Assembly: GCA_038881635.1 (NCBI GenBank)
Contig: JAVZPJ010000003.1
Coordinates: forward strand, 1 to 64,000
DNA: 64,000 nt
Direction of reading: 5' to 3'
From: Sulfolobales archaeon
GTDB lineage: Archaea > Thermoproteota > Thermoprotei_A > Sulfolobales > AG1
The translations under genes and the position numbers were made by a program. Positions within the stretch are counted from its first letter, which is position 1. Each line of letters begins with the position of its first letter. This document shows positions 1-64,000 of this stretch, in pieces. A model generated the notes under the pieces. That model saw nothing but the letters and a program-made list of their open reading frames with translations. It was not told where the DNA came from and ran no database searches.

Positions 1-114
1 GGATTCCCCTATATGAGCTATGTAGCAGTTGTTCTACCGTTTAATGCCGCCGGTGTAGACAGACACAAGCATCAGCACATCTCATACCATTCAAACACTC
101 CAGAACGAAAATAA
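1..114 (+). CDS. 3' end of an unrecognised protein (cut by window edge)
   Basis: Frame 1 is open from the first base to a TAA at 112-114 and encodes 37 residues, with a hydrophobic stretch (YVAVVLPFNAAGV) followed by a His-rich polar tail (DRHKHQHISYHSN). The composition looks like a natural C-terminus rather than chance. The family is not recognised and the start lies outside the window. The alternative minus-strand frame at 72-275 is Cys/Phe-rich and looks like a shadow. Confidence 0.45.
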   Translation, partial: GFPYMSYVAVVLPFNAAGVDRHKHQHISYHSNTPERK

Positions 115-476
115 CATGAACAGCAACAAAGCATGTGAACAACACAAGTAAACATCAAAAAGAAAACAGCCCCATAAGTTATGATGAAGCACTTGAGAGA
201 TGTTAGGAATACTAATCCGAGGAAGATTTTATTCACATATTCTAGACCCTGCTCTGCAGAGGTGGATAATATCATTCATCTGTAAATCCTGCTACTCCGA
301 TACCTAAGATATGAAAGCTCCAGATCATTCTGAAAGCCTATCGCAACTGTTTTGGTTTATATTGCTTTATGTTATTCTTCTTGATTGTTATGTGTACCTT
401 ATTTTTAGTGGAGATATTCTATCTTCTTCTTATCTCTTTTCAGCGGGTATTTCAATAGAAAGCTATAACTATGATT

Positions 477-486
477 CTATATAAAG
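477..486 (+). promoter_or_regulatory. TATA-box-like element
   Basis: The sequence CTATATAAAG matches an archaeal TATA box and would place a transcript start near position 507. It could drive a small RNA carrying the following hairpin, or a long-leader mRNA for the amidohydrolase-like gene. Confidence 0.35.
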
Positions 487-506
487 ATAAAGCTTATAAT
501 CAGCTG

Positions 507-569
507 TGAAGCTCTTGAGAGAAGACTGATGGTTATCTTTTGATATCTACCAGTCTTCGTTTCCTCTCA
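507..569 (+). ncRNA. candidate hairpin RNA or structured leader
   Basis: GAAGACTG at 521-528 pairs with CAGTCTTC at 551-558, giving an 8-bp stem with a 22-nt loop. TGAGA (516-520) and TCTCA (565-569) could extend it across a 6-nt bulge. A TATA-like element sits at the right distance upstream. The hairpin is seen in the sequence; that it is transcribed is inference. It may be the 5' leader of the next gene instead of a separate RNA. Confidence 0.25.
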
Positions 570-626
570 TAATATCTGGATCCTAATAAATACCCCTATA
601 ATTCTAAGGATTAGTGGTGAGTTGAG

Positions 627-1769
627 ATTAGAATTCTTATCGAGAATGTATCAATGCTATTACCAGATAATAGAGGAGGTATGAAGTATGCTGAGAAAGG
701 TTTTATCTATGTGAAGGATGGGATCATAAGTGATGTAGGCGAAGGTGAAAGTCCTAGCGAGTACAAGTACCCGGATATCTTGATTAATGGTGAGAATAGA
801 ATGATAATACCAGGCATGATCGATGGATACTCTATATCATATCTATCACCTCTCAGCAGCCTGATAGCTCTCTCGAAGATTAAAAAAATCTCTGAGAACA
901 AAGATCTTCTATCTGTTCTAAGTGATACAGACGTGTATTATCTTACAGTGATAGGAGTTATCTCAAGAGTTATGAGGGGAGTGACTACTGTTGTCACAGA
1001 GATTCCGAAAATAGATCTCGCAGTTAAAATAGCGGATCTACTTGGTGTGAGAATGATAGCTGTTGTCAATATAGATAGATATAGTAAAGAGGAGACCGCT
1101 GATCATGTGCTGAGGATGAGAAAGTATGAGAGGTATAAAGAGGATCTTTTGAGAGTAGCTTTTTATACTAGCAGATTAGAGCTTTTAGAAGTTATCAGAG
1201 AATTCATGCCCAACAACACGGTTTTGATTCATTGGAGTTTATGCGATAAGATTCAAGATGATTCGAAAGTGATAGTCGTAGACCCCCCACCAGATCTCTG
1301 CAGAAATTTAATGAGCATATCAACAGATCCTAATGTTAGCATTGATGAAGTGATCAGTGGGAGAAAGTTTATAGGCACAGGTGCTAATAGAAGCAGAATC
1401 GTGACAGATAACATGATCTATCAAATTGATAGAACAAGATTAAGCCTTGTAGATCTGTTTAATAGATTGACTAGAGATGTAGCAGGAGTATACGGACTCC
1501 CCACAGGTTTCATAGAGAAAGGTCTTTACAGCGATCTAGTTATGTACGATCTATCTCAACCTCCTGCCTCTCCGTTTTACCATGACAAGAATATTCTTCT
1601 TAGAATGATTCTATGGGATATGCCCAGAATAGAGAGTGTTATCATAGGTAAAGAAATTATTATAGATGGAGGAGAGATCCTCAGCGTAGGTAGTGATCTA
1701 TATAGAAGAGCATATAGGAGGCTTAGAGATGTTATCAAAGATCTCGCCTCCGAAGAACTCTCCTCGTGA
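627..1769 (+). CDS. amidohydrolase-like protein lacking the metal-binding HxH
   Basis: The product resembles the metal-dependent amidohydrolase superfamily: an N-terminal beta strand, the signature region NRMIIPGMIDGYS, and a C-terminal segment (YGLPTGFIEKGLYSDLVMYD) typical of these proteins. In active members the signature reads PGxIDxHxH. Here both histidines are replaced (IDGYSI), so hydrolase activity is doubtful. The first canonical start is ATG 654, but in-frame codons upstream read RILIENVS, the usual first strand. They begin at an ATT (627) six bases after GGTGA (616-620), with a TGA at 618-620 and no ATG/GTG/TTG between. I favour the ATT start. The substrate is unknown. Confidence 0.75.
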   Translation: MRILIENVSMLLPDNRGGMKYAEKGFIYVKDGIISDVGEGESPSEYKYPDILINGENRMIIPGMIDGYSISYLSPLSSLIALSKIKKISENKDLLSVLSDTDVYYLTVIGVISRVMRGVTTVVTEIPKIDLAVKIADLLGVRMIAVVNIDRYSKEETADHVLRMRKYERYKEDLLRVAFYTSRLELLEVIREFMPNNTVLIHWSLCDKIQDDSKVIVVDPPPDLCRNLMSISTDPNVSIDEVISGRKFIGTGANRSRIVTDNMIYQIDRTRLSLVDLFNRLTRDVAGVYGLPTGFIEKGLYSDLVMYDLSQPPASPFYHDKNILLRMILWDMPRIESVIIGKEIIIDGGEILSVGSDLYRRAYRRLRDVIKDLASEELSS

Positions 1770-1807
1770 TCTTTTATGGATTAGAAGAATAGCTAGAGGG
1801 GTTTATA

Positions 1808-2398
1808 ATGCTAAATAGGTTTAGAACATATTTCAAGAGATTTATAACACCTATAGCACTCGCTATAGCTAAGTATGAGATTAACCCCAACATACTTACT
1901 CTCTCAGGATTCTCTATATCTCTACTAACACCCATACTATCTATGAAGTATTCCTTCCCAGGCTTTCTAATAGGATTACTTCTATCATCATTTTTCGATG
2001 TGCTGGATGGAGAGGTTGCAAGAGTTAGTGGTAGGGTATCAGGTTTTGGAGCGTTTCTAGATTCTACATGTGATAGGATTTCTGATGCTATCTATATCTA
2101 CTCTCTATCATTTCTAGGTCTTGATCTTAATATTGTGATCATATTAATAGTGCTCAGCCTGATGATAAGCTATACAAGAGCTAGAGCTGAAAGTCTTGGT
2201 GTGAAAATAGAGGGTGTAGGGCTTATGGAGAGGGGGGAGAGGATAATTTATCTGGCCTTGATCTCTATTCTAGGCATCTTCTCTAGGGAGCTTATGATCA
2301 TAGGCGCTTATATAATGATCATTCTAACGCTATATACTTTCATAGAGAGAGTTGTGCATGTTTCACAGAGCATGAGAAAAGTTTCTAGAGATAGATAA
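1808..2398 (+). CDS. CDP-alcohol phosphatidyltransferase (archaetidylinositol phosphate synthase-like)
   Basis: A 196-residue integral membrane enzyme with several hydrophobic helices and the family signature DGxxAR...GxxxDxxxD, seen as DVLDGEVARVSGRVSGFGAF followed by LDSTCDRISD (about residues 67-97). The later YTRARAESLG and MERGERI motifs are typical of the archaeal archaetidylinositol-phosphate synthase branch, which joins CDP-archaeol and inositol phosphate in ether-lipid synthesis. It lies 38 bases after the amidohydrolase-like gene and probably shares its transcript. The start ATG has GAGGGGT just upstream. Exact head-group specificity is inferred. Confidence 0.85.
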   Translation: MLNRFRTYFKRFITPIALAIAKYEINPNILTLSGFSISLLTPILSMKYSFPGFLIGLLLSSFFDVLDGEVARVSGRVSGFGAFLDSTCDRISDAIYIYSLSFLGLDLNIVIILIVLSLMISYTRARAESLGVKIEGVGLMERGERIIYLALISILGIFSRELMIIGAYIMIILTLYTFIERVVHVSQSMRKVSRDR

Positions 2399-2472
2399 GA
2401 AATTCCCTTAGGATTATCCTTCATAGAGAACTCGGTACTCATATTTTTAAATTTAAATACTATAGGTTTATC

Positions 2473-3237
2473 ATGGTTGAAGATATGTTCAGCATATTAC
2501 ACTCAGATGGTTCTTTCGTAAGAAAGATATTTGGAATGGTTATATCATCTCTAGAGGTCATACCGCTAAATGTGGAGAGCGATGGATTGAAGATTCTAGG
2601 TATATCCCCTGATAAGATGATAATGATCAAACTGGTAGCGCCTACACTCGCTTTCGAGGAGTTTAATCTAGATAGAGAAGTTAAGCTTTTTCTAGAGAAA
2701 GAGGATCTAAAGATGGCTATAAAGAGGTTAAGTAAGAGAGAGAAAGTTCATATAGAGTATAGAGAAGGTGATAGAGATCTTACTATGAGAATCATTAATC
2801 CGAAGACAGGTATTGAAAAAGTCCAACTAGTTCATTTGAGAGAAGAAGGTGAAGAACCTCCTGGAGAACTTGATCTTGAGCTAGAGACAGAAATACAGAT
2901 CTCAAGTGATCTACTTTCTAGTATCATAAGAGATGTGGCTGTCGCATCTGACGAAGCTGAGTTCAACGTTCACAAATCAAAGCTCAGGATCAGAAGTTCT
3001 GGAGAGCTCATGAGATACGAAGCCGTGCTCGAAGAAGGTAGAGGTCTTTTGTCTATTAGTAGCAAGTCTGATGCTGTTGTATCCAAGTATGCTATAGATC
3101 TCTTGAAAACTATTGTTAAAGGTCTTCCTAAGGAGTCTCTTATAACATTATCATTCGGCCCTTCGAAACCCATGAAAATATATATACCTCTGGAAGGAGG
3201 GGCGAGCGCTGTATACTGGGTAGCTCCTAGAGCATGA
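2473..3237 (+). CDS. pcn: DNA polymerase sliding clamp (PCNA)
   Basis: A 254-residue protein of normal PCNA length with the two-domain clamp pattern. The N-terminal domain carries the DGLKILGISPDKMIMIKL strand. The interdomain region has the acidic LRLEE-type segment (REEGEEPPGELDLELE). The C-terminal domain ends in PSKPMKIYIPLEGG. PCNA rings encircle DNA and tether polymerase, FEN1 and ligase. Crenarchaea often carry several PCNA genes forming heterotrimers, so this may be one of several. A TATA-like run at 2444-2458 lies about 25 bases before the ATG, so the mRNA is probably leaderless. Confidence 0.93.
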   Translation: MVEDMFSILHSDGSFVRKIFGMVISSLEVIPLNVESDGLKILGISPDKMIMIKLVAPTLAFEEFNLDREVKLFLEKEDLKMAIKRLSKREKVHIEYREGDRDLTMRIINPKTGIEKVQLVHLREEGEEPPGELDLELETEIQISSDLLSSIIRDVAVASDEAEFNVHKSKLRIRSSGELMRYEAVLEEGRGLLSISSKSDAVVSKYAIDLLKTIVKGLPKESLITLSFGPSKPMKIYIPLEGGASAVYWVAPRA

Positions 3238-3238
3238 G

Positions 3239-6148
3239 CTATCTATCATTCCAAAACTCTCTAGTTCTAAGATACTTCTTCTCAGCTTCTAGGATATTGA
3301 TGAAAAGCTCTTGATCTGTTCTGCTATTCCATAGAATCTTTTTCGCAGTATCTATCCCGATCCCTACTCCCATAAGAGCGTAGAGAGCTTTCTTACCGTT
3401 AGATGCTATCATGTCAGCAGATTCTCTAAGAAACTCTATTAACTCTTTCTCATCACTTGTAAGAGAATCAGATCTCTTAATTATGTAAGGTCTCGTTAGA
3501 ACTCTTCTCACGAGAGTTTTAGCTTTCTCACTCTCATACTTGTTCAACCCGACGAGAACCGCACCACATCTCTCACATCTAACAGGATCCTGTATATCTC
3601 TAAGTTTTTTAGAGTATGAATACCCGCATGAGAGACATATTAATTCTACATTCTTCTCATCAAGTCTTCTTCTTACAATTTCAGCAAGCATTTCTGGAGG
3701 TAGTGACTCGCCTCTTCTAACCACTTCGTATCCTGATAGAATTTCCAGAGACGCTTTAGCCATAATACTTAGACTAGATCTTGTGACATGAGAGAATGTA
3801 ACCTTCCCCATGTTAACCCTCCTAAGAAAATCTCTTAGAACATCTAGATCTATGAGCTCATGCAGAGCTTCTCTAACGGCTTCTTTCCATAGAATCGTAT
3901 TTCTATAGGATTCAGCAAATCTTCTAGCTTCTCTCAGCGAGATCTCTCTACTTATAACTCCGAGTTTTCTGGCCACAGAAACTATATACCATTTAATTTC
4001 ATTAGATTCTTCAATACTTCTGACAATTCTACTTTCTATATGGTCTGTATCGGCATGTCTCAACGCTTCATTTCTGATTATTCTCTCGATCAAGATCGGA
4101 TCTATATCAGATTGGAATAATAGAACTATAGAGTATGGAGTTATACCGGAAAACGATCTGATTGCAAGTTCTCTTAGGGAAGCTTGTAAAAGATATAGAA
4201 GAGCTCTATTACCTCTACTTCCAAGACATGTATATAAGAATAGATATGTAAAGCCGGATCCAGGATCAAACCATTTCTCAACCAGTATAAGATCTTCTCT
4301 GGGTAGAGGAGATCCTGAATTCACATGTTCCAAGGCGATTCTAGATATAATTTCAACAGCATCTCTAGACCATATCTCCGAAGCCTTCCTAGGATCAGAT
4401 AGAGATAGATTAATCATGCTACAAACCTCTCGCGCAACACGATACTCCACAGGTATCTGCTGCCCAATCCATCTAGGTATCTTAATATTAGACTCCCTAG
4501 CCTCCTCCACGTAGATCTTATCTTCAGAAACTCCTCTAACAACCCAAAATCTTCCTCCCAGAGCTATAGTTGCATCTTCCTCTACTTCTCTAACTACAAA
4601 CTCTTCATCTAGAGCTCCTATGATCTTTCTAGATATCATGTCTATCACATAGTATTTCTTAGTATCAGTGATCATCGTAGTAGAATAATAATAGATCTCA
4701 CCTTTCCGAGTAGGCTTTATATTCTTTCCATCGTAAGTGAGCATCTTCAGCTCTTTCAGAAAGCTTATAACTTCTTCTATCTCTGAATCTTTTATATCTT
4801 TAAAACAGTAGCTTCTTCTCACAATTCTTTTAATATTTTCTATAGAAGCTTCTCCGCTCATTGAGATCCCTACTATTTGATGCGCTAGCACATCTAGAGG
4901 GTTAACTCTCACTCTAGCACTCTCAAGATTTCTTCTATTAATCCTCAGATCTGAGGCTCTTCTAGCTAATACACTGCTTTCAGCAATATCAAATAAGTTT
5001 AGCATAGGTATTACAAAGCCTCTAGATGGGATCTGCTCTCTATGACCGCTTCTCCCGATTCTCTGAATAAGCTTAGTCACCTGTCTAGCCGAAGAGATCT
5101 GAATCACATTCTCTAGAACTCCTATATCTATACCCAGCTCTAAACTTGATGTTGCTATGACTCCATCTATAAGACCTTCTCTAAGACTTTTTTCTGCTTC
5201 AACCCTCTCATCTTTCGAAAGAGATCCGTGGTGTACTAGCATGTTCAAACCTTTAAGTCTCAAAGCACTACCTATGTACTCAGCTTGATCTCTTGTGTTT
5301 GTGAAGATTAGAACAGGTTTCTTCAATCTCTCAAGCAATCTCTCGAGCATTTCGATTCTTATATCGCTTTCATCACTATAATGCGATCTGCGATCTATGA
5401 GATTCGGTATCACTATATTTACAAGATACTCTTTTCCAGATGATACATCGATTATATCATAGGCTCTGTTCACTCCTGCCAGAAATCTGGCAACCAGATC
5501 AGGGCTTCCAACAGATCCTGATACTCCTATTCTCATATGAGGTCCTGAAATCTCCCACAGTCTTTCTAGAGCTACACTGAGTTCACAACCTCTCTCACTA
5601 TCAATAAGTTCATGTATTTCGTCTACTATTACATACTCAAGATCTCTGAACGCTTCTATGAGAGCTCTTGATGCTAAGATATTCTGAAGGCTTTCTGGTG
5701 TTGTGATCAGCATTATAGGAGGTTTCTCTCTGATTCTTTTTCTCTCACTATAAGATGTATCTCCATGCCATACTCTGATCTCTAGACCTAAGAACTTGAA
5801 TAATTCAATCAATCTCTCAAACAGATCTCTATTTAAAGCTCTTAAAGGAGTTATATAGAGAATCTTTATTCCACTAGTAGCACTGCTACTCCTCCTATAG
5901 AGGATCTTTGAAAGTATTGGTAGTAGCACAGCATATGTTTTACCAGTTCCTACCGGAGCTATCACAAGAAGATGTTTTAGACTGCTACTCTCCTTAACAT
6001 TATCTGATGTCTTCATCAGATATCTTATAACCTCTTCCTGGACCTTAGTAAGACTTTTAAACCTCAGGATCTTATCAATGGCTTCTCTTACTAGAGGATG
6101 TAGATTTTCCATCAGGTTCATTATTCTCACACTATCTAGAGCCTGCAT
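3239..6148 (-). CDS. Lhr-family ATP-dependent DEAD/DEAH helicase
   Basis: A 969-residue superfamily 2 helicase. Motif I APVGTGKT lies at residues 64-71, TTPES near 150, motif II DEIH at 176-179, and motif VI QRIGRSGHR further on. A long Lhr-type C-terminal region follows, ending in a four-cysteine zinc module (CLSCGYSYSKKL...CERCGA) and a helical tail. Archaeal Lhr proteins unwind branched DNA and RNA:DNA hybrids in repair or RNA metabolism. The gene converges on PCNA with one base between stops. Translation may begin at M10 (position 6121). The zinc module resembles that of larger archaeal Lhr-type helicases; the subgroup was not settled. Confidence 0.85.
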   Translation of the reverse strand: MQALDSVRIMNLMENLHPLVREAIDKILRFKSLTKVQEEVIRYLMKTSDNVKESSSLKHLLVIAPVGTGKTYAVLLPILSKILYRRSSSATSGIKILYITPLRALNRDLFERLIELFKFLGLEIRVWHGDTSYSERKRIREKPPIMLITTPESLQNILASRALIEAFRDLEYVIVDEIHELIDSERGCELSVALERLWEISGPHMRIGVSGSVGSPDLVARFLAGVNRAYDIIDVSSGKEYLVNIVIPNLIDRRSHYSDESDIRIEMLERLLERLKKPVLIFTNTRDQAEYIGSALRLKGLNMLVHHGSLSKDERVEAEKSLREGLIDGVIATSSLELGIDIGVLENVIQISSARQVTKLIQRIGRSGHREQIPSRGFVIPMLNLFDIAESSVLARRASDLRINRRNLESARVRVNPLDVLAHQIVGISMSGEASIENIKRIVRRSYCFKDIKDSEIEEVISFLKELKMLTYDGKNIKPTRKGEIYYYSTTMITDTKKYYVIDMISRKIIGALDEEFVVREVEEDATIALGGRFWVVRGVSEDKIYVEEARESNIKIPRWIGQQIPVEYRVAREVCSMINLSLSDPRKASEIWSRDAVEIISRIALEHVNSGSPLPREDLILVEKWFDPGSGFTYLFLYTCLGSRGNRALLYLLQASLRELAIRSFSGITPYSIVLLFQSDIDPILIERIIRNEALRHADTDHIESRIVRSIEESNEIKWYIVSVARKLGVISREISLREARRFAESYRNTILWKEAVREALHELIDLDVLRDFLRRVNMGKVTFSHVTRSSLSIMAKASLEILSGYEVVRRGESLPPEMLAEIVRRRLDEKNVELICLSCGYSYSKKLRDIQDPVRCERCGAVLVGLNKYESEKAKTLVRRVLTRPYIIKRSDSLTSDEKELIEFLRESADMIASNGKKALYALMGVGIGIDTAKKILWNSRTDQELFINILEAEKKYLRTREFWNDR

Positions 6149-6223
6149 CCACCAGCTCGATCTCTCTAGGTACTCTGGCTCTCATGGAGCGTTTTATGAT
6201 TCGTGAGAATATTAGAGTAGCGT

Positions 6224-6523
6224 TCATTTCTTAGTTTTCTTTAAAATCTTTCTTTTAGCAGTTTCTTCTGTCTCAGCTTTTTCAGTTTTTTCACCACCTT
6301 TGGTTTTCCTTCTCGCAGTTCTCCTTCTAGTTCCGAGATACTGTGATACCTCTTCTAAGCTTTTAGAACCTTGGATCAGCTGATCCCATAGTTCTGTAGC
6401 CTGGATCATTATATTGATCTGATCTAACGTGAAATGACCTTCCTCTTCAATATCTTCGTATTCCTCCTCTTCCTCCTCTTCTCCGATCTCTTCAATATAT
6501 TCATCTTGTTCGCTCTCGCTCAT
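6224..6523 (-). CDS. rpo13: RNA polymerase subunit Rpo13
   Basis: A 99-residue protein with a strongly acidic N-terminus (E-rich, residues 1-28), a short helical core (FTLDQINIMIQATELWDQLI) and a Lys/Arg-rich C-terminal tail. This layout and the core match the crenarchaeal polymerase subunit Rpo13 of Sulfolobus (remembered core pattern LSIQDIELLMKNTEIWDNLL), which binds near downstream DNA in the polymerase cleft. Low-complexity ends make automatic annotation likely to call it hypothetical. It stands alone between the helicase and a small unknown gene on the same strand. Assignment rests on the core motif and charge layout. Confidence 0.8.
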   Translation of the reverse strand: MSESEQDEYIEEIGEEEEEEEYEDIEEEGHFTLDQINIMIQATELWDQLIQGSKSLEEVSQYLGTRRRTARRKTKGGEKTEKAETEETAKRKILKKTKK

Positions 6524-6591
6524 GGAGGTGACCTGGCTAATGTTATTATATATGTTCTAGCTATATTAATTTTCTTGATTCATATCCTGAG

Positions 6592-6864
6592 TTAGGTATC
6601 TATCTCTTCTCTCTTCAGTATTTCCTCTGATACTTTTTCAACTAGATTCTTATTCCACTTTTCATAATGTTTTATAACGATCCACACTCTAACAAGTCTT
6701 TCATATTCTATGCAATCTGTCTCAATACTCTCGCCAGATACTGTCTCTACTATTATCTTAGATTTTCTAACCTTACTATCACTACAGTCTTGCATAATAC
6801 TTTTTCTTATAAGACCGTTAAGAGCCATACCTTCTAAATCTAGATAGTGAACTTTTCTACTCAC
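6592..6864 (-). CDS. small conserved-looking protein of unknown function
   Basis: A 90-residue, mixed-charge protein with no recognised motif. It has two cysteines (DCSDSK, TDCIEYE) and a helical C-terminal half rich in Lys and Glu. The start is a GTG with GGTG about 7 bases upstream. It lies upstream of rpo13 on the same strand (69-base gap), so co-transcription is possible. No function is proposed. Confidence 0.6.
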   Translation of the reverse strand: MSRKVHYLDLEGMALNGLIRKSIMQDCSDSKVRKSKIIVETVSGESIETDCIEYERLVRVWIVIKHYEKWNKNLVEKVSEEILKREEIDT

Positions 6865-7058
6865 TACAAGACACCTAATAAGAACTCTATTATTCTAGTA
6901 TAATAAAAATTCAGGAGTCATCTATCTCTAGTGATCTCCTATTAGAAGAAGAGGTTTCACATCTTATATGTAGAACTCATTCTAAAAGAAGTTCTACTAC
7001 CTACAATGACTTATAAACCGGATAAGCCTATAATAATAAGTCGTGGGTTTGAGAGCAG

Positions 7059-7358
7059 ATGATGTTCTGTCCTAAATGTGGAGGTATAATGATCCCTGTA
7101 CACTCTAAAGATAAGATGATTTTAAAATGTAGTAAGTGTGGATTTGAGGTTCACGCAACACAAGATGCTATACAAAGCTACTCTACCACTGTAAAGCCTT
7201 CGAGTGAGAGTAGGATTAAAACATCGAAGATAAGCGAATCTTCTTCTAAGATTCTTAGATCTCTAGAAGAGATAGAGCAAGAAAAGGAAGAGTTCTACGA
7301 GATATTCCTAGAGCTTTCCAGCGAAGAGAGTGAAGAGAAGGAATCTAGCGAGGAGTAA
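7059..7358 (+). CDS. TFS/Rpb9-type zinc-ribbon protein without the C-terminal ribbon
   Basis: The first 35 residues form a CxxC...CxxC zinc ribbon (FCPKCGGIM at 3-11 and KCSKCGFE at 23-30), like the N-terminal ribbon of archaeal transcript-cleavage factor TFS and RPB9. Full TFS is about 110 residues and has a second ribbon with an Asp-Glu pair that stimulates cleavage. Here it is replaced by a Ser-rich linker and a very acidic Glu/Ser tail. A polymerase-binding or regulatory paralog is likely, but cleavage stimulation is not expected. It is transcribed away from the gene at 6592-6864. Confidence 0.75.
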   Translation: MMFCPKCGGIMIPVHSKDKMILKCSKCGFEVHATQDAIQSYSTTVKPSSESRIKTSKISESSSKILRSLEEIEQEKEEFYEIFLELSSEESEEKESSEE

Positions 7359-8727
7359 TTCTTCTCTTTAGCAGGCTAGGTAGTTTTCTTCTATATCTTT
7401 CTAAAGATTCGAAGAGGAATAATCTTGATATAAGAAGTAGAATTGCTATGTTCTCAATAACAATCATAATAGATCCTATTATCGAATACTCCACGAACCT
7501 CGGATGTTCTATTAAACTAGATAGAACTAGAGGTCCTGTCACGGGATTAGATAGCAGTATGAACTTGTAGAGATCTGGAAGACCATAGAGATCTATGAAG
7601 AGAGATCCTATGAAGATCAGTACCAGAGGAATAGTGGGAAAACTTGAGAGAGATTGAGATATACGAACATCACTGCTCACAGCACCTATGAAAACTCCGA
7701 GGAGAGAGTAGAAGAACCCTGATAGAGCTATATAGAAGATAAGGATACCTATGACAATAGGCGACAACGGTGGAGATGTCTGATAGAGAGCGTATCCGGG
7801 AAAGATCTCTCCAAGTACACCAGCCGCACCGGGAAATACAGAGATCATAGTATTAAGAGAAGTAGCATTCATAGATGAAGGTATTGATAGAGTGAACATT
7901 TGAATGTATATATAATATCCGACTCCAAATCCCACAGATCCTAATATTCCCACAAACATCCCAGCCACAGACTTGGATAATATAATTAACTCTCTCTTCA
8001 AAGGCATTGTAAGCAGTATCTCCATCGTTTTCTCCTCATTCTCTACAGCTGTTGAGATCGCTGAATAACTTAGAGTAGATATTACTATCATCATAATTAG
8101 TACTAGAATTATAAGAGGTAGAATTATAAAGCTTTCCGCTAATGAGAATGGAAATAGAATCTTCTTTTCAGGCTCATAGTACATTAGGCTGTAGGAAGCA
8201 GGGTTCTTGATAAACTCAAGCTCTAGATCTGTTATATTTTTATATTTAGCGTATAGAGATGTAGATATAGTATTTATAAGCTCTTCTATTCGTGGGAGGA
8301 TTGTCGAGATGCTCATCTGGTATGCAAGACTACCTCTATAAGGTGCTAGAATATACAGAGATAATTTACTACTACTAAGAATCCCAGGTATCGAGCTCAT
8401 ATTTATGACAACTATTGGATTATCAGCTGTCTTAGGAAGCTCGATAGAGTTGAGATAGTATATCTCAGGTGTGATTCTCATATTAGGAGCCAATGTTTTA
8501 AGGAGAAGTATGAACTCTTTTTCTATGGGTGTATCAGTGTAGTTATATAGATATATAGAGATCTTAAGCTCGCTAAGTGAAGAAGATATAGTACTTTGAA
8601 AAGCTGTCAAGCTTATAAATAATCCTAGTAGTGGCATTAATGCTATACCTAGGATCATTGGGATCCATATTCTAGGATCTCGTATCATATCGTAGAAATC
8701 TTTCTTAATCAGTACCTTGAGACTCAT
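7345..8727 (-). CDS. ABC-2 type transporter permease
   Basis: A 460-residue membrane protein: one N-terminal helix (WIPMILGIALMPLLGLFISL), a large extracytoplasmic domain of about 150 residues, then five or six helices near residues 190-450. The segment ENEEKTMEILLTMPL is the coupling region typical of ABC-2 permeases. It forms an exporter with the ATPase encoded immediately upstream; the ATPase stop and this ATG overlap (TGATG). The substrate cannot be read from sequence. Its 3' end overlaps the convergent zinc-ribbon gene by 14 bases. Confidence 0.88.
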   Translation of the reverse strand: MSLKVLIKKDFYDMIRDPRIWIPMILGIALMPLLGLFISLTAFQSTISSSLSELKISIYLYNYTDTPIEKEFILLLKTLAPNMRITPEIYYLNSIELPKTADNPIVVINMSSIPGILSSSKLSLYILAPYRGSLAYQMSISTILPRIEELINTISTSLYAKYKNITDLELEFIKNPASYSLMYYEPEKKILFPFSLAESFIILPLIILVLIMMIVISTLSYSAISTAVENEEKTMEILLTMPLKRELIILSKSVAGMFVGILGSVGFGVGYYIYIQMFTLSIPSSMNATSLNTMISVFPGAAGVLGEIFPGYALYQTSPPLSPIVIGILIFYIALSGFFYSLLGVFIGAVSSDVRISQSLSSFPTIPLVLIFIGSLFIDLYGLPDLYKFILLSNPVTGPLVLSSLIEHPRFVEYSIIGSIMIVIENIAILLLISRLFLFESLERYRRKLPSLLKRRITPR

Positions 8728-9476
8728 CAGATAGCCCTCCTTTCTCTAACAAGTTTTATAAAGGCCTCGTCTAGATCCCTACTACCGGTTATGCTAAGAA
8801 GATCTTTTATATATCCTTCGCTTAGTATGAGTCCTTCATCTATTATAGCCACGCGATCACATAGTTCTTCAGCTTCTTTCATTTCATGTGTTGAGAAGAG
8901 CACTGTTATACCTTTCTCTTTTGAGTATCTTCTTATAGTATCTCGAATCTCTTTCTTCTGAATCGGATCTAATCCTACGGTAGGTTCATCGAGTATAGCT
9001 ACTCTAGGTCTGATCATGAGTGCTCTTGCAACTTGTATTCTTCTCTTCATACCTTTCGAATACTCTTTCATAGGTCTTCTGAGATCTCTCTCGGAAAGCC
9101 CTGATATTTTAATTCCCTCTTCTAGAACTTCATCTGCCTCTTTACCTCTATAATAGATCCTTGAAATCATATCTAGATACTCTATACCTTTAATATTCTT
9201 ATAAGAACCAGCTTCCTCTGGAAGATAACTAATGATCTTTCTTACATTTTCAGCATCTCTAACCACATCAAAACCTTCTACATAGGCTTCACCATATGTG
9301 GGAAGTATCAGAGTAGATAGAATTCTAAAAGTAGTAGTCTTGCCAGCACCATTAGGTCCTATAAGTCCGTAAACCTCGCCTTTCTCAACGCTAAAAGAAA
9401 TACCTTTCAAAGCTTCGAAAGAACCGAATCTCTTCACTAGATTCCTCACTATAACAGCTTTATCACTGTTTTTCAT
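8727..9476 (-). CDS. ABC transporter ATP-binding protein
   Basis: A complete ABC ATPase with Walker A GPNGAGKTT, Q-loop region SYLPEEAG, signature YSKGMKRRIQVA (a variant of LSGGQ usual in NatA/CcmA-like exporters), Walker B VAILDEP and the switch histidine in FSTHEM. It pairs with the ABC-2 permease. The longest frame starts at 9512, but the ATG at 9476 has AAGGT about 8 bases upstream and begins at the conserved region, so I chose it. It is divergent from eL38. Confidence 0.9.
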   Translation of the reverse strand: MKNSDKAVIVRNLVKRFGSFEALKGISFSVEKGEVYGLIGPNGAGKTTTFRILSTLILPTYGEAYVEGFDVVRDAENVRKIISYLPEEAGSYKNIKGIEYLDMISRIYYRGKEADEVLEEGIKISGLSERDLRRPMKEYSKGMKRRIQVARALMIRPRVAILDEPTVGLDPIQKKEIRDTIRRYSKEKGITVLFSTHEMKEAEELCDRVAIIDEGLILSEGYIKDLLSITGSRDLDEAFIKLVRERRAI

Positions 9477-9560
9477 AAGTTGAACCTTCTGAGACCCATA
9501 GAATAGTTTCATCTAATGTTTTTAAGCATTCTCAGATTAGTTTTGATGGTGAACCTGATA

Positions 9561-9776
9561 TTGCCTATAGAAGTGAAGGATCTAAATAAATTTATAGAGA
9601 TAGCCTCTAGAGCTATAGAATGCAGGGTTGTCAGAGGTGGAGAAAAAAGATCTTCTAAGATCAAGGCTAGAACTAGGAGATACCTCTACACCTACGTAGT
9701 TAAAGAAGAAGATCTAGAGGGTTTGATCTCGAAACTTAAAGAGGTGTGCAAGAACCTAGTAGAGATAGGTAGCTAA
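9561..9776 (+). CDS. rpl38e: ribosomal protein eL38
   Basis: A 71-residue basic protein whose PIEVKDLNKF start and KIKARTRRYLYTYVV centre match eukaryotic and crenarchaeal eL38, a large-subunit protein present in only part of the archaea. The longest frame starts at 9516. The TTG at 9561 has GGTGA at 9549-9553, seven bases upstream, and gives the expected N-terminus, so I use it. The stop overlaps the next gene (TAATG). Confidence 0.82.
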   Translation: MPIEVKDLNKFIEIASRAIECRVVRGGEKRSSKIKARTRRYLYTYVVKEEDLEGLISKLKEVCKNLVEIGS

Positions 9777-10318
9777 TGCCTCAAGAAATCTTCGACAAGA
9801 TGAGGATTCTCTGGTTCGGGAAAGAGCTAGATCTTAGCGGACATAATATCTGGAGATTTAACTATTCATTAAGAGTAAAAGATTTCGGGATAAGTGATAG
9901 AGAACCTCCTCTTTATATAGTTATTGAGCATCTGCTTTTAGCCGAGAATGGAAAATACATTCTCAGAGTCTCAACTTCTCAAGGGATCTTATACGAAGAA
10001 AGATCCTTGGGCAATGTGAAAGATATTGATGCAGGAATACAGCTTCTAAACCTGATCTATGCTTATGTGAATAGCTATAAAGATAGAGCTAGAAGTTTTA
10101 ATGCTGAAGTGGTGGAATATATAAATCCTCTCAACGCTTACAAAGAGATCTATGAAACTCTAGAAAATACGAAACCTCCCGTATTCTCAAATCTTTTGGA
10201 AAGAATAGACATTATAGATGATATTCATAACATTTACTCTCAGATGATTCTAAATGTTAATTGGAGGTATATTCTTAGATTCGAATCATATGCAGATCTC
10301 GAGCAAGAAGACGTGTAG
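9776..10318 (+). CDS. unknown 180-residue protein in an operon with eL38
   Basis: An acidic to neutral soluble protein of 180 residues with alternating beta-like and helical stretches. No signal peptide, membrane segment or known motif was recognised. The ATG overlaps the eL38 stop by one base, so translation is probably coupled. Nothing beyond co-expression with a ribosomal protein can be said about its role. Confidence 0.75.
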   Translation: MPQEIFDKMRILWFGKELDLSGHNIWRFNYSLRVKDFGISDREPPLYIVIEHLLLAENGKYILRVSTSQGILYEERSLGNVKDIDAGIQLLNLIYAYVNSYKDRARSFNAEVVEYINPLNAYKEIYETLENTKPPVFSNLLERIDIIDDIHNIYSQMILNVNWRYILRFESYADLEQEDV

Positions 10319-10374
10319 ATCGGTGCTCATAGAGATCTACTATATATAAGATTTGAACTATTACTCCTACTAGG

Positions 10375-10707
10375 GTGTTTAAGATAGCAGGTGTAAAAAG
10401 AGTTGTTCTAGACAATGCATCTCATCATCCTCAAAATAAAGAGTTCAGCGAGCTAGCTAAATGGCTTTCAGAAAGACTAGGTGTTGAACTGAAGATCATC
10501 GAGGAAGATTATGTGTACGCTAACGAGCATGGCGAGAAAGATGATTTCGGATTCGCATGGCTTCCACAACTATTTGTAGAACTTGATGATGGAAGAGTTG
10601 TACTCGTTCTCTCTAAGATACCATTTAACACAGCAACTTTAAAACCAGATCTCGATGAAGCCAAAAAGATCATAGAGGCTAAGCTGAGAGATATAGGAGT
10701 TTTATAA
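10375..10707 (+). CDS. unknown small protein, probably leaderless GTG start
   Basis: A 110-residue protein with a compact alpha/beta pattern, an acidic middle (EEDYVYANEHGEKDDFG) and a basic-helical C-terminus. The family was not recognised. TATATATAAG at 10341-10350 places transcription initiation close to the GTG at 10375, so the mRNA is probably leaderless. It lies between the eL38 operon and cysS. Confidence 0.7.
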   Translation: MFKIAGVKRVVLDNASHHPQNKEFSELAKWLSERLGVELKIIEEDYVYANEHGEKDDFGFAWLPQLFVELDDGRVVLVLSKIPFNTATLKPDLDEAKKIIEAKLRDIGVL

Positions 10708-10823
10708 GGATTCTAAGGCTCAAGCTCTCACTCTATAAACTCCTCGAATAAGATCTAGGTCTTATCTTTTAAATGAATGCTTATATTGGTTTTTAATCTA
10801 TCATAGTTGGTGAAAGTCCATTT

Positions 10824-12239
10824 GTGTTAAGGATCTACAATACTCTTAGTAAGAGCATTGAGGAGTTTAAAAGTTCTTCAGAAGGTATTGTAAAAGCATA
10901 TTTCTGCGGACCTACACCCTACGATCATACTCATCTAGGTCATGCTAGATCTTATGTAGCATTTGATTTTCTTAAGAGACATATAATGTCTAAAGGTTAT
11001 AATGTCATCCATGTTCAGAATATAACTGACATAGATGATAAGATCATAAAAAGATCTCAGGAAGAGAAAAAAGATTGGAAAGAGATCGTCGATTACTATA
11101 GTAAGGAGTACATGGATCTAATGAAGCAACTAGGTATAAGCATTGATCTTCATCCTAGAGTTACAGAGCATATAGAGGATATAATAAGTTTCATCCAAGG
11201 ACTCATAGATAAGGGTCATGCATATGTAGCTCCTAGCGGGTCTGTATACTTCGATGTGACGACATATAGCGACTACGGGAGACTTAGTGGAAGAAGATTT
11301 CAAGAAGAATGGCGTCAGGAAGAAGAGTTTGTGAGAGAGAAAAAGAATCCATACGATTTCGCCCTATGGAAAGCAGCTAAACCTGGAGAACCTTACTGGA
11401 ATTCCCCGTGGGGGAGAGGCAGACCAGGTTGGCATATTGAGTGTAGTGTTATGAGCTCTAAGTATCTGGGATCTGAGATTGATATTCATGGAGGAGGTCA
11501 GGATCTTATATTTCCCCATCATGAAAATGAGAGAGCTCAGAGCGAGAGCTACTTCGGTAGATCTGGGTGGGTTAGATACTGGGTTCACATAGGCTATCTA
11601 ACCATATCCGGCGAGAAAATGAGTAAAAGTCTTGGAAATATAGTGCTCCTCAAAGATGCCATAGCTAAGTGGTCTCCTCAAGTTATCAGACTCTGGATCT
11701 TTTCAGCTCACTATAGAAAGCCTTTAGATTATAAGGAAGAAGCACTAGAACAAGCCTCGAGACTTTATAAGAAGATCAGAACTTCATATGAACTTCTCCT
11801 CAGAATCATATCAGAGAATCCTATTGAACACAAGCTGAAAGAAAAAGAACTAAGTATATGGAGAGAGATAGATTCTATACAGATTGATTTTGAAAGTGCT
11901 CTAGATAACGATCTTAACACTCCAGAGGCTCTAGCCCAGGTTAATAGACTTATTACACTAATCAATAGCGAGATTATTACAAGTAATAGTAGCAGCCTAG
12001 CTCTTAAAGCACTTAAAACACTTGAAAGAATGGATAGAATACTAGGAATACTTCCTATAGAGAGATCTAGCCTGAGATCAGAAGATCTGGAGGATATGAT
12101 TAGATTAGTAGTAGAGATCAGAAGAAGGCTTAGAAAGAAGAAACTTTATGAAGAAGCTGATTGGATCAGGGAAGAGCTTATGAGAAGAGGTGTAAGGCTA
12201 CTTGATAGAGGAGAGGAAACCACGTGGATCAGAGAATAA
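10824..12239 (+). CDS. cysS: cysteinyl-tRNA synthetase
   Basis: Class I aminoacyl-tRNA synthetase that charges tRNA-Cys. Residues 28-40 contain the zinc ligand Cys and the HIGH-type motif ([13 protein letters not shown]). Further zinc-site residues occur in [12 protein letters not shown] and [10 protein letters not shown], and KMSKSLGN is near residue 264. The length of 471 is normal and the domain order complete. It starts at GTG with GGTGA (10809-10813) ten bases upstream. Confidence 0.96.
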
Positions 12240-12280
12240 AATCTTAGAATCCTACTATCAATGCATGATCCTGGTATATA

Positions 12281-12574
12281 CTAGAAATCTTCTTGAGACT
12301 TCTTATTCTTACTTCTCTCAGGACTCGGATCTAATCCTGTCCTCAGGTCTACAAGATGTTTCTCAATAGCGTACTCAATTAAACTCCTATAATCAACATC
12401 TTCTAGCTTTATCTCGTTAAGCTCGATCCCTCTTCTCTTTAGCCAGTCTATGAAATCTTCTACAAGTCCTCCGTATATGATCTTATCAAGGATCTCTGTT
12501 CGATCTATTATGAGATCCTTTACCCTAAGATCTAAATTTCTACGCTCTTTCTCTCTCATCAGAACCATCTTCAT
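12281..12574 (-). CDS. unknown 97-residue charged protein
   Basis: A highly charged, mostly helical protein (Lys/Arg/Glu/Asp about 40 percent by eye) without cysteines or membrane segments. The family was not recognised. It is convergent with cysS and follows aCPSF1 on the same strand with 43 bases between, so it may share that transcript. Start could also be the later methionine at residue 6. Confidence 0.6.
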   Translation of the reverse strand: MKMVLMREKERRNLDLRVKDLIIDRTEILDKIIYGGLVEDFIDWLKRRGIELNEIKLEDVDYRSLIEYAIEKHLVDLRTGLDPSPERSKNKKSQEDF

Positions 12575-12617
12575 CCATATTTTATCTTCAGAGATTAAAT
12601 CCTTTAGAATAAGAATC

Positions 12618-14555
12618 TCAGGAGCTTCTCAGCGTAAGAGTATCCAAAACCTCAGGAACCACAACCTCATAGCTTCTAAGAATCTTTCTCAACTCTTTAT
12701 CTTTGTTAAGAGCTTCTGCAAATTCTGTTATTACCGATGCCTCGCCGTGATTTAATATTATCTTCCTAGGCTTAGGCTCCATATTGGCTAGAAACGATAT
12801 AAGCTGATCTCTATCACTATGACCTGAGAATCCTTCTACACTGTATACTTCCATAGCCACCTTAATCACTTCAACTCTTCCATCCTCGGTGTAAAGCGTT
12901 ATCTCTTTAGCTCCATCTCTTATCTTCCTACCTAGTGTTCCTTGAACTTGGTAGTTTACGAATATAAGAGAGTTTCTAGGATCTGAGGCTAGATATCTGA
13001 AGTATTCTACTACAGGACCTCCTGTCATCATGCCACTCGTAGCCATTATTATTGAAGGCTCCTTGGATTCTATTATATCATTTCTGGCATTTCTATCATC
13101 AACTCTCTTGAAAGTCTCGTATGTGAACGGGTTTTCACCTGATTTAAAGAGTTGGAATGTTTCTCTAGCTAGAAGCTCTGGATACGCCATATATATGGCT
13201 GTCACCTCATCAATCATTCCCTCTATATACACCGTGGTCTCTGGTATGAGTTTTTTCATGAATGCCTCCCTAAGAACTAGCATTATCTCTTGAGCTCTTC
13301 CAACGCTTAGAGTTGGTATGAGGACTTTTCCATTTCTCTCTACAGTTCTTCTTATAATCTCGATAAGTCTATTCTCAGCCTCATTTCTAGGCGGTAGAAC
13401 TGTTGTTCCATATGTGCTCTCAAGTATTATAGCATCTACTCTGGGAAACTGATCGTCAGCCTTGTCTAGGAGTCTTGTCTTCTGATACTTCATGTCTCCT
13501 GTGTAGAGTATATTATAGAATCCATTGCCTATGTGAAGATGAACCATAGCAGATCCTAGTATGTGCCCTGCGTTATAGAATGTAAGCTTTATATCTGGTG
13601 TTATATCTGTAGTCTCACCGTATTTGAGAGGTATGGTGTGAAGGATCATCTGCTGAACCTCTCTATGAGTATATGGAAGAGTTCTACCTTCTCTTCTAGA
13701 TAGGTCTAGCAGATCTAGCTGAAGCAAAGTCATTAGATCTCTAGTAGCTTCTGTGGTGTAAACAGGTCCTCTATACCCGAATTTGAATAATAAAGGAACA
13801 AGCCCGCAATGATCTATATGAGCATGACTTATTATAATCGCATCAATATCTTCTGGACTAAGATCTATGGCATCAATTCTAGGATAAGAATGAGGAAGTT
13901 TTGAAACACCTGGATTAAGACCGAAATCCAGTAGAACTTTACTTTCAGCAGTCTCAACCAGTATAGAAGATCTGCCTACCTCTTTAAATCCTCCTAATGC
14001 CGTTATTCTAACATATTTGCTACCTAGAACAGAGCCTCTGTGAATGTTTTCGCCAACAGATCTAAGTACTTTTATTCTGTAATCACTCTGCTGAAGCATG
14101 TAGTTTATAATTCCTTCTAGAAGTCGGGATTCCTGAGAAATTTTTCTCACAACCTTAGGTCTCCAACCTGTTTCAACTAGTATTTGTTTGAGAGTCTTCC
14201 CCTCATCTCCTATCACAAGTCCTGGTTTCACTGCCTTGATCACTACTTCTCCTAAAACATCATCGAATACTATATCCTTCTCCGTCACCCCAGCCTCAGG
14301 ATCCAGCATGCTTAGAATTATTTTCTTAGCCTCCTTAGGATCTTTTCTTGCACTCTCATCTACCTTGATCACAATTCTTTTTCTAATAGTCTTCGCAATA
14401 TTCTTTATGAAGCTAGAATCTGCTGTTATAAATTCAGGATTTCTAACATACACTACGATGTAAGGTCCTTCGAACTCTATTCTTCTCAGGCCAGCTTCTC
14501 CAGGGATGTTGCTTGCGATCACCTTTCTCATGTTCTCTAGTATCTTATCTCTCAT
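12618..14555 (-). CDS. fttA: KH/metallo-beta-lactamase/beta-CASP ribonuclease aCPSF1 (FttA)
   Basis: A 645-residue protein with N-terminal KH-like RNA-binding domains (about residues 1-170), a metallo-beta-lactamase fold with SHAHIDHCG near residue 240, and a beta-CASP domain with TSGMMTGG and GFSGHSDRDQ followed by LNHGE. It is the archaeal homologue of CPSF73, known to cut nascent RNA at U-rich sites and terminate transcription. It lies next to the proteasome beta gene, a pairing also found in other crenarchaea. All zinc ligands needed for nuclease activity appear present. Confidence 0.95.
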   Translation of the reverse strand: MRDKILENMRKVIASNIPGEAGLRRIEFEGPYIVVYVRNPEFITADSSFIKNIAKTIRKRIVIKVDESARKDPKEAKKIILSMLDPEAGVTEKDIVFDDVLGEVVIKAVKPGLVIGDEGKTLKQILVETGWRPKVVRKISQESRLLEGIINYMLQQSDYRIKVLRSVGENIHRGSVLGSKYVRITALGGFKEVGRSSILVETAESKVLLDFGLNPGVSKLPHSYPRIDAIDLSPEDIDAIIISHAHIDHCGLVPLLFKFGYRGPVYTTEATRDLMTLLQLDLLDLSRREGRTLPYTHREVQQMILHTIPLKYGETTDITPDIKLTFYNAGHILGSAMVHLHIGNGFYNILYTGDMKYQKTRLLDKADDQFPRVDAIILESTYGTTVLPPRNEAENRLIEIIRRTVERNGKVLIPTLSVGRAQEIMLVLREAFMKKLIPETTVYIEGMIDEVTAIYMAYPELLARETFQLFKSGENPFTYETFKRVDDRNARNDIIESKEPSIIMATSGMMTGGPVVEYFRYLASDPRNSLIFVNYQVQGTLGRKIRDGAKEITLYTEDGRVEVIKVAMEVYSVEGFSGHSDRDQLISFLANMEPKPRKIILNHGEASVITEFAEALNKDKELRKILRSYEVVVPEVLDTLTLRSS

Positions 14556-14624
14556 CTCCTACTACCTCAGATAAAACTTGTTTTAAGAGTGTCTAATTGA
14601 AAGTATATTGTTTCAGGAGATTAT

Positions 14625-15275
14625 TTATCTTATGGGGAAATAAAAGTCTTTAACACCAGATCTTGTTATAGCTACTACATCAACTCCTTCTCCTGTGAAT
14701 ACATCTCTTTTGATAGCTGAGGTTACAGCTTCTCTCGCTAGTTCTACAGCTTTGTCTAATTCTAGGTCTTCTGAGTATCCGTTTTCTAGAACGCCGATCG
14801 CGATAGGACTTCCACTACCTGTTGCTACATATTTCTCTTCCGTGAGATCCCCGAATATGTTTATCTGGAAAAGTCTGGGTCTTTCATCGATTCCTCCGAG
14901 TAGTAGTTGTACTATGTAGGGGAAGTACTTACTCTCGTTGAGGAGTAGAGAGAGGAGGCTGGCCATAGCCTTAATACTCATTCTCTTTCCCGTTCTTAGG
15001 TAATATAGATTATCCTCGGTTCTAAGATAGTGAGCTAGTATCTGAGCATCTGCTACTAATCCTGATATTGTTAGAGCGCTTCTCTCATTGATGATCTCAA
15101 TCTTTCTAACATTTCTATGAGCTACATAAGTTCCTGCCGAGGCTCTTTTATCTGCTGCTAACACTACATAATCTCTTCCTACTAATCCTATTGTTGTAGT
15201 CCCCTTCAATACCTTCTCAATATAATCCTGATCTACGGGATATCTACTAGAGAACATGCTACTCATCTCATCCAC
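14625..15275 (-). CDS. psmB: proteasome beta subunit (active type)
   Basis: A 216-residue 20S proteasome beta subunit. A 25-residue propeptide ends in LKG before TTTIGLVG, so self-cleavage would expose the catalytic Thr26. The expected AADKR loop and VRKIE lysine follow. It forms the inner rings of the 20S core together with the second beta subunit at 46062. It lies upstream of aCPSF1 with a 69-base gap and is divergent from egsA. Confidence 0.95.
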   Translation of the reverse strand: MDEMSSMFSSRYPVDQDYIEKVLKGTTTIGLVGRDYVVLAADKRASAGTYVAHRNVRKIEIINERSALTISGLVADAQILAHYLRTEDNLYYLRTGKRMSIKAMASLLSLLLNESKYFPYIVQLLLGGIDERPRLFQINIFGDLTEEKYVATGSGSPIAIGVLENGYSEDLELDKAVELAREAVTSAIKRDVFTGEGVDVVAITRSGVKDFYFPIR

Positions 15276-15338
15276 TCTTCATATATTTTTAAGTTTTTAG
15301 CCTTAATTAAGCTTATATTACACTGATGACATACGTAG

Positions 15339-16415
15339 GTGTTGTATTTGAATAGCTCCTCTTTTCATCAGATAGATCTTCCTAAGAGAGTTATTATAGG
15401 TGATGGTGTAAGAAAAGATCTTCCTAAACACCTCATAGAGCTTGGAGTTTCAGGAGAACTCATCATAATCACAGGATCTAGCTCAACTGTTTCTATGGGT
15501 AGAGAAATATCTGAGATACTTGAAGAAGCAGGCTACGAGACCTACGAGTATATTTCTCGAGAGGCTAGCATAGATTCTGTGAACAGCCTGATGGAGGAGA
15601 TCTCGAGAGATAAATTAGAAGCAAAAGGAGTCCTAGGAGTTGGAGGAGGGAAGGCTATAGATACAGCCAAATATCTAGCCTGGAAGCTCGGCCTACCATT
15701 CATATCAATTCCAACAAGCCCTTCTCACGATGGTATCACATCTCCTTTCGCATCTTTAAGAGGTCTTCAAGTAGTAGTATCTATTAAAGCAACCACTCCT
15801 CTCATGATACTAGCTGATATAGAGCTCATATCGAAAGCTCCTAGGAGATTCCTCCTAGCTGGTGTAGGAGATCTTATAGGAAAATTTACAGCGGTTCTAG
15901 ATTGGAGACTTGCTCACAATCTTCTAGGAGAGTATTACGCAGAGTACGCTGCCTCACTAGCGATTCATAGTGCGAGACATGTCATATCATCTTGGGAGAA
16001 GATAGTGTATGGTAGTAAGGAGGGTTTTAGAGTGGTTATGGAGGGTCTTATCAGTAGTGGTGTTGCGATGTGTATAGCGGGTTCGACAAGACCAGCAAGC
16101 GGTTCAGAACATTTATTCAGCCACGCACTGGATAAGATAGCAGGATATCCCGCTCTTCACGGGGAGCAGGTTGCCGTGGGTACTATCATGATGTCATATC
16201 TTCATAATAGGAACTGGCGTAAGATAAAAAGATTTTTAGAAAGAATAGGTGCACCTACGACAGCTAGAGAGCTAGGAGTCTCCGATGAGAAAGTTATCGA
16301 GGCTCTAACTATAGCTCATAAGATAAGACCTGATAGATATACTATACTAGGTAGAGATGGTCTCTCTTGGAAGGCTGCAGAGAATCTTGCAAGAGTGACT
16401 GGTGTGATCTCCTAA
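15339..16415 (+). CDS. egsA: sn-glycerol-1-phosphate dehydrogenase
   Basis: The enzyme reduces dihydroxyacetone phosphate to sn-glycerol 1-phosphate, the archaeal lipid backbone. The dinucleotide motif GVGGGKAIDTAKYLA is at about residues 100-114, SIPTSPSHDGITSPFAS at 123-139, and metal-ligand regions SGSEHLFSHALD and HGEQVAVG follow. Length 358 is normal. GTG 15339 is used; TTG 15342 or 15348 are possible alternatives close to a TAGGTG motif. Confidence 0.94.
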   Translation: MLYLNSSSFHQIDLPKRVIIGDGVRKDLPKHLIELGVSGELIIITGSSSTVSMGREISEILEEAGYETYEYISREASIDSVNSLMEEISRDKLEAKGVLGVGGGKAIDTAKYLAWKLGLPFISIPTSPSHDGITSPFASLRGLQVVVSIKATTPLMILADIELISKAPRRFLLAGVGDLIGKFTAVLDWRLAHNLLGEYYAEYAASLAIHSARHVISSWEKIVYGSKEGFRVVMEGLISSGVAMCIAGSTRPASGSEHLFSHALDKIAGYPALHGEQVAVGTIMMSYLHNRNWRKIKRFLERIGAPTTARELGVSDEKVIEALTIAHKIRPDRYTILGRDGLSWKAAENLARVTGVIS

Positions 16416-16509
16416 AATACTCTGATAGATACCGAGATATTTCGAGAGACGTCAGAGCATATCTCAAAGCTTATAAGATGGAATATTCAAATCTACCTTA
16501 GGTATTCAG

Positions 16510-16980
16510 ATGGTAACTGCAAGAGAAGTTCCTGCAGATATTCTCATAAGATCGCTAGCTGAGAAGCTGAAAAAAGATTTCGGAGAGATAATAACACCTC
16601 CTTACTGGGCTATTTTCGTGAAAACCGGAGTATTTAAAGAGAAACCGCCTCAAGAACCTGATTGGTGGTATATAAGGGCTGCATCAATCCTTAGAAAACT
16701 ATACATATCCGGAAGACCTATAGGAATAGAAGGTTTTAGAGTGATCTATGGAGGTCTTAAGAGGAGAGGTAGTGCACCGCCTCACTTCAGGAGAGGTAGT
16801 GGTTCTGTTATAAGACATATTCTAAGGCAGCTAGAGAAAGCAGGATTGGTAAGGAAAATCCCTGGGAAGGGTAGGGTATTAAGTAGTAGAGGAAGATCTT
16901 ATATTGATGAGATAGCATACAAGATCTTCGTCGAGCTAGCTTCCCAGAAGCCTGAGCTTAATAAGTATCTCATGAGATAA
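16510..16980 (+). CDS. rps19e: ribosomal protein eS19
   Basis: A 156-residue small-subunit protein with the family pattern TPPYWAIFVKTGVFKEKPP, WWYIRAASILRKLYI and the glycine-rich RRGSAPPHFRRGSGSVIRH loop, followed by a winged-helix-like C-terminus. It is the first gene of a translation cluster running to prefoldin alpha, with short gaps throughout. Confidence 0.96.
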   Translation: MVTAREVPADILIRSLAEKLKKDFGEIITPPYWAIFVKTGVFKEKPPQEPDWWYIRAASILRKLYISGRPIGIEGFRVIYGGLKRRGSAPPHFRRGSGSVIRHILRQLEKAGLVRKIPGKGRVLSSRGRSYIDEIAYKIFVELASQKPELNKYLMR

Positions 16981-17007
16981 TATTATATTTAGGGGGTGTC
17001 ACCTCTC

Positions 17008-17367
17008 ATGAGCTATGAAGATACAGAGGTTTATGATGAAGAGCTTGAAATGTTGAAAAGAAGAAAGATCGAAGAGATCTATAGAAGAGGAGAACTTGAA
17101 AGAGCTGAAAAAGAGAAAAGACTTAGAGAAGAAGCTATAAAGCAGGAGCTTCTGAGAAGAATTCTTACACCAGAAGCTAGAGAAAGGCTTTCTAATATAA
17201 GGCTTGTCAAGCCTGAGCTAGTATCAGCCCTAGAGAATCAACTTATAGCTCTTGCTCAGAGTGGGAGAATTAAAGTACCTATATCAGATGAAGATTTGAA
17301 AGAGATCCTATCTCAGATATCTGAGAGGACGAGAAGAGATATTAGGATTACCATAAAAGAGAAGTAG
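17008..17367 (+). CDS. PDCD5-family DNA-binding protein
   Basis: A 119-residue helical protein of the archaeal PDCD5/TFAR19 family: a Glu/Arg/Lys-rich N-terminal helix, then a compact core ([36 protein letters not shown]) and a basic tail. Family members bind DNA; the cellular role in archaea is not settled. The reading frame can begin at GTG 16996, but AGGGGGTG (16991-16998) is well spaced for ATG 17008. It is placed between eS19 and eL39. Confidence 0.88.
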
Positions 17368-17377
17368 GTGTTTTTAG

Positions 17378-17536
17378 ATGGCTCGTGCGAAAGCTCTTGC
17401 TAGAAAGCTCAGACTTGCTAAGAGAGAGAAGAGCAATTCTCCGATACCTGTTTGGGTTGTAGCCAGAACTCTTAGAAAAATACTTTATAGACCTAGGAGG
17501 AGAAATTGGAGAAGAAGCAAATTAGATGATGTCTAG
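17378..17536 (+). CDS. rpl39e: ribosomal protein eL39
   Basis: A 52-residue, very basic protein beginning MARAKALARKLRLAKREK, with the core IPVWVVARTLRK and the Arg/Trp-rich tail RPRRRNWRRSKL. This is eL39, which lines the polypeptide exit tunnel. It is too short for many ORF callers. The ATG follows the PDCD5 stop by 10 bases, with TAGGTG upstream. Its stop overlaps the SD of eL31. Confidence 0.95.
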   Translation: MARAKALARKLRLAKREKSNSPIPVWVVARTLRKILYRPRRRNWRRSKLDDV

Positions 17537-17549
17537 GTGAGAGATCAAG

Positions 17550-17825
17550 TTGAAAGAGAAGAACGAGGCTATATATGTGATCCCTCTCAAAAGAGTTTAC
17601 TGGGGTGGAAGTAGAAGAAACAGAGGTAAGAGAGCTGTCAGACTTATTAGAGAGTTCATAGAGAGACATTTTAATGCTAAAAAAGTTCTGCTTGATGAAA
17701 GCATTAGCGAGTTTATATACTCTAGAAAAATCGAGAAACCTCCTAGAAGGGTTATTGTCAAGGTTTTCAAGATAGATGAGGGAGTATATAAGGCTACACT
17801 AGCTTCTGAAGTTGTTAAGGGTTAG
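17550..17825 (+). CDS. rpl31e: ribosomal protein eL31
   Basis: A 91-residue large-subunit protein with YVIPLKRVYWGGSRRNRGKR and the RAVRLIREFIERHF helix typical of eL31, which sits near the exit tunnel. TTG start; AGGTGAG overlapping the eL39 stop serves as SD nine bases upstream. It is part of the eL39-eL31-aIF6-eL20-prefoldin cluster common in crenarchaea. Confidence 0.93.
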   Translation: MKEKNEAIYVIPLKRVYWGGSRRNRGKRAVRLIREFIERHFNAKKVLLDESISEFIYSRKIEKPPRRVIVKVFKIDEGVYKATLASEVVKG

Positions 17826-17828
17826 AAG

Positions 17829-18527
17829 ATGAGTATATCTTCAGAGGTTTTTCATATTGAGAGAGCTTCATACTATAGGAATCCTAATATAGGAGTTTAT
17901 GTGTATGCAAACAACAGATTAGCCATAATACCTCCGAACCCGGATCCCGATCTTAAAAGGTATATTGCAGAAGTTCTCAAAGTCGAGAAGATTGTTGAGA
18001 CTAAGATATCAGATCTGTCTCTGATAGGTGTTATGATTAGCGGGAACGAGAAAGGCCTCCTCCTACCTAAGACGGTTAAAGAAGAGGAGTTAAGGATTTT
18101 AAAAGAGAATTTCGATGGAAACATAGAGATTCTCAGAATCAATGCGAACGCTATAGGGAATCTAATTGCAGCAAACTCCTTCGGAGCACTAGTATACAGA
18201 GAAGCTGATAGCGAGGTTATTAAAATCGTTAAAGACGTGCTAGAGGTTGAAGTAGTAGAGAGAGGAGCTCTAGCAGGCATACCTACAGTAGGTTCTATAA
18301 TCGTGGTCACAAACAGAGGTGGCATAGCTCATCCTGATATCTCTGAAAAAGAGTTGAAGATCTTAGAAGAGATCTTCAGAGTGCCATTTTATAATGCAAC
18401 TATTAACTTTGGTATTCCATTTGTAAGATCAGGTCTTATAGCTAATGATAAAGGAGCCCTCGTAGGATCTAATACGACCGGACCGGAAATCTTAAGAATC
18501 TCGAAAGCTTTAGGTATTAGGGGTTAG
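17829..18527 (+). CDS. eif6: translation initiation factor aIF6
   Basis: A 232-residue protein built from five repeated alpha/beta units, each ending in a conserved glycine-rich strand (IGVYVYANN, IGVMISGNEKG, IGNLIAANSFG, VGSIIVVTNRG, VRSGLIANDKG). This is the pentein fold of aIF6/eIF6, which binds the large subunit and blocks premature joining. Start ATG lies 3 bases after the eL31 stop; the genes are surely co-transcribed. Confidence 0.95.
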   Translation: MSISSEVFHIERASYYRNPNIGVYVYANNRLAIIPPNPDPDLKRYIAEVLKVEKIVETKISDLSLIGVMISGNEKGLLLPKTVKEEELRILKENFDGNIEILRINANAIGNLIAANSFGALVYREADSEVIKIVKDVLEVEVVERGALAGIPTVGSIIVVTNRGGIAHPDISEKELKILEEIFRVPFYNATINFGIPFVRSGLIANDKGALVGSNTTGPEILRISKALGIRG

Positions 18528-18532
18528 AAGAA

Positions 18533-18799
18533 GTGAGTGAAGTAAAGATCTATAGAGTGAGAGGTTTAGCTTTGTTCGCACACGATAAGTATCCTGAGTG
18601 GAGGAAATTTGAGATAGAGGTAAGAGCTTTAAAACCACAGCATGCTGAGGAGATAGCATATTCTCTGCTTGGTAGCAGGCATAAGATCAAGAGAAAGAAC
18701 ATAAAGATCCTTGACATCAAAGAGATCTCATTGAATGAAGTCAGAAACAAGTTCATAAGAGAACTCTCAGAAGCAGAGGGATTTGAAATTGTCAGATGA
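18533..18799 (+). CDS. rpl18a: ribosomal protein eL20 (L18Ae/LX)
   Basis: An 88-residue protein matching archaeal LX/eL20: VRGLALFAHDKYPEWRKFE, AEEIAYSLLGSRHKIKRKNI and an acidic-hydrophobic tail. GTG start, five bases after the aIF6 stop. The 3' end overlaps the prefoldin start by 17 bases. Confidence 0.93.
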   Translation: MSEVKIYRVRGLALFAHDKYPEWRKFEIEVRALKPQHAEEIAYSLLGSRHKIKRKNIKILDIKEISLNEVRNKFIRELSEAEGFEIVR

Positions 18800-19244
18800 A
18801 AAAAACTCTACAAGAGATCAGAGAATTGAAGCTTTAGTAGCTGAATTAGGAAGAGTTGAAGAGTATCTAAGAGTTCTCCAACAGAATCTTGGTGTAATAC
18901 TTCAAGAATTAGAGGAAATTAGAATAGCCAGAGAAGCTTTAGAAGGCCTTAAAAACTACAGCTCTAATGAGATCTTGATAAGCGTAGATAGAAGAGGACA
19001 TGTATATGTTAAAGGCCTAGTCTCTTCAAGAGATGTAGTGCTCACACATATAGGAGGCGAGTACTTAACGGAGCTACCTCTTGAAAGAGCTTTCAAGATA
19101 CTTGAAGAGAAAGAAAGCGACCTAAAGAAAGCGCTAGACTCTCTTAACCAGGAGATTAATGAGGCTAGACAGGTTTATGAAAGGCTTTACAACGCCTTAA
19201 ACACTTTAATTGCAGAGAGAGAAAGAGAGAGAAAAGAAAAATAG
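18783..19244 (+). CDS. pfdA: prefoldin alpha subunit
   Basis: A 153-residue protein with two long coiled-coil helices (about residues 10-60 and 105-150) joined by beta hairpins (ILISVDRRGHVYVKGLVS, DVVLTHIGGEYL). This is the alpha prefoldin that, with beta subunits, passes unfolded proteins to the thermosome. TTG 18783 or TTG 18789 may be the start; GAGGG lies just upstream. It is the last gene of the cluster. Confidence 0.92.
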   Translation: MKLSDEKNSTRDQRIEALVAELGRVEEYLRVLQQNLGVILQELEEIRIAREALEGLKNYSSNEILISVDRRGHVYVKGLVSSRDVVLTHIGGEYLTELPLERAFKILEEKESDLKKALDSLNQEINEARQVYERLYNALNTLIAERERERKEK

Positions 19245-19643
19245 CACACAGAAGATGCCTGGGATTCAGCTCTGATATAGGTTTATATCGGTTGATCTCT
19301 TTTCGCTATAAAATATTAGGAGAAAAGACTAAGTTCTCCGCCTACTAGGAAGAGGTATAGAAAAAGAAAAGCTGAGTGGAGACAGGTATACACACTAACC
19401 ATGGGAGAAGAATAAAAATCAAACAATATAAACCTATATAAAACTCGAAACCGTTTCACTAGATAGTAAAGATATGTTTACAAACCTTATATCAAACATA
19501 TTTGCAGGCTACATACAGCATTAAAAAATATAGATGTGAAACGCCAGAGATCTACTTAATAACCTTCGCGGAATAATGATACTGGATGATATGCTCTGCT
19601 GTGAGATCCAAGCTGTTGTGAGAAGACTTCCTGGTTAAACATG
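19245..19643. other. intergenic region, about 400 bases
   Basis: No convincing gene. A TATA-like CTATAAAATA lies near 19304-19313. From about 19328 to 19415 one frame encodes a short, very basic peptide (RKRYRKRKAEWRQ) with no start codon; purine-rich DNA could give this by chance. The remainder is AT-rich. The rpoH promoter sits at the end. Confidence 0.5.
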
Positions 19644-19653
19644 TTTTTATAAG
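19644..19653 (+). promoter_or_regulatory. promoter of the rpoH-rpoB-rpoA operon
   Basis: TTTTTATAAG is a good archaeal TATA box and predicts a start near 19675, leaving a leader of about 23 bases with GGAGG (19686-19690) eight bases before the rpo5 ATG. It probably drives the whole polymerase operon. Confidence 0.6.
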
Positions 19654-19697
19654 CTCTAGAATGAGTATATATTTTTGAGTGTCACGGAGGATCATAT

Positions 19698-19970
19698 ATG
19701 TCTGAGCATCAATCTTCTAGATCTTCTAAGAAGTTGGAGTTTGATCTATTTAAACACGAGCTAGTACCTATCCACGAGCTAGTACCCGTGGAAGAGGCTG
19801 TCAAAATACTTAAAGAGCTTGGGGTGAAACCCGAGCAGCTTCCATGGATTAGGGCAAGTGATCCTGCTGTCAGAGCTATAGGAGGTAAGCCTGGTGATAT
19901 CGTAAGAATTATCAGGAAGAGTCCTACCGCAGGAGAAATAGTTGTTTACAGATACGTTATAGCGGGGTGA
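19698..19970 (+). CDS. rpo5: RNA polymerase subunit Rpo5 (RpoH)
   Basis: A 90-residue subunit with the RpoH core [40 protein letters not shown] and the C-terminal [17 protein letters not shown], ending where other RpoH proteins end. It caps the jaw of RNA polymerase. Its stop (TGA 19968-19970) is part of a GGGGTGA motif that also serves as SD for rpoB, and the rpoB frame is the same frame. Confidence 0.96.
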
Positions 19971-19976
19971 ATCCCT

Positions 19977-22900
19977 ATAAATCCTAGACAGAGGAAATAC
20001 CAGATCTACATACCTAGTCCTGATGATAGATGGATTATTATAAAATCTTTTATAGAAGAGAAGGGCTTGATCAGACAGCATCTAGATAGCTATAATGATT
20101 TTGTTTCTAATAGACTTAGAGAGATTATTTTAAGTGATGGTGTTATAACCACTCCAATACCCAACTACTATGTAGTCATAACAGATGTAGAGATCGGAGC
20201 ACCTTCTGCTAAGGATATCAGCGGAGCTGTTCTAAAGGATCAGGATTTCACACCAATGCTCTGTAGGTATAGGAATATAACCTATGCAGCCCCTGTAAGG
20301 GTCACTCTAGTACAAGTTGAAGATGGTATGAAAGGTCAACCTGTCACGGTTGAGATCGGAGAGATCCCTGTGATGATCAGGAGTATTCTAGATCCTATAT
20401 CAAAGATTCAAGATCCTAACGAGTTAAGAAAATTAGGGGAGGATCCTAAGGATCCAGGAGGTTATTTCATTATAAATGGTAGTGATAGAGTTATAGTAGC
20501 TCAAGAGGATATGGCTCCAAATAGAGTTATAATTGATAAAGTCAAGGAGGGTATCAGTGCTACCCATACTGCTAAGATCGTGTCCGCGACAAGTAGTATT
20601 AAAGTTCCTCTAATACTAGACAGACATAAAGACGGATCTCTACACATATCAACACCCTCCATACCTGGAAAGATACCTCTTGTAGTTCTCATGAGAGCTT
20701 TAGGTATTGAGAGCGATAGAGATATAACTCTAGCAGTATCGCTAGACCCCGAGATACAGAAGGAATTGCTACCTTCACTCATACAGGTTTCAGAGATTAG
20801 AACCACGGAGGAGGCACTACTATTTATAGGAAATAGAATCGCTACTGGACAGCCTAAAGATGTGAGAATACAGAGAGCCGAAGAAATCATAGATAAATAC
20901 CTGCTTCCACATATAGGAACAAGTAGAGATAAGAGAATCGATAAAGCTCTATTCCTAGGACAGATGGCTTGCAAGCTTTTAGAAGCTGTCATAGGTAGGA
21001 GAGGGTTTGATGATAAGGATCACTATGCTAATAAGAGAATTAGACTTGCAGGAGATCTTCTCGCAGTCCAGTTTAGGGCTGCCTATAAAGCTTTTCTGAA
21101 GAACTTCAGAGAGCAACTTATCAAGGCTAAGACGAGATCTAAAAAGGTTTCAGATAGAAACATATTAATACTAGTTAGATCCGATATAATAACAGAGAGA
21201 ATCAGACATGCAATGGCCACTGGAAACTGGGTTGGAGGTAGAACCGGAGTAAGTCAGATACTAGATAGAACGAATTGGATCTCCATGCTAAGTCATTTGA
21301 GAAGAGTTGTATCTCCGCTAAGCAGAAGCCAGCCTCACTTCGAAGCCAGAGATCTTCATGGAACTCAATGGGGTAGATTCTGTCCATTCGAAACACCCGA
21401 GGGACCTAACTGTGGTCTGGTTAAGAACCTGGCTCTAACAAGCTATATATCTGTAGGTGTTGACGAGAACGAGGTTCTAGAGTTTATATATAGGATCTCA
21501 GATGAAGACCTCAAGCTTGTACCGCTTCAAGAAGTGTATCTGAAGGCTAGACGAGGTGAGGATGTTCAAGATCTTCTGAAGTATTCGAAGGTGTTTCTCA
21601 ACGGAAGGCTTATAGGATTTGTAAGAGATGGAGAGAAGTTTGTTAGATATATGAGATCTCTTAGAAGAAGTGGAAAGCTACACTACGAGGTAGGCGTATC
21701 TCATCTGAAGACGGATTACATAGATGAGGTTTATATAAATACAGATCGTGGAAGAATTATGAGACCTTTAATAGTCGTTGAAAACGGCAGGATCCTTCTA
21801 ACCAAAGAGCATGTAGAAAAGCTAGCTAGGAAAGAACTTAGATTCACAGATCTTCTCAGATTAGGTGTGATAGAGCTACTTGATGCAGAAGAAGAGGAGA
21901 ACGCATATGTAGCCTTAAATCCTGAGGATGTGACCAAAGAACACACACATCTCGAAATATTCCCTCCATCTATTCTAGGTGTGGCCGCCTCTACAATACC
22001 TTATGCAGAGCATAATCAGAGTCCTAGAAACACCTATCAATCAGCTATGGTTAAACAGGCTGTAGGCATATATATGGCTAACTATCTTCTCAGAACAGAT
22101 TCAAGAGGTCATCTTCTTCACTATCCTGAAAAACCTCTTGTGCAGACCAGAGCTCTAGAGCTTATAGGTTATAATGAAAGACCTGCAGGACATAACATGG
22201 TTGTCGCGGTAATGAGTTTCTCAGGATACAACATGGAAGATGCTGTTATAATGAGTAGGTCGAGTATTGAAAGAGGTATGGCGAGATCGACTTTCTTTAG
22301 AACTTATGTCACCGAAGAGAGAAGATATCCAGGAGGTGAGGAGGATAGAATTGAAATACCCGATCCAAGCTCCCACGGATTTAAAGGTAAGCAGTATTAC
22401 AGGTTCCTTGAGGCAGATGCGATAGCACCTGTAGAAGCTCCTATGAGAGGAGGCGATGTTCTGATAGGAAAAACTTCTCCCTCTAGATTCATGGAGGAGA
22501 TGAAGGAATTCACAGCAATCTCCGCTAAGAGAAAGGATACCTCCGTAAGCCTGCGCTATGGCGAGAAAGGTGTTGTTGATCATGTGGTGATCACTACAAG
22601 TCTAGAAGGACATAGACTTATCAAGGTGAGGGTGAGAGATTACAGAGTGCCTGAGATAGGAGATAAATTCGCATCAAGACATGGCCAGAAAGGTGTTATA
22701 GGCATGCTATTCCCTCATTTCGATATGCCTTACACCTATCAGGGTATAGTACCTGATCTGATTATAAATCCACATGCTCTGCCGTCTAGAATGACTGTAG
22801 GCCAGCTGATAGAAAGTATCGCAGGCAAGGTTGCAGCTTTGAGAGGTAGTTTTGTAGATGGAACTCCATTCCTCGGAGAAAAGATCGATGATCTGAAGAA

Positions 22901-23414
22901 ACAATTACTCCTACTAGGCTACCCTGCTGATGGTACGGAACCTATGTATGATGGGAGAACCGGAGAGCTTATAGGAAATCCTATTTTCATAGGTATTGTA
23001 TATTATCAGAGGCTGCACCACATGGTTGCTGATAAGATTCATGCGAGAGCTAGAGGTCAGGTACAGATACTAACCAGACAGCCTACAGAAGGTAGAGCGA
23101 GAGAGGGAGGTCTTAGATTTGGCGAGATGGAGAGAGATGTTCTAATAGCTTACGGGGCTTCGTCACTGCTTAGGGAAAGGCTTATGGAGAGTAGTGACAG
23201 AACTACCATATGGGTTTGCGAGCAGTGTGGACATATAGGCTGGTATGATAGGAATAAGAAGAGAGGTATATGTCCGATCCACAAGGATCAAGCCAATGTC
23301 TATCCTGTAGAGGTCTCATACGCTTTCAAACTTCTTCTGCAAGAACTTATGTCAATGATGATCATGCCTAGAATTATTGTTAAAAAGAAGACGGAAGTGT
23401 ATAGAGAGAGGTGA
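19977..23414 (+). CDS. rpo2: RNA polymerase subunit Rpo2 (RpoB)
   Basis: The undivided second-largest subunit, about 1145 residues. Seen are KGLIRQHLDSYNDF, the RGFDDKDHYANKRIRLAGDL region, the catalytic-domain segments GYNMEDAVI, KFASRHGQKGVIG and GEMERD, and the C-terminal zinc clamp (CEQCG...CPIH). The first canonical start is TTG 20067, inside the conserved sequence. The upstream in-frame segment SPDDRWIIIKSFIEEKGL is the usual RpoB N-terminus and has no ATG/GTG/TTG back to the rpo5 stop. ATA 19977, six bases after GGTGA (19966-19970), is the best candidate start. Confidence 0.95.
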   Translation: MNPRQRKYQIYIPSPDDRWIIIKSFIEEKGLIRQHLDSYNDFVSNRLREIILSDGVITTPIPNYYVVITDVEIGAPSAKDISGAVLKDQDFTPMLCRYRNITYAAPVRVTLVQVEDGMKGQPVTVEIGEIPVMIRSILDPISKIQDPNELRKLGEDPKDPGGYFIINGSDRVIVAQEDMAPNRVIIDKVKEGISATHTAKIVSATSSIKVPLILDRHKDGSLHISTPSIPGKIPLVVLMRALGIESDRDITLAVSLDPEIQKELLPSLIQVSEIRTTEEALLFIGNRIATGQPKDVRIQRAEEIIDKYLLPHIGTSRDKRIDKALFLGQMACKLLEAVIGRRGFDDKDHYANKRIRLAGDLLAVQFRAAYKAFLKNFREQLIKAKTRSKKVSDRNILILVRSDIITERIRHAMATGNWVGGRTGVSQILDRTNWISMLSHLRRVVSPLSRSQPHFEARDLHGTQWGRFCPFETPEGPNCGLVKNLALTSYISVGVDENEVLEFIYRISDEDLKLVPLQEVYLKARRGEDVQDLLKYSKVFLNGRLIGFVRDGEKFVRYMRSLRRSGKLHYEVGVSHLKTDYIDEVYINTDRGRIMRPLIVVENGRILLTKEHVEKLARKELRFTDLLRLGVIELLDAEEEENAYVALNPEDVTKEHTHLEIFPPSILGVAASTIPYAEHNQSPRNTYQSAMVKQAVGIYMANYLLRTDSRGHLLHYPEKPLVQTRALELIGYNERPAGHNMVVAVMSFSGYNMEDAVIMSRSSIERGMARSTFFRTYVTEERRYPGGEEDRIEIPDPSSHGFKGKQYYRFLEADAIAPVEAPMRGGDVLIGKTSPSRFMEEMKEFTAISAKRKDTSVSLRYGEKGVVDHVVITTSLEGHRLIKVRVRDYRVPEIGDKFASRHGQKGVIGMLFPHFDMPYTYQGIVPDLIINPHALPSRMTVGQLIESIAGKVAALRGSFVDGTPFLGEKIDDLKKQLLLLGYPADGTEPMYDGRTGELIGNPIFIGIVYYQRLHHMVADKIHARARGQVQILTRQPTEGRAREGGLRFGEMERDVLIAYGASSLLRERLMESSDRTTIWVCEQCGHIGWYDRNKKRGICPIHKDQANVYPVEVSYAFKLLLQELMSMMIMPRIIVKKKTEVYRER

Positions 23415-23420
23415 TAAATT

Positions 23421-26099
23421 TTGAGCGAGTATATGATCGAAAAAATAAAATTCGGTATACTATCTCCCGAAGAGATTAGGAAGATGTCTACTGTTCAAAT
23501 AATATCAAAAGATCTGTTTGACGACGACGGAGTACCTATAAGAAACTCTATAATGGATCCAAGACTTGGAGTTATAGAGCCTGGACAGAGATGCGAGATA
23601 TGCGGTAATACAATGAGAGACTGCCCCGGGCATTTTGGAAGATTAGAGCTAGCCAGACCTGTTATTCATGTGGGTTTTGTAAGACATATATACGAGATCT
23701 TGAGAGCTACATGTAGAAATTGTGGAAGATTTAAGATTCCTTCCGAATATGTCGAGAGATTCGGAGGAGATCCTGAGAAGGCTCTAGAAGAGATCTATAG
23801 GATCTATAGTAAGATGAAAAACAGATGGCCCTTGCTAGCTAAGAGACTTGCTAATACTCTTAGAAGAGAGGCTGCTAAAGTCTCACAATGCCCGTACTGC
23901 GGTAGCAAGCAGTATAGAATCAGGCTTGAGAGACCTACCTCGTTCTATGAAGAAAGCGAAGAAGGAAATATAAGACTCACTCCTATAGATGTTAGGCAGA
24001 GACTTGAAAGGATACCGGATAGAGATCTCGAGGTGATGGGATACGATCCTAAGGAGGCTAGGCCTGAGTGGATGGTTATAACAGTCTTCCCAATACCACC
24101 TCTAGTTGTAAGACCATCAATAATTCTCGAGACAGGTGCTAGAGCTGAAGATGATCTCACTCATAAGCTCGCTGACATAGTAAGAGCTAATGACAAGCTT
24201 AGAGAAGCTCTTGAGACAGGAGCGCCGAACATAATAGTTGAAGATACATGGGAGCTGCTACAGTATCATATTACAACGTACTTTGATAGTGAGACGCCAG
24301 GAGTTCCTGTAGCTAAGCAGAGATATGGAAGACCTCTTAAAGGAATTGCACAGAGACTTAAGGGTAAGGAGGGCAGGTTTAGAGGCAATCTTTCTGGGAA
24401 GAGAGTCGACTTCTCATCTAGAACTGTGATCAGTCCAGACCCCTATCTAAGTATAAATGAAGTAGGAGTGCCCATAGATGTAGCTAAGATCCTTACAGTA
24501 CCCGAGAGAGTCACCCCATGGAATATTGAGAAGCTAAGAAAATACGTCCTAAACGGACCATACGTATGGCCTGGAGCAAACTATGTTATAACACCTGATG
24601 GAAGAAGACTGGATCTGAGGTTTGTTAGAGATAGAAATTCTATTGCACAGGATCTAGGACCTGGATGGATCGTCGAAAGACATCTTGATAATGGTGACAT
24701 AGTTTTGTTTAATAGACAGCCCAGTCTTCATAGAATGAGTATAATGGGTCACATAGCTAGAATACTTCCTGGAAGAACTTTCAGACTTCATCTCTCCGTA
24801 TGTCCTCCATATAATGCTGACTTCGATGGAGATGAAATGAACCTTCACGTACCTCAGAATGAGGAGGCCAGAGCTGAGGCCAGGATCTTAATGCTTGTTC
24901 AGGAGAACATCTTATCTCCAAGATACGGAGGTCCTATAATTGGAGGAATACAAGATTATATTAGCGGAGCATACATTCTATCTAGTAAAGCCAGCGTGTT
25001 TGAGAGAGAAGAAGTAATAGCACTATTATCAGCATCAGGCTATATAGGTCCTCTTCCAGAGCCTGCTATACTGTCTCCTAGAAAACTATGGACTGGAAAG
25101 CAGATCATAAGCATGTTCCTGCCTAATGATTTCAACTACCGAGCTCCTGCAAAGATCTCTGGAGGCAAGCTAGCTTGCAATGATTACGAGTGTTTCTGGG
25201 ATTCTTACATATTAGTTAGAGAAGGTAAACTTTTATTCGGTGTTCTCGATAAGAAAGCTATAGGATCTCAAGAACCTGAATCTCTATTTCATTTCCTTGT
25301 TAGAGAATATGGTAATGAAGCTGGGAGAAAATTCATAGATCAAGTCTTCAGAATCTTTATTAGAGTACTAGAGATGAGAGGATTTACAATGACCTATGAT
25401 GACATAGATATACCTCATGAGGCTAGAGAGGAAATCGAGAAAACACTTAATGAAGCATTTGATAAGGTGTATGATCTAATAAGACAGTATCAGGAAGGAA
25501 AGCTAGAACCAGAACCTGGAAGAAGTCTTGAAGAGACGCTTGAGATCAAGATCATGGAGGATATTCTAAGATTAGCTAGAGAGAATAGCGGTGAAATAGC
25601 TCTGAGACATATGAACCTCTTCAACAACGTATTCGCGATGGCTAGAACAGGTGCGAGAGGTTCTACACTTAATATAACTCAGATGGCTGCCACACTAGGG
25701 CAACAATCTATAAGAGGTGCTAGAATAAGCAGAGGCTATAGAGGGAGATATACTTCACACTTCAAACAGGGAGATCTTGGAGCTCTACCCAGAGGCTTTG
25801 TTAAGAACAGCTTCGCACAGGGGCTTACACCTACTGAGATGTTCTTCCACGCCGCAGGAGGTAGAGAAGGGCTTGTAGATACTGCTGTGAGAACTTCTCA
25901 GAGTGGTTATATGCAGAGAAGATTGATAAACGCTCTACAAGATTTATATGTTGAATATGACGGAACGGTGAGAAATGTAGAAGGCAACCTGGTTCAGATA
26001 TTATATGGTGAGGATGGGATAGATCCTATGAAAGGGATACATGAGAAAGCTGTTGATGTTGATAGAGTTATAGAGAGGGTGATAGGATGGAGGAGGTAG
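23421..26099 (+). CDS. rpo1N: RNA polymerase subunit Rpo1N (RpoA')
   Basis: An 892-residue N-terminal half of the largest subunit. Zinc clusters [21 protein letters not shown] and CPYCG lie in the clamp. The catalytic Mg-binding loop [13 protein letters not shown] is near residue 466, and the bridge-helix region [18 protein letters not shown] follows. TTG start with GGTGA six bases upstream, overlapping the rpoB stop. The largest subunit is split into two genes, as in all archaea. Confidence 0.97.
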
Positions 26100-27292
26100 C
26101 ATCTAGAAAACTCTCTAGAGAGGAGATCAGAAGACTCGTAGAAGAACTCATAGAGAAGAAAGCCTCATTTCTACCACCAAAAATCGTCAGAGAACTTGTA
26201 GAGAAGATCTCATTAGTAGATGATATAAAACCTGAAGAAATTCAGAAGATCATAGATCTAGCGTTAGAACAGTATACCACAAGTCTGATAGAACCTGGAG
26301 AACCTGTTGGAACTGTCACAGCTCAGAGCATTGGAGAACCTGGCACTCAGATGACTCTTAGAACATTCCATTACGCTGGTGTTAGAGAGCTTAACGTAAC
26401 CTTAGGACTTCCTAGGTTTATAGAGCTTGTTGACGCTAAGAAAACCCCTTCAACTCCTATGATGTATATATACTTGAATGAAAAGTATCGCTATGATAGA
26501 GAGAAGGCTCTCGAGATCGCTAGAAAGATAGAATTAACTACAATAGATAACATTGCTGCGGAAATATCTACAGATCCTTACAGAGGATCTATAATTCTCA
26601 GACTAGATCCTGAGTTCTTAGAAGATAAAGGCGTGACAGTAGAACAGGTGGCTTCGGTGTTGAGAAAATATGGTAGCGTAAGTACCTCAGAGGAAGATCC
26701 ATATACTCTAGAAATATCTGTAGAAGAAGCCGATCTATTTAAACTTGAGAAACTTAAGAATAAGATTCTCAGGACAAAGGTTAAGGGTATAAAAGATATC
26801 AAGAGAGCAATAGTAAGAAAGGTCGGAGAAGAATATATGATAATAACACACGGCTCTAATCTAGCAGCAGTTCTCAAGTTAAAAGAAATAGATCCTTATA
26901 GAACCTATACCAACAACATTAAAGAAATAGAAGAGGTCTTAGGAATCGAAGCAGCAAGAGCAGCTCTTATTCGCGAGATGGCCAACGTATTGAGAGAACA
27001 AGGACTAGATGTTGACATAAGACATCTGATACTGGTCGCGGATATAATGACGTACACGGGAACAGTTAGACAGATAGGAAGACATGGTGTGACTGGCGAG
27101 AAAGAAAGTATCTTCGCTAGAGCATCATTTGAAATCACTGTAAGACATCTTCTAGATGCTGCAGCGAGAGGTGAGGAGGATAAGCTGAGAGGAGTTGCTG
27201 AGAATGTTATTGTAGGACAACATATGCTCCTAGGAACTGGGAGGGTTAAGCTTTTTATGAGACTAGGAAAAATTAGTGAGGATAGAGGATAG
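26087..27292 (+). CDS. rpo1C: RNA polymerase subunit Rpo1C (RpoA'')
   Basis: A 401-residue C-terminal part of the largest subunit. [20 protein letters not shown] and the trigger-loop region RTFHYAGV are near residues 78-103, with [20 protein letters not shown] and SIFARASFE further on. The ATG overlaps the rpo1N end by 13 bases, indicating coupled translation. No intein or insertion is seen. Confidence 0.97.
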
Positions 27293-27297
27293 CCACA

Positions 27298-27627
27298 ATG
27301 TCATTGCGGCAGGCTGGTGTTGAAGAAACTGTTAAAGAGATAGTGAGAACTGGAAATATCGTCATAGGCTTTAGAAGAACTTTAAAGATGCTTAGACTAG
27401 GAAAATTAAGAGCAGTTATAATAGCAAGACACATTCCTGAGAATATGTTCTCTGAGATAACCTACATAGCTAGACTTAGCGAGACCCCTCTGATAGTGTT
27501 CGAAGGAGGTTCTGTAGAACTAGGATCTCTCATAGGAAAACCTTTCCCAGTAAGCACTATAGGAGTTGTAGATACAGGGGTGGTACCTATAGATAGAGTT
27601 AAAGAACTTTCAAATAGCGGAGCATGA
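27298..27627 (+). CDS. rpl30e: ribosomal protein eL30
   Basis: A 109-residue protein of the L7Ae/L30e fold: VRTGNIVIGFRRTLKMLRLG, LRAVIIARHIPE, YIARLSETPLIVFEGGSVEL and IGKPFPVSTIGVVDTG. eL30 is a large-subunit protein that in archaea is encoded in the polymerase operon. The gene is five bases after rpo1C. Confidence 0.95.
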   Translation: MSLRQAGVEETVKEIVRTGNIVIGFRRTLKMLRLGKLRAVIIARHIPENMFSEITYIARLSETPLIVFEGGSVELGSLIGKPFPVSTIGVVDTGVVPIDRVKELSNSGA

Positions 27628-27640
27628 ACGAGGTGATGCA

Positions 27641-28072
27641 TTGCCTGAGATAAAGCTAACAATAGAAGAAATGCGATATATGTCCTTATTCCAGGATCTT
27701 ACCGGTACAACGGTGAGAGATTGCATCATTGATAATGATAACAATACCATTGTTTTTATAGTAAAAGAAGGAGAAGGAGGACTAGCTGTCGGAAAAGGGG
27801 GTTCTAATATAAAAATGGCTAGAAAGCTTCTAGGAAAGAATGTAGAAGTTGTAGAGTACTCTGAAGATTTCGAACAGTTTGTGAAAAACATCTTCATGCC
27901 AGCCAGGATAGCTTCTATAAGGAAGGTTCAGCAAGGTGGTAGAAACATATTATATGTGAATGTCCACCCCGAGGATAAAGGTCTTGCGATAGGCAGAGGT
28001 GGTAGGAATATACATAGAGCGAGATTGATTCTTAAAAGATATTATGATATAGACAATGTTATAGTAGTATAG
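27641..28072 (+). CDS. nusA: NusA-like transcription factor (two KH domains)
   Basis: A 143-residue archaeal NusA consisting of two KH domains, each with a GxxG loop (GKGGSNIK and GRGGRNIH), and without the S1 and other domains of bacterial NusA. It is an RNA-binding elongation or termination factor. TTG start with GAGGTGAT immediately upstream. Its place between eL30 and S12 is the classical archaeal arrangement. Confidence 0.94.
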
Positions 28073-28109
28073 TTTTAAGCTTTCAAAGAATATGAGGAGG
28101 ATGAGGAAG

Positions 28110-28553
28110 ATGCCGGGAAGTAAAGCTCCTAAGGGTTTGTACGCTGCAAGGAAACTAAGAGAGAAGAGGCTTAAGTTTAGATGGATGCAGAGAGATTTCA
28201 GAGTTAGGATGCTTAAACTCAAAGAAAGATACGATCCTCTGGAAGGAGCTCCCATGGCTAGAGGGATCGTGCTTGAGAAAGTGGGTATAGAATCTAGACA
28301 GCCGAACTCGGCTCTCAGGAAATGTGTGAGAGTTCAGCTTGTTAAAAATGGTAAGACTGTTACAGCATTCGTACCAGGAGATGGTACTATAAACTTTATT
28401 TCAGAACATGATGAAGTTATAATAGCAGGCATTGGAGGAACTAGAGGAAAGTCTATGGGAGATCTTCCTGGTGTGAAGTATAAGGTTATAATGGTCAATG
28501 GAGTATCTCTTGATGCTCTTGTTAAAGGTAAGAAGCAAAAACCTGTAAGATAG
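28110..28553 (+). CDS. rps12: ribosomal protein uS12
   Basis: The archaeal S12 of the decoding centre, with [20 protein letters not shown] and the [19 protein letters not shown] and [14 protein letters not shown] segments. The frame also contains ATGs at 28092 and 28098. The ATG at 28110 gives the usual [16 protein letters not shown] start and has GAGGATGAGGA before it, so I use it. Confidence 0.95.
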
Positions 28554-28586
28554 ATTCAGATTTATTTCGATTTATATTTCAACTCC

Positions 28587-29075
28587 CTACGCATCTTCAC
28601 TCTTTTCAGATTCTTCCTCACCTGATACAAGACTTGCCTTAACATAGGCAGGCACTCCTAGCAGATATGCTATGTATATTGCATGACTTGGAACCATTCT
28701 CTTAACGATCTTATATCCATCACCTTTTATAACTACTCTCGCTGTGTATAGGTTAGTAGTTGTATCTAATTGATCGATCACGACCTTGTCTATCCTCTCA
28801 CGCACTTCTTTCATCTCATCCTTAAACAAGCTCATAATCTCAAATAGAGTCTCTCGATCATTATATATCTCATCTAAGCCTTTTAACCTCATAATACCCA
28901 GCATAACTTCTACAGGGATCTGATACAGGGTAAAAACCCGTCCATCCTCAAGCTCGCACTGGAGCACGGGAACCTGATATGGTGGTGGAGTTATAAAAGT
29001 TTCTACATCAATGATCCTTATAAGATCCCTCTCTTCCACTTCTTCTTCAGACACTCTCGGACTCCATAATAACAT
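28587..29075 (-). CDS. DUF151 / bifunctional-nuclease-domain protein
   Basis: The C-terminal half (VVIDQLDTTTNLYTARVVI, PSHAIYIAYLLGVPAYVKAS) has the pattern of the DUF151 (bifunctional nuclease, BFN) domain: a strand pair, then a Ser/Asp-Ala-Ile helix and a glycine turn. The frame extends to 29285 but would overlap S7. ATG 29075, preceded by AGGAT and a TATA-like element, gives 162 residues. The acidic tail is EESEKSED. The biochemical role in archaea is unknown. It converges on S12 and splits the S12-S7 pair. Confidence 0.75.
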   Translation of the reverse strand: MLLWSPRVSEEEVEERDLIRIIDVETFITPPPYQVPVLQCELEDGRVFTLYQIPVEVMLGIMRLKGLDEIYNDRETLFEIMSLFKDEMKEVRERIDKVVIDQLDTTTNLYTARVVIKGDGYKIVKRMVPSHAIYIAYLLGVPAYVKASLVSGEEESEKSEDA

Positions 29076-29148
29076 ATCCTTATTTAAGCTAAATATAAAA
29101 TAGAGCATGATAGACAGCTTATTAGCTTCAGTAGAGGAATAAATTTGA

Positions 29149-29766
29149 GTGTCTGCGTTGAGTAACGTGGAAGAGATCCTAATAGAAAGCCTGCCCTCCA
29201 TAGAAGATATAAAGATCTTTGGCAAATGGTCTGTAGTAGGCATAGATGTGAGAGACCCTAGTCTTAAGAAGTATTTATGTCTCAAGCCTGTTTACGTACC
29301 TCATACAGGTGGAAGGCATGAGCACAGGAGATTTGGAAAAGCTGAAGTTCCCATAGTTGAGAGGTTGGTGAACAATCTAATGAGAAAGGCTAGGAATACT
29401 GGTAAGAAGAATATGACCTATAATATAGTTATGAAAGCATTCGACCTGATACATCTGAAGACAGGTGAAAATCCTATACAAGTTCTAATAAGAGCTATAG
29501 AGAATGCAGCTCCTAGAGAAGAGACTACAAGGATTATGTATGGAGGCATAATATATCATGTGGCAGTGGATGTGGCACCGCTTAGAAGAATAGATCTAGC
29601 CTTAAGACATATAGCAGAAGGATCTAGACTTTGCGCATTTAGATCTCCTAAAACCATTGAGGAGTGTCTCGCAGATGAAATTATTGCGGCAGCATCAAAT
29701 GATCCCAAGAGCTTTGCCATATCAAGAAAAGAAGAAATTGAGAGGATAGCTCTAAGCTCGAGATAG
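29149..29766 (+). CDS. rps7: ribosomal protein uS7
   Basis: A 205-residue S7: a variable N-terminus, then [55 protein letters not shown] and the C-terminal [19 protein letters not shown]. It organises the 3' domain of 16S rRNA. GTG start. Unlike the common crenarchaeal order S12-S7-EF-1A, it is separated from both neighbours by unrelated genes. Confidence 0.95.
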
Positions 29767-29963
29767 AGTAGATCGCGAATTCTCATAGAATACTACAACA
29801 AACACTCTGATACTCATGCTAATCCTTTAATAGGTGTCTTATAGAGGATTAAGATCGGAATAAGAAGATCTTCTCATAACATGAAAAGATATAAAACCTT
29901 GAAGCGAGTATTCATCCTATTGAAGAAATAAGTAGTCTAAAAAATTACACAGGGGTGGAGTAG

Positions 29964-31007
29964 TTGACAGCAGAAGAACCTTCTAAACAGCCTAGAATAC
30001 TTAGAATCTCTGACACCTATATGAAAACCTATCATCTGGTAATGCCTAGACACGCTAATCCTCTAGGTGTTCTCTTCGGGGGATATATGATGGATTGGAT
30101 CGTCGAGATAGGAACACTTAATACCATGAGGCTATCCAGAAGAAATACAGTACTTGGATTCATAGATAACCTCTTCTTTATAAATCCTGTTAGGATAGGA
30201 GATGTACTTATATACAGATCCTGGATCGTGAGAGTTAGAAGAACTTCTATGGAAGTTCTTATAGAAGTTCTATCCAGGAATATAAGCGGGGAATACTACA
30301 TATCTTCAGCCGCAAAAGCTATTTATGTTGCCCTAGATCATGAGAATAAACCTGTTGACGCAGGTTTTAGAGTCTACAGCGAGAACGATTGGGAGAAAGA
30401 TCTCTTTGCTAGATTTAGTAAGTGGAGAGAAGATGTAGATAAGCTGATAGAGAAAGAAGATCTTCTATCTGGAGAACCCGAGTATGAGCCTAAATACTCT
30501 CTCACTAGTATTAGAAGAGTTTCACCCGAAGATGTAATGTCGGGAGATATAATGTACGCAGGGAATCTTCTTCAGTATATAGATGAAATATCAGGTATAC
30601 TCGCGTCAAGATACGCTGGTGAAGCTGTTGTCACAGCCTCCGTAGATCAGATAATATTTAAGAAAGCTATTAAATTGGGAGACGTGATAAAATTAAGATC
30701 CTCTCTCACTAGAACTTGGAAAAGCTCTATGGAGATTAAAACCGTGGTGAGCAGACTCGCAGAAGATAAGGAGGAAAAGCTTGTTGAGGCGTATTCGACA
30801 TTTGTAAAGATAGGATCCGAGGGAAAACCAGAACCATTATCACCATATCTACCTCTCACACCAGAGGAGTACAAAGAATGGGTTAGAGCTGAAGAGAGAA
30901 GAATGAAACGTATGGATCGTATAGAGAAGTTGCGGATATTTAGGAATAAAAGAATTGAAAATATAGATTTAGAAGATCCGAGACCTTTAACTCTTGAGAT
31001 AATATAG
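29964..31007 (+). CDS. tandem hotdog acyl-CoA thioesterase-like protein
   Basis: A 347-residue protein with two hotdog domains: residues about 20-135 (MPRHANPLGVLFGGYMMDWI, with the Asn/Gly pattern of BACH-type acyl-CoA hydrolases) and about 185-300 (GDIMYAGNLLQYIDEISGIL, VDQIIFKKAIKLGDVI). A basic helical tail follows. Double-hotdog thioesterases hydrolyse acyl-CoA esters; the physiological substrate here is unclear because archaeal lipids are isoprenoid. TTG start behind GGGTGG. It sits between S7 and EF-1A. Confidence 0.85.
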   Translation: MTAEEPSKQPRILRISDTYMKTYHLVMPRHANPLGVLFGGYMMDWIVEIGTLNTMRLSRRNTVLGFIDNLFFINPVRIGDVLIYRSWIVRVRRTSMEVLIEVLSRNISGEYYISSAAKAIYVALDHENKPVDAGFRVYSENDWEKDLFARFSKWREDVDKLIEKEDLLSGEPEYEPKYSLTSIRRVSPEDVMSGDIMYAGNLLQYIDEISGILASRYAGEAVVTASVDQIIFKKAIKLGDVIKLRSSLTRTWKSSMEIKTVVSRLAEDKEEKLVEAYSTFVKIGSEGKPEPLSPYLPLTPEEYKEWVRAEERRMKRMDRIEKLRIFRNKRIENIDLEDPRPLTLEII

Positions 31008-31125
31008 ATGGTAATATGATAATATCAATAAAAACCCTATTAACCCATTAGGCTTCGTATAGATCTATCTAGATCTCGAGAGCGAAAGATATGCCAATCT
31101 AAGAAAATGTTGATCACTTACTTAA

Positions 31126-31443
31126 TACAAAAACAGGCTTGAGAATAGTAGCAGTAGAATGCTTAGATTCCCTAGACATAGATTTGCAAAAGATAGAGAT
31201 GTCCTCGTATGGATGTTTCGAGTTCTACATTATGTTCATATCTCGAATAGAAATGCTTAGCATGTGCCTTACCCTACACAGGATATACATGACACTGATC
31301 CCAATGAGAAGCTGGAAAAAATTTATGCTACTCCAGATAAAGGTTTTCCTCGAGATACCTAAGATATGAGGTCTCAAAGAGTCTTCAGAACATCTTCTAA
31401 GCCTAATGAAAACCCAGGTGAATTGCAGGAGAAAATATATTAA
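31126..31443 (+). pseudogene. possible decayed gene (frame with two stops)
   Basis: One frame reads natural-looking protein sequence (RFPRHRFAKDRDVLVWMF, VPYPTQDIHDTDPNEKLEKI, YATPDKGFPR, FRTSSKPNENPGEL) but is broken by TAG at 31258 and TAA at 31360 before the final TAA at 31441. Composition and codon choice resemble real genes here, and no intact gene covers the segment. The parent family is not recognised. Two other open frames across it (31139-31369 plus, 31225-31488 minus) look less protein-like. Chance openness in AT-rich DNA remains possible. Confidence 0.3.
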
Positions 31444-31486
31444 GCTATGAAGTAATCTAATAAATTCTATATAAGAACTGAACCTC

Positions 31487-31666
31487 ATGATATATGCAAA
31501 TAAACCTGTTCCTCATGCATACAGGATGCGAGATGTAAGAAGCATATCTGAACACCTCCGAGTGCTAATTCGATCCCAAGATCTATACGGGAGGGATGAA
31601 AAGGGTGAAAACAGCTTGTTCAAACCTATATTAGAATTAAACTTTGTAAACTCTCGATCCTCTTGA
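31487..31666 (+). CDS. possible 59-residue protein
   Basis: ATG to TGA frame of 59 residues with natural composition (HAYRMRDVRSISEHLRVLI, RSQDLYGRDEKGENSLFKPI). CTATATAAG at 31468-31475 would place transcription near the ATG, compatible with a leaderless mRNA. No family recognised. It may instead be another fragment of the decayed gene just upstream. Confidence 0.35.
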   Translation: MIYANKPVPHAYRMRDVRSISEHLRVLIRSQDLYGRDEKGENSLFKPILELNFVNSRSS

Positions 31667-32030
31667 TCTAAGAGATCCTTTTCTAGAATTCTACACAACT
31701 CTACGCATACAATAATTTTTATCATACTCAAGCTCCTACTAAAATCTTTTTCTTAATGATAATTTCTTCGCTAAGTCATCCGAGAGGACAATACTGATTC
31801 TGGAGGGATTTGTGAAAAATATTCTCTCGAAATATCTATTTAATATGTGAAATGTATATTAAAAACTTTTTATACATCTATTAAGAGAATATGAATCGGA
31901 GAGCACCCCCAGTGTATTCTCTGGTAATACCTATTATTTTAAAGCTTTTTAAGGTGAACTTTATAGTCATCTATTCCTAATATATAGATATATTAGTGTT
32001 ATTACATGATCTGCTTGATCTTACGTAAGA
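31667..32030. other. non-coding stretch before the small basic gene
   Basis: Apart from the candidate hairpin RNA, I see no gene here. The minus-strand frame at 31513-31731 has low-quality composition. Together with the preceding kilobase it forms the longest gene-poor segment in the window. Confidence 0.45.
31853..31950 (+). ncRNA. candidate small hairpin RNA
   Basis: TATATTAAAA at about 31853-31862 predicts a transcript start near 31884. From exactly there AGAGAATA (31884-31891) pairs with TATTCTCT (31915-31922), an 8-bp stem around a 23-nt loop containing ACCCCC. A T-rich stretch follows at about 31934-31950. The promoter-stem-T-run arrangement suggests a short structured RNA, but transcription is inferred. 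Confidence 0.3.
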
Positions 32031-32038
32031 TTTATATA
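32031..32038 (+). promoter_or_regulatory. strong TATA box for the 56-residue protein gene
   Basis: TTTATATA preceded by a purine-containing ACGTAAGA (BRE-like) gives a very good archaeal promoter, with predicted start near 32060, about 20 bases before the ATG at 32079. Confidence 0.6.
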
Positions 32039-32078
32039 CCTCCTTAACAGGGATAGTATTTGGAGAGAGTGGTAGAAA

Positions 32079-32249
32079 ATGACTGAGAAGGTAAAGTTCT
32101 TCGATATAGTTGCTAAGAAGCCTTTCGAGACAGACAAGTATGAAGTAGTTGTTAAGGAGACAAAAGGAGGAAGAAAGGTTAGAATAGCCTTTGCTGTAAG
32201 CCCTTACACTGGTAAGAGAATCGCTAGAATATTAGGGCCTGCCAAGTAA
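32079..32249 (+). CDS. small basic protein, 56 residues, strong promoter
   Basis: ATG to TAA frame of 56 residues, Lys/Arg-rich (MTEKVKFFDIVAKKPFETDK, VSPYTGKRIARILGPAK). It has alternating hydrophobic strands and a basic C-terminus, like a compact beta protein that binds nucleic acid or the ribosome. I do not recognise the family with certainty; it is not Cren7, Sso7d or Alba by sequence. It has its own strong TATA box and a T-run terminator, and sits directly before EF-1A, which suggests high expression. Confidence 0.8.
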   Translation: MTEKVKFFDIVAKKPFETDKYEVVVKETKGGRKVRIAFAVSPYTGKRIARILGPAK

Positions 32250-32289
32250 GACAGTTCTTATCTTATTTGCGAAACTCTAGATAAAAAAT

Positions 32290-32330
32290 CTTTTTTTAAA
32301 TATTCTTTCTTTATTTAAATATTCTTACTG
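32290..32330 (+). terminator. T-rich terminator
   Basis: A run of seven T (32291-32297) and further TTTCTTTATTT clusters follow the 56-residue gene by 40 bases. U-rich tracts are the archaeal termination signal and the target of aCPSF1. Confidence 0.45.
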
Positions 32331-32424
32331 CCTGCATCTATATTAGCTAAGAATGTTCAGAGAGTGTATACAGGTGCTACCTAATCTCTCTTAATGAGTG
32401 GAGCATTCATTCTGCAATATCAGG

Positions 32425-32432
32425 TTTATAAG
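32425..32432 (+). promoter_or_regulatory. TATA box of EF-1A
   Basis: TTTATAAG lies 33 bases before the EF-1A ATG and predicts a start near 32455, giving a leader of about 10 bases containing GGGAGTG. Confidence 0.6.
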
Positions 32433-32464
32433 CTATCTCATACACTTATCTTTGGGAGTGTAAG

Positions 32465-33763
32465 ATGCCTGAGAAACCTCATCTCAATATGGTAATAATA
32501 GGACATGTAGATCATGGTAAGAGCACTCTTGTAGGACATATGCTAGTACTACTAAAGCAAATAGATGAGAAGCAACAGAAAGAAGTTGAAGAACAAGCTA
32601 GAAAAGCTGGAAAAGAAACTGAGAAATTCGCATGGTTGCTAGATAAAATGAAGGAGGAGAGAGAACGTGGAGTAACCATAGCACTGAGTTTTGTTAAATT
32701 CGAGACAGATAAATATTACTTCACAATCATAGATGCTCCAGGTCATAGAGACTTTGTTAAGAACATGATCACAGGAACAAGTCAGGCTGATGTAGCCGTA
32801 TTGGTGGTTTCAGCAAAGAAAGGCGAGTTCGAAGCCGGTATGAGTCCTGAGGGACAGACACGAGAGCATCTAACTCTTGCAAAGACTCTAGGTGTAGATC
32901 AGATTGTTGTAGCCATTAATAAGATGGATCTTACAGAACCTCCATTCAGTGAACAGAGATATAAAGAGATAGTAGATCAGTTGAAAAAGTTTATGAAAAC
33001 CCTGGGATATAAGGTGGATGAGATACCTTTCGTACCCGTGTCAGCATGGCTAGGAGATAATATAGTGACTCCTAGTGCTAATATGAAGTGGTATAAAGGA
33101 CCTACACTAGTTGATGCTCTCAACACATTCAAAATACCTCCTAAACCCATTGACAAGCCTCTTAGAATACCTCTGACAGAAGCTATAACAGTTTCCGGTG
33201 TAGGCACTGTACTCATAGGTCGTGTAGAGACAGGAGTTCTTAAAGTGGGTGATAAGGTTATTATAATGCCTGTAAAGAAGGGTGGTGATGTGAGAAGCAT
33301 TGAAATGCATCATACACCTATGCAGCAGGCTTTACCGGGAGACAATATAGGCTTCAACGTCAGAGGTATAGCCAGGCAGGATGTTAAAAGAGGTGATGTG
33401 GTAGGACATGAGAGCAATCCGCCAACGGTTGTTGAGGAGTTCAGAGCTAGAATATTCCTTATGTGGCATCCGTCAGCAATAACAGTAGGATATACTCCTG
33501 TGATCCACGCCCACACAGCGTCCATAGCCTGTAGAATTGTAGAGATAGAAGCTAAATTAGATCCTAAGACAGGTCAGGTTCTTGAGAAGAATCCACAATT
33601 ACTCAAGCCTGGAGATATTGCGATTGTAAAGTTCAAACCGATAAAGCCTATGGTTATAGAGAGGTATCAAGACATACCACAGTTAGGAAGATTTGCTATG
33701 AGAGATATGGGTAAAACCATAGGTGTTGGCCAGGTAATTGATGTAGTAGCAGCCAAGATCTAG
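32465..33763 (+). CDS. tuf: translation elongation factor EF-1A
   Basis: A 432-residue GTPase that delivers aminoacyl-tRNA. G1 is GHVDHGKST (residues 13-21), the switch I region ERERGVTIALSF follows, G3 is DAPGHRDF near 90 and G4 NKMD near 153. The two beta-barrel domains follow, with GTVLIGRVETG. The length and motifs are complete. It is followed by S10 after 43 bases. Confidence 0.98.
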   Translation: MPEKPHLNMVIIGHVDHGKSTLVGHMLVLLKQIDEKQQKEVEEQARKAGKETEKFAWLLDKMKEERERGVTIALSFVKFETDKYYFTIIDAPGHRDFVKNMITGTSQADVAVLVVSAKKGEFEAGMSPEGQTREHLTLAKTLGVDQIVVAINKMDLTEPPFSEQRYKEIVDQLKKFMKTLGYKVDEIPFVPVSAWLGDNIVTPSANMKWYKGPTLVDALNTFKIPPKPIDKPLRIPLTEAITVSGVGTVLIGRVETGVLKVGDKVIIMPVKKGGDVRSIEMHHTPMQQALPGDNIGFNVRGIARQDVKRGDVVGHESNPPTVVEEFRARIFLMWHPSAITVGYTPVIHAHTASIACRIVEIEAKLDPKTGQVLEKNPQLLKPGDIAIVKFKPIKPMVIERYQDIPQLGRFAMRDMGKTIGVGQVIDVVAAKI

Positions 33764-33806
33764 AATCCTTGATTTTCCGGCATAACAGCATTTAATGGTG
33801 TGAATA

Positions 33807-34112
33807 ATGAAAGTAAGAATAAGGCTGTGGGGTTTAAATCATGAAAATGTAGATTACGTCGCAAGACAGATAGTAGAGATCTCGAAGAAATCTGGTGTAG
33901 AAGTTAGAGGCCCTATACCTCTTCCCACAAAAAGACTGGTAGTACCAACCCTAAGACTACCTCATGGAGAAGGTACCAAGGTTTATGAGAAATGGGAAAT
34001 GAGAATACACAAGAGATTAATAGATGTAGCAGCTGACGAGAGAGTTATGAGGCAAATAATGAGGATAAGAGTTCCTCAGAATGTATACATAGAAGTCGAG
34101 ATAATAAGATGA
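33807..34112 (+). CDS. rps10: ribosomal protein uS10
   Basis: A 101-residue small-subunit protein with [42 protein letters not shown] and [15 protein letters not shown]. It is the usual last gene of the archaeal str cluster and forms the head of the 30S subunit. Confidence 0.96.
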
Positions 34113-34310
34113 TCTCAAGATATTTTATCAGGATCTATCTTCTAACAATATCTTTCGTTATATCTCAAACCCCTCAAATTTAAATACATAGTTTTATCTG
34201 TTGCTCTCATAATAGAATATATTTTATCGAAGATATCTATATATGGTGTGCTGTAAGATATTAGAATCATCTGAGATCCTACTCTTATCCAAGAGATCGG
34301 GTGTTCGCAT

Positions 34311-35336
34311 TTGCTTCTAAGAATCGACCTATCTAGATGTTTAAGGAATTGGAATAAGCATTCTAAATGCAGAGAGTGTATCGCTGCATGTAAATTTAAT
34401 GCCTTAAAGGTTGGTGAAAGCAGAGGTATAGAGATCGATGAAACAAGATGTGTTGCATGTGGTAGCTGTGTTTCGGCATGCCCCGTCTCCGTATTTGACT
34501 TAGGCGTTGATGAGCTTATTGAAAAAACTGTAGAAAAGAAGAGACCTGGAGCCATAGTTATATCATGTAGAGAAAATCTTAAGACCGAAGAAGATGTGTT
34601 TCATAGTTTAAGGCTGTGTATAAACGCTCTGAAAGTCGAACACTATCTTCTAATGCTAGATTCATATGATAAGATCTATATCGATGCCAGATGCGATGAA
34701 TGTCCTTGGAGAGGAAAAGGTGTTGATATTATAGATAGACTTCTTGAGATAGTTAGTAATAGAGAAGATCTTGAGAAGAAACTAGTTGTATTAAGAGGAG
34801 CTGAAGAGACTTTTTATCCTGTTAGAGAAGAGTTCAAAGTTCTGGCAATAGATCTTGCGGAGATAGCCATTCAACTACATGGAATACCATTAGCAGAATT
34901 ATATGGTGGTTCCAGAGGTATGGACAATAAGAGACTGAGAAAATTTACACCGAGAATCAGGCTCGAGGCTTCGGAAGTTGCTAGGAGAAGAAATCTCGAG
35001 ATCAGGGTGAAAGGACCGGAGATTATAGAGGATAAATGCAACCTATGTAGAATCTGTGAAGATATATGTCCTACTAATGCTATATCTGTGAATGAGAGAT
35101 CAGGTGTTATCGCAATTAGTTATTCTAGATGCATAGAATGTCTCCACTGTATAGATCTATGTCCTTACAAGGCTTTATACCCGGATCTTAAGTTGATATA
35201 CGATATACGACTAGGCTATGTAGAAAACAGAATATGCGAAACATGTGGAAGAGCTTATAATAAAAAACTAGAGGAATGCCCATACTGTAAAGCATCTAAG
35301 GATCTTGAGAATTATGTGAGAAAACTATTTACCTAA
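34311..35336 (+). CDS. multi-cluster 4Fe-4S ferredoxin-type protein with zinc ribbon
   Basis: A 341-residue protein with ferredoxin-type cysteine clusters at both ends: CRECIAACKFNAL and CVACGSCVSACPVS (residues about 20-62), then CNLCRICEDICPTNA and CIECLHCIDLCPYKA (about 243-287). It ends in a CxxC...CxxC ribbon (CETCG, CPYCK). The middle domain carries CDECPW. It probably transfers electrons for an unknown oxidoreductase; no partner is adjacent. TTG start, with GGTG upstream. Confidence 0.85.
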   Translation: MLLRIDLSRCLRNWNKHSKCRECIAACKFNALKVGESRGIEIDETRCVACGSCVSACPVSVFDLGVDELIEKTVEKKRPGAIVISCRENLKTEEDVFHSLRLCINALKVEHYLLMLDSYDKIYIDARCDECPWRGKGVDIIDRLLEIVSNREDLEKKLVVLRGAEETFYPVREEFKVLAIDLAEIAIQLHGIPLAELYGGSRGMDNKRLRKFTPRIRLEASEVARRRNLEIRVKGPEIIEDKCNLCRICEDICPTNAISVNERSGVIAISYSRCIECLHCIDLCPYKALYPDLKLIYDIRLGYVENRICETCGRAYNKKLEECPYCKASKDLENYVRKLFT

Positions 35337-35441
35337 TATCTTGATAATGATAAAATAATATGGTGACCATCTTTAGGTAAAACGATAGCTCTCTTATACA
35401 TCGAAGATACCCGTAATGATAAAAAAACGAGAGTAAGAATT

Positions 35442-35624
35442 ATGACCTATGAGATCGGGAGTGGCAGAATTGTATTTGAAAAGAAGATCGAATCACTAAA
35501 ACAAATATCTATAGGATCTGATATCACTCTCAGATTCTTCAGAGGACAGAATTCAGAGTGCATAATAGTATTAGAAGGGATCAAAGAAATACGAGAAGAA
35601 AGAGATTCAGTGACCATATCATGA
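35442..35624 (+). CDS. unknown 60-residue frame, possibly 5' part of a broken gene
   Basis: ATG frame of 60 residues ending in a TGA that overlaps a downstream ATG (ATGA). Natural composition (IGSGRIVFEKKIESLKQISI). After the TGA the same frame stays open for 24 codons with equally natural sequence (VAEDILTSMKRGPRAEEVFI), so the stop may interrupt a longer gene. No family recognised. Confidence 0.5.
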   Translation: MTYEIGSGRIVFEKKIESLKQISIGSDITLRFFRGQNSECIIVLEGIKEIREERDSVTIS

Positions 35625-36031
35625 GTAGCAGAAGATATCTTAACCTCTATGAAGAGAGGTCCTCGAGCAGAAGAGGTCTTCATAGGAGAAGAAGGATAGC
35701 TCTAAAAATATGCGATAAAGAGATAAAACAGGCAGATGGAGAAAAGATAAGTATCAAACCACTCTACTCGATTGGAGAGGCATATATTGTAAAAACATTT
35801 ATAGATGAAGAATGTTTTGCTGCTCAAGTAGATCTGATTATGAATCTAAGGAAAGAGGTGAAAGGTTATATTTATATTTATGACAATAGTGGGAGAATCC
35901 TCCTTAAGATGAAATACATAAAGCTTAAATTTAGATTCGTGGAGGGAGATCCCAAATACAAAGAGTTGTTCCTGAGAGTAGTAGAACATCTAAAGATTCC
36001 ATATAAGAATATCAATTGGAAGAAGCATTAG
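35621..36031 (+). CDS. unknown protein; start region uncertain
   Basis: From the ATG that overlaps the previous stop, 136 residues can be read. The first 25 are unusually Arg/Ser-rich (SSSRRGLHRRRR) and look like a shifted reading of EEVFIGEEG in the other frame. From about 35696 the sequence is natural (IALKICDKEIKQADGEK, YSIGEAYIVKTFIDEECF). Either the real start is an ATA near 35696 with GGAGA six bases upstream, or the two frames are one gene with a stop and a frameshift. Function unknown. Confidence 0.5.
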   Translation: MSSRRYLNLYEERSSSRRGLHRRRRIALKICDKEIKQADGEKISIKPLYSIGEAYIVKTFIDEECFAAQVDLIMNLRKEVKGYIYIYDNSGRILLKMKYIKLKFRFVEGDPKYKELFLRVVEHLKIPYKNINWKKH

Positions 36032-36059
36032 AAAGATACAGTTATGTTAGAATGGGTTG

Positions 36060-37085
36060 TCATATGTTTTCTTTCTTCTCTAAATATACATATACTCTGT
36101 GAAGAGATCCGTGCACAAGTTGCAGCGATAAATATCTGATCTTTTTCAGGTCTAGAGATTCTCTGAATACAACCCATTGATCATGGCTGATAGCTGTGAT
36201 AAAAGCTCCTCCAGATCTAAGTATTCTAAAAAGTTCTCTGAATAAGGATTCTAATGCTGTTAAAGTGCTTCCTCCTATGAATTTAGATCTTCTGCCATAA
36301 GGAAGATCTGATAGTATAACGTCAACAGCATTTTCCCTTATAGGAATTCTAAAAGCATCCGCGATAAATAGATCATAATCCTCACATGAATTACTCTCCA
36401 GTAGAGTTCTACACATAAGAATCTTCTCGAGATTAATATCGGAAGCCATGATCCTGAAATTACTCCTACAAGCTTCATATATGAGGTAACCTCCTCCTGC
36501 AAATGGATCGTATACCAACATCGCTTTTGAAGGTATGAGCCCGCCCATGAATCTTGTGTCAATAACCTTCATAGTTGCTGAGCCATTTCTCTCTGGAGAT
36601 TTCCATAATGAAATTTTTCTCCTATATATACTCCTTCCTACAATCATTAGATCTCCAATTATAATACTGATCTTCTCTCTAGATCTTTTCTCTCCATCTA
36701 CATCGATAGAGCCTCCTCCCAGTATCTCCTTCACTTTTAATGGATCAGGTTTTAACTTTTTCTCTCTAAGAGATCTAATATATATATCTCCCTGCAAAGG
36801 CTTTCTCTCACTGAGTAGTCTTAAGGATCTGTAGAATTCATCGAGATCTCTAATATCCTCTATAGCAAATAGAATTTCTCCTAGATCCTTTATAAGAGCT
36901 AATCTATCCAATTCTATTAAATTCTCAACCGCTTCTCCCTCAAAGATTATAAAGCCAGGCTCTGTATATATCTCTCGTAATTTATTTCTCTCTGCGAACA
37001 CCTTTGCCTCTATTAAAGCTTGTTCGATTCTCTCCATGGAGAGTAGTGCATAGATCTTTCCTATGAGATCTATCCTGATCCTCAT
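36060..37085 (-). CDS. Trm11-like SAM-dependent RNA methyltransferase
   Basis: A 341-residue protein whose C-terminal half is a Rossmann methylase. Motif I is YDPFAGGGYLIYEACRSNF, the acidic loop is MASDINLEKI, and motif IV is SDLPYG (residues about 262-267) where N2-guanine tRNA methylases usually have (D/N)PPYG. The N-terminal half may be a divergent THUMP or NFLD-like RNA-binding region. The likely substrate is tRNA; this is inference. The second proline of motif IV is replaced by leucine. It lies directly after the radical SAM gene. Confidence 0.8.
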   Translation of the reverse strand: MRIRIDLIGKIYALLSMERIEQALIEAKVFAERNKLREIYTEPGFIIFEGEAVENLIELDRLALIKDLGEILFAIEDIRDLDEFYRSLRLLSERKPLQGDIYIRSLREKKLKPDPLKVKEILGGGSIDVDGEKRSREKISIIIGDLMIVGRSIYRRKISLWKSPERNGSATMKVIDTRFMGGLIPSKAMLVYDPFAGGGYLIYEACRSNFRIMASDINLEKILMCRTLLESNSCEDYDLFIADAFRIPIRENAVDVILSDLPYGRRSKFIGGSTLTALESLFRELFRILRSGGAFITAISHDQWVVFRESLDLKKIRYLSLQLVHGSLHRVYVYLEKKENI

Positions 37086-37086
37086 A

Positions 37087-38649
37087 CTATTTTTTCCTAT
37101 CTAGATCCTCTCTCGATATAGAGAGCACTATATTCTCAAATTTATCTAGAGAGTTCTTTATAGAATAAGCTTTACTTCTCGCAAAACTTAGAAAGATTTT
37201 TAGAAGACCTCTTAACATGAATTGTTTAGCGCCCTTGATATAGAATCTATTCATAATATCCTCAGCCCAGTACATGCTATGCTCTAGAGAAGCCCATAGA
37301 GCCTCTAAATGTGCTCTAGTAAGTTTCACACCTTGAATTCCTGAATCCTTATCCTTCCGAAGAGCACCCATTGGAACAAATATCATGGGAACAATAAGAC
37401 TTCGATAAGGCCTTAGCCTCTTGATAAGCTCTATAGTAGCTATAACATCTTCTTCAACCTCTCCAGGAAGTCCTAGAATAAATGTAGCGGCCGGAATGAT
37501 ATTATGATCATGCATTATAGAAAATGCTTCTTCAGCAATCTCAGGATACTGCTCAGGTCTGTAGGGAGCTGCCTTAGCAGGCATTATAATTTTGGCTAGT
37601 CTAACAGATCCTGTTTCTAATCCTACCTCAACACCTAGATAATCTTGCTCGGTTTTTGAATAGATCATCTCAGTTAGTTTTGTTATCAGCTTATACTCTC
37701 TCTGAGCAACTACTATAGCTGCTAAAGATGCGTGGCTCCACGCGATACTTTTATAGTGTTTCAAAGCTAGCTCGTGGAGCTTTATAAGAGGTTCTGGAGA
37801 TGGTATAATACCCTTAGCACCGTAAAGCAGAACATCATCACTATGAAGAATACCTGATGTGATACCATTTCGTACATTCACTAGAATCTCTTTCTCTATC
37901 TTCTCTAGAGGATAGTATCTTAGAGATCTTAGAGTCACAGAACAGAAACTACAGCCTCTAGGACATCCTCTCATAATCTCTACAAGTCCATTAACGCTAG
38001 GAGCTTTGATCTCTGATATATCTTCGATAGATGGAGCTTCATTCGAACCAACGTAATAGTATCTAGGTATCTCCTCATTATCAAAGATCTTTCTAATGAT
38101 CTCTGGAAGCACTCTCTCAACCTCTCCCTCAATAACCATATCTACTCCTACTTCATCCCATAACTCGGACTCCCACAGCCACTGCCATGAAGCAGGTCCT
38201 CCAGCTATTATCTTCAAACCCTTCTTCTTAGCTTTTCTAATAGATTCTCTCGTAATGAATCTTATGAAACTTCTTCTGTTCACAGGAGTTTTCTTTGTTA
38301 TAAGCCACCACTCAGAACTAGGCGGCCCATACGCGAAGTAGTCGTGATGTCCTATCATAAGAATCTTTATCTTCTCAAGATACCTATCTATATAGTCAGG
38401 ATCTATGACAGCAGCCTTATAACCAAGATCTATAAGCTTCGCCTCAACCTTTCTAAGTCCGTAAGGAGCTACCTTAGGCCTGCCAAACTCGTCTACTTTA
38501 GGTTTAGGACAGCATATGTACATCCACATGAACTCGGGAAGGAACATTGCAGGACCTGTAGCCATAAAACCTATAAACTCTTTACCGTGATGATCTGTCA
38601 TCATACTTCTATCAGTTGTTATGGCTATATCTATGTCAAGGGTTTTCAA
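37087..38649 (-). CDS. B12-binding-type radical SAM protein
   Basis: A 520-residue radical SAM enzyme. The cluster motif CPRGCSFCS (CxxxCxxC) is near residue 230. It is preceded by a cobalamin-binding-like Rossmann domain (IKILMIGHHDYFAYG, KGLKIIAGGPASWQW) and followed by LEVGLETGS and TFILGLPGE, typical of the family. The substrate is unknown. One base separates it from the methylase downstream, so the two form an operon and may act on the same RNA or cofactor. Confidence 0.87.
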   Translation of the reverse strand: MKTLDIDIAITTDRSMMTDHHGKEFIGFMATGPAMFLPEFMWMYICCPKPKVDEFGRPKVAPYGLRKVEAKLIDLGYKAAVIDPDYIDRYLEKIKILMIGHHDYFAYGPPSSEWWLITKKTPVNRRSFIRFITRESIRKAKKKGLKIIAGGPASWQWLWESELWDEVGVDMVIEGEVERVLPEIIRKIFDNEEIPRYYYVGSNEAPSIEDISEIKAPSVNGLVEIMRGCPRGCSFCSVTLRSLRYYPLEKIEKEILVNVRNGITSGILHSDDVLLYGAKGIIPSPEPLIKLHELALKHYKSIAWSHASLAAIVVAQREYKLITKLTEMIYSKTEQDYLGVEVGLETGSVRLAKIIMPAKAAPYRPEQYPEIAEEAFSIMHDHNIIPAATFILGLPGEVEEDVIATIELIKRLRPYRSLIVPMIFVPMGALRKDKDSGIQGVKLTRAHLEALWASLEHSMYWAEDIMNRFYIKGAKQFMLRGLLKIFLSFARSKAYSIKNSLDKFENIVLSISREDLDRKK

Positions 38650-38711
38650 GACATTCCACCTAGACGGCTGTTATTCATAAGTGATATAAGCATAATTATT
38701 TATATAAATTT

Positions 38712-39404
38712 CTAAGGAGATTTTCTAAAAAGCTTATATAATACTCTAAGCAGTTCTTCATGATTCTCTACTTTAATAATATTTGATATATAACCTTCTT
38801 TATCTTCGCTTGGGCAAGTAGTACAATTAAGAGCTATAGGATATCCTACTACTCTGAAGCCTGGGAGATCCCATATGCTATCTCCTATGAATATAGATTC
38901 GCTTTCATCAAGTCCTAATCTGCTAAGTATTCTCTTTATAACTCTGTCTTTTCCCAAAGGTTCTACTAGTGGTATTCCTCCTGGAATTAGATATCCTCTC
39001 TCGTCAAATACGAGATGATTTGCATACACCTCTCTTATTCCTAGGATCTCCCCAGCTCTTCTTGCTAGAATTGAAACCCCTCCACTAACTATTGCGAAGT
39101 TCTCTACATTGTTCTCTCTAGCGATTCTCATTAGATCTCTTATCTCGCTATATATACCTACTCTTCTATAAGCTTCTACAACATCTTCTTTGTGAATTCT
39201 TCTCTTCGCCCTGCTTATAAGAATCCTGATCTCTTCGGCAATCCATCTGCTATAGCTAATCTCTCCTTCTAAGTATTTTCTTAAGAGAATGCTGGTATGA
39301 CTTCGATCTGATCCTGGCGTGAAATACTCTCGCAGATACTCCCATGAATTTCTTATCTTGGTAACAACACCGTCCATATCGAAGATTATTATTCTAGGTC
39401 TCAT
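38712..39404 (-). CDS. HAD-superfamily phosphatase, phosphoserine-phosphatase-like
   Basis: A 230-residue hydrolase with HAD motif I FDMDGVV (nucleophile Asp9), motif II VSGG, a lysine region PLGKDRVIK, and motif III/IV FIGDSIWDLPGF. The cap insertion is of the short helical C1 type seen in SerB. Substrate not determined. Upstream of the radical SAM gene on the same strand, 62 bases apart. Confidence 0.85.
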   Translation of the reverse strand: MRPRIIIFDMDGVVTKIRNSWEYLREYFTPGSDRSHTSILLRKYLEGEISYSRWIAEEIRILISRAKRRIHKEDVVEAYRRVGIYSEIRDLMRIARENNVENFAIVSGGVSILARRAGEILGIREVYANHLVFDERGYLIPGGIPLVEPLGKDRVIKRILSRLGLDESESIFIGDSIWDLPGFRVVGYPIALNCTTCPSEDKEGYISNIIKVENHEELLRVLYKLFRKSP

Positions 39405-39421
39405 AAAATCACTCTAGAATT

Positions 39422-40513
39422 TTAGATCCTTCTAGAGAGATCTATGTTCTTACAAATAGATCTCAGAAGTTCTTCTATTACATCTCCTAGGAGAACAGAT
39501 CCTGATAATATATCTCTCACGCTATACACCTTCTCATCAGCTAGTATATTCAGGGCTAGTTTTTCGTACTCCTTAGCGATATCTTCTGAGACCAGGTCTC
39601 TTTTATTCAGAAGAACTAGTAAAGGTTTGTCTACTACTCCTACTTTTTTAAGTATATCTACTGAGGTGAGTAATTTCTCGATGAAGTCTTCTACAGAGTC
39701 TGTAAGATCTGCAAGCAACACTATTTGATCCGAGTACTTTAACTCTGAGATCACAGCATGAAATAAATCTACTATCTCCTCAGGCATTTTACGTATGAAA
39801 CCAATTGTATCTATAACTATAATCTTGCCACACATGGTGTTAACCAAACCACTCTTAGGAGCAAGTGTCTTAAATAGTGCAGAACCTGTAAGCTTATTAT
39901 CACCTGTGAGCTTGTTGTACAATGTAGTCTTACCAACAGATGTATAGCCTACTATAGCTACTGTAGGAATACCCAGCTTAGTTCTACTAATTGTCTGAAG
40001 CTCTCTTTTATACTTGATCTCATCTAATTTCCTAGAGATCTTGGAAGCTTTTCTTCTGAGAGAGTTGAGCAAAGCTTCATAACCATATGCTCCAGCGCCC
40101 ATAAAACCTGCCTGCTCACCTAGCTTAGAGAATCTTACATACTCTTTTATGAAAGGAATCTGATGTCTTATTCTGAGAAGCTCTATCTTAAGTTTAGATT
40201 CCAGAGTTCCGGCATTCTGCTCAAAGATCTTTAGTAGCAAAGTCACTATATCCCATATCTCAGTATCTTTCAGGCCTCTAGCTAGATTATAGTATTGCCA
40301 GGGTTTAAGCCTGTCATATATTACTATTAGTGAAGGCTTCTCACTCATGTTATCTGAAAGAACTTTGACAAGATCTTCCTGAAGATAATATCTGTGGTTA
40401 GGTTTCTTCACATAATGTATCTCTGGATCTTTGATCCCTAGCGTGTCTAGCAAAGCTATAGCTTCGCTAAGGTACTTCCTCTCTTCTTTCTTGATCACTA
40501 GAATTGTTTTCAT
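39422..40513 (-). CDS. hflX: GTPase HflX
   Basis: A 363-residue Obg-HflX GTPase. The N-terminal HflX domain includes a glycine-rich FMGAGAYGYEAL segment and a following coiled linker (RKASKISRKLDEI). The G domain has GYTSVGKT (189-196), DTIGFIRKMP (G3) and LNKRD (G4). HflX binds the 50S subunit and rescues stalled ribosomes. The GPGE motif found in most HflX proteins is changed here. It is transcribed divergently from the thermosome gene. Confidence 0.92.
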   Translation of the reverse strand: MKTILVIKKEERKYLSEAIALLDTLGIKDPEIHYVKKPNHRYYLQEDLVKVLSDNMSEKPSLIVIYDRLKPWQYYNLARGLKDTEIWDIVTLLLKIFEQNAGTLESKLKIELLRIRHQIPFIKEYVRFSKLGEQAGFMGAGAYGYEALLNSLRRKASKISRKLDEIKYKRELQTISRTKLGIPTVAIVGYTSVGKTTLYNKLTGDNKLTGSALFKTLAPKSGLVNTMCGKIIVIDTIGFIRKMPEEIVDLFHAVISELKYSDQIVLLADLTDSVEDFIEKLLTSVDILKKVGVVDKPLLVLLNKRDLVSEDIAKEYEKLALNILADEKVYSVRDILSGSVLLGDVIEELLRSICKNIDLSRRI

Positions 40514-40722
40514 ATGATTAGTATTTTTATTACTACATCACCTCTCTCAATACATTTAATCTCTAGATATTGATTTTTATCTAGAGCTTTAATATATTGC
40601 GTGATCAAAGTCATGCTTCTTAGATTCAAAATTGATCATAACATTGCTTCTCATATTAGAAGAATCATTATGATTATTTTTCATTATTATCTTGAATACT
40701 CCTCAAATTTTTTATGAGAAAA

Positions 40723-40732
40723 GCTTATATAG
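40723..40732 (+). promoter_or_regulatory. promoter of the thermosome gene
   Basis: GCTTATATAG predicts a start near 40754. An SD (GGTGA, 40753-40757) lies seven bases before the ATG, so the leader is very short. Confidence 0.55.
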
Positions 40733-40763
40733 AAGCGTATCCCATTATCTACGGTGAAAGTAT

Positions 40764-42449
40764 ATGGCTGCAGGCTATGGTATACCTGTGTTAATCCTTA
40801 AAGAAGGAACTCAGAGAACTATTGGAAGAGAAGCTCTTAGAAGTAATATTCTGGCTGCAAGAGCTCTTGCCGAGGTTCTTAAGACGAGCCTAGGACCTAA
40901 GGGTTTAGATAAAATGCTTATAGATAGTTTTGGAGATGTCACCATAACAAACGACGGAGCTACTATTGTTAAGGAAATGGAGATCCAGCATCCAGCGGCG
41001 AAGCTGCTAGTTGAAGCTGCTAAAGCTACAGATGCTGAGGTTGGCGACGGAACTACAAGTGTAATAATATTAGCTGGTACATTGCTTGAGAAAGCTGAGA
41101 AGCTCTTAGATCAGAATATTCATCCCACGATCATTATAGAGGGTTATAAGAAAGCTTTAAACGAAGCTCTTAGAGCGATAGATGAGATAGGAACCAAGAT
41201 AGATATAAGAGATCTAGAGAGTGAAGAGGGGAGGAAGATTGCTAAGGCAGAACTGAAGAAAGTTCTTCTCTCAACCCTCGCGAGCAAATATCTTGCTACA
41301 CCAGATGTCATGGACAAGCTTATGGATATAATAATAGACGCAGCTCTTATAGCAACTGAGAAGAGAGGAGATAGATATGAAGTTGTACTAGATAATGTCA
41401 AGATCGAGAAGAAGAAAGGAGGATCTCTAGCTGATAGCAGACTTATAAAAGGAATCGTTCTCGACAAGGAGGTTGTTCATCCTGCAATGCCTAGAAGAGT
41501 TGTAGGTGCAAAGATAGCACTCCTGGACGCACCTCTAGAGATCGAGAAACCTGAGATTTCTGCAAAGATCAACATATCATCTCCAGAACAGATCAAAGCT
41601 TTCCTAGATGAAGAAGCTAAGATGCTTAAAGAGATGGTTGATAAGATTGCTTCTGTTGGTGCTAATGTTGTTATATGTCAGAAAGGTATTGACGACGTAG
41701 CACAACACTTCCTAGCTAAGAAAGGTATAATGGCTGTTAGAAGAGTGAAGAGAAGCGATATGGAGAAGCTAGAAAGAGCAACAGGTGGAAGAATAGTCAC
41801 CAGCATAAGAGATCTCACAGAAAAAGACTTAGGATATGCAGAACTCGTAGAAGAGAGAAGAGTAGGAAATGACAAGATGGTATTTATAGAAGGTGCTAAG
41901 AATCCAAAAGCTGCAACAATACTACTCAGAGGAGCTAATGATATGATACTTGACGAAACCGAGAGAAGTATTAATGACGCGCTTAATGCCATAAGAAATA
42001 TAGTGAGAGAGCCTATGGTAGTAGGAGGAGGGGGAGCTGCAGAAGTAGCTATAGCTCTAAGACTTAGAAAGTTTGCAGAGAGCATAGGTGGTAAGGAGCA
42101 GCTAGCTATTCAGGCTGTCGCTGATGCTCTAGAAGAGATACCCTCCATACTAGCGAACACAGCTGGCATGGATGTTCTCGATACAATTCTACAGCTTAGA
42201 AAGTATCATGCCGAAGGATATGTATTTGCAGGAATCGATGTTAACGCTGGAAAGATCGTTGAAGACGTGTCAAGACTCAGCATAATAGATCCATCCTTGG
42301 TTAAGAAACAGATCATAAAAGGAGCTATCGAGGTTGCAACAACAATTCTAAAGATAGACGATATAGTAGGTGCTGCTCCTAAGAAAGAGGAGAAGGAGAA
42401 GAAAGGAGAGGAGAAAGGTAAGACTCCTGAAACTCCTGAACTAGACTAA
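40764..42449 (+). CDS. ths: thermosome subunit (group II chaperonin)
   Basis: A 561-residue chaperonin with the ATPase motifs [20 protein letters not shown] and GDGTTSV (residues 94-100), the GGGGAAEVA segment, and a Lys/Glu-rich tail ([14 protein letters not shown]) usual in archaeal thermosomes. It folds proteins in an eight- or nine-membered double ring. Other subunits are probably encoded elsewhere. Confidence 0.97.
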
Positions 42450-42515
42450 TATTTTTAAACCCTCTACATCATTTTTAATCTAGAACAGCGATTTAAAATC
42501 TTCAGGCTGATTATA

Positions 42516-42791
42516 TTGAGCAAAAGGATTGTCACAGCTGAGATTAAGAGAATTACAAAATATGAGCTAGCCAGAATCATAGCTGTGAGAGCCCTTCAAC
42601 TATCTTTGGGAGCACCGCCTCTTGTAAATATAGATAATCTGAGTAAGAGAGACGCATATTCTATCGCACTTGAAGAGGTTAGAAGAAAAATTCTTCCGGT
42701 GGTGATCAAGAGAAGACTTCCAAACGGTACCGAGTATATTTTTTCCCTTAGAGAGTTAGATATACAGATAGAAGGTTTTGATCATGGGTGA
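42516..42791 (+). CDS. rpo6: RNA polymerase subunit Rpo6 (RpoK)
   Basis: A 91-residue subunit with ITKYELARIIAVRALQLSLG and the C-terminal KRRLPNGTEYIFSLREL, the conserved omega/RPB6 core that stabilises the clamp. TTG start. Its 3' end overlaps the next gene. It is separate from the main polymerase operon. Confidence 0.93.
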   Translation: MSKRIVTAEIKRITKYELARIIAVRALQLSLGAPPLVNIDNLSKRDAYSIALEEVRRKILPVVIKRRLPNGTEYIFSLRELDIQIEGFDHG

Positions 42792-43866
42792 AACACATTC
42801 CATAGAATATGCTGCAGAAGTTGTTAGAAAATACTTTCTAGTAGTCGAAGAACTTACAAAAACGAATAATATACTTAGACTTAAAATAATTCCGAATAGA
42901 CTAGGATATATAGTATCAGAGCTACGAGAATTATATAGAGAGCTTGCTCCAAAAGGTTTTCATATTTTATTGAGAGAATATGAGAAAATTTATCTCTTAG
43001 AGATCTACAAAGCCGAAAACAGAAGAAGTCCTATGAGGATCTTTATCATAGCTCTATTAACCACTCTTGCAACAGTCTTTATAACATCCTACATATGGGT
43101 CTCAAGCCTGTCACTCGGGTATCCTCAGATTATTTTTAGAAGCATTCTCCTCTCAGCCACTATATTAATACCTCTAGCAGTTCATGAGCTAGGTCACTAC
43201 ACTATATCGAGATACTATAGAATTCCGAGCACTATACCCGTATTTATTCCAGGGATTCCAGGCTTCACTTTAGGAACATTCGGTGCTGTGATATTCGCCA
43301 GATCTCTACCCCCAACCCTAGAAGAGCTCTCTATGTTAGCATTAGCAGGACCTCTTGCCGGAACTATTTCATCACTATTATTCGTAGTATACGGACTCTC
43401 ACTCTCCGAGATCACCGTTGGAACACCTCCTCCAGGAAGCATTCCTATCACATCAGTACCTCTAGCATTCATGCTATTAGAGAGACTTCTCTTTGGAGGG
43501 AGAGAAGGTGTTATAATTCTAAGTCCTGAAGCTACTGCAGCATACTATCTTCTACTAATACATTTTATGAATCTTCTTCCAGTAGGTCAGCTTGATGGAG
43601 GGCAGATTCTTAGAAGCTTGGTTTCGCAAAAACTTCATGCTATGATCGGACTAATCACGGTATCTATATTCATAGTTATTTCAATTATATCTAGAGATCC
43701 TCTGCTTCAAATAATCTCGGTATTCCTCTTGCTAATGTATATATTGACAGGATCATATCCTCATCAGGGAGCGAGCTATGACCAAAGGATATACTCTAAA
43801 AAGGTTTTCATAGTATTCATTAGCTGGATACTGTTGGTAGCACTGACAGCGCCGATTCCATTATAG
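42784..43866 (+). CDS. site-2 protease family membrane metalloprotease (M50)
   Basis: An intramembrane zinc protease of about 360 residues. A soluble N-terminal domain of about 80 residues is followed by several hydrophobic helices. HELGH is at residues 134-138 within AVHELGHYTISRYY, and the third metal ligand is in LLPVGQLDGGQILR. Members cleave transmembrane proteins, often anti-sigma or regulatory factors; the archaeal substrate is unknown. A TTG at 42778 is an alternative start; ATG 42784 is well spaced from GAAGG. Confidence 0.88.
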   Translation: MGETHSIEYAAEVVRKYFLVVEELTKTNNILRLKIIPNRLGYIVSELRELYRELAPKGFHILLREYEKIYLLEIYKAENRRSPMRIFIIALLTTLATVFITSYIWVSSLSLGYPQIIFRSILLSATILIPLAVHELGHYTISRYYRIPSTIPVFIPGIPGFTLGTFGAVIFARSLPPTLEELSMLALAGPLAGTISSLLFVVYGLSLSEITVGTPPPGSIPITSVPLAFMLLERLLFGGREGVIILSPEATAAYYLLLIHFMNLLPVGQLDGGQILRSLVSQKLHAMIGLITVSIFIVISIISRDPLLQIISVFLLLMYILTGSYPHQGASYDQRIYSKKVFIVFISWILLVALTAPIPL

Positions 43867-44053
43867 CTAAAGGTTAAAACTTCTAGCATTACTGCTCTAG
43901 CTTTAATCTTCTCTATTATTCTAACTAAGAGAAAGAATTGATTGAGAGGCTGTAGCGTATATTCTTCGGCCTTAACTTCTTTTGCAGATTCTAATAATAC
44001 GTAAGCTTTTCAAGAGATCTATCTAACTCTATTAGATTCGAGAAGGTTGGAAG
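43867..44053. other. gap with possible gene remnants
   Basis: No intact gene. On the minus strand one frame reads natural helix-like sequence without a start (VLLESAKEVKAEEYTL, RIIEKIKARAVMLEVL), running into the 3' end of the protease gene. CATTACTGCT occurs at about 43888 and again at about 44069. This may be a remnant of a duplicated copy of the neighbouring minus-strand gene, but support is weak. Confidence 0.25.
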
Positions 44054-44371
44054 TCAGAGATTATCAACATTACTGCTTTGGTTCTTGCAAGGATCATTAC
44101 TAGATTTATCGGAGGAGGGTCTTAGGACCTTTTTAAACATGCTTGCAAAGCTATTTACTCTCTTATTTTCTATTATTTCTTTTTCTTCTCCAGGTTTTCT
44201 CTCAGCTGTTACTGTATATATTTTTAATCCTTTCAGCAGTACTATGGCTCGCTCTACTGCTTCTGCTTCTTCTCTTGTTATCGGTTCTTTATTTTCATAG
44301 CTATGCTTAGATATATATCTATCTAGATTCTCCTCTACTTCCTTCAGTTTCTCTCTATGGACCTCTAAGAT
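44054..44371 (-). CDS. unknown helical protein with no canonical start codon
   Basis: The minus-strand frame ending at TGA 44056-44054 encodes a charged, helical protein of about 105 residues (LEVHREKLKEVEENLDRYIS, KEPITREEAEAVERAIVLLK, YTVTAERKPGEEKEIIENKR). It has no ATG, GTG or TTG before a late internal methionine. Upstream in frame there are only ATC (44371), with AAGGA eight bases before it, and ATT (44398). It overlaps the DUF6062 gene end by 17 bases. The opposite-strand frame at 44085-44300 is its shadow. Function unknown. Confidence 0.5.
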   Translation of the reverse strand: MLEVHREKLKEVEENLDRYISKHSYENKEPITREEAEAVERAIVLLKGLKIYTVTAERKPGEEKEIIENKRVNSFASMFKKVLRPSSDKSSNDPCKNQSSNVDNL

Positions 44372-44867
44372 CTGTTTTTTCCTTAGACTCCTCCCAATAT
44401 CTTATGATCGATCTTAAATGCTTTAAACAGAAAATAGCCTTAGATCTTCTATAGTCTTCTGGATTTAAACATTCTCTATAGAGGGTTGTATATCTATCTT
44501 CAGCATCTTTAGAGTATTTGCACATAAAACATTTATATGAAGGATCGCCACCACTATCTATGATCTCTTCAAGAGAATCTCGAAGTTTCTTTAGAGCATC
44601 AAGATATAGTATTGATACTCCTAATCTATCGTGAATCCTTTCAGCTGTTTCTAGCAACAACCATGCATGATTTGTACATAGCCCGAGGCTTTCTAGAAAT
44701 CTAACTCTAACATCCGGATCTAGCACGTTCTCATAGAGAAGATTCTCAGCATACTTAGCTTCTCCGGTAGAGACTAGATAGCATATAGGGCAGATACTCT
44801 GATCAAGCCCTTCAACATATACAGCACCAAGGATCCCACTACATAAATTACTCTTATCTCTCATCAT
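44355..44867 (-). CDS. DUF6062-like cysteine/histidine protein
   Basis: A 170-residue protein with two related modules: CPICYLVSTGEAKY...LCTNHAWLLLE (residues about 27-77) and CFMCKYSKDAEDRY...FCLKHLRSII (about 112-157). The pattern CxxC...C(x)nH repeated twice is that of the DUF6062 family, probably metal-binding. ATG 44867 (or 44864) follows GAGGTGATGA. Function is unknown. It lies in a run of four overlapping minus-strand genes. Confidence 0.75.
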   Translation of the reverse strand: MMRDKSNLCSGILGAVYVEGLDQSICPICYLVSTGEAKYAENLLYENVLDPDVRVRFLESLGLCTNHAWLLLETAERIHDRLGVSILYLDALKKLRDSLEEIIDSGGDPSYKCFMCKYSKDAEDRYTTLYRECLNPEDYRRSKAIFCLKHLRSIIRYWEESKEKTDLRGP

Positions 44868-44871
44868 TTCA

Positions 44872-45084
44872 TCACCTCTTCTCAAAACCTAGGTATTTGG
44901 CTAGCATTTCAGAAAGTACTTTATGGAGATCCTCATAAGCATCATCTGTGGTTCTGCAGAACGCTACCATACCGCTGAGTCTTATAGTTTCCACTTTAGC
45001 TTCTTCGAATAGTCTTGAGAGTTTGAATCTTAATGAGGCTTCTCTAGATCTGAGTTCGAGAAGTTTTTCAAAAGATCTATGCAT
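44872..45084 (-). CDS. small helical protein in the DUF6062 cluster
   Basis: A 70-residue protein (start ATG 45084, overlapping the upstream stop as ATGCATAG) with a basic coiled-coil N-terminal helix (RSFEKLLELRSREASLRFKL) and a second helix near the C-terminus. The frame is open to 45168, but the longer version has an odd Arg/Lys-rich N-terminus inside the upstream gene. Function unknown. Confidence 0.55.
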   Translation of the reverse strand: MHRSFEKLLELRSREASLRFKLSRLFEEAKVETIRLSGMVAFCRTTDDAYEDLHKVLSEMLAKYLGFEKR

Positions 45085-45241
45085 TCTTCTTGATGCAAGC
45101 TCTCGCCTTCTCTTGAGCATCATAGATTTTTTTGAGATCCTCTTCAATCTCTTTAATAGCTTTTTCAAGGACCTCGATATTTTCTAGAGTGATTTTCAAG
45201 AGCTCCTCGAGAGTTTCTCTATTGCTACAAATCCCTCCCAT
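45077..45241 (-). CDS. 54-residue coiled-coil protein
   Basis: Starts at ATG 45241 with AGGAGACACCTCC upstream. The product is one long amphipathic coiled coil (EELLKITLENIEVLEKAIKE, EIEEDLKKIYDAQEKARACI). The frame is open to 45358, but that extension is unlike protein. It is the first gene of a four-gene overlapping cluster ending at 44054. Function unknown. Confidence 0.6.
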   Translation of the reverse strand: MGGICSNRETLEELLKITLENIEVLEKAIKEIEEDLKKIYDAQEKARACIKKNA

Positions 45242-45458
45242 GGAGGTGTCTCCTTTCACTATAGCTATTATCAGCGGATAATAAGCAAGATTAGGAAGAT
45301 AAGGTTGATACTTAATTACAGAACAATACAATCTACTCTTCCTATATAACCCTTTCATACATCAGAGAAATGATCCATGTAAGCAGTAGATATAATCAGG
45401 ATATTCATAAGAACAGCCTTTACATGCTGTTCATGATTTAAACCTCTAGCCTCAACTC

Positions 45459-45590
45459 TTAAGATTTCTCACCTTCCAGAAGGAATAAACGATTAAGACT
45501 GCCAACACCTTCCGTAGCTATTCTAAAGCAGCCATCCAAGCAAGTTTTTATGAGATGATCTGATAAACACCTATTCACACCATTACCCAT
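45459..45590 (-). CDS. possible 43-residue cysteine-containing protein
   Basis: An ATG to TAA frame on the minus strand with natural composition: MGNGVNRCLSDHLIKTCLDG, then CFRIATEGVGSLNRLFLL. It has three cysteines, and CLSDHLIKTCLDGC could bind metal. A TATAAT-like sequence lies about 35 bases before the ATG on that strand. No family recognised. Confidence 0.4.
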   Translation of the reverse strand: MGNGVNRCLSDHLIKTCLDGCFRIATEGVGSLNRLFLLEGEKS

Positions 45591-45746
45591 TACTTCTCAT
45601 CATAAGCTGTTGAATGTCATTATACGTGCAAAGAGATATACATGCCCTACTCTTACACATGATTCCAGTCTAGCAGTCTATATCCATTTTATTATTGAAC
45701 AAGCATATTAAAACTTATTAAATTAGAACGCTATTTTTTCCAAGGG
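45591..45746. other. intergenic before tRNA-Ser
   Basis: AT-rich. A TATA-like TTATTAAATTA at about 45715-45725 fits as the tRNA promoter. Nothing else is seen. Confidence 0.4.
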
Positions 45747-45830
45747 GCCGGGGTGCCCGAGCGGTCTAAGGGGCTGGCCTTGAGAGCCAGTGGGGGAAAC
45801 CCCGCGCGGGTTCAAATCCCGCCCCCGGCG
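45747..45830 (+). tRNA. tRNA-Ser (TGA)
   Basis: The full cloverleaf can be drawn. Acceptor stem GCCGGGG/CCCCGGC has discriminator G. Anticodon stem CTGGC/GCCAG encloses loop CTTGAGA (anticodon TGA). A long variable arm (TGGGGGAAACCCCGC) follows, as in class II serine tRNAs. T arm GCGGG-TTCAAAT-CCCGC. No intron and no encoded CCA. Confidence 0.95.
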
Positions 45831-46061
45831 CTCAAACTCTTCGTAGGCTCTTAAAAATGCGATCTCTCTCACGAAGCCAGCATTGAAGGGAGGTTTGCGA
45901 ATATGAGGCGATGTAATATGTTTTGTTTTTTACTATTTATATAGAGAGTATCTTAATTATAGAAGCTTTCAATATTCATTCTCCCAGATCCTTTAAGAAT
46001 GAAATGATCTTATTTCTCGCTTTTTATCTTTTCAAATACAATGATATCACGGGTGTAGTAG

Positions 46062-46664
46062 TTGGGTTTCGAACTGGGTACTGGAGCAACTGCTATTGGT
46101 ATGAGATTGAAGGATACAGTTGTATTGGCTGCTGAGAAGAAGTTTTCTTATGGTGGTTTTGTTATGAGTAGGAGTGTTAAAAAGATATTCAGAATTCATG
46201 ATAGAATTGCTATTGCGGCTGCTGGATTATTTGCTGATATGCAAACCATATCTAGGATCATAAATAACGAGATAAGATATTATGAGATCACTTCTAAGAG
46301 GCCTATAAGTGTAAGAGGTGCTGCACGCCAGATCTCACTAATACTCTACTCATACAAGTACATGCCCTTCCTAACAGAACTGATCATAGGAGGTGTAGAT
46401 TCTGAAGGACCTCATATATATGTTATGGACCCCCTGGGATCTCTTATAGAAGATGATTTTGCAGCAGTGGGGACGGGAGCTCAAATAGCTATAGGTCTTC
46501 TCGAGGGTAGCTATAGAAAGGATCTTGATCTTGAGAAAGCAATAGAACTTGCCGTGGAAGCTGTAAGAATAGCTTCTAGAAGAGATACAATGTCTGGAGA
46601 AGGTGTTGATGTAGCTATAATAAGAGAGAGCGGGTACGATGAAAGATACTACCCTCTAAAATGA
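46062..46664 (+). CDS. psmB2: proteasome beta subunit, non-canonical N-terminus
   Basis: A 200-residue beta subunit with the normal fold (TVVLAAEKKFSYGG, SVKKIFRIHD, AAAGLFADMQT, GEGVDVAIIRESG). Aligned on IGx, the active subunit reads G-T-T-T-I-G but this one reads G-A-T-A-I-G, so Ala9 stands where Thr1 should be, with Thr10 next to it. The N-terminal extension is only eight residues. This resembles the second, poorly processed beta subunit of Sulfolobales. TTG start, six bases after GGGTG. It probably assembles with the active subunit encoded at 14625. Confidence 0.9.
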   Translation: MGFELGTGATAIGMRLKDTVVLAAEKKFSYGGFVMSRSVKKIFRIHDRIAIAAAGLFADMQTISRIINNEIRYYEITSKRPISVRGAARQISLILYSYKYMPFLTELIIGGVDSEGPHIYVMDPLGSLIEDDFAAVGTGAQIAIGLLEGSYRKDLDLEKAIELAVEAVRIASRRDTMSGEGVDVAIIRESGYDERYYPLK

Positions 46665-46754
46665 TTTCAGGGGGTATATACGAGTTTATACCTAGATCTT
46701 CATAAGGCATCATATGCGCAAGAGGTTCTCTCAAAGAAAGTTGCGATAGAAAGG

Positions 46755-47387
46755 TTGAGCGTGAGACCTAATACTATTATAGGTGTAGACATTTCATATG
46801 ATATCAGGAGAGGATTAGGATACTGTGCTGCTGTGATCGTCGATATAACAAAGCTTAAGGTTCTTAAATACTCTATCACAGTTGACGAGGTTAAGATACC
46901 GTATATACCGGGTTATCTTGCCTTCAGAGAAGCTCCACTCATCTTCAAGACTCTTAAAAACCTAGATGAAGAGCTTGTCAGAGGATCTATTCTCATGATC
47001 AACGGACATGGTATAGCTCATCCAAGGAGATTTGGGATAGCCAGTCACATAGGCGTGGTAATGAATCTACCTAGTATAGGTGTTGCGGAGAAAATGCTCA
47101 GTGGAGAGATAATCAGTGTTGGAGGTAGAGAGGTTATAGTGATAGACGGGAGAATAGTAGGTATAGTTCTCTCAAGCAGAAGATCTCGCAAGAAATATTA
47201 CATGACCATAGGGCATAAAGTCTCTATAGAAGATCTCGAGTACTATGCTAGAAGAACATTCTCAGGAGACTTCAGAGAGTCAAAGCCTCCATATCCTATA
47301 TATCTTGCAGATACAATATCTAGAAATGCAAGAAGAGGAGAGAAGTATCTTGCTAGATGGCTTGAGGCTAATCGTCATATATTCTAG
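46755..47387 (+). CDS. nfi: endonuclease V
   Basis: Endonuclease V cuts next to deoxyinosine. Seen are IIGVDISYD (first Asp), PYIPGYLAFREAPL (Glu), INGHGIAHPRRFGIASHIG and PYPIYLADTISR. The residue equivalent to T. maritima Asp110 (DGxGxAHPR) is Asn here. TTG 46755 is the first canonical start, but in-frame codons from about 46683 encode the conserved first helix (LHKASYAQEVLSKKVAIERL) with no ATG, GTG or TTG. The true start therefore lies upstream and is not a standard codon. It follows psmB2 closely. Confidence 0.85.
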   Translation: MSVRPNTIIGVDISYDIRRGLGYCAAVIVDITKLKVLKYSITVDEVKIPYIPGYLAFREAPLIFKTLKNLDEELVRGSILMINGHGIAHPRRFGIASHIGVVMNLPSIGVAEKMLSGEIISVGGREVIVIDGRIVGIVLSSRRSRKKYYMTIGHKVSIEDLEYYARRTFSGDFRESKPPYPIYLADTISRNARRGEKYLARWLEANRHIF

Positions 47388-47464
47388 AAACTAGATCCCA
47401 ACCCTTTCAGAGCAGAGAATGATAATGATACTACGATTTATAAGGGTTTCGTGCTATTTTCTTA

Positions 47465-47680
47465 TTGATGACAGCATTAGGACCAGAACTTTCGAGAGTG
47501 AGAAAGTCATCTATAGATATGAAGACTGGCTATCTAAACCTCACTCCCAGAGAAATGGAGATGCGAAGAAGATCAGAAGATGTGCTATATAATCTCCGTA
47601 TTTCCCAGAATAAGAATATGATCAAATACTATAAATTCCAGGTGCCACTATGTCTCTCGAGGATCAGAAGAGGAGCTTGA
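47465..47680 (+). CDS. uncertain 71-residue frame before pcm
   Basis: TTG/ATG frame with natural-looking N-terminal two thirds (ALGPELSRVRKSSIDMKTGY, LNLTPREMEMRRRSEDVLYN). It overlaps pcm by 31 bases. TTTATAA at 47437-47443 predicts a start close to 47465, compatible with a leaderless mRNA. It may be a small gene or simply the leader of pcm. No family recognised. Confidence 0.35.
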   Translation: MMTALGPELSRVRKSSIDMKTGYLNLTPREMEMRRRSEDVLYNLRISQNKNMIKYYKFQVPLCLSRIRRGA

Positions 47681-48321
47681 TACAAAATCTCGTTGAGAGT
47701 AATTATATAAGAACGGAGAAGGTTAGAAAAGCATTTGAGAAAGTATCAAGAGAACTCTTCATACCTCCCGAGTATAGAGAACATGCATATGTAGACACCC
47801 CACTTCCCATAGGTTATGGGCAGACTATATCAGCTCCACACATGGTTGCTATAATGACGGAGAAACTTGATATTAGAGAAGGAGATCTTGTGCTTGAGAT
47901 AGGAACAGGCTCAGGTTATCAAGCCGCTATAATAGCCGAGTTAGTGGATCCCGAGTCCAAGGGTGAGGGCCATGTTGTAAGTATAGAATTCATACCCGAG
48001 CTAGCTGAATTTGCCAGAGAGAACCTTATCAGATCAGGATATTATGACAGGGTTTCTATAATTGTAGGAGACGGAGGACTTGGAACATTTGAGGGTAGAG
48101 AGCTATATGACAGGATTATAGTCACTGCTGCATCTCCAAAGATCCCTGGAAAACTCCTCTCCCAACTTAAAGTCGGAGGAGTAATGATAGCTCCTATAGG
48201 AGATAGATGGGTTCAAGTACTCTATATTATAAGAAAGACTTCTGAGAAAGAGTTCACAGCTGAAGAAGATATACCGTGCGTATTCGTTCCTTTGAGAGGT
48301 AGAGAAGGATTTAAAATATGA
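47650..48321 (+). CDS. pcm: protein-L-isoaspartate O-methyltransferase
   Basis: A 223-residue repair methylase for isoaspartyl residues. Family motifs are PLPIGYGQTISAPHMVA, VLEIGTGSGYQAAIIAEL (SAM-binding motif I), YDRIIVTAASPKIP and KVGGVMIAPIG. The length and domain order are normal. ATG start, probably transcribed from the TATA box near 47437. Confidence 0.94.
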   Translation: MSLEDQKRSLIQNLVESNYIRTEKVRKAFEKVSRELFIPPEYREHAYVDTPLPIGYGQTISAPHMVAIMTEKLDIREGDLVLEIGTGSGYQAAIIAELVDPESKGEGHVVSIEFIPELAEFARENLIRSGYYDRVSIIVGDGGLGTFEGRELYDRIIVTAASPKIPGKLLSQLKVGGVMIAPIGDRWVQVLYIIRKTSEKEFTAEEDIPCVFVPLRGREGFKI

Positions 48322-48337
48322 TCCTCTTCGAATATTT

Positions 48338-48700
48338 CTAGTATAAAGCTATAAAGAGCATTAAAGAAGAGCTTGAAAGCACTTCGTGTCTGTGCTCTGA
48401 ACATGGTACGAAAGCATATATGTAAGCCTTCCCACTTCTAACCTCTGCCTCTATCAAAGAAGGTTTTCTACCTAGAATCTTCTCACCTATAAGTCAGCAG
48501 CTTCCGAGTACATTCTGATCAAGGTATCGTACTACAACCTTATATCTCTCATTATATGGTATGATCCCTAGCACGGGTTTATCTATGAATATTAAATAGA
48601 TCCTCTCAGACATTTCATAGCCGAGAAGATGTGATGTTCCGACTAGTGCATTGAGAATGGATTCAGGATACATGAATTGAGCAGGATCTGCTACATCCAA
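48338..48700 (-). CDS. unknown frame interrupted by an in-frame TGA
   Basis: TTG 48700 opens a 68-residue frame (ADPAQFMYPESILNALVGTS, FIDKPVLGIIPYNERYKVVV) ending at TGA 48496-48494. The same frame continues with equally natural sequence (LIGEKILGRKPSLIEAEVRS, GKAYIYAFVPCSEHRHEVLS) to TAG 48340-48338. Either this is one gene with a nonsense codon, or two genes, the second starting at an ATT (48478) four bases after GGTGA. No family recognised. It converges on pcm. Confidence 0.5.
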
Positions 48701-49040
48701 GCTCTTCTACTCTAACACTTTCTCATTTATAATCTATCTGCTAACTTAAAGTATTCTACCATCTGATCCTAATCTGCAAGTCTTCAATTATCTCCTACCT
48801 TAAATTTAAGAAAATCCTCAGATCTTGAGATCTTGGTATCATCTTAACCTCTCCATCTCTAGAAAGATGATATTCTCTCATACACCATGAAGAGCCCTTG
48901 AACACATTAAGGTATTATAAATATCCACAGCATGATATTTCATGTATCATAATTTTTAGATGAATCGTTTATTTTTAAAAAGATCAGATCAGCATAAACC
49001 CTTTAATATCTCTTAGAAATAGTTATATGGGTATAATATA
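48701..49040. other. intergenic before the GltD-like gene
   Basis: About 340 AT-rich bases. Nothing gene-like. Poly-T/A runs near 48955-48980 (TTTTTAGATGAATCG, TTTTTAAAAAG) may contain a promoter or terminator. Confidence 0.4.
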
Positions 49041-50081
49041 TTGAAGTTCTCGAGATGTGAGAAAGTTACAGAGAGAGTCAATAAACGTGTGGCAATAATA
49101 GGAGCTGGTCCGGCAGGTTTAGGGGCATCCGGAGTTCTTATTTGCAAGGGTTACGAGGTTCATGTATTTGATCTGCTACCAGAACCCGGAGGTCTGCTAC
49201 TCTTCGGAATACCAGGCTTCAGAGTTCCTAAGAAGAATGTAAGAGAAGGTATTGAAGATCTTAAGAGATTAGGAGTTATCTTCCATACGAACACAAAGGT
49301 TGTTCCTGGAAGAGTTGAAGAACCTGGAAAGATAGGCTTCGACCTGATCCTAGAGAGATTTGATGCAGTAATAATAGCTACAGGAACCTGGGAGGAGAGA
49401 AGACTAGAAGTTCCTGGAGAAGATCTTCCAAGGGTTTATCCAGCTCTCTCATATTTATTCGAGTACAGCAAAGCTGAACTAGGATATATAAGCTATAAAG
49501 ATCTCCCGCCTCTCGGAAGGAGAGTTGCCGTAATAGGTGCTGGTCTCACAGCAGTTGACGCGGCAGAAGTTTCGCTAAGACTAGGATCTGAGGATGTATA
49601 TATGATCTATAGAAGAACGATTAACGAAGCTCCAGCTCATAGAAGAGAAATTGAAAGACTCATAAAAGAAGGCGTTAAATGGATTGAACTGGCAACACCA
49701 AAAAGATTTATAGGAGATCATTCTGAAGGCGTTAGAGCTGTGGAACTGATAAGAATGAGGTTAGGAGAACCAGATCACACCGGGAGACCAAGACCTATAC
49801 CCATAGAAGGTTCTGAATATACCATAGATATAGATTCAGCCTTAATAGCAATAGGAGAGATACCAACACCTCCGATACTAGACCCTTCAAGACTGAAACT
49901 AAATAAAGATAGGACAATATGGGTTGATAAGAAGAATAGAACATCCATAGAAAAAGTATTCGCCGCCGGAGATGTAGTCATAGGACCTAGTTTCATAGGA
50001 AGAGCACTAGCGTCTGGAATATCAGCTGCTAATAGCGTAGATGAGTACCTTAGATCTGGTGTATGGAGATTAGAAGCGTGA
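49041..50081 (+). CDS. GltD-like NAD(P)H/FAD oxidoreductase
   Basis: A 346-residue flavoprotein with FAD-binding GAGPAGLGASGVL (about 20-33), the GGLLLFGIPGFRVP signature of the glutamate-synthase small-subunit family, NAD(P)-binding GAGLTAVDAAEVSLRLG, and the C-terminal FAAGDVVIGPS. It lacks the N-terminal Fe-S domain of full GltD. No large subunit (GltB) is adjacent, so it may transfer electrons to another partner such as ferredoxin. TTG start. Confidence 0.9.
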   Translation: MKFSRCEKVTERVNKRVAIIGAGPAGLGASGVLICKGYEVHVFDLLPEPGGLLLFGIPGFRVPKKNVREGIEDLKRLGVIFHTNTKVVPGRVEEPGKIGFDLILERFDAVIIATGTWEERRLEVPGEDLPRVYPALSYLFEYSKAELGYISYKDLPPLGRRVAVIGAGLTAVDAAEVSLRLGSEDVYMIYRRTINEAPAHRREIERLIKEGVKWIELATPKRFIGDHSEGVRAVELIRMRLGEPDHTGRPRPIPIEGSEYTIDIDSALIAIGEIPTPPILDPSRLKLNKDRTIWVDKKNRTSIEKVFAAGDVVIGPSFIGRALASGISAANSVDEYLRSGVWRLEA

Positions 50082-50378
50082 AATAATATCGGAGAGTTTT
50101 ATCCAACACCAACTCCTGGCGAAATTGTTTTGGGTTTTATATAGGTTTACGTCTAACTATATAGATTCTACTAGATTATTTCATCACCTCTTCTTCTCAA
50201 ATCTCTCGGGCTAGCATCGCTCTCAGAAGTGTTCAGAGATACCTCTCATATCCCACGTCTCGAGTGCCTGAGAATTAATGTGAAGTCTCTATCCCTGCGA
50301 GACCTAGATGCTCTACGACATCTCTAAGCATGAGAGAACTAGAACTTTAAAATCTCTATAGATATAATTAATTAGTGG
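50082..50378. other. intergenic before tRNA-Gln
   Basis: About 300 bases. The minus strand has GAGGTGATGA at about 50166-50178, which looks like an SD but leads to no frame. Short natural-looking minus-strand peptides (MLRDVVEHLGLAGIETSH) are broken by stops, so a decayed gene is possible. ACTTTAAAAT (50344-50353) is a plausible tRNA promoter. Confidence 0.35.
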
Positions 50379-50470
50379 AGCCGGGTCGTCTAGCGGTCAA
50401 GGATGCGGGGCAGGTCGGCATACCCCCGAATTTGGCCCCCGTGACCGGGGTTCGAATCCCCGCCCGGCTA
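50379..50470 (+). tRNA. tRNA-Gln (TTG) with a 19-nt intron
   Basis: Acceptor AGCCGGG/CCCGGCT with discriminator A, D arm GTCT...GGAT, T arm CGGGG-TTCGAAT-CCCCG, anticodon stem CGGGG/CCCCG. The 26 bases between the anticodon-stem strands fit a 7-nt loop (C-TTTGGC, anticodon TTG at 50432-50434) only if 50412-50430 are removed. The intron then lies between positions 32 and 33 rather than at the usual 37/38. GTCG/TGGC pairing with 3-nt bulges gives a relaxed bulge-helix motif. No encoded CCA. Confidence 0.85.
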
Positions 50471-50832
50471 CTGCCCGGCTTTAGTAATTTCTACTTTATA
50501 GGAGTTTGATATTCGAAAGCAGAAAGTATTGATTCTCTTCATATTCTTCGGATCTTATTTAAAACTCTACAACTTGTTTGTCGCTGGCTGAATAATATCA
50601 TGATACAGTCTTTAGCAATTCGACTATACAACACAGTCTTCTTCTACCTCGAGGAGGCTGTTTCGATGATTCCCATCTCTTATCGAGTAGCTCTTCAATA
50701 CCCCGTTTTGCAGGGTTTTAGCTTGTAATATTTTCTCTCTCCAGTATCTATATTAAGCCATTTGTATAAGTAGTGGATGTATACGGCCATAACCTATGTG
50801 GGAGCTGGATTTCTTCACAAAACTCTTGCTAT
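50471..50832. other. 362-base gap between tRNA-Gln and tmcA
   Basis: No gene seen. On the plus strand CTCGA/TCGAG (about 50649-50687) and CCC/GGG with a following T-run (near 50702-50720) form weak hairpins, and TTATTTAAAA lies upstream near 50550. A small RNA is possible but poorly supported. Confidence 0.3.
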
Positions 50833-53256
50833 CTACTCCGATATTTTTCTGAGTATCTCTTCTATTATATCTCTCATGATCTGTATTGCATGACCTTTGC
50901 TCATGTTTAGCTCTGATGCCACAGAATCCCAGCTTCTTCCTTGAAGCACCTTTGCTATGGTTAGCTTTTCAAAGTCCTTTCTTAATCTAGTTTTAGGACA
51001 TGGATTTCTCCAATATACTCTGACAATTCTTGTTATAAGATCGCTAACGACCTCATACGTCATTAATCTCTTTATATATAACTCTATCCTATCTCTATCA
51101 ACAGGATCTAATTTCAACATTAAGTCTTTGTCTTCATGAAGATCCTCGCATTCCAGAGGTCTTATGAGGAGTAGTGCTATCTCAGCTTCCATATCTCTGT
51201 AGACGTCGTATAAGCTCTCTAGAAGTCTATTTCTAAATCTTCTTCTATAATCTCTCAAGTTTTCATCAAGATCTCTGCTAATACTCCTCAGAACAAGAAC
51301 TGAGTATTCTCCTGAGACAGGATTCCTGCTAGGAGATATGTGAATCGGTAGAAACCCGTTCTTGATCCAGAATCTCAGCAACTCCTCCGATGCTCCAAAG
51401 CCTGAGCCAACCCAGTGAAAGTTTTTCTCTCTAGCTTCTTCACATATCTTCTCCAGAAAATAAGATCCTATTCCCATACCCTGTGCTTCTGGATGTACTG
51501 CTATTCTAACGATCCTATAACCTGTTTTTCTAGCAAACTCTTTATCTCTATAGTATTTTAGAATTCTATCTGGTATTATATTACCATGAACTGATCCTTC
51601 TTTAAGTATTTTTTCTATAGTTTCTTCAGAAAGATCTCCTTCCTCAGCCAGCTGAGCTGAAGCAATGATCTTACCATTAGGTAGAGCTAAAGCCCTAACC
51701 CTATGATGAGGAGCATCAGCTATCATGGCAAGATCATCAGGTTCATTCCTGTAATGTGCTTCAACATATATTCCGAACACGTTCTTTAGCATCTTAATAT
51801 TCGCCTCTTTAAAAAGCTCTTCAGGCTCAAGCTTTAGATATGTGAAGTCTTTTCTCTTGATCAGTTCGAAATCTTCATCTGTAAGAGGTTCAGGTTCTGC
51901 ATCCAGCAATAAAGCTTTAAAAACCCATTTTTCAACAGGATCATTCTTAGAATATCTTATAGGCTCTTCCATCTCTACATGAATAAGATCTGTATCAGGA
52001 TCATTTTTCACCTTCTTCAAAAATCTCAGCGAGAAACCTCTCCCAGCACCTTCATACCCGTGAATTGTTGTAGCCATTACAATTCTGTTGAAGCTTTTCC
52101 AGATCTTTAGTAGCATGTTCACAGGAAGTCCTGAAGCCTCGTCTACAACCACAATATCAAGATCAAGTCTAGGAATTACCGAAGGCTCCCAATACTCTAT
52201 AGAAAAGTTCGAACCTCTTAACTCAATAATCTTACCACCTCTCTCTATAGCCTTATACCTGATCTTAAGCTCCTCAAGAGATCTCATAGCTAGAGTCATA
52301 AGACTCTCAATATTTGTAGGAGAGATTGCTGTGACACCTACTCTAACTCTGTTCTTAACTTTCAACAACTCTTCTACAAGAGGTGGAAGAGCTATTCCTA
52401 TAGCACCACTCTTACCACGACCTCTATCTGCTGTAATGACGATCATCTTCTTCTTCCTAGGCTTAGGAACAAGCTCTTCTAAAGCTTTTATAACCTTAAC
52501 CTGATCCTCTGTAAGAGCAAGCTTATATATTTCACTAGGAAATAAATGCTCCTCAGGTATCTTAACTTCTCTTCTAGAAAGCCTTTCGATCTCAGGAGTT
52601 GCAAAGCGAAGAGTCTCGTCTCTTCCTAAATCATATATTATAATACCTTCTGATGAATATAATGTCTCTATAAACCATTTCACGAATAGATTTCTAGGAT
52701 TAGGATATTTGGGTGTTGAGAGAGTTTCTGAGAAAACATTTCTAGCGTAAGGCCATTCCTCTATAGAAGGTGTAAGGAATATAATTAATCCTCCTCCCTC
52801 AACAACTCCTACAAGTCTTCCGATGTCATTAGGCTTCAACCCATGACTTAGATCCATTACAAGAGCCTGCATAGTCCTACCCATGTGTCTATCAGATCTC
52901 TTGAAGGTATCCACTACAACTCGAGAGTCTTTAAGTCTCTTCTCTAGCATCTTTCTTACTAGAACCGCCTTGACCAGTTCATCATCAAATTCTCTTCTAA
53001 ACATGTAAAGTATCTTAGGTCTTGTTATCTTCCCGGATAGTGTTGTAAAGTATTTGTATAGAATGTATACTGTAGAGATTCCCTGCTTGACTTCATCGCC
53101 TCCTGCAAGCACTAGCAGAATTCTATAATTCTTATCTCTAGCATCTAACCCGATCCTAGCAATAGATCTGGCTAGAAATCTAAGCCTAGCATTAAGAGAT
53201 CTCTCTATATCCCTCCTGCTTACAAAAATCTTACGCTTGACACCGCTTCCTCCCAT
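50833..53256 (-). CDS. tmcA: tRNA(Met) cytidine acetyltransferase TmcA
   Basis: An 807-residue protein with an N-terminal DUF1726 domain, an ATPase/helicase domain (Walker A ITADRGRGKSG near 278, DIVVVDEASGLP), a GNAT acetyltransferase domain (RIAVHPEAQGMGIGSYFLEK near 590) and a tRNA-binding tail. TmcA/Kre33 makes N4-acetylcytidine in tRNA and, in hyperthermophilic archaea, in many RNAs. Full length. The C-terminal helix-turn-helix-like end is KVLQGRSWDSVASELNMSKG. Confidence 0.94.
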   Translation of the reverse strand: MGGSGVKRKIFVSRRDIERSLNARLRFLARSIARIGLDARDKNYRILLVLAGGDEVKQGISTVYILYKYFTTLSGKITRPKILYMFRREFDDELVKAVLVRKMLEKRLKDSRVVVDTFKRSDRHMGRTMQALVMDLSHGLKPNDIGRLVGVVEGGGLIIFLTPSIEEWPYARNVFSETLSTPKYPNPRNLFVKWFIETLYSSEGIIIYDLGRDETLRFATPEIERLSRREVKIPEEHLFPSEIYKLALTEDQVKVIKALEELVPKPRKKKMIVITADRGRGKSGAIGIALPPLVEELLKVKNRVRVGVTAISPTNIESLMTLAMRSLEELKIRYKAIERGGKIIELRGSNFSIEYWEPSVIPRLDLDIVVVDEASGLPVNMLLKIWKSFNRIVMATTIHGYEGAGRGFSLRFLKKVKNDPDTDLIHVEMEEPIRYSKNDPVEKWVFKALLLDAEPEPLTDEDFELIKRKDFTYLKLEPEELFKEANIKMLKNVFGIYVEAHYRNEPDDLAMIADAPHHRVRALALPNGKIIASAQLAEEGDLSEETIEKILKEGSVHGNIIPDRILKYYRDKEFARKTGYRIVRIAVHPEAQGMGIGSYFLEKICEEAREKNFHWVGSGFGASEELLRFWIKNGFLPIHISPSRNPVSGEYSVLVLRSISRDLDENLRDYRRRFRNRLLESLYDVYRDMEAEIALLLIRPLECEDLHEDKDLMLKLDPVDRDRIELYIKRLMTYEVVSDLITRIVRVYWRNPCPKTRLRKDFEKLTIAKVLQGRSWDSVASELNMSKGHAIQIMRDIIEEILRKISE

Positions 53257-53408
53257 ACTACTACTATCCAGATACGATTATGATAAATGCGAAGGTAAAA
53301 ACTTTGAGATATATCCAGATCCTAGAAACTTCTTTAATCTATATCCAGTTCAAAAAACACCGGGTTAATCTAGATCTAGGATAAGCTTTTTCACATAGTT
53401 CAAAAAGT

Positions 53409-54653
53409 ATGTTTATGGTGATAGAATTAAACAAACAGCCTGAAGTAAATATCGGCATGATCGGACATGTAGATCATGGGAAGACAACACTTGTACAGGC
53501 TCTCACAGGGGTCTGGACCGCAAGACACTCTGAAGAGCTTAAAAGAGCAATGACTATAAAGCTAGGATATGCTGACGGTGTGATTGGATACTGCAAGAAT
53601 CTTCAGGAGCCTGAAAGCTATACAACCGAGAGATCATGTCCTGACGGTAGCGAGCCAGAGATCCTTAGAAGAGTATCATACGTAGATGCTCCTGGTCATG
53701 AGATCCTCATGGCGACAGTTCTCAGCGGTGCTGCTCTGATGGACGGAGCTATTCTAGTTATATCAGCTACAGATCCGTGTCCTCAACCTCAGACCAGAGA
53801 ACATCTGATCGCTGTAAAACTCATAGGTGTGAGAAATATAGTTGTAGTTCAGAATAAGGTTGACGCTGTTTCTAAGGAGAGAGCTTTGAAAAACTATGAA
53901 GAGATTAGAAGATTTTTAGAAGAGATGGGCTACAGAGATCTTCCTGTGATTCCTGTAAGCGCTCTGCACAAGATCAATATAGATGCACTTCTAATGCATA
54001 TACAGAAATATATACCCACTCCCGAGAGAGATGTGAGAGCTAAACCTTTGTTTCTTATCGCTAGAAGTTTTGATGTTAACAGACCTGGAACACCTTACGA
54101 GAAACTCGTAGGAGGAGTGATCGGAGGCTCTGTAGTGAGAGGTGTTTTCAGAGTAGGCGATGAGATTGAAATCAAGCCTGGAATAGAGATTAGAGAGAGT
54201 AGTGGAAAAACCTATTATAAACCCCTTCAGACTAGAATAGCATCTATAAGATTTGGAAATGAGGAGTTTACAGAAGCGAGACCGGGAGGGCTTGCAGCAT
54301 TTGGAACGAAACTCGATCCATTCTATACCAAAGCTGACAAGCTTGTAGGAGGTTTCGTAAGTTTAGCAGGAGAACTCCCAGAACCTGAGTATGAATTTAC
54401 CATAAGATATTCTCTCCTCGAAAGAGTTGTAGGTGTTAAGGAAATGCTTAAGATGACTCCTCTGAAGACTAGAGAAAGAATCCTGATCAGTATAGGAACC
54501 CTCACAACATTTGCAACCATTAACAGAATATCCGATGAGATTATGGAACTTACATCTCAGAAACCTGTAATAGCTTTGAAAGACTTTAGCGTAGCCATAA
54601 GTAGACAGATCGCAGGCAGGTGGAGGATCGCAGGCTATGGAAAGATAGTATGA
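53409..54653 (+). CDS. eif2g: translation initiation factor aIF2 gamma
   Basis: A 414-residue GTPase that carries initiator tRNA. G1 is GHVDHGKTT (19-27), the switch I region is ELKRAMTIKLGYADG, G3 is DAPGHE, G4 is QNKVD, and the barrels end in GRWRIAGYGKI. The zinc knuckle between switch I and G3 keeps only two cysteines (GYCKNLQEP and SCPDGSEP), where most members have CxxC pairs. M3 (53415) may be the start. The stop overlaps the next ATG (ATGA). Confidence 0.95.
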   Translation: MFMVIELNKQPEVNIGMIGHVDHGKTTLVQALTGVWTARHSEELKRAMTIKLGYADGVIGYCKNLQEPESYTTERSCPDGSEPEILRRVSYVDAPGHEILMATVLSGAALMDGAILVISATDPCPQPQTREHLIAVKLIGVRNIVVVQNKVDAVSKERALKNYEEIRRFLEEMGYRDLPVIPVSALHKINIDALLMHIQKYIPTPERDVRAKPLFLIARSFDVNRPGTPYEKLVGGVIGGSVVRGVFRVGDEIEIKPGIEIRESSGKTYYKPLQTRIASIRFGNEEFTEARPGGLAAFGTKLDPFYTKADKLVGGFVSLAGELPEPEYEFTIRYSLLERVVGVKEMLKMTPLKTRERILISIGTLTTFATINRISDEIMELTSQKPVIALKDFSVAISRQIAGRWRIAGYGKIV

Positions 54654-55078
54654 GAATCAGTCTTTCAAGGACATGTAAAGAGGTTGATATTATAACCAGA
54701 AAATATGCTGTCATCGACACAAGCATATTTCTTCTAATATATGAAGGCTATAGCATTCTTGATGGACTTAAAGAAGATATTGATGAAAAATATGATTGTG
54801 TAACTACAGATAGCGTCATAAGAGAGCTTCTTAGAACCTCTAGCGGTGGGAGAGAACTCATACTCGAGTATTTAGAAAAGATCTTTAGAGAATGCATCAT
54901 ATTATATGTCTCAGAGGATCTTGAGAGAGAAGAAGCAGATCATGATCTAATAAGAGTTTCTCTCAGGTTAAAAGCTTCTCTTATAACATTAGATAGAGAA
55001 CTGAAGAGAGAGGCTAGAAAGGCTGGCATTAATATCATAGCATATAAAGGCTCTGAAAAGAGAATCAAAATACCTTAA
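54650..55078 (+). CDS. PIN-domain protein (FCF1/VapC9-like)
   Basis: A 142-residue PIN nuclease: YAVIDTSIFLLIYEG (first Asp), an acidic middle (TTDSVIRELL), and HDLIRVSLRLKASLITLDRE with the remaining Asp residues. In many archaea a FCF1-like PIN gene follows aIF2-gamma, and a role in rRNA processing is proposed. It overlaps the aIF2-gamma stop as ATGA; the frame is open from 54620 but the longer version starts inside aIF2-gamma. Confidence 0.85.
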   Translation: MRISLSRTCKEVDIITRKYAVIDTSIFLLIYEGYSILDGLKEDIDEKYDCVTTDSVIRELLRTSSGGRELILEYLEKIFRECIILYVSEDLEREEADHDLIRVSLRLKASLITLDRELKREARKAGINIIAYKGSEKRIKIP

Positions 55079-55120
55079 AACAGGTATTGATAACTTATTA
55101 TTATAAGGGGGCGCTGAATA

Positions 55121-55555
55121 ATGAAGCTACAGATTGAGGTTGAAGTGAGATATACAGAGGATCAGGAGAAAGTTCTAAGAGCTATTAGAAATCTATTTGA
55201 TCTGGAAAAATACGAGCTTGTAGAGGAAGGTAGATATCCTAGGATCATAGCTTACTCAACTCATGTATCATCTCTGAAAAGATTTAGAGAAAGACTGTGG
55301 ATGCAGAGAATTCTAGATACTGCAAGAAGTATCATGATGAGAGGAGTAGAGGGTAGTAGAATAGAATTTATGCTACATAAGCAAGCTGCATATGCTAATA
55401 AGGTGAGCTTTGTAGAAAGCGATAAAGAAAGTAGCCTGGGAGCTGTTAGAGTTGTTATAGAAACAGAGAAACCTATGGAACTCATAGACTGGCTTGCACC
55501 AAAAACCTCTGAAGGTAGACCTCTATGGATTAAAGAGATGCCCGAAAACCTGTGA
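55121..55555 (+). CDS. UPF0201 family protein
   Basis: A 144-residue archaeal protein of the UPF0201/DUF54 family: IEVEVRYTEDQEKVLRAIRN, RERLWMQRILDTARSIM and HKQAAYANKVSF are its conserved blocks, resembling a divergent L5-like RNA-binding fold. Role unknown, possibly in RNA metabolism. ATG is preceded by AAGGGGGCG. It probably belongs to the aIF2-gamma/PIN operon. Confidence 0.85.
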   Translation: MKLQIEVEVRYTEDQEKVLRAIRNLFDLEKYELVEEGRYPRIIAYSTHVSSLKRFRERLWMQRILDTARSIMMRGVEGSRIEFMLHKQAAYANKVSFVESDKESSLGAVRVVIETEKPMELIDWLAPKTSEGRPLWIKEMPENL

Positions 55556-55563
55556 AGAAATCT

Positions 55564-56910
55564 CTATGATATGGTGACTCCTCTCATAGCTATATGAGGT
55601 GCTACCACTCTATCCAGTATTCTCAGCTCCTTACTAGAATGCAGAAATTCTTCTCCGAAGCCTTTATAGAAGTTTGTAGTCATAGTACCTCCTCTGAGAG
55701 GTCCTCTGATCTCTCCATTAGCTATTTCATATGCATGCGTTATAGTAGCCTGTACAAAGCCTGAAACAGGATTAGAAAGCCACTCACCTATTACTCTAAC
55801 AACATAGATCCCTCTGCTAACTTCTCTGATAAGATCCTCTAAACTCATATCTCCTCCTCTTAGCACCAGGACATTGTGAGAAGGTCTTGGAGATGAAGAT
55901 AGAGATCTCCATGCATTTCCTGTAGATCTAGTGTTCATAAGATTCGCATAGTATGAATCATAGAGGAAATTTCTCAGTAAACCTCTTTCAATCACATTGA
56001 TCATTCTAACAGCAACACCTTCGTCATCAAACTCTCTAGCGCCTATATACTCTCCTACTAATCCATTATCTTCGATCGAGATCTTCTCATTAAAGACCAT
56101 ACTACCTAATTTATTTGCTAGAGGAGATCTTCCTCTAAAAACATTCTCAGAACTAATAGCGGGAGAAAGCATTGTAGATATAATAGCACCACTAACCACC
56201 TGATCTAGTACCACAGTATACTTACCCGTCTCAGTTTTTCTGGCTTTCGTGAATTCTCTAGCCTTGCTACCTATGTTCTTTCCAAACTCTTGAAGATCTA
56301 GATCCTTTCTAATATCTCTTCCTATAATAAAATCTGAGAATGTTCCCGTACCTTGCTCTATATCAGCTCTAGCTAGAGCATACAAGCCGAAGCTGCTTTC
56401 AACTCTCTTCATAATATCGTTGAGATAACTGCTGAAGTATTGATACTCGATCATTGATAAGCTAATGCTACCACGAGTAACTCTAGCCTCTCTACAAGCT
56501 TCGCTGATCCCTTCTTTAATCTCCTTGTACATCATTTCTAATTCTCCGAATTCGATCTCTAGAATATTCTTATTATATACCACACCCGAGATGCTCCCTC
56601 TCCCGAAATCTTTATTCAAACCTTTCCAATTAGGATCCTCTGGAGAGTTTTTGGCGATAGATATGACTTTCTCAATTGCTTTTTCAACACCTTCTTCCGA
56701 GAGATCCTCTACACCAATCACTCCAATCCTTTTGCCTATGATAGCTCTCATGCTTAGAGATATTTTATCTATGTCGGTAGCCTCACCAGGTTCTTCTGAG
56801 AAAGAGAACCTCTTCCTCCTACTTCTCCACATAGAAACCTCTGCTTCCGAAGCACCTGCACTCTCTAATTTTCTCAGTATTCTTATGAGATCTATCTCCA
56901 TCTCATACAC
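55564..56910 (-). CDS. pmbA: TldE/PmbA-type subunit
   Basis: A 448-residue member of the TldD/PmbA family without the HExxxH motif, so it is the regulatory TldE/PmbA partner. Conserved are SLSMRAIIGKRIGVIGVEDL, the FGKNIGSKAREFTKARKTET region and NPVSGFVQATITHAYEIANG. TldD/TldE form a heterodimeric protease that trims peptides and modified peptides. It overlaps TldD by eight bases. Confidence 0.92.
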   Translation of the reverse strand: MYEMEIDLIRILRKLESAGASEAEVSMWRSRRKRFSFSEEPGEATDIDKISLSMRAIIGKRIGVIGVEDLSEEGVEKAIEKVISIAKNSPEDPNWKGLNKDFGRGSISGVVYNKNILEIEFGELEMMYKEIKEGISEACREARVTRGSISLSMIEYQYFSSYLNDIMKRVESSFGLYALARADIEQGTGTFSDFIIGRDIRKDLDLQEFGKNIGSKAREFTKARKTETGKYTVVLDQVVSGAIISTMLSPAISSENVFRGRSPLANKLGSMVFNEKISIEDNGLVGEYIGAREFDDEGVAVRMINVIERGLLRNFLYDSYYANLMNTRSTGNAWRSLSSSPRPSHNVLVLRGGDMSLEDLIREVSRGIYVVRVIGEWLSNPVSGFVQATITHAYEIANGEIRGPLRGGTMTTNFYKGFGEEFLHSSKELRILDRVVAPHIAMRGVTIS

Positions 56911-58303
56911 CTCCTACAAGAACTGATGCTATTCTAACATGAGGTCCTCCATGTCCTACACGCACTAATTGACCCTCCTTCCCGCACCCCCCGAAAACTG
57001 ATGTCTTAATCTTAAGATCTCTACCAATAGCTTCAACACCTTTTAAAGTTTCCAGTATGAACCCTGAGATAATAGTAGATCTTACAAGTCCTATAATCTC
57101 GCCATTTCTAATCTCATATGACGGTCCTACAGAGAAGGTGAAAGTTCCAGCTCCTGTATCAACCTGACCTCCGCCAGCTCCTCTGCCGAGAAGATAATAA
57201 CCTTCTTTAATATCTTCAAACAACTCTTCGAACGAGTGATCTCCAGGCTTCATGTAGAGATTTGTCTGTCTCACTATAGGTATGTTCTCAAAATCCTGAG
57301 CCCTTCCATTTCCTGTGACTTCCATTTCAAGTTCTGACGCTGAGATCATATGAGTGAGAAATCTTCTTAGAATTCCCTCCTCAACGATCACTGTAGAAGT
57401 CTTTTTATTTCCTTCATCATCATATGGAACGAAGAAACCTCCCTCAACAAGACCGTCATCTACTATAGAGACATTCTCGGAGGCTATTCTCTCTCCTATT
57501 CTATTCTTAAGTATGGAAGTTCCCGATGCCACCAGGTCTCCTTCTGAAGCATGTCCAAAAGCTTCGTGAAGTATTAATCCTATCAGATCAGGATCTGACA
57601 CAATTTTAAATCTTCCCGCCTTAGGCATTGGCGCTTTAACAGCTTTAACCGCGAGATCGCTTAGCTCTCTTGTGAAAACACTCCAGTCAATGCTAGCTAT
57701 AAACTCCCAGCCTGCAACTCTGGACATAGAATCATAAACTCTCTCTCTAGCATCATTCTCCTGAGCTATACTCATATGTGAGAATCCTGAGAGAATGCTT
57801 AAAACCTCGACCTCTGCACCATCAAGTGATACTATTATTCTTCTATCTCTCTGAAGTCCGAGCCTTGAAACAGCAGACCTGATTCCTTGAATCATAGAGT
57901 TTTTATTAGCCTCAACAACTAGTTTAGTCTTCTCCTCTAAAGGTACTTCGAACGGATCCTCTTTATACTGTGAAGAGACTCTATCTTTATAAACCTTCCT
58001 CTGAGAAAACTTCTTCGAGCTCTCAATACTTCTAGCAATAGCATAAGCTCTATCAATACTTTTAAAAAGATCCTCCTTAGTTAAAGAGTTCGTAGAAGAG
58101 AATCCTATAGATCCTTTATAAAAAATTCTAACTCCAATACCTCTTCTAGAGACAGTAGAATACTCTCTAATAGAACCATCTTCAGCTACTACAGTCTCAT
58201 ATGAGTATTCTTGATATCTCAGATCCCCGAAATGAACGCCCAGTCTCTCCATATATGATAGTCCTTGTAGAAGCAGGTCTCGAGGGTCATACACGGAAGC
58301 CAC
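56903..58303 (-). CDS. tldD: TldD-type zinc metallopeptidase subunit
   Basis: A 466-residue catalytic subunit with HEAFGHASEGD (HExxxH plus Asp, about residues 244-254), DDEGNKKTSTVIVEEG, a GRAQDFENIPIVR segment and the C-terminal CGKEGQLVRVGHGGPH. It is the first gene of the pair and acts with TldE. Broad peptidase activity is known for archaeal TldD/E; the in vivo target here is unknown. Confidence 0.94.
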   Translation of the reverse strand: MASVYDPRDLLLQGLSYMERLGVHFGDLRYQEYSYETVVAEDGSIREYSTVSRRGIGVRIFYKGSIGFSSTNSLTKEDLFKSIDRAYAIARSIESSKKFSQRKVYKDRVSSQYKEDPFEVPLEEKTKLVVEANKNSMIQGIRSAVSRLGLQRDRRIIVSLDGAEVEVLSILSGFSHMSIAQENDARERVYDSMSRVAGWEFIASIDWSVFTRELSDLAVKAVKAPMPKAGRFKIVSDPDLIGLILHEAFGHASEGDLVASGTSILKNRIGERIASENVSIVDDGLVEGGFFVPYDDEGNKKTSTVIVEEGILRRFLTHMISASELEMEVTGNGRAQDFENIPIVRQTNLYMKPGDHSFEELFEDIKEGYYLLGRGAGGGQVDTGAGTFTFSVGPSYEIRNGEIIGLVRSTIISGFILETLKGVEAIGRDLKIKTSVFGGCGKEGQLVRVGHGGPHVRIASVLVGGV

Positions 58304-58441
58304 CTTTGAAGTTACCTTAATAAAGCTAATATTTTCTCTAAATTCTCATGACCCTCCACAGCTGATCATTAAAATACCATGTTTCAACCTCAATAGATTT
58401 ATTAGCCATAGAATGAGAAGCGTTAGATATAGGAGGTCTCG

Positions 58442-59191
58442 ATGTCAACCTTTCTACCGGTAAGAATCCGAAGCGGTCGTATGAATGGTTTAAGAGGGTT
58501 CTACTCTGTATTCTCAGAAGAGGAAAGCATAGATCAAGAGATTAAGAGAATTAAGAATCGCTACATCTACGAGAGAATAGATCCTGAGATAAACTTCATA
58601 TTCTATGATAAAGAACCAGTTCCAGGAATAGATCTCGAGAGAATGATCGTTAAATGGGAAGGTTTTCTAGATGTGAGAAGAAGAGGTATCTATAGATTCT
58701 TTCTACTAGCTGATGATGGTGCAAGGCTTTACCTAGATCGAGAACTTATAGTAGATGCCTGGGAAAATAGATCTCTAGATAGAATCTATTCTAGAGATAT
58801 GAAGCTAGAGAGAGATGTATATAGAATAGAGCTAGAGTATTATAACACAGGCGTGTTCGGAAAAATAGAACTTGGATGGAGAAGAGAGGGAGGGGTGGAT
58901 GAGATAATACCCTCAAGAAACCTCTTCACATACTCCGCCAGCTCGATAATAATAACAAATCCTCCCAAGAATTCTAGAATAAAGCTGATATATAATGGAT
59001 TCGTTAGAGAAGCTTTTATAAAAGGAGGAATAGCCTTAATACCGGTTTACGACATAGCAGACGGAAGAGATGGTGAGGGGAGAATCCTTCTCTTCAATGA
59101 TAGAGAGGAAATAATATACACAAGCCCCATCATAGAAGACATGTCTCCTGGTGATATATACTCTTTAGAGAGCATACCTCAACAGCTATAG
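58442..59191 (+). CDS. PA14-domain protein without signal peptide
   Basis: A 249-residue protein whose central part (residues about 60-165) is a PA14-like beta barrel: VKWEGFLDVRRRGIYRFFLL, ADDGARLYLDRELIVDAW and YRIELEYYNTGVFGKIELGW. A smaller beta-rich C-terminal domain follows. PA14 domains bind carbohydrate and are usually extracellular, yet no signal peptide or transmembrane segment is present. The ATG is preceded by GGAGGT, an unusually strong SD for this genome. It is transcribed alone, divergent from tldD. Ligand unknown. Confidence 0.8.
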   Translation: MSTFLPVRIRSGRMNGLRGFYSVFSEEESIDQEIKRIKNRYIYERIDPEINFIFYDKEPVPGIDLERMIVKWEGFLDVRRRGIYRFFLLADDGARLYLDRELIVDAWENRSLDRIYSRDMKLERDVYRIELEYYNTGVFGKIELGWRREGGVDEIIPSRNLFTYSASSIIITNPPKNSRIKLIYNGFVREAFIKGGIALIPVYDIADGRDGEGRILLFNDREEIIYTSPIIEDMSPGDIYSLESIPQQL

Positions 59192-59285
59192 AGGCTCTGC
59201 AAGAATAGAGGATTGAGAGATCTCTAGGCTTAGAAGATCCTCTGAGAAATAAGATTTATGCTGAAATCTGAGAAGCTTCATATAT

Positions 59286-59783
59286 TTAAAGCTCTCGAGC
59301 CATAAGATAGGCGTCCTCACCATCTCTATAGTATCTTGGTATGATTCTTACTACTTTAAAGCCTAGCTTTCTATAGAGTTCTATAGCGGGCGTATTACTT
59401 ACTCTAACCTCTAAAATCACTTCTTCAGCTTTATAAAGTTCTTTCATTCTTCTCATACCCTCTATCATTAGAGCCTTTCCTATACCTCTTCTCCGGTACT
59501 CAGGAAGAACTGCTATACTTATCACATGCCCCCTCCTCACATAATCTCTCTTGAAGAAACCCTCATCAATTTCAATTCTATTCATCATATATCCTACAAT
59601 CTTTCCATTGATCTCAGCTACTAGGAATATATCTCTCCACTCTGATGCTATCTCTTGCCAGAAATACTCTGGATAATGTTCGGGTAGTGTAACCATGTTT
59701 ATACTGATCACCTCTTTGAGATCTGAAAGACTGTTAATACTTCTAATAAGAAATAATGCATCATCTTTCAAACCACACACCAT
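59286..59783 (-). CDS. rimI: RimI-like N-terminal acetyltransferase
   Basis: A 165-residue GNAT enzyme with the acetyl-CoA loop VLPEYRRRGIGKALMIEG and the closing IELYRKLGFKVVRIIPRYY segment typical of archaeal RimI/Ard1 N-terminal acetyltransferases. It acetylates protein N-termini with broad specificity in Sulfolobus. The N-terminal NMVTLPEHYPEYFWQEI block matches this group. Confidence 0.88.
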   Translation of the reverse strand: MVCGLKDDALFLIRSINSLSDLKEVISINMVTLPEHYPEYFWQEIASEWRDIFLVAEINGKIVGYMMNRIEIDEGFFKRDYVRRGHVISIAVLPEYRRRGIGKALMIEGMRRMKELYKAEEVILEVRVSNTPAIELYRKLGFKVVRIIPRYYRDGEDAYLMAREL

Positions 59784-59832
59784 AATCTGATATTAGGTTG
59801 AATCCCTATTTTAATGATTAAGGAGATAAAGT

Positions 59833-60744
59833 ATGAGACCTTCTCCATCGGTGAGTTTGAGAGATCTTATCAGAACCGAGGATGTGATACCTGTTCCAGG
59901 AGTATACGCGCCCTCAGTAGCGATACTAGCTGAAAGACTAGGCTTCAAGGCTGTATACTTAAGTGGAGCAGCTTTAACAGGTCTTCTGGGTATGCCGGAT
60001 CTTGGTGTTATAACATTAAGTGAAGTAGCAATGTTTACAAGATATATATCTCAGAAGATCTCTATACCTCTCATAGTCGATGCAGACACAGGATTTGGAG
60101 AAGCTATAAATGTGGCTAGAACCGTTAGAGAACTTGAAGATGCAGGAGCTTCAGCGGTTCAAATAGAAGATCAGGTTCTTCCAAAGAAATGCGGTCATCT
60201 AACTGGAAAAGATGTTGTTCCAATAGATGAAATGGTTAAAAAGATTATAATGGCTGTAGAGAGTAGGAGAAACAGCGATTTTCTAATCATAGCTAGAACC
60301 GATGCAAGATCTGTTGAAGGCTTGGAAAAAGCTATTGAGAGAGCTAACATATACGTGGAAGCTGGTGCTGACATAATTTTTCCAGAAGCTCTTGAATCAG
60401 TAGAGGAGTTCAAGATATTTGCAGAGAGAGTTAAAGCACCTTTAATGGCTAATATGACTGAATTCGGTAGATCTCCTCTTCTCTCAGTTAAAGAACTAAA
60501 AGATCTAGGATATAAGATAGTCTTATTCCCCGTCACAACATTCAGAGCTTCTATGAAAGCTTCAGAACTAATACTGAGAAAAATCCTTGAGAAAGGTACT
60601 CAGAGAGAGGATCTAGATCTTCTAATGCCCAGATCCGAATTTTACCAGCTTATAAACTACTACTCCTATGAGTATAAAGATAAAGAAGTCGATAAAAAAG
60701 CAAGAGAGCTTCTAATTAGAAGGAAAACATTTCAAAAACCATAG
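59833..60744 (+). CDS. prpB: methylisocitrate lyase (isocitrate lyase/PEP mutase family)
   Basis: A 303-residue PrpB-type lyase with VPGVYAPSVAILAERLGFKA, PLIVDADTGFGEAINVART (metal-binding Asp residues), the loop KKCGHLTGKDVVP and RTDARSVEGLEKAIERAN. The KKCGH motif separates isocitrate and methylisocitrate lyases from PEP mutases. No citrate-synthase-like or dehydratase gene of the methylcitrate cycle is adjacent, so the choice of substrate is inference. Confidence 0.88.
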   Translation: MRPSPSVSLRDLIRTEDVIPVPGVYAPSVAILAERLGFKAVYLSGAALTGLLGMPDLGVITLSEVAMFTRYISQKISIPLIVDADTGFGEAINVARTVRELEDAGASAVQIEDQVLPKKCGHLTGKDVVPIDEMVKKIIMAVESRRNSDFLIIARTDARSVEGLEKAIERANIYVEAGADIIFPEALESVEEFKIFAERVKAPLMANMTEFGRSPLLSVKELKDLGYKIVLFPVTTFRASMKASELILRKILEKGTQREDLDLLMPRSEFYQLINYYSYEYKDKEVDKKARELLIRRKTFQKP

Positions 60745-60858
60745 AACTATGAAGATCAGCGATGCAAGGCCTTTCCTCATAAATCGGCTCCCGGATTCCT
60801 CCTCATCTCAAATTTAAGATAACAATAACGGCTAAAAAATAACTTATTTTAAAATTCT

Positions 60859-61620
60859 CTAGCTTTCTGATTGTTCTTCTCCTTCTTCAACCATGAAAGG
60901 ACTTGATATAGGAGCTGCTTTAACTCTTCCTCTCAAAGTATTTATAACGTTCAAAGCCTCATTCTCTGAAACAAATCTCACAATAGAAGATGGCGATGCG
61001 CTTCTAATGCTCTCAGCAGATCTTATGATCTCGCTGAAGACCTCCTCAGGCTTCTTTTCATCTAGTTTAACTCTAACTTTCTCAAATACTATAGGATTAG
61101 GATATATAAGAGCTCCCCTCTTCACATAAATCTCATTATCAAGTACCGTAGCCATGATAGCTCCCGCCTCACTCTCACCAAGTTTTATCATATACACTAC
61201 ATCTTCATCTTCCGTCCTGCCTAGCTCTTCGAATCTATATGCTACTCCAACTGCTAGAGCTTCTTTCCATGCTGATCTAAGCCTATCAACATGCTGGTTA
61301 ACTTCTTCTTGAGGTATTCTTCTAAATGCTTCTACTGTGAGAGTCTCAGGTTTCCATTCTATCGAGTTATCTTTAATAACATAGTTGATTCTGATCCTAA
61401 CAAGATCGGTTTTACCCATTTTAAGATCCTCTACAATGAGCTTGTACAAAGCACTATTGAGTTGAGCTATATCTCTAGGCACCTGCTCTCTTAAGACTTT
61501 ATTCTCTCTAATAAGATCCTTAAGCTGAGCATATACTGTTCTCCTTATCTTATCAGCATAAGTAGCAGCCCACACATAGCCTGTACTAAGACGCCTCTCT
61601 TGAGCTTCCCCGGAACTCAT
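60859..61620 (-). CDS. DUF2258-like crenarchaeal protein
   Basis: A 253-residue soluble protein starting with LSTGYVWAATYADKIRRTVY, a pattern I associate with the crenarchaeal DUF2258 family, and ending in an acidic tail (VEEGEEQSES). It is mixed alpha/beta with no catalytic motif seen. Function unknown. Confidence 0.7.
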   Translation of the reverse strand: MSSGEAQERRLSTGYVWAATYADKIRRTVYAQLKDLIRENKVLREQVPRDIAQLNSALYKLIVEDLKMGKTDLVRIRINYVIKDNSIEWKPETLTVEAFRRIPQEEVNQHVDRLRSAWKEALAVGVAYRFEELGRTEDEDVVYMIKLGESEAGAIMATVLDNEIYVKRGALIYPNPIVFEKVRVKLDEKKPEEVFSEIIRSAESIRSASPSSIVRFVSENEALNVINTLRGRVKAAPISSPFMVEEGEEQSES

Positions 61621-61960
61621 GCTAACTATTCCTCCAATAATATTTTATAATGTTTAAAAATATATTTTGCAAGACAGTTGCTCGGACTTATTCTACAAAA
61701 TTATAATCCGAAGATACTTCAGCTAATAAACAGGGGAGCGAAATAATATTCTAAGATAATTAGATCTTTTCTTCCATTTAAATTCATATCCTACCCTACC
61801 TTACATAGCATCTTAAGGACAACTCTAATGCTACTCCAATATACATTCATCCCACTTCTTCCTAGCATTAGAATAGTATAGAGAGAAAGCTTTAGCTACT
61901 AATACTGTGAGAGCTTATAAGCTTACAATGATATTATCTAAGGTCGATAGGTGTCTAGAT
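61621..61960. other. intergenic before superoxide dismutase
   Basis: About 340 bases, AT-rich. The upstream end holds the promoter of the minus-strand gene (TTTATAATGTTTAAAAATATA near 61645-61668). No gene is seen; a plus-strand frame from 61907 only extends the SOD N-terminus. Confidence 0.4.
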
Positions 61961-62593
61961 ATGAAGAGATATGAACTACCTCAACTTCCATATAACTACA
62001 ACGCCTTAGAACCATACATTATTGAAGAGATAATGAGAGTACATCATCAGAAGCATCATCAAGGCTATGTAAACGGTGCCAATGCAGCCCTAGAAAAACT
62101 CGAGAAACATCTCAGAGGAGAAGCCCAGATAGATGTAAGAGCAGTCTTAAGAGACCTCTCGTTCAACCACGGAGGACACATTCTACATACGATCTTCTGG
62201 CCCAACATGGCTCCCCCCGGAAAAGGTGGAGGAACTCCCGGCGGTAGAATCGCTGACGCTATAAATAACGTGTTTGGATCATTTAACAAGTTTAAAGATT
62301 TATTCTCCACAGCAGCTAAGAACGTTGAGGGTGTGGGGTGGGGAGTTCTAGGATATGATGTACTAAGCGAAGAGTTAAGGATCTATCAGATCGAGAAGCA
62401 TAATCTTCTTCAAACAGCTGGGATAATACCACTCCTGGTCATAGATGTATGGGAACACGCATACTATCTCCAATATAAGAATGATAGAGGATCCTATGTG
62501 GATAACTGGTGGAATGTAGTTAACTGGGATGATGTTGAACGAAGATATAATGCGGCTCTGAATAAAGGTAGAGAGGCTTATCTACTGATCTAA
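61961..62593 (+). CDS. sod: Fe/Mn superoxide dismutase
   Basis: Metal ligands are seen in RVHHQKHHQGYVNGAN (His), NHGGHILHTIFWPNM (His) and VIDVWEHAYYLQYKN (Asp and His). The protein removes superoxide. The frame opens at 61907, but ATG 61961, with AGGTG about eight bases upstream, starts at the family-typical KRYELPQLPYNYNALEP, so I chose it (210 residues). Its presence suggests exposure to oxygen. Confidence 0.94.
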   Translation: MKRYELPQLPYNYNALEPYIIEEIMRVHHQKHHQGYVNGANAALEKLEKHLRGEAQIDVRAVLRDLSFNHGGHILHTIFWPNMAPPGKGGGTPGGRIADAINNVFGSFNKFKDLFSTAAKNVEGVGWGVLGYDVLSEELRIYQIEKHNLLQTAGIIPLLVIDVWEHAYYLQYKNDRGSYVDNWWNVVNWDDVERRYNAALNKGREAYLLI

Positions 62594-62652
62594 GAAATTT
62601 AAAAAGAACATTTTTTAGCTTACATCTACATATCATTATAAAGGTGGCGTGA

Positions 62653-63090
62653 TTGAATGATAATGACGAGTATAAAGGCTATCTCGATAAGATTGTATCA
62701 GAGATCTATAATAGGATTCTTAAGAGTGGTGAAGAGAATATTATAGAGATCACTGGTATGGAGAGCTTTACTAAGTTTATATCGTCAGGCTCCTCAGTAA
62801 TAGTCTTCTACAATCCAAACTGCCCCGTATGCAAGAGATTTATGCCTGTATACGAGGAATATGTGGCATCTAAGAGATCTTCTAATAACTCTGTTAAGTA
62901 TGGAAAGATCAATACGACCAAGAAGGATAACATTATAATTAGCATAATATATGGTGTCTACGCAGTGCCTACCATAGCTTTATTCAGAGATGGTAAGATT
63001 ATAGCAAGACATGAAGGATATATGAACAGAGAGGAATTAGAAGAATTTATAGATAAAGAGCTCTATGCAAATCAAGATAATCATGAATAG
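62653..63090 (+). CDS. thioredoxin-like protein
   Basis: A 145-residue protein with a 45-residue N-terminal extension and a thioredoxin fold: VIVFYNPNCPVCKRFMPVYE (redox CPVC), GVYAVPTIALFRDGKII with the cis-proline, and a C-terminal helix. It probably reduces disulfides or serves as an electron donor; being next to sod suggests a role in oxidative defence. TTG start with GGTGGCGTGA upstream. Confidence 0.9.
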   Translation: MNDNDEYKGYLDKIVSEIYNRILKSGEENIIEITGMESFTKFISSGSSVIVFYNPNCPVCKRFMPVYEEYVASKRSSNNSVKYGKINTTKKDNIIISIIYGVYAVPTIALFRDGKIIARHEGYMNREELEEFIDKELYANQDNHE

Positions 63091-63105
63091 CTTCTCAACT
63101 ATCAT

Positions 63106-63732
63106 CTAACCCTCCTTCTTCCCCTCCAGCCTAGACTTAGAAAAACTCTGCCTTCCTATGATTCCTTTCTCAAGAAGCATTCTAATACTCTTCTTAAGAA
63201 CTCTTCTAACAAGATATCTCTTTCCAATATCTCCATATAATTTGAGTGCAACGGCTCTTATACTTCCCAGATCTATGAGAAGATTCAGGATCTTCTTATC
63301 CTCCTCACTTAGCTCTTCCGCCAAATATTTAAGTGAGATCCTTGCTATATCAGAGGGTTTTAATCCTAGGTAGGGTTTTTCTATGTCAAGAGAATCTAAT
63401 CTCTCGAGTACTCTAAATCTTATAATAGTTATGATACTATCGTTTCTAAGCCTTTTCCCATAGATCCTTTTCAATTCTCTTATAAGCTCCTCTAGACTGT
63501 TGTATCCTTCTTTCTGAGCATCCTCAATACTCAGATCCTTTAATCTCTTATGAATAACCTCTTCAATGTAAGCTTTAGCAATAGGAGCACCGCCGCTGTG
63601 TATGATCACTATCTTCTTCTTAGGAACTATATAACCTAGGCGAATTGTACTCTTCTTCTTATTACTTATAACCATGCTAGCATACTCTTTTCTAAGCATT
63701 ATGTGAGAACCTAGAAACTTGATCCCTTTCAA
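63106..63732 (-). CDS. ASCH-domain protein with C-terminal helical domain
   Basis: A 208-residue protein. Residues 1-105 form an ASCH domain (FLGSHIMLRKEYASMVISNK, KKSTIRLGYIVPKKKIVIIH, EDAQKEGYNSLEELIRELKR), an RNA-binding fold related to PUA. Residues about 120-208 are helical and basic, with a winged-helix-like pattern (GSIRAVALKLYGDIGKRYLV, RRVLKKSIRMLLEKGIIG), possibly DNA or RNA binding. This fusion is not one I recognise. Probably follows the small gene at 63770 on one transcript. Confidence 0.75.
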   Translation of the reverse strand: MKGIKFLGSHIMLRKEYASMVISNKKKSTIRLGYIVPKKKIVIIHSGGAPIAKAYIEEVIHKRLKDLSIEDAQKEGYNSLEELIRELKRIYGKRLRNDSIITIIRFRVLERLDSLDIEKPYLGLKPSDIARISLKYLAEELSEEDKKILNLLIDLGSIRAVALKLYGDIGKRYLVRRVLKKSIRMLLEKGIIGRQSFSKSRLEGKKEG

Positions 63733-63769
63733 CTATCTGAAACCTCTAAACTCTTTATTTCTTCCCTCT

Positions 63770-63982
63770 CTAGATCTCATAGTACTGTAGTTGCTCTAGA
63801 ACATATTTTCTTATTTCAATAGGCTTAGGAAGATTCATCTCGATCTTCCCACTACTCATGTATTTTACTAGAAGAGGTTTAGGAGATTTATTATCCGGAC
63901 ATTTAGGAGGCTCTTGAGCCCATGGTACCATGATATTCTTCAAAGGATTCAGACACCTATACACCTGTTTAGCTCCTGGCAT
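63770..63982 (-). CDS. unknown 70-residue protein
   Basis: ATG start with GAGAGGTAAG just upstream. The protein is rich in Pro and Lys and has two cysteines ([24 protein letters not shown]), with a helical end. Natural composition and a good SD support a real gene. No family recognised. It lies 37 bases before the ASCH gene. Confidence 0.6.
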
Positions 63983-64000
63983 CTTACCTCTCTTAGTTAT

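Follow-up and report, generated by a model that had tools for sequence, protein, structure and literature searches.

A split DUF6062 gene and two small helical partners form a candidate translationally coupled module in a Sulfolobales archaeon, with related gene sets in Thermococcaceae

Introduction

Overlapping gene pairs are reported to be coupled by termination-reinitiation (PMC6728339), and short gene overlaps are described as enriched among the subunits of heteromeric complexes (PMC10666635). As in such pairs, the genes of the locus analysed here are co-directed and overlap slightly or lie a few nucleotides apart, but the overlap between its first two genes is 8 nt long, rather than 4 or 1, and coupling is predicted for it from the sequence. 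Passages of a third paper mention ribbon-helix-helix (RHH) and coiled-coil proteins only in connection with an integrated element (PMC4158269).

The third gene of the locus belongs to DUF6062 (PF19538), a family whose function is listed as unknown in its Pfam entry. A literature search found no paper that names DUF6062 or PF19538, and nothing on the module described below.

The DNA studied, referred to as the window, is a stretch of 64,000 nucleotides from a Sulfolobales archaeon (assembly GCA_038881635.1, contig JAVZPJ010000003.1, positions 1 to 64,000). The module region is found at a single place in this 1.4-Mb, 97%-complete draft genome of 18 contigs. Its features are as follows.

45077 to 45241, minus strand: P1, the first module gene, encoding a protein of 54 aa that is helical/coiled-coil as judged from its translation
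44872 to 45084, minus strand: P2, encoding a protein of 70 aa with a helical core and the motif ETIRLSG...KY; overlaps P1 by 8 nt (ATGCATAG)
44355 to 44867, minus strand: DUF6062 piece A, 170 aa, holding both C2CH modules (PF19538)
44054 to 44401, minus strand: DUF6062 piece B, the C-terminal third in the +1 frame, no separate gene (PF19538 positions 190 to 238)
44355 to 44401, minus strand: overlap of pieces A and B, 47 nt, with the frame switch inside it and a six-A run at 44375 to 44380

Results

The window holds three genes, not four

A sequence-only reading of the window had described four minus-strand frames overlapping end to end, and an ORF check places these frames on that strand at the positions listed above. 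The overlap stands for the first pair, where the P2 ATG lies inside the end of P1 and the two genes share the 8 nt ATGCATAG. P2 and DUF6062, however, abut rather than overlap, since the DUF6062 ATG lies 4 nt past the P2 stop. The SD sequence said to run across a stop codon is present as GAGGTGAT, which straddles the stop of P2, and the duplicated CxxC and CxxH motifs were recovered as two tandem C-x2-C ... C-x2-H modules (CPIC/CTNH and CFMC/CLKH), all within piece A.

The last frame had been taken for a fourth gene without a canonical start. It is indeed open from 44057 to 44401, with a stop at 44054 to 44056, and it contains no ATG, GTG or TTG start that would yield 40 aa or more; as a separate gene, however, it does not hold, being the C-terminus of DUF6062. 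Four independent genes were ruled out, as frame 4 matches the end of PF19538 and is in frame in relatives. We conclude that the cluster consists of three genes. A tRNA-Ser (tga) gene (45747 to 45831) is found on the plus strand, some 500 nt upstream of P1.

The DUF6062 reading frame is split in the window and continuous in nearly all relatives

Piece A scores 44.3 bits against PF19538, above the curated cut-off of 27 bits, and is thereby a member of the family. Residues 10 to 58 of piece B match positions 190 to 238 of the 243 in the same profile with 19.7 bits (E 6e-4), which is below the 27-bit cut-off. The gene therefore carries the C-terminal region of DUF6062, but in the +1 frame, and can be described as a frame-shifted member whose split sets it apart from the family norm. 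A DUF6062 search of the whole genome gave no copy beyond pieces A and B.

In the closest relative (G002, 63% identical in the matched part) the sequence corresponding to piece A runs into that corresponding to piece B as one ORF. A first alignment (A3, 21 relatives and the window) had been picked for long ORFs and is partly circular on this point, and the span test was rerun on all 36 loci of the window's class and on 40 Thermococcaceae loci. A single ORF crosses the split site at 34 of the former and 39 of the latter. The class exceptions are L147, which gave no match, and L152, which is broken earlier; the Thermococcaceae exception, G306 (L243), is split at profile position 171/177, compared with 174 in the window, in a different frame relation and beside a short A run. 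Because one ORF spans the site in nearly all relatives, we conclude that, judged by its sequence, DUF6062 in the window is a split gene with a +1 frame change in the 47-nt overlap.

Relative to G002, both pieces show more silent than amino-acid change, with dN/dS values of 0.15 (NG86) and 0.31 (YN00) for piece A and of 0.28 (NG86) and 0.57 (YN00) for piece B. We lean slightly towards the explanation that the split stems from an error in assembly or sequencing, or from a strain-level mutation, and that the organism has a one-piece gene. The frame switch adjoins the six-A run, the genome is a draft in 18 contigs, dN/dS is below 1 in both pieces, and the count of continuous loci in both groups points in the same direction. 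Against this, DUF6062 is broken also in G002, G120, G145 and G306, so real decay is plausible. An error or mutation at this site would be compatible with the three-gene module, and fits inside that explanation.

Alternatively, programmed frameshifting, or gene fission at the linker after the second C2CH site, would give two DUF6062 products, which we regard as very improbable. The sequence of the A run would allow lysyl-tRNA to pair again once it has slipped by +1, the frame that follows is uninterrupted over 115 codons, and the split in G306 falls at a nearly identical profile position, also by a short A run. That locus is, however, the only one of the 76 others to be split there, its frame relation differs and its neighbours are broken too. 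In the closest relative, the sequence at the site differs and the frame is continuous. The conservation of the split among relatives that a programmed +1 frameshift would call for was thus not found.

In G002 itself, the DUF6062 gene (L042 8308 to 8907) is truncated at the 5' end, is without the first C2CH module and is preceded by unrelated sequence.

DUF6062 is predicted to be an all-helical, metal-binding protein

The C2CH motif of DUF6062 is one that we take to be a zinc site, and the two copies probably bind metal, which by motif would be zinc. An AlphaFold2 model was made from the sequence of a relative (L153, with 17 relatives) and not from the window's own split protein; it is all-helical, with a mean pLDDT of 84 and a pTM of 0.78. 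No convincing relative of this model was found among solved folds (best E 1.5 with Foldseek; best Z 3.6 in the combined Foldseek/VIA-align search), which is not proof of a new fold, and a PDB sequence search with DUF6062 returned nothing significant (best E 0.34). Both C2CH modules precede the frame change, and the long helix 160–187, among the best-predicted parts of the model, falls mostly after it. Since the frame shifts only after both metal sites, the last third of DUF6062 would be made only in the case of an assembly error or of recoding.

Searches of viral contigs gave four DUF6062 pattern matches, none of which was confirmed, and among plasmids a single weak DUF6062-like match was seen, on a Thermomicrobium megaplasmid, where its neighbours are HEAT-repeat, amidohydrolase and hypothetical genes. 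In a Dictyoglomaceae locus (L174 2926 to 3345) the gene after DUF6062 itself carries CxxC and CxxH motifs, which makes it look like a piece of a DUF6062 module.

P1 and P2 are a conserved pair

P1 gave only weak matches in Pfam, NCBIfam, PHROG and PADLOC, which we read as chance coiled-coil likeness, and P2 matched no family in the same four collections. Both genes recur in relatives, however obscure to these databases: a P2 profile (A1) finds 33 of the 229 class genomes at E ≤ 0.01, a few of these hits being weak or owed to the related protein c6 described below, and P1 homologues lie upstream of P2 and overlap it. The first-start frames of P1 and P2 overlap in all 18 unfused loci in which both were called; the P1 threshold is lax here, with scores of only 9.9 to 12.1 bits at three of these loci, and five of the 18 had supplied the P1 profile. 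Seven further loci have P2 and no P1 call. Both profiles match one and the same ORF in G075 (two copies), which is a fusion, and an ORF of G038 appears by eye to be fused in the same way, with its P1 part below the profile cut-off. Gene order is not fixed, as G004 has DUF6062-P1-P2, and in G001, from the window's genus, P1-P2-DUF6062 is found among other neighbours. P1 and P2 are thus a real, conserved pair that is sometimes fused.

P2 belongs to a wider family, some members of which have an RHH-like extension

Many DUF6062 loci have beside DUF6062 a protein of about 190 aa, c6, in which an N-terminal extension is followed by a P2 domain (P2 against c6, hhalign E 4.7e-7). The same arrangement was found for a Thermococcus protein encoded beside DUF6062 (E 4.2e-6 against P2 in a profile comparison), and c6 and the Thermococcus family are less firmly linked when compared directly (E 4.6e-4, probability 33%). 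The real comparisons scored 30 to 43, compared with 11 to 17 for reversed sequences and 15.5 to 20 for the best of 30 column shuffles. Judged against these controls, the sequence comparisons place P2, c6 and the Thermococcus proteins in one wider family.

The N-terminal stretch of the Thermococcus P2 relatives shows the pattern expected of RHH regulators (PF01402), with RHH_1 matching two of 16 members (best E 1.9e-4) and NikR residues 2 to 47 aligning at a weak E of 0.25. Unlike those regulators, the relatives continue into the helical P2 domain, for which no Pfam model is convincing, and P2 of the window has no N-terminal RHH domain at all, starts directly at the P2 core and falls in no Pfam family. 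Three c6 members gave no RHH match, and a c6 model (mean pLDDT 69, pTM 0.43) shows the P2 domain as one long and one further helix and has no confident strand. The extension of P2 relatives therefore resembles an RHH domain only weakly.

The coiled-coil gene that accompanies the Thermococcus P2 relatives was considered as a homologue of P1. This was not supported by hhalign (E 0.0066, probability 6%), which aligned P1 equally well with the P2 family or better, and the two are equated by position only. One Thermococcus P2-family query found no match among plasmids, and one P2-family query found none among phages.

DUF6062 and the P2 family keep company in the window's class

P2 or c6 occurs in 28 of the 34 class genomes with DUF6062 over its cut-off, compared with 41 of the 195 others (Fisher p 8.5e-12, with weak P2 and c6 matches counted and the 229 genomes treated as independent). 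When all 40 DUF6062 matches at E ≤ 0.01 are taken, 30 have P2 or c6 (p 1e-10, with genomes again treated as independent). The association between the P2 family and DUF6062 exceeds chance.

The genes are adjacent in 16 of the 28 genomes, in six families. P1-P2 adjoins DUF6062 in five (G000, G001, G004, G212, G221) and c6 adjoins it in eleven (G006, G008, G014, G026, G028, G035, G051, G108, G110, G181, G182), and order and strand vary at these loci, with arrangements that range from head-to-tail overlap to convergent genes. In the remaining 12 genomes the genes are far apart or on different contigs; these are drafts, in which distance is not proven. At several loci where c6 is not adjacent (L045, L135, L139 and L136, L138, L141, L144), DUF6062 lies beside other recurrent small genes, encoding a protein of about 125 aa with cysteines near its start and one of about 105 aa that had no Pfam match in the one member tested.

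Co-conservation, which the sequence-only reading had proposed as a check, is thus borne out for the P2 family, but incompletely. Six of the 34 DUF6062 genomes have neither P2 nor c6 (G002, G018, G102, G133, G145, G148), and among these DUF6062 is truncated in G002 and has an inner stop in G145. Conversely, 41 of the 69 class genomes with P2 or c6 have no DUF6062. Together with the 12 genomes in which the genes are not adjacent, this indicates that neither DUF6062 nor P2/c6 always needs the other.

A similar gene set recurs in Thermococcaceae

DUF6062 is present in 55 of 94 Thermococcaceae genomes, and synteny was read at 40 of these 55 loci. At 39 of them DUF6062, a coiled-coil gene of about 100 aa and a P2-family gene of about 140 aa follow each other in this order on the same strand; in the exception, G326, DUF6062 is without the two partners beside it. 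The 39 include the decayed locus of G306, which has a broken DUF6062, a shortened coiled-coil gene and a broken P2-family gene. With lengths taken from mechanical first-start ORFs, DUF6062 and the coiled-coil gene overlap by 10 nt in 20 of the 39 loci, and the coiled-coil and P2-family genes overlap by 4 nt in 18; most others in both pairs overlap more, and a gap separates the first pair in G252 and each of the two pairs in the broken G306. In G323 the coiled-coil gene is fused to the P2-family gene.

P2-family copies of at least 180 bits are found in 53 of the 55 genomes with DUF6062 and in 4 of the 39 others (p 6e-19, genomes treated as independent); one of the two exceptions, G239, has a partial P2-family copy on the same contig. 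A weaker second paralog brings the P2 family to 93 of the 94 genomes. DUF6062 is an optional member of the set in G267, since the coiled-coil and P2-family genes persist there without it.

Genes of unrelated function might be kept together by genome compaction only, and both families do also occur alone in many genomes. The same company is nevertheless kept in six class families and in Thermococcaceae despite changed order, strand and surroundings, and we think it improbable that compaction is all there is to it.

P2 pairs are also found beside other genes

In family f11, which we guess to resemble Sulfolobaceae, an operon for NADHdh, Proton_antipo_M, Complex1_49kDa and Oxidored_q6 proteins has P1-P2 as its last genes at the 3' end (operon loci L115 to L119, L123, L113 and L035; Pfam was run on the G216 copies at L117 only). 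In G212 and G221, DUF6062 follows P1-P2 beside such subunit genes, and its cysteines would suit a metal-site chaperone. P1-P2, and DUF6062 with them, could on this evidence serve a membrane complex of the kin of complex I and group-4 hydrogenases, as accessory proteins or in its assembly, their other locations being relics. We consider this unlikely: 21 of the 229 genomes, but only 8 of the 33 P2 genomes, encode a close relative of the 49-kDa-like subunit (E < 1e-90), no 49-kDa-like match was found at 1e-20 in G000, G001 or G004, and no recurrent neighbour at the Thermococcaceae loci resembles such a subunit. As a general rule, the association with a complex-I-like operon was ruled out by this co-occurrence (8/33 P2 genomes).

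A gene of a prenyltransferase-like toroid protein (Pfam assignment from L167 and L286) is present at 31 of the 40 Thermococcaceae loci, and at 30 of the 34 loci that could be mapped it immediately precedes DUF6062. Some Thermococcaceae have, in addition, a second coiled-coil/P2-family pair, which adjoins an HhH-GPD glycosylase-like gene at all six loci read (L280 to L285; Pfam on L281, sequence likeness for the other five). The set around this second pair holds a nucleotidyltransferase-type gene in G304, G303 and G278, joined in G303 at least by a HEPN gene, and a gene that by eye is PIN-like in G254.

Small overlapping gene pairs are also what a toxin-antitoxin or defence module would look like, and the second P2-family pair is interrupted in some Thermococcaceae by an NTP_transf_2/HEPN or PIN-like gene (PIN by eye). 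The PADLOC matches are, however, weak and to coiled-coil-rich models (best E 0.0027), one P2-family query each gave no plasmid or phage match, and synteny in Thermococcaceae is stable, all of which leaves little probability for such a module.

Discussion

The sequence-only reading had proposed coupled translation and a joint complex for the products of the cluster. Both are supported, though not proven, by the overlap of P1 and P2 at 18 of 18 loci, by the fusions, and by the company kept in two groups of archaea. In the window the genes are co-directed and lie at the very short distances expected of coupled genes (8-nt overlap, 4-nt gap). The genes also appear to decay jointly elsewhere: in G306 two of the three are broken and the third is shortened, and G002, with its truncated DUF6062, has no P2 or c6 match in its genome. 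Because of the overlapping, co-directed genes, the fusions, the joint decay and the recurring company, and in view of the enrichment of short overlaps among complex subunits (PMC10666635), we favour, with moderate confidence and on the strength of sequence comparison, the view that P1, P2 and DUF6062 form a translationally coupled heteromeric complex. Any specific biochemical role for that complex is given much less weight.

In such a complex, the small helical subunits P1 and P2 would pair to give a coiled-coil scaffold, on which the all-helical DUF6062, with its two C2CH sites, would dock as a metal-binding client or effector. Translation of the three genes from one message, through overlapping or abutting frames, would be expected to favour assembly in a fixed ratio. 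In the many other lineages in which P2 has an RHH-like extension, the complex would probably sit at DNA, as a regulator or adaptor. P2 of the window is without this extension, so it would act there as scaffold only, or reach DNA via a partner.

The occurrence of P2 pairs also beside the complex-I-like operon, the HhH-GPD gene and the toroid gene suggests an adaptor shared by several partners. Taken further, hyperthermophilic archaea could possess, in P1-P2, an undescribed and duplicated family of two-subunit coiled-coil adaptors, in which paralogous pairs serve the DUF6062 metalloprotein, an alpha/alpha-toroid prenyltransferase-like protein, an HhH-GPD DNA glycosylase and a complex-I-like membrane complex, and tether them to DNA where P2 carries an RHH-like domain; we put this forward as a tentative idea that is more likely wrong than right.

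The analysis joins helical genes of 50 to 190 aa, previously unannotated, into one family. Thermococcaceae include genetically tractable species. For DUF6062, a family with no assigned role, the set of partners that recurs in the window's class and in Thermococcaceae offers a concrete and cheap functional test.
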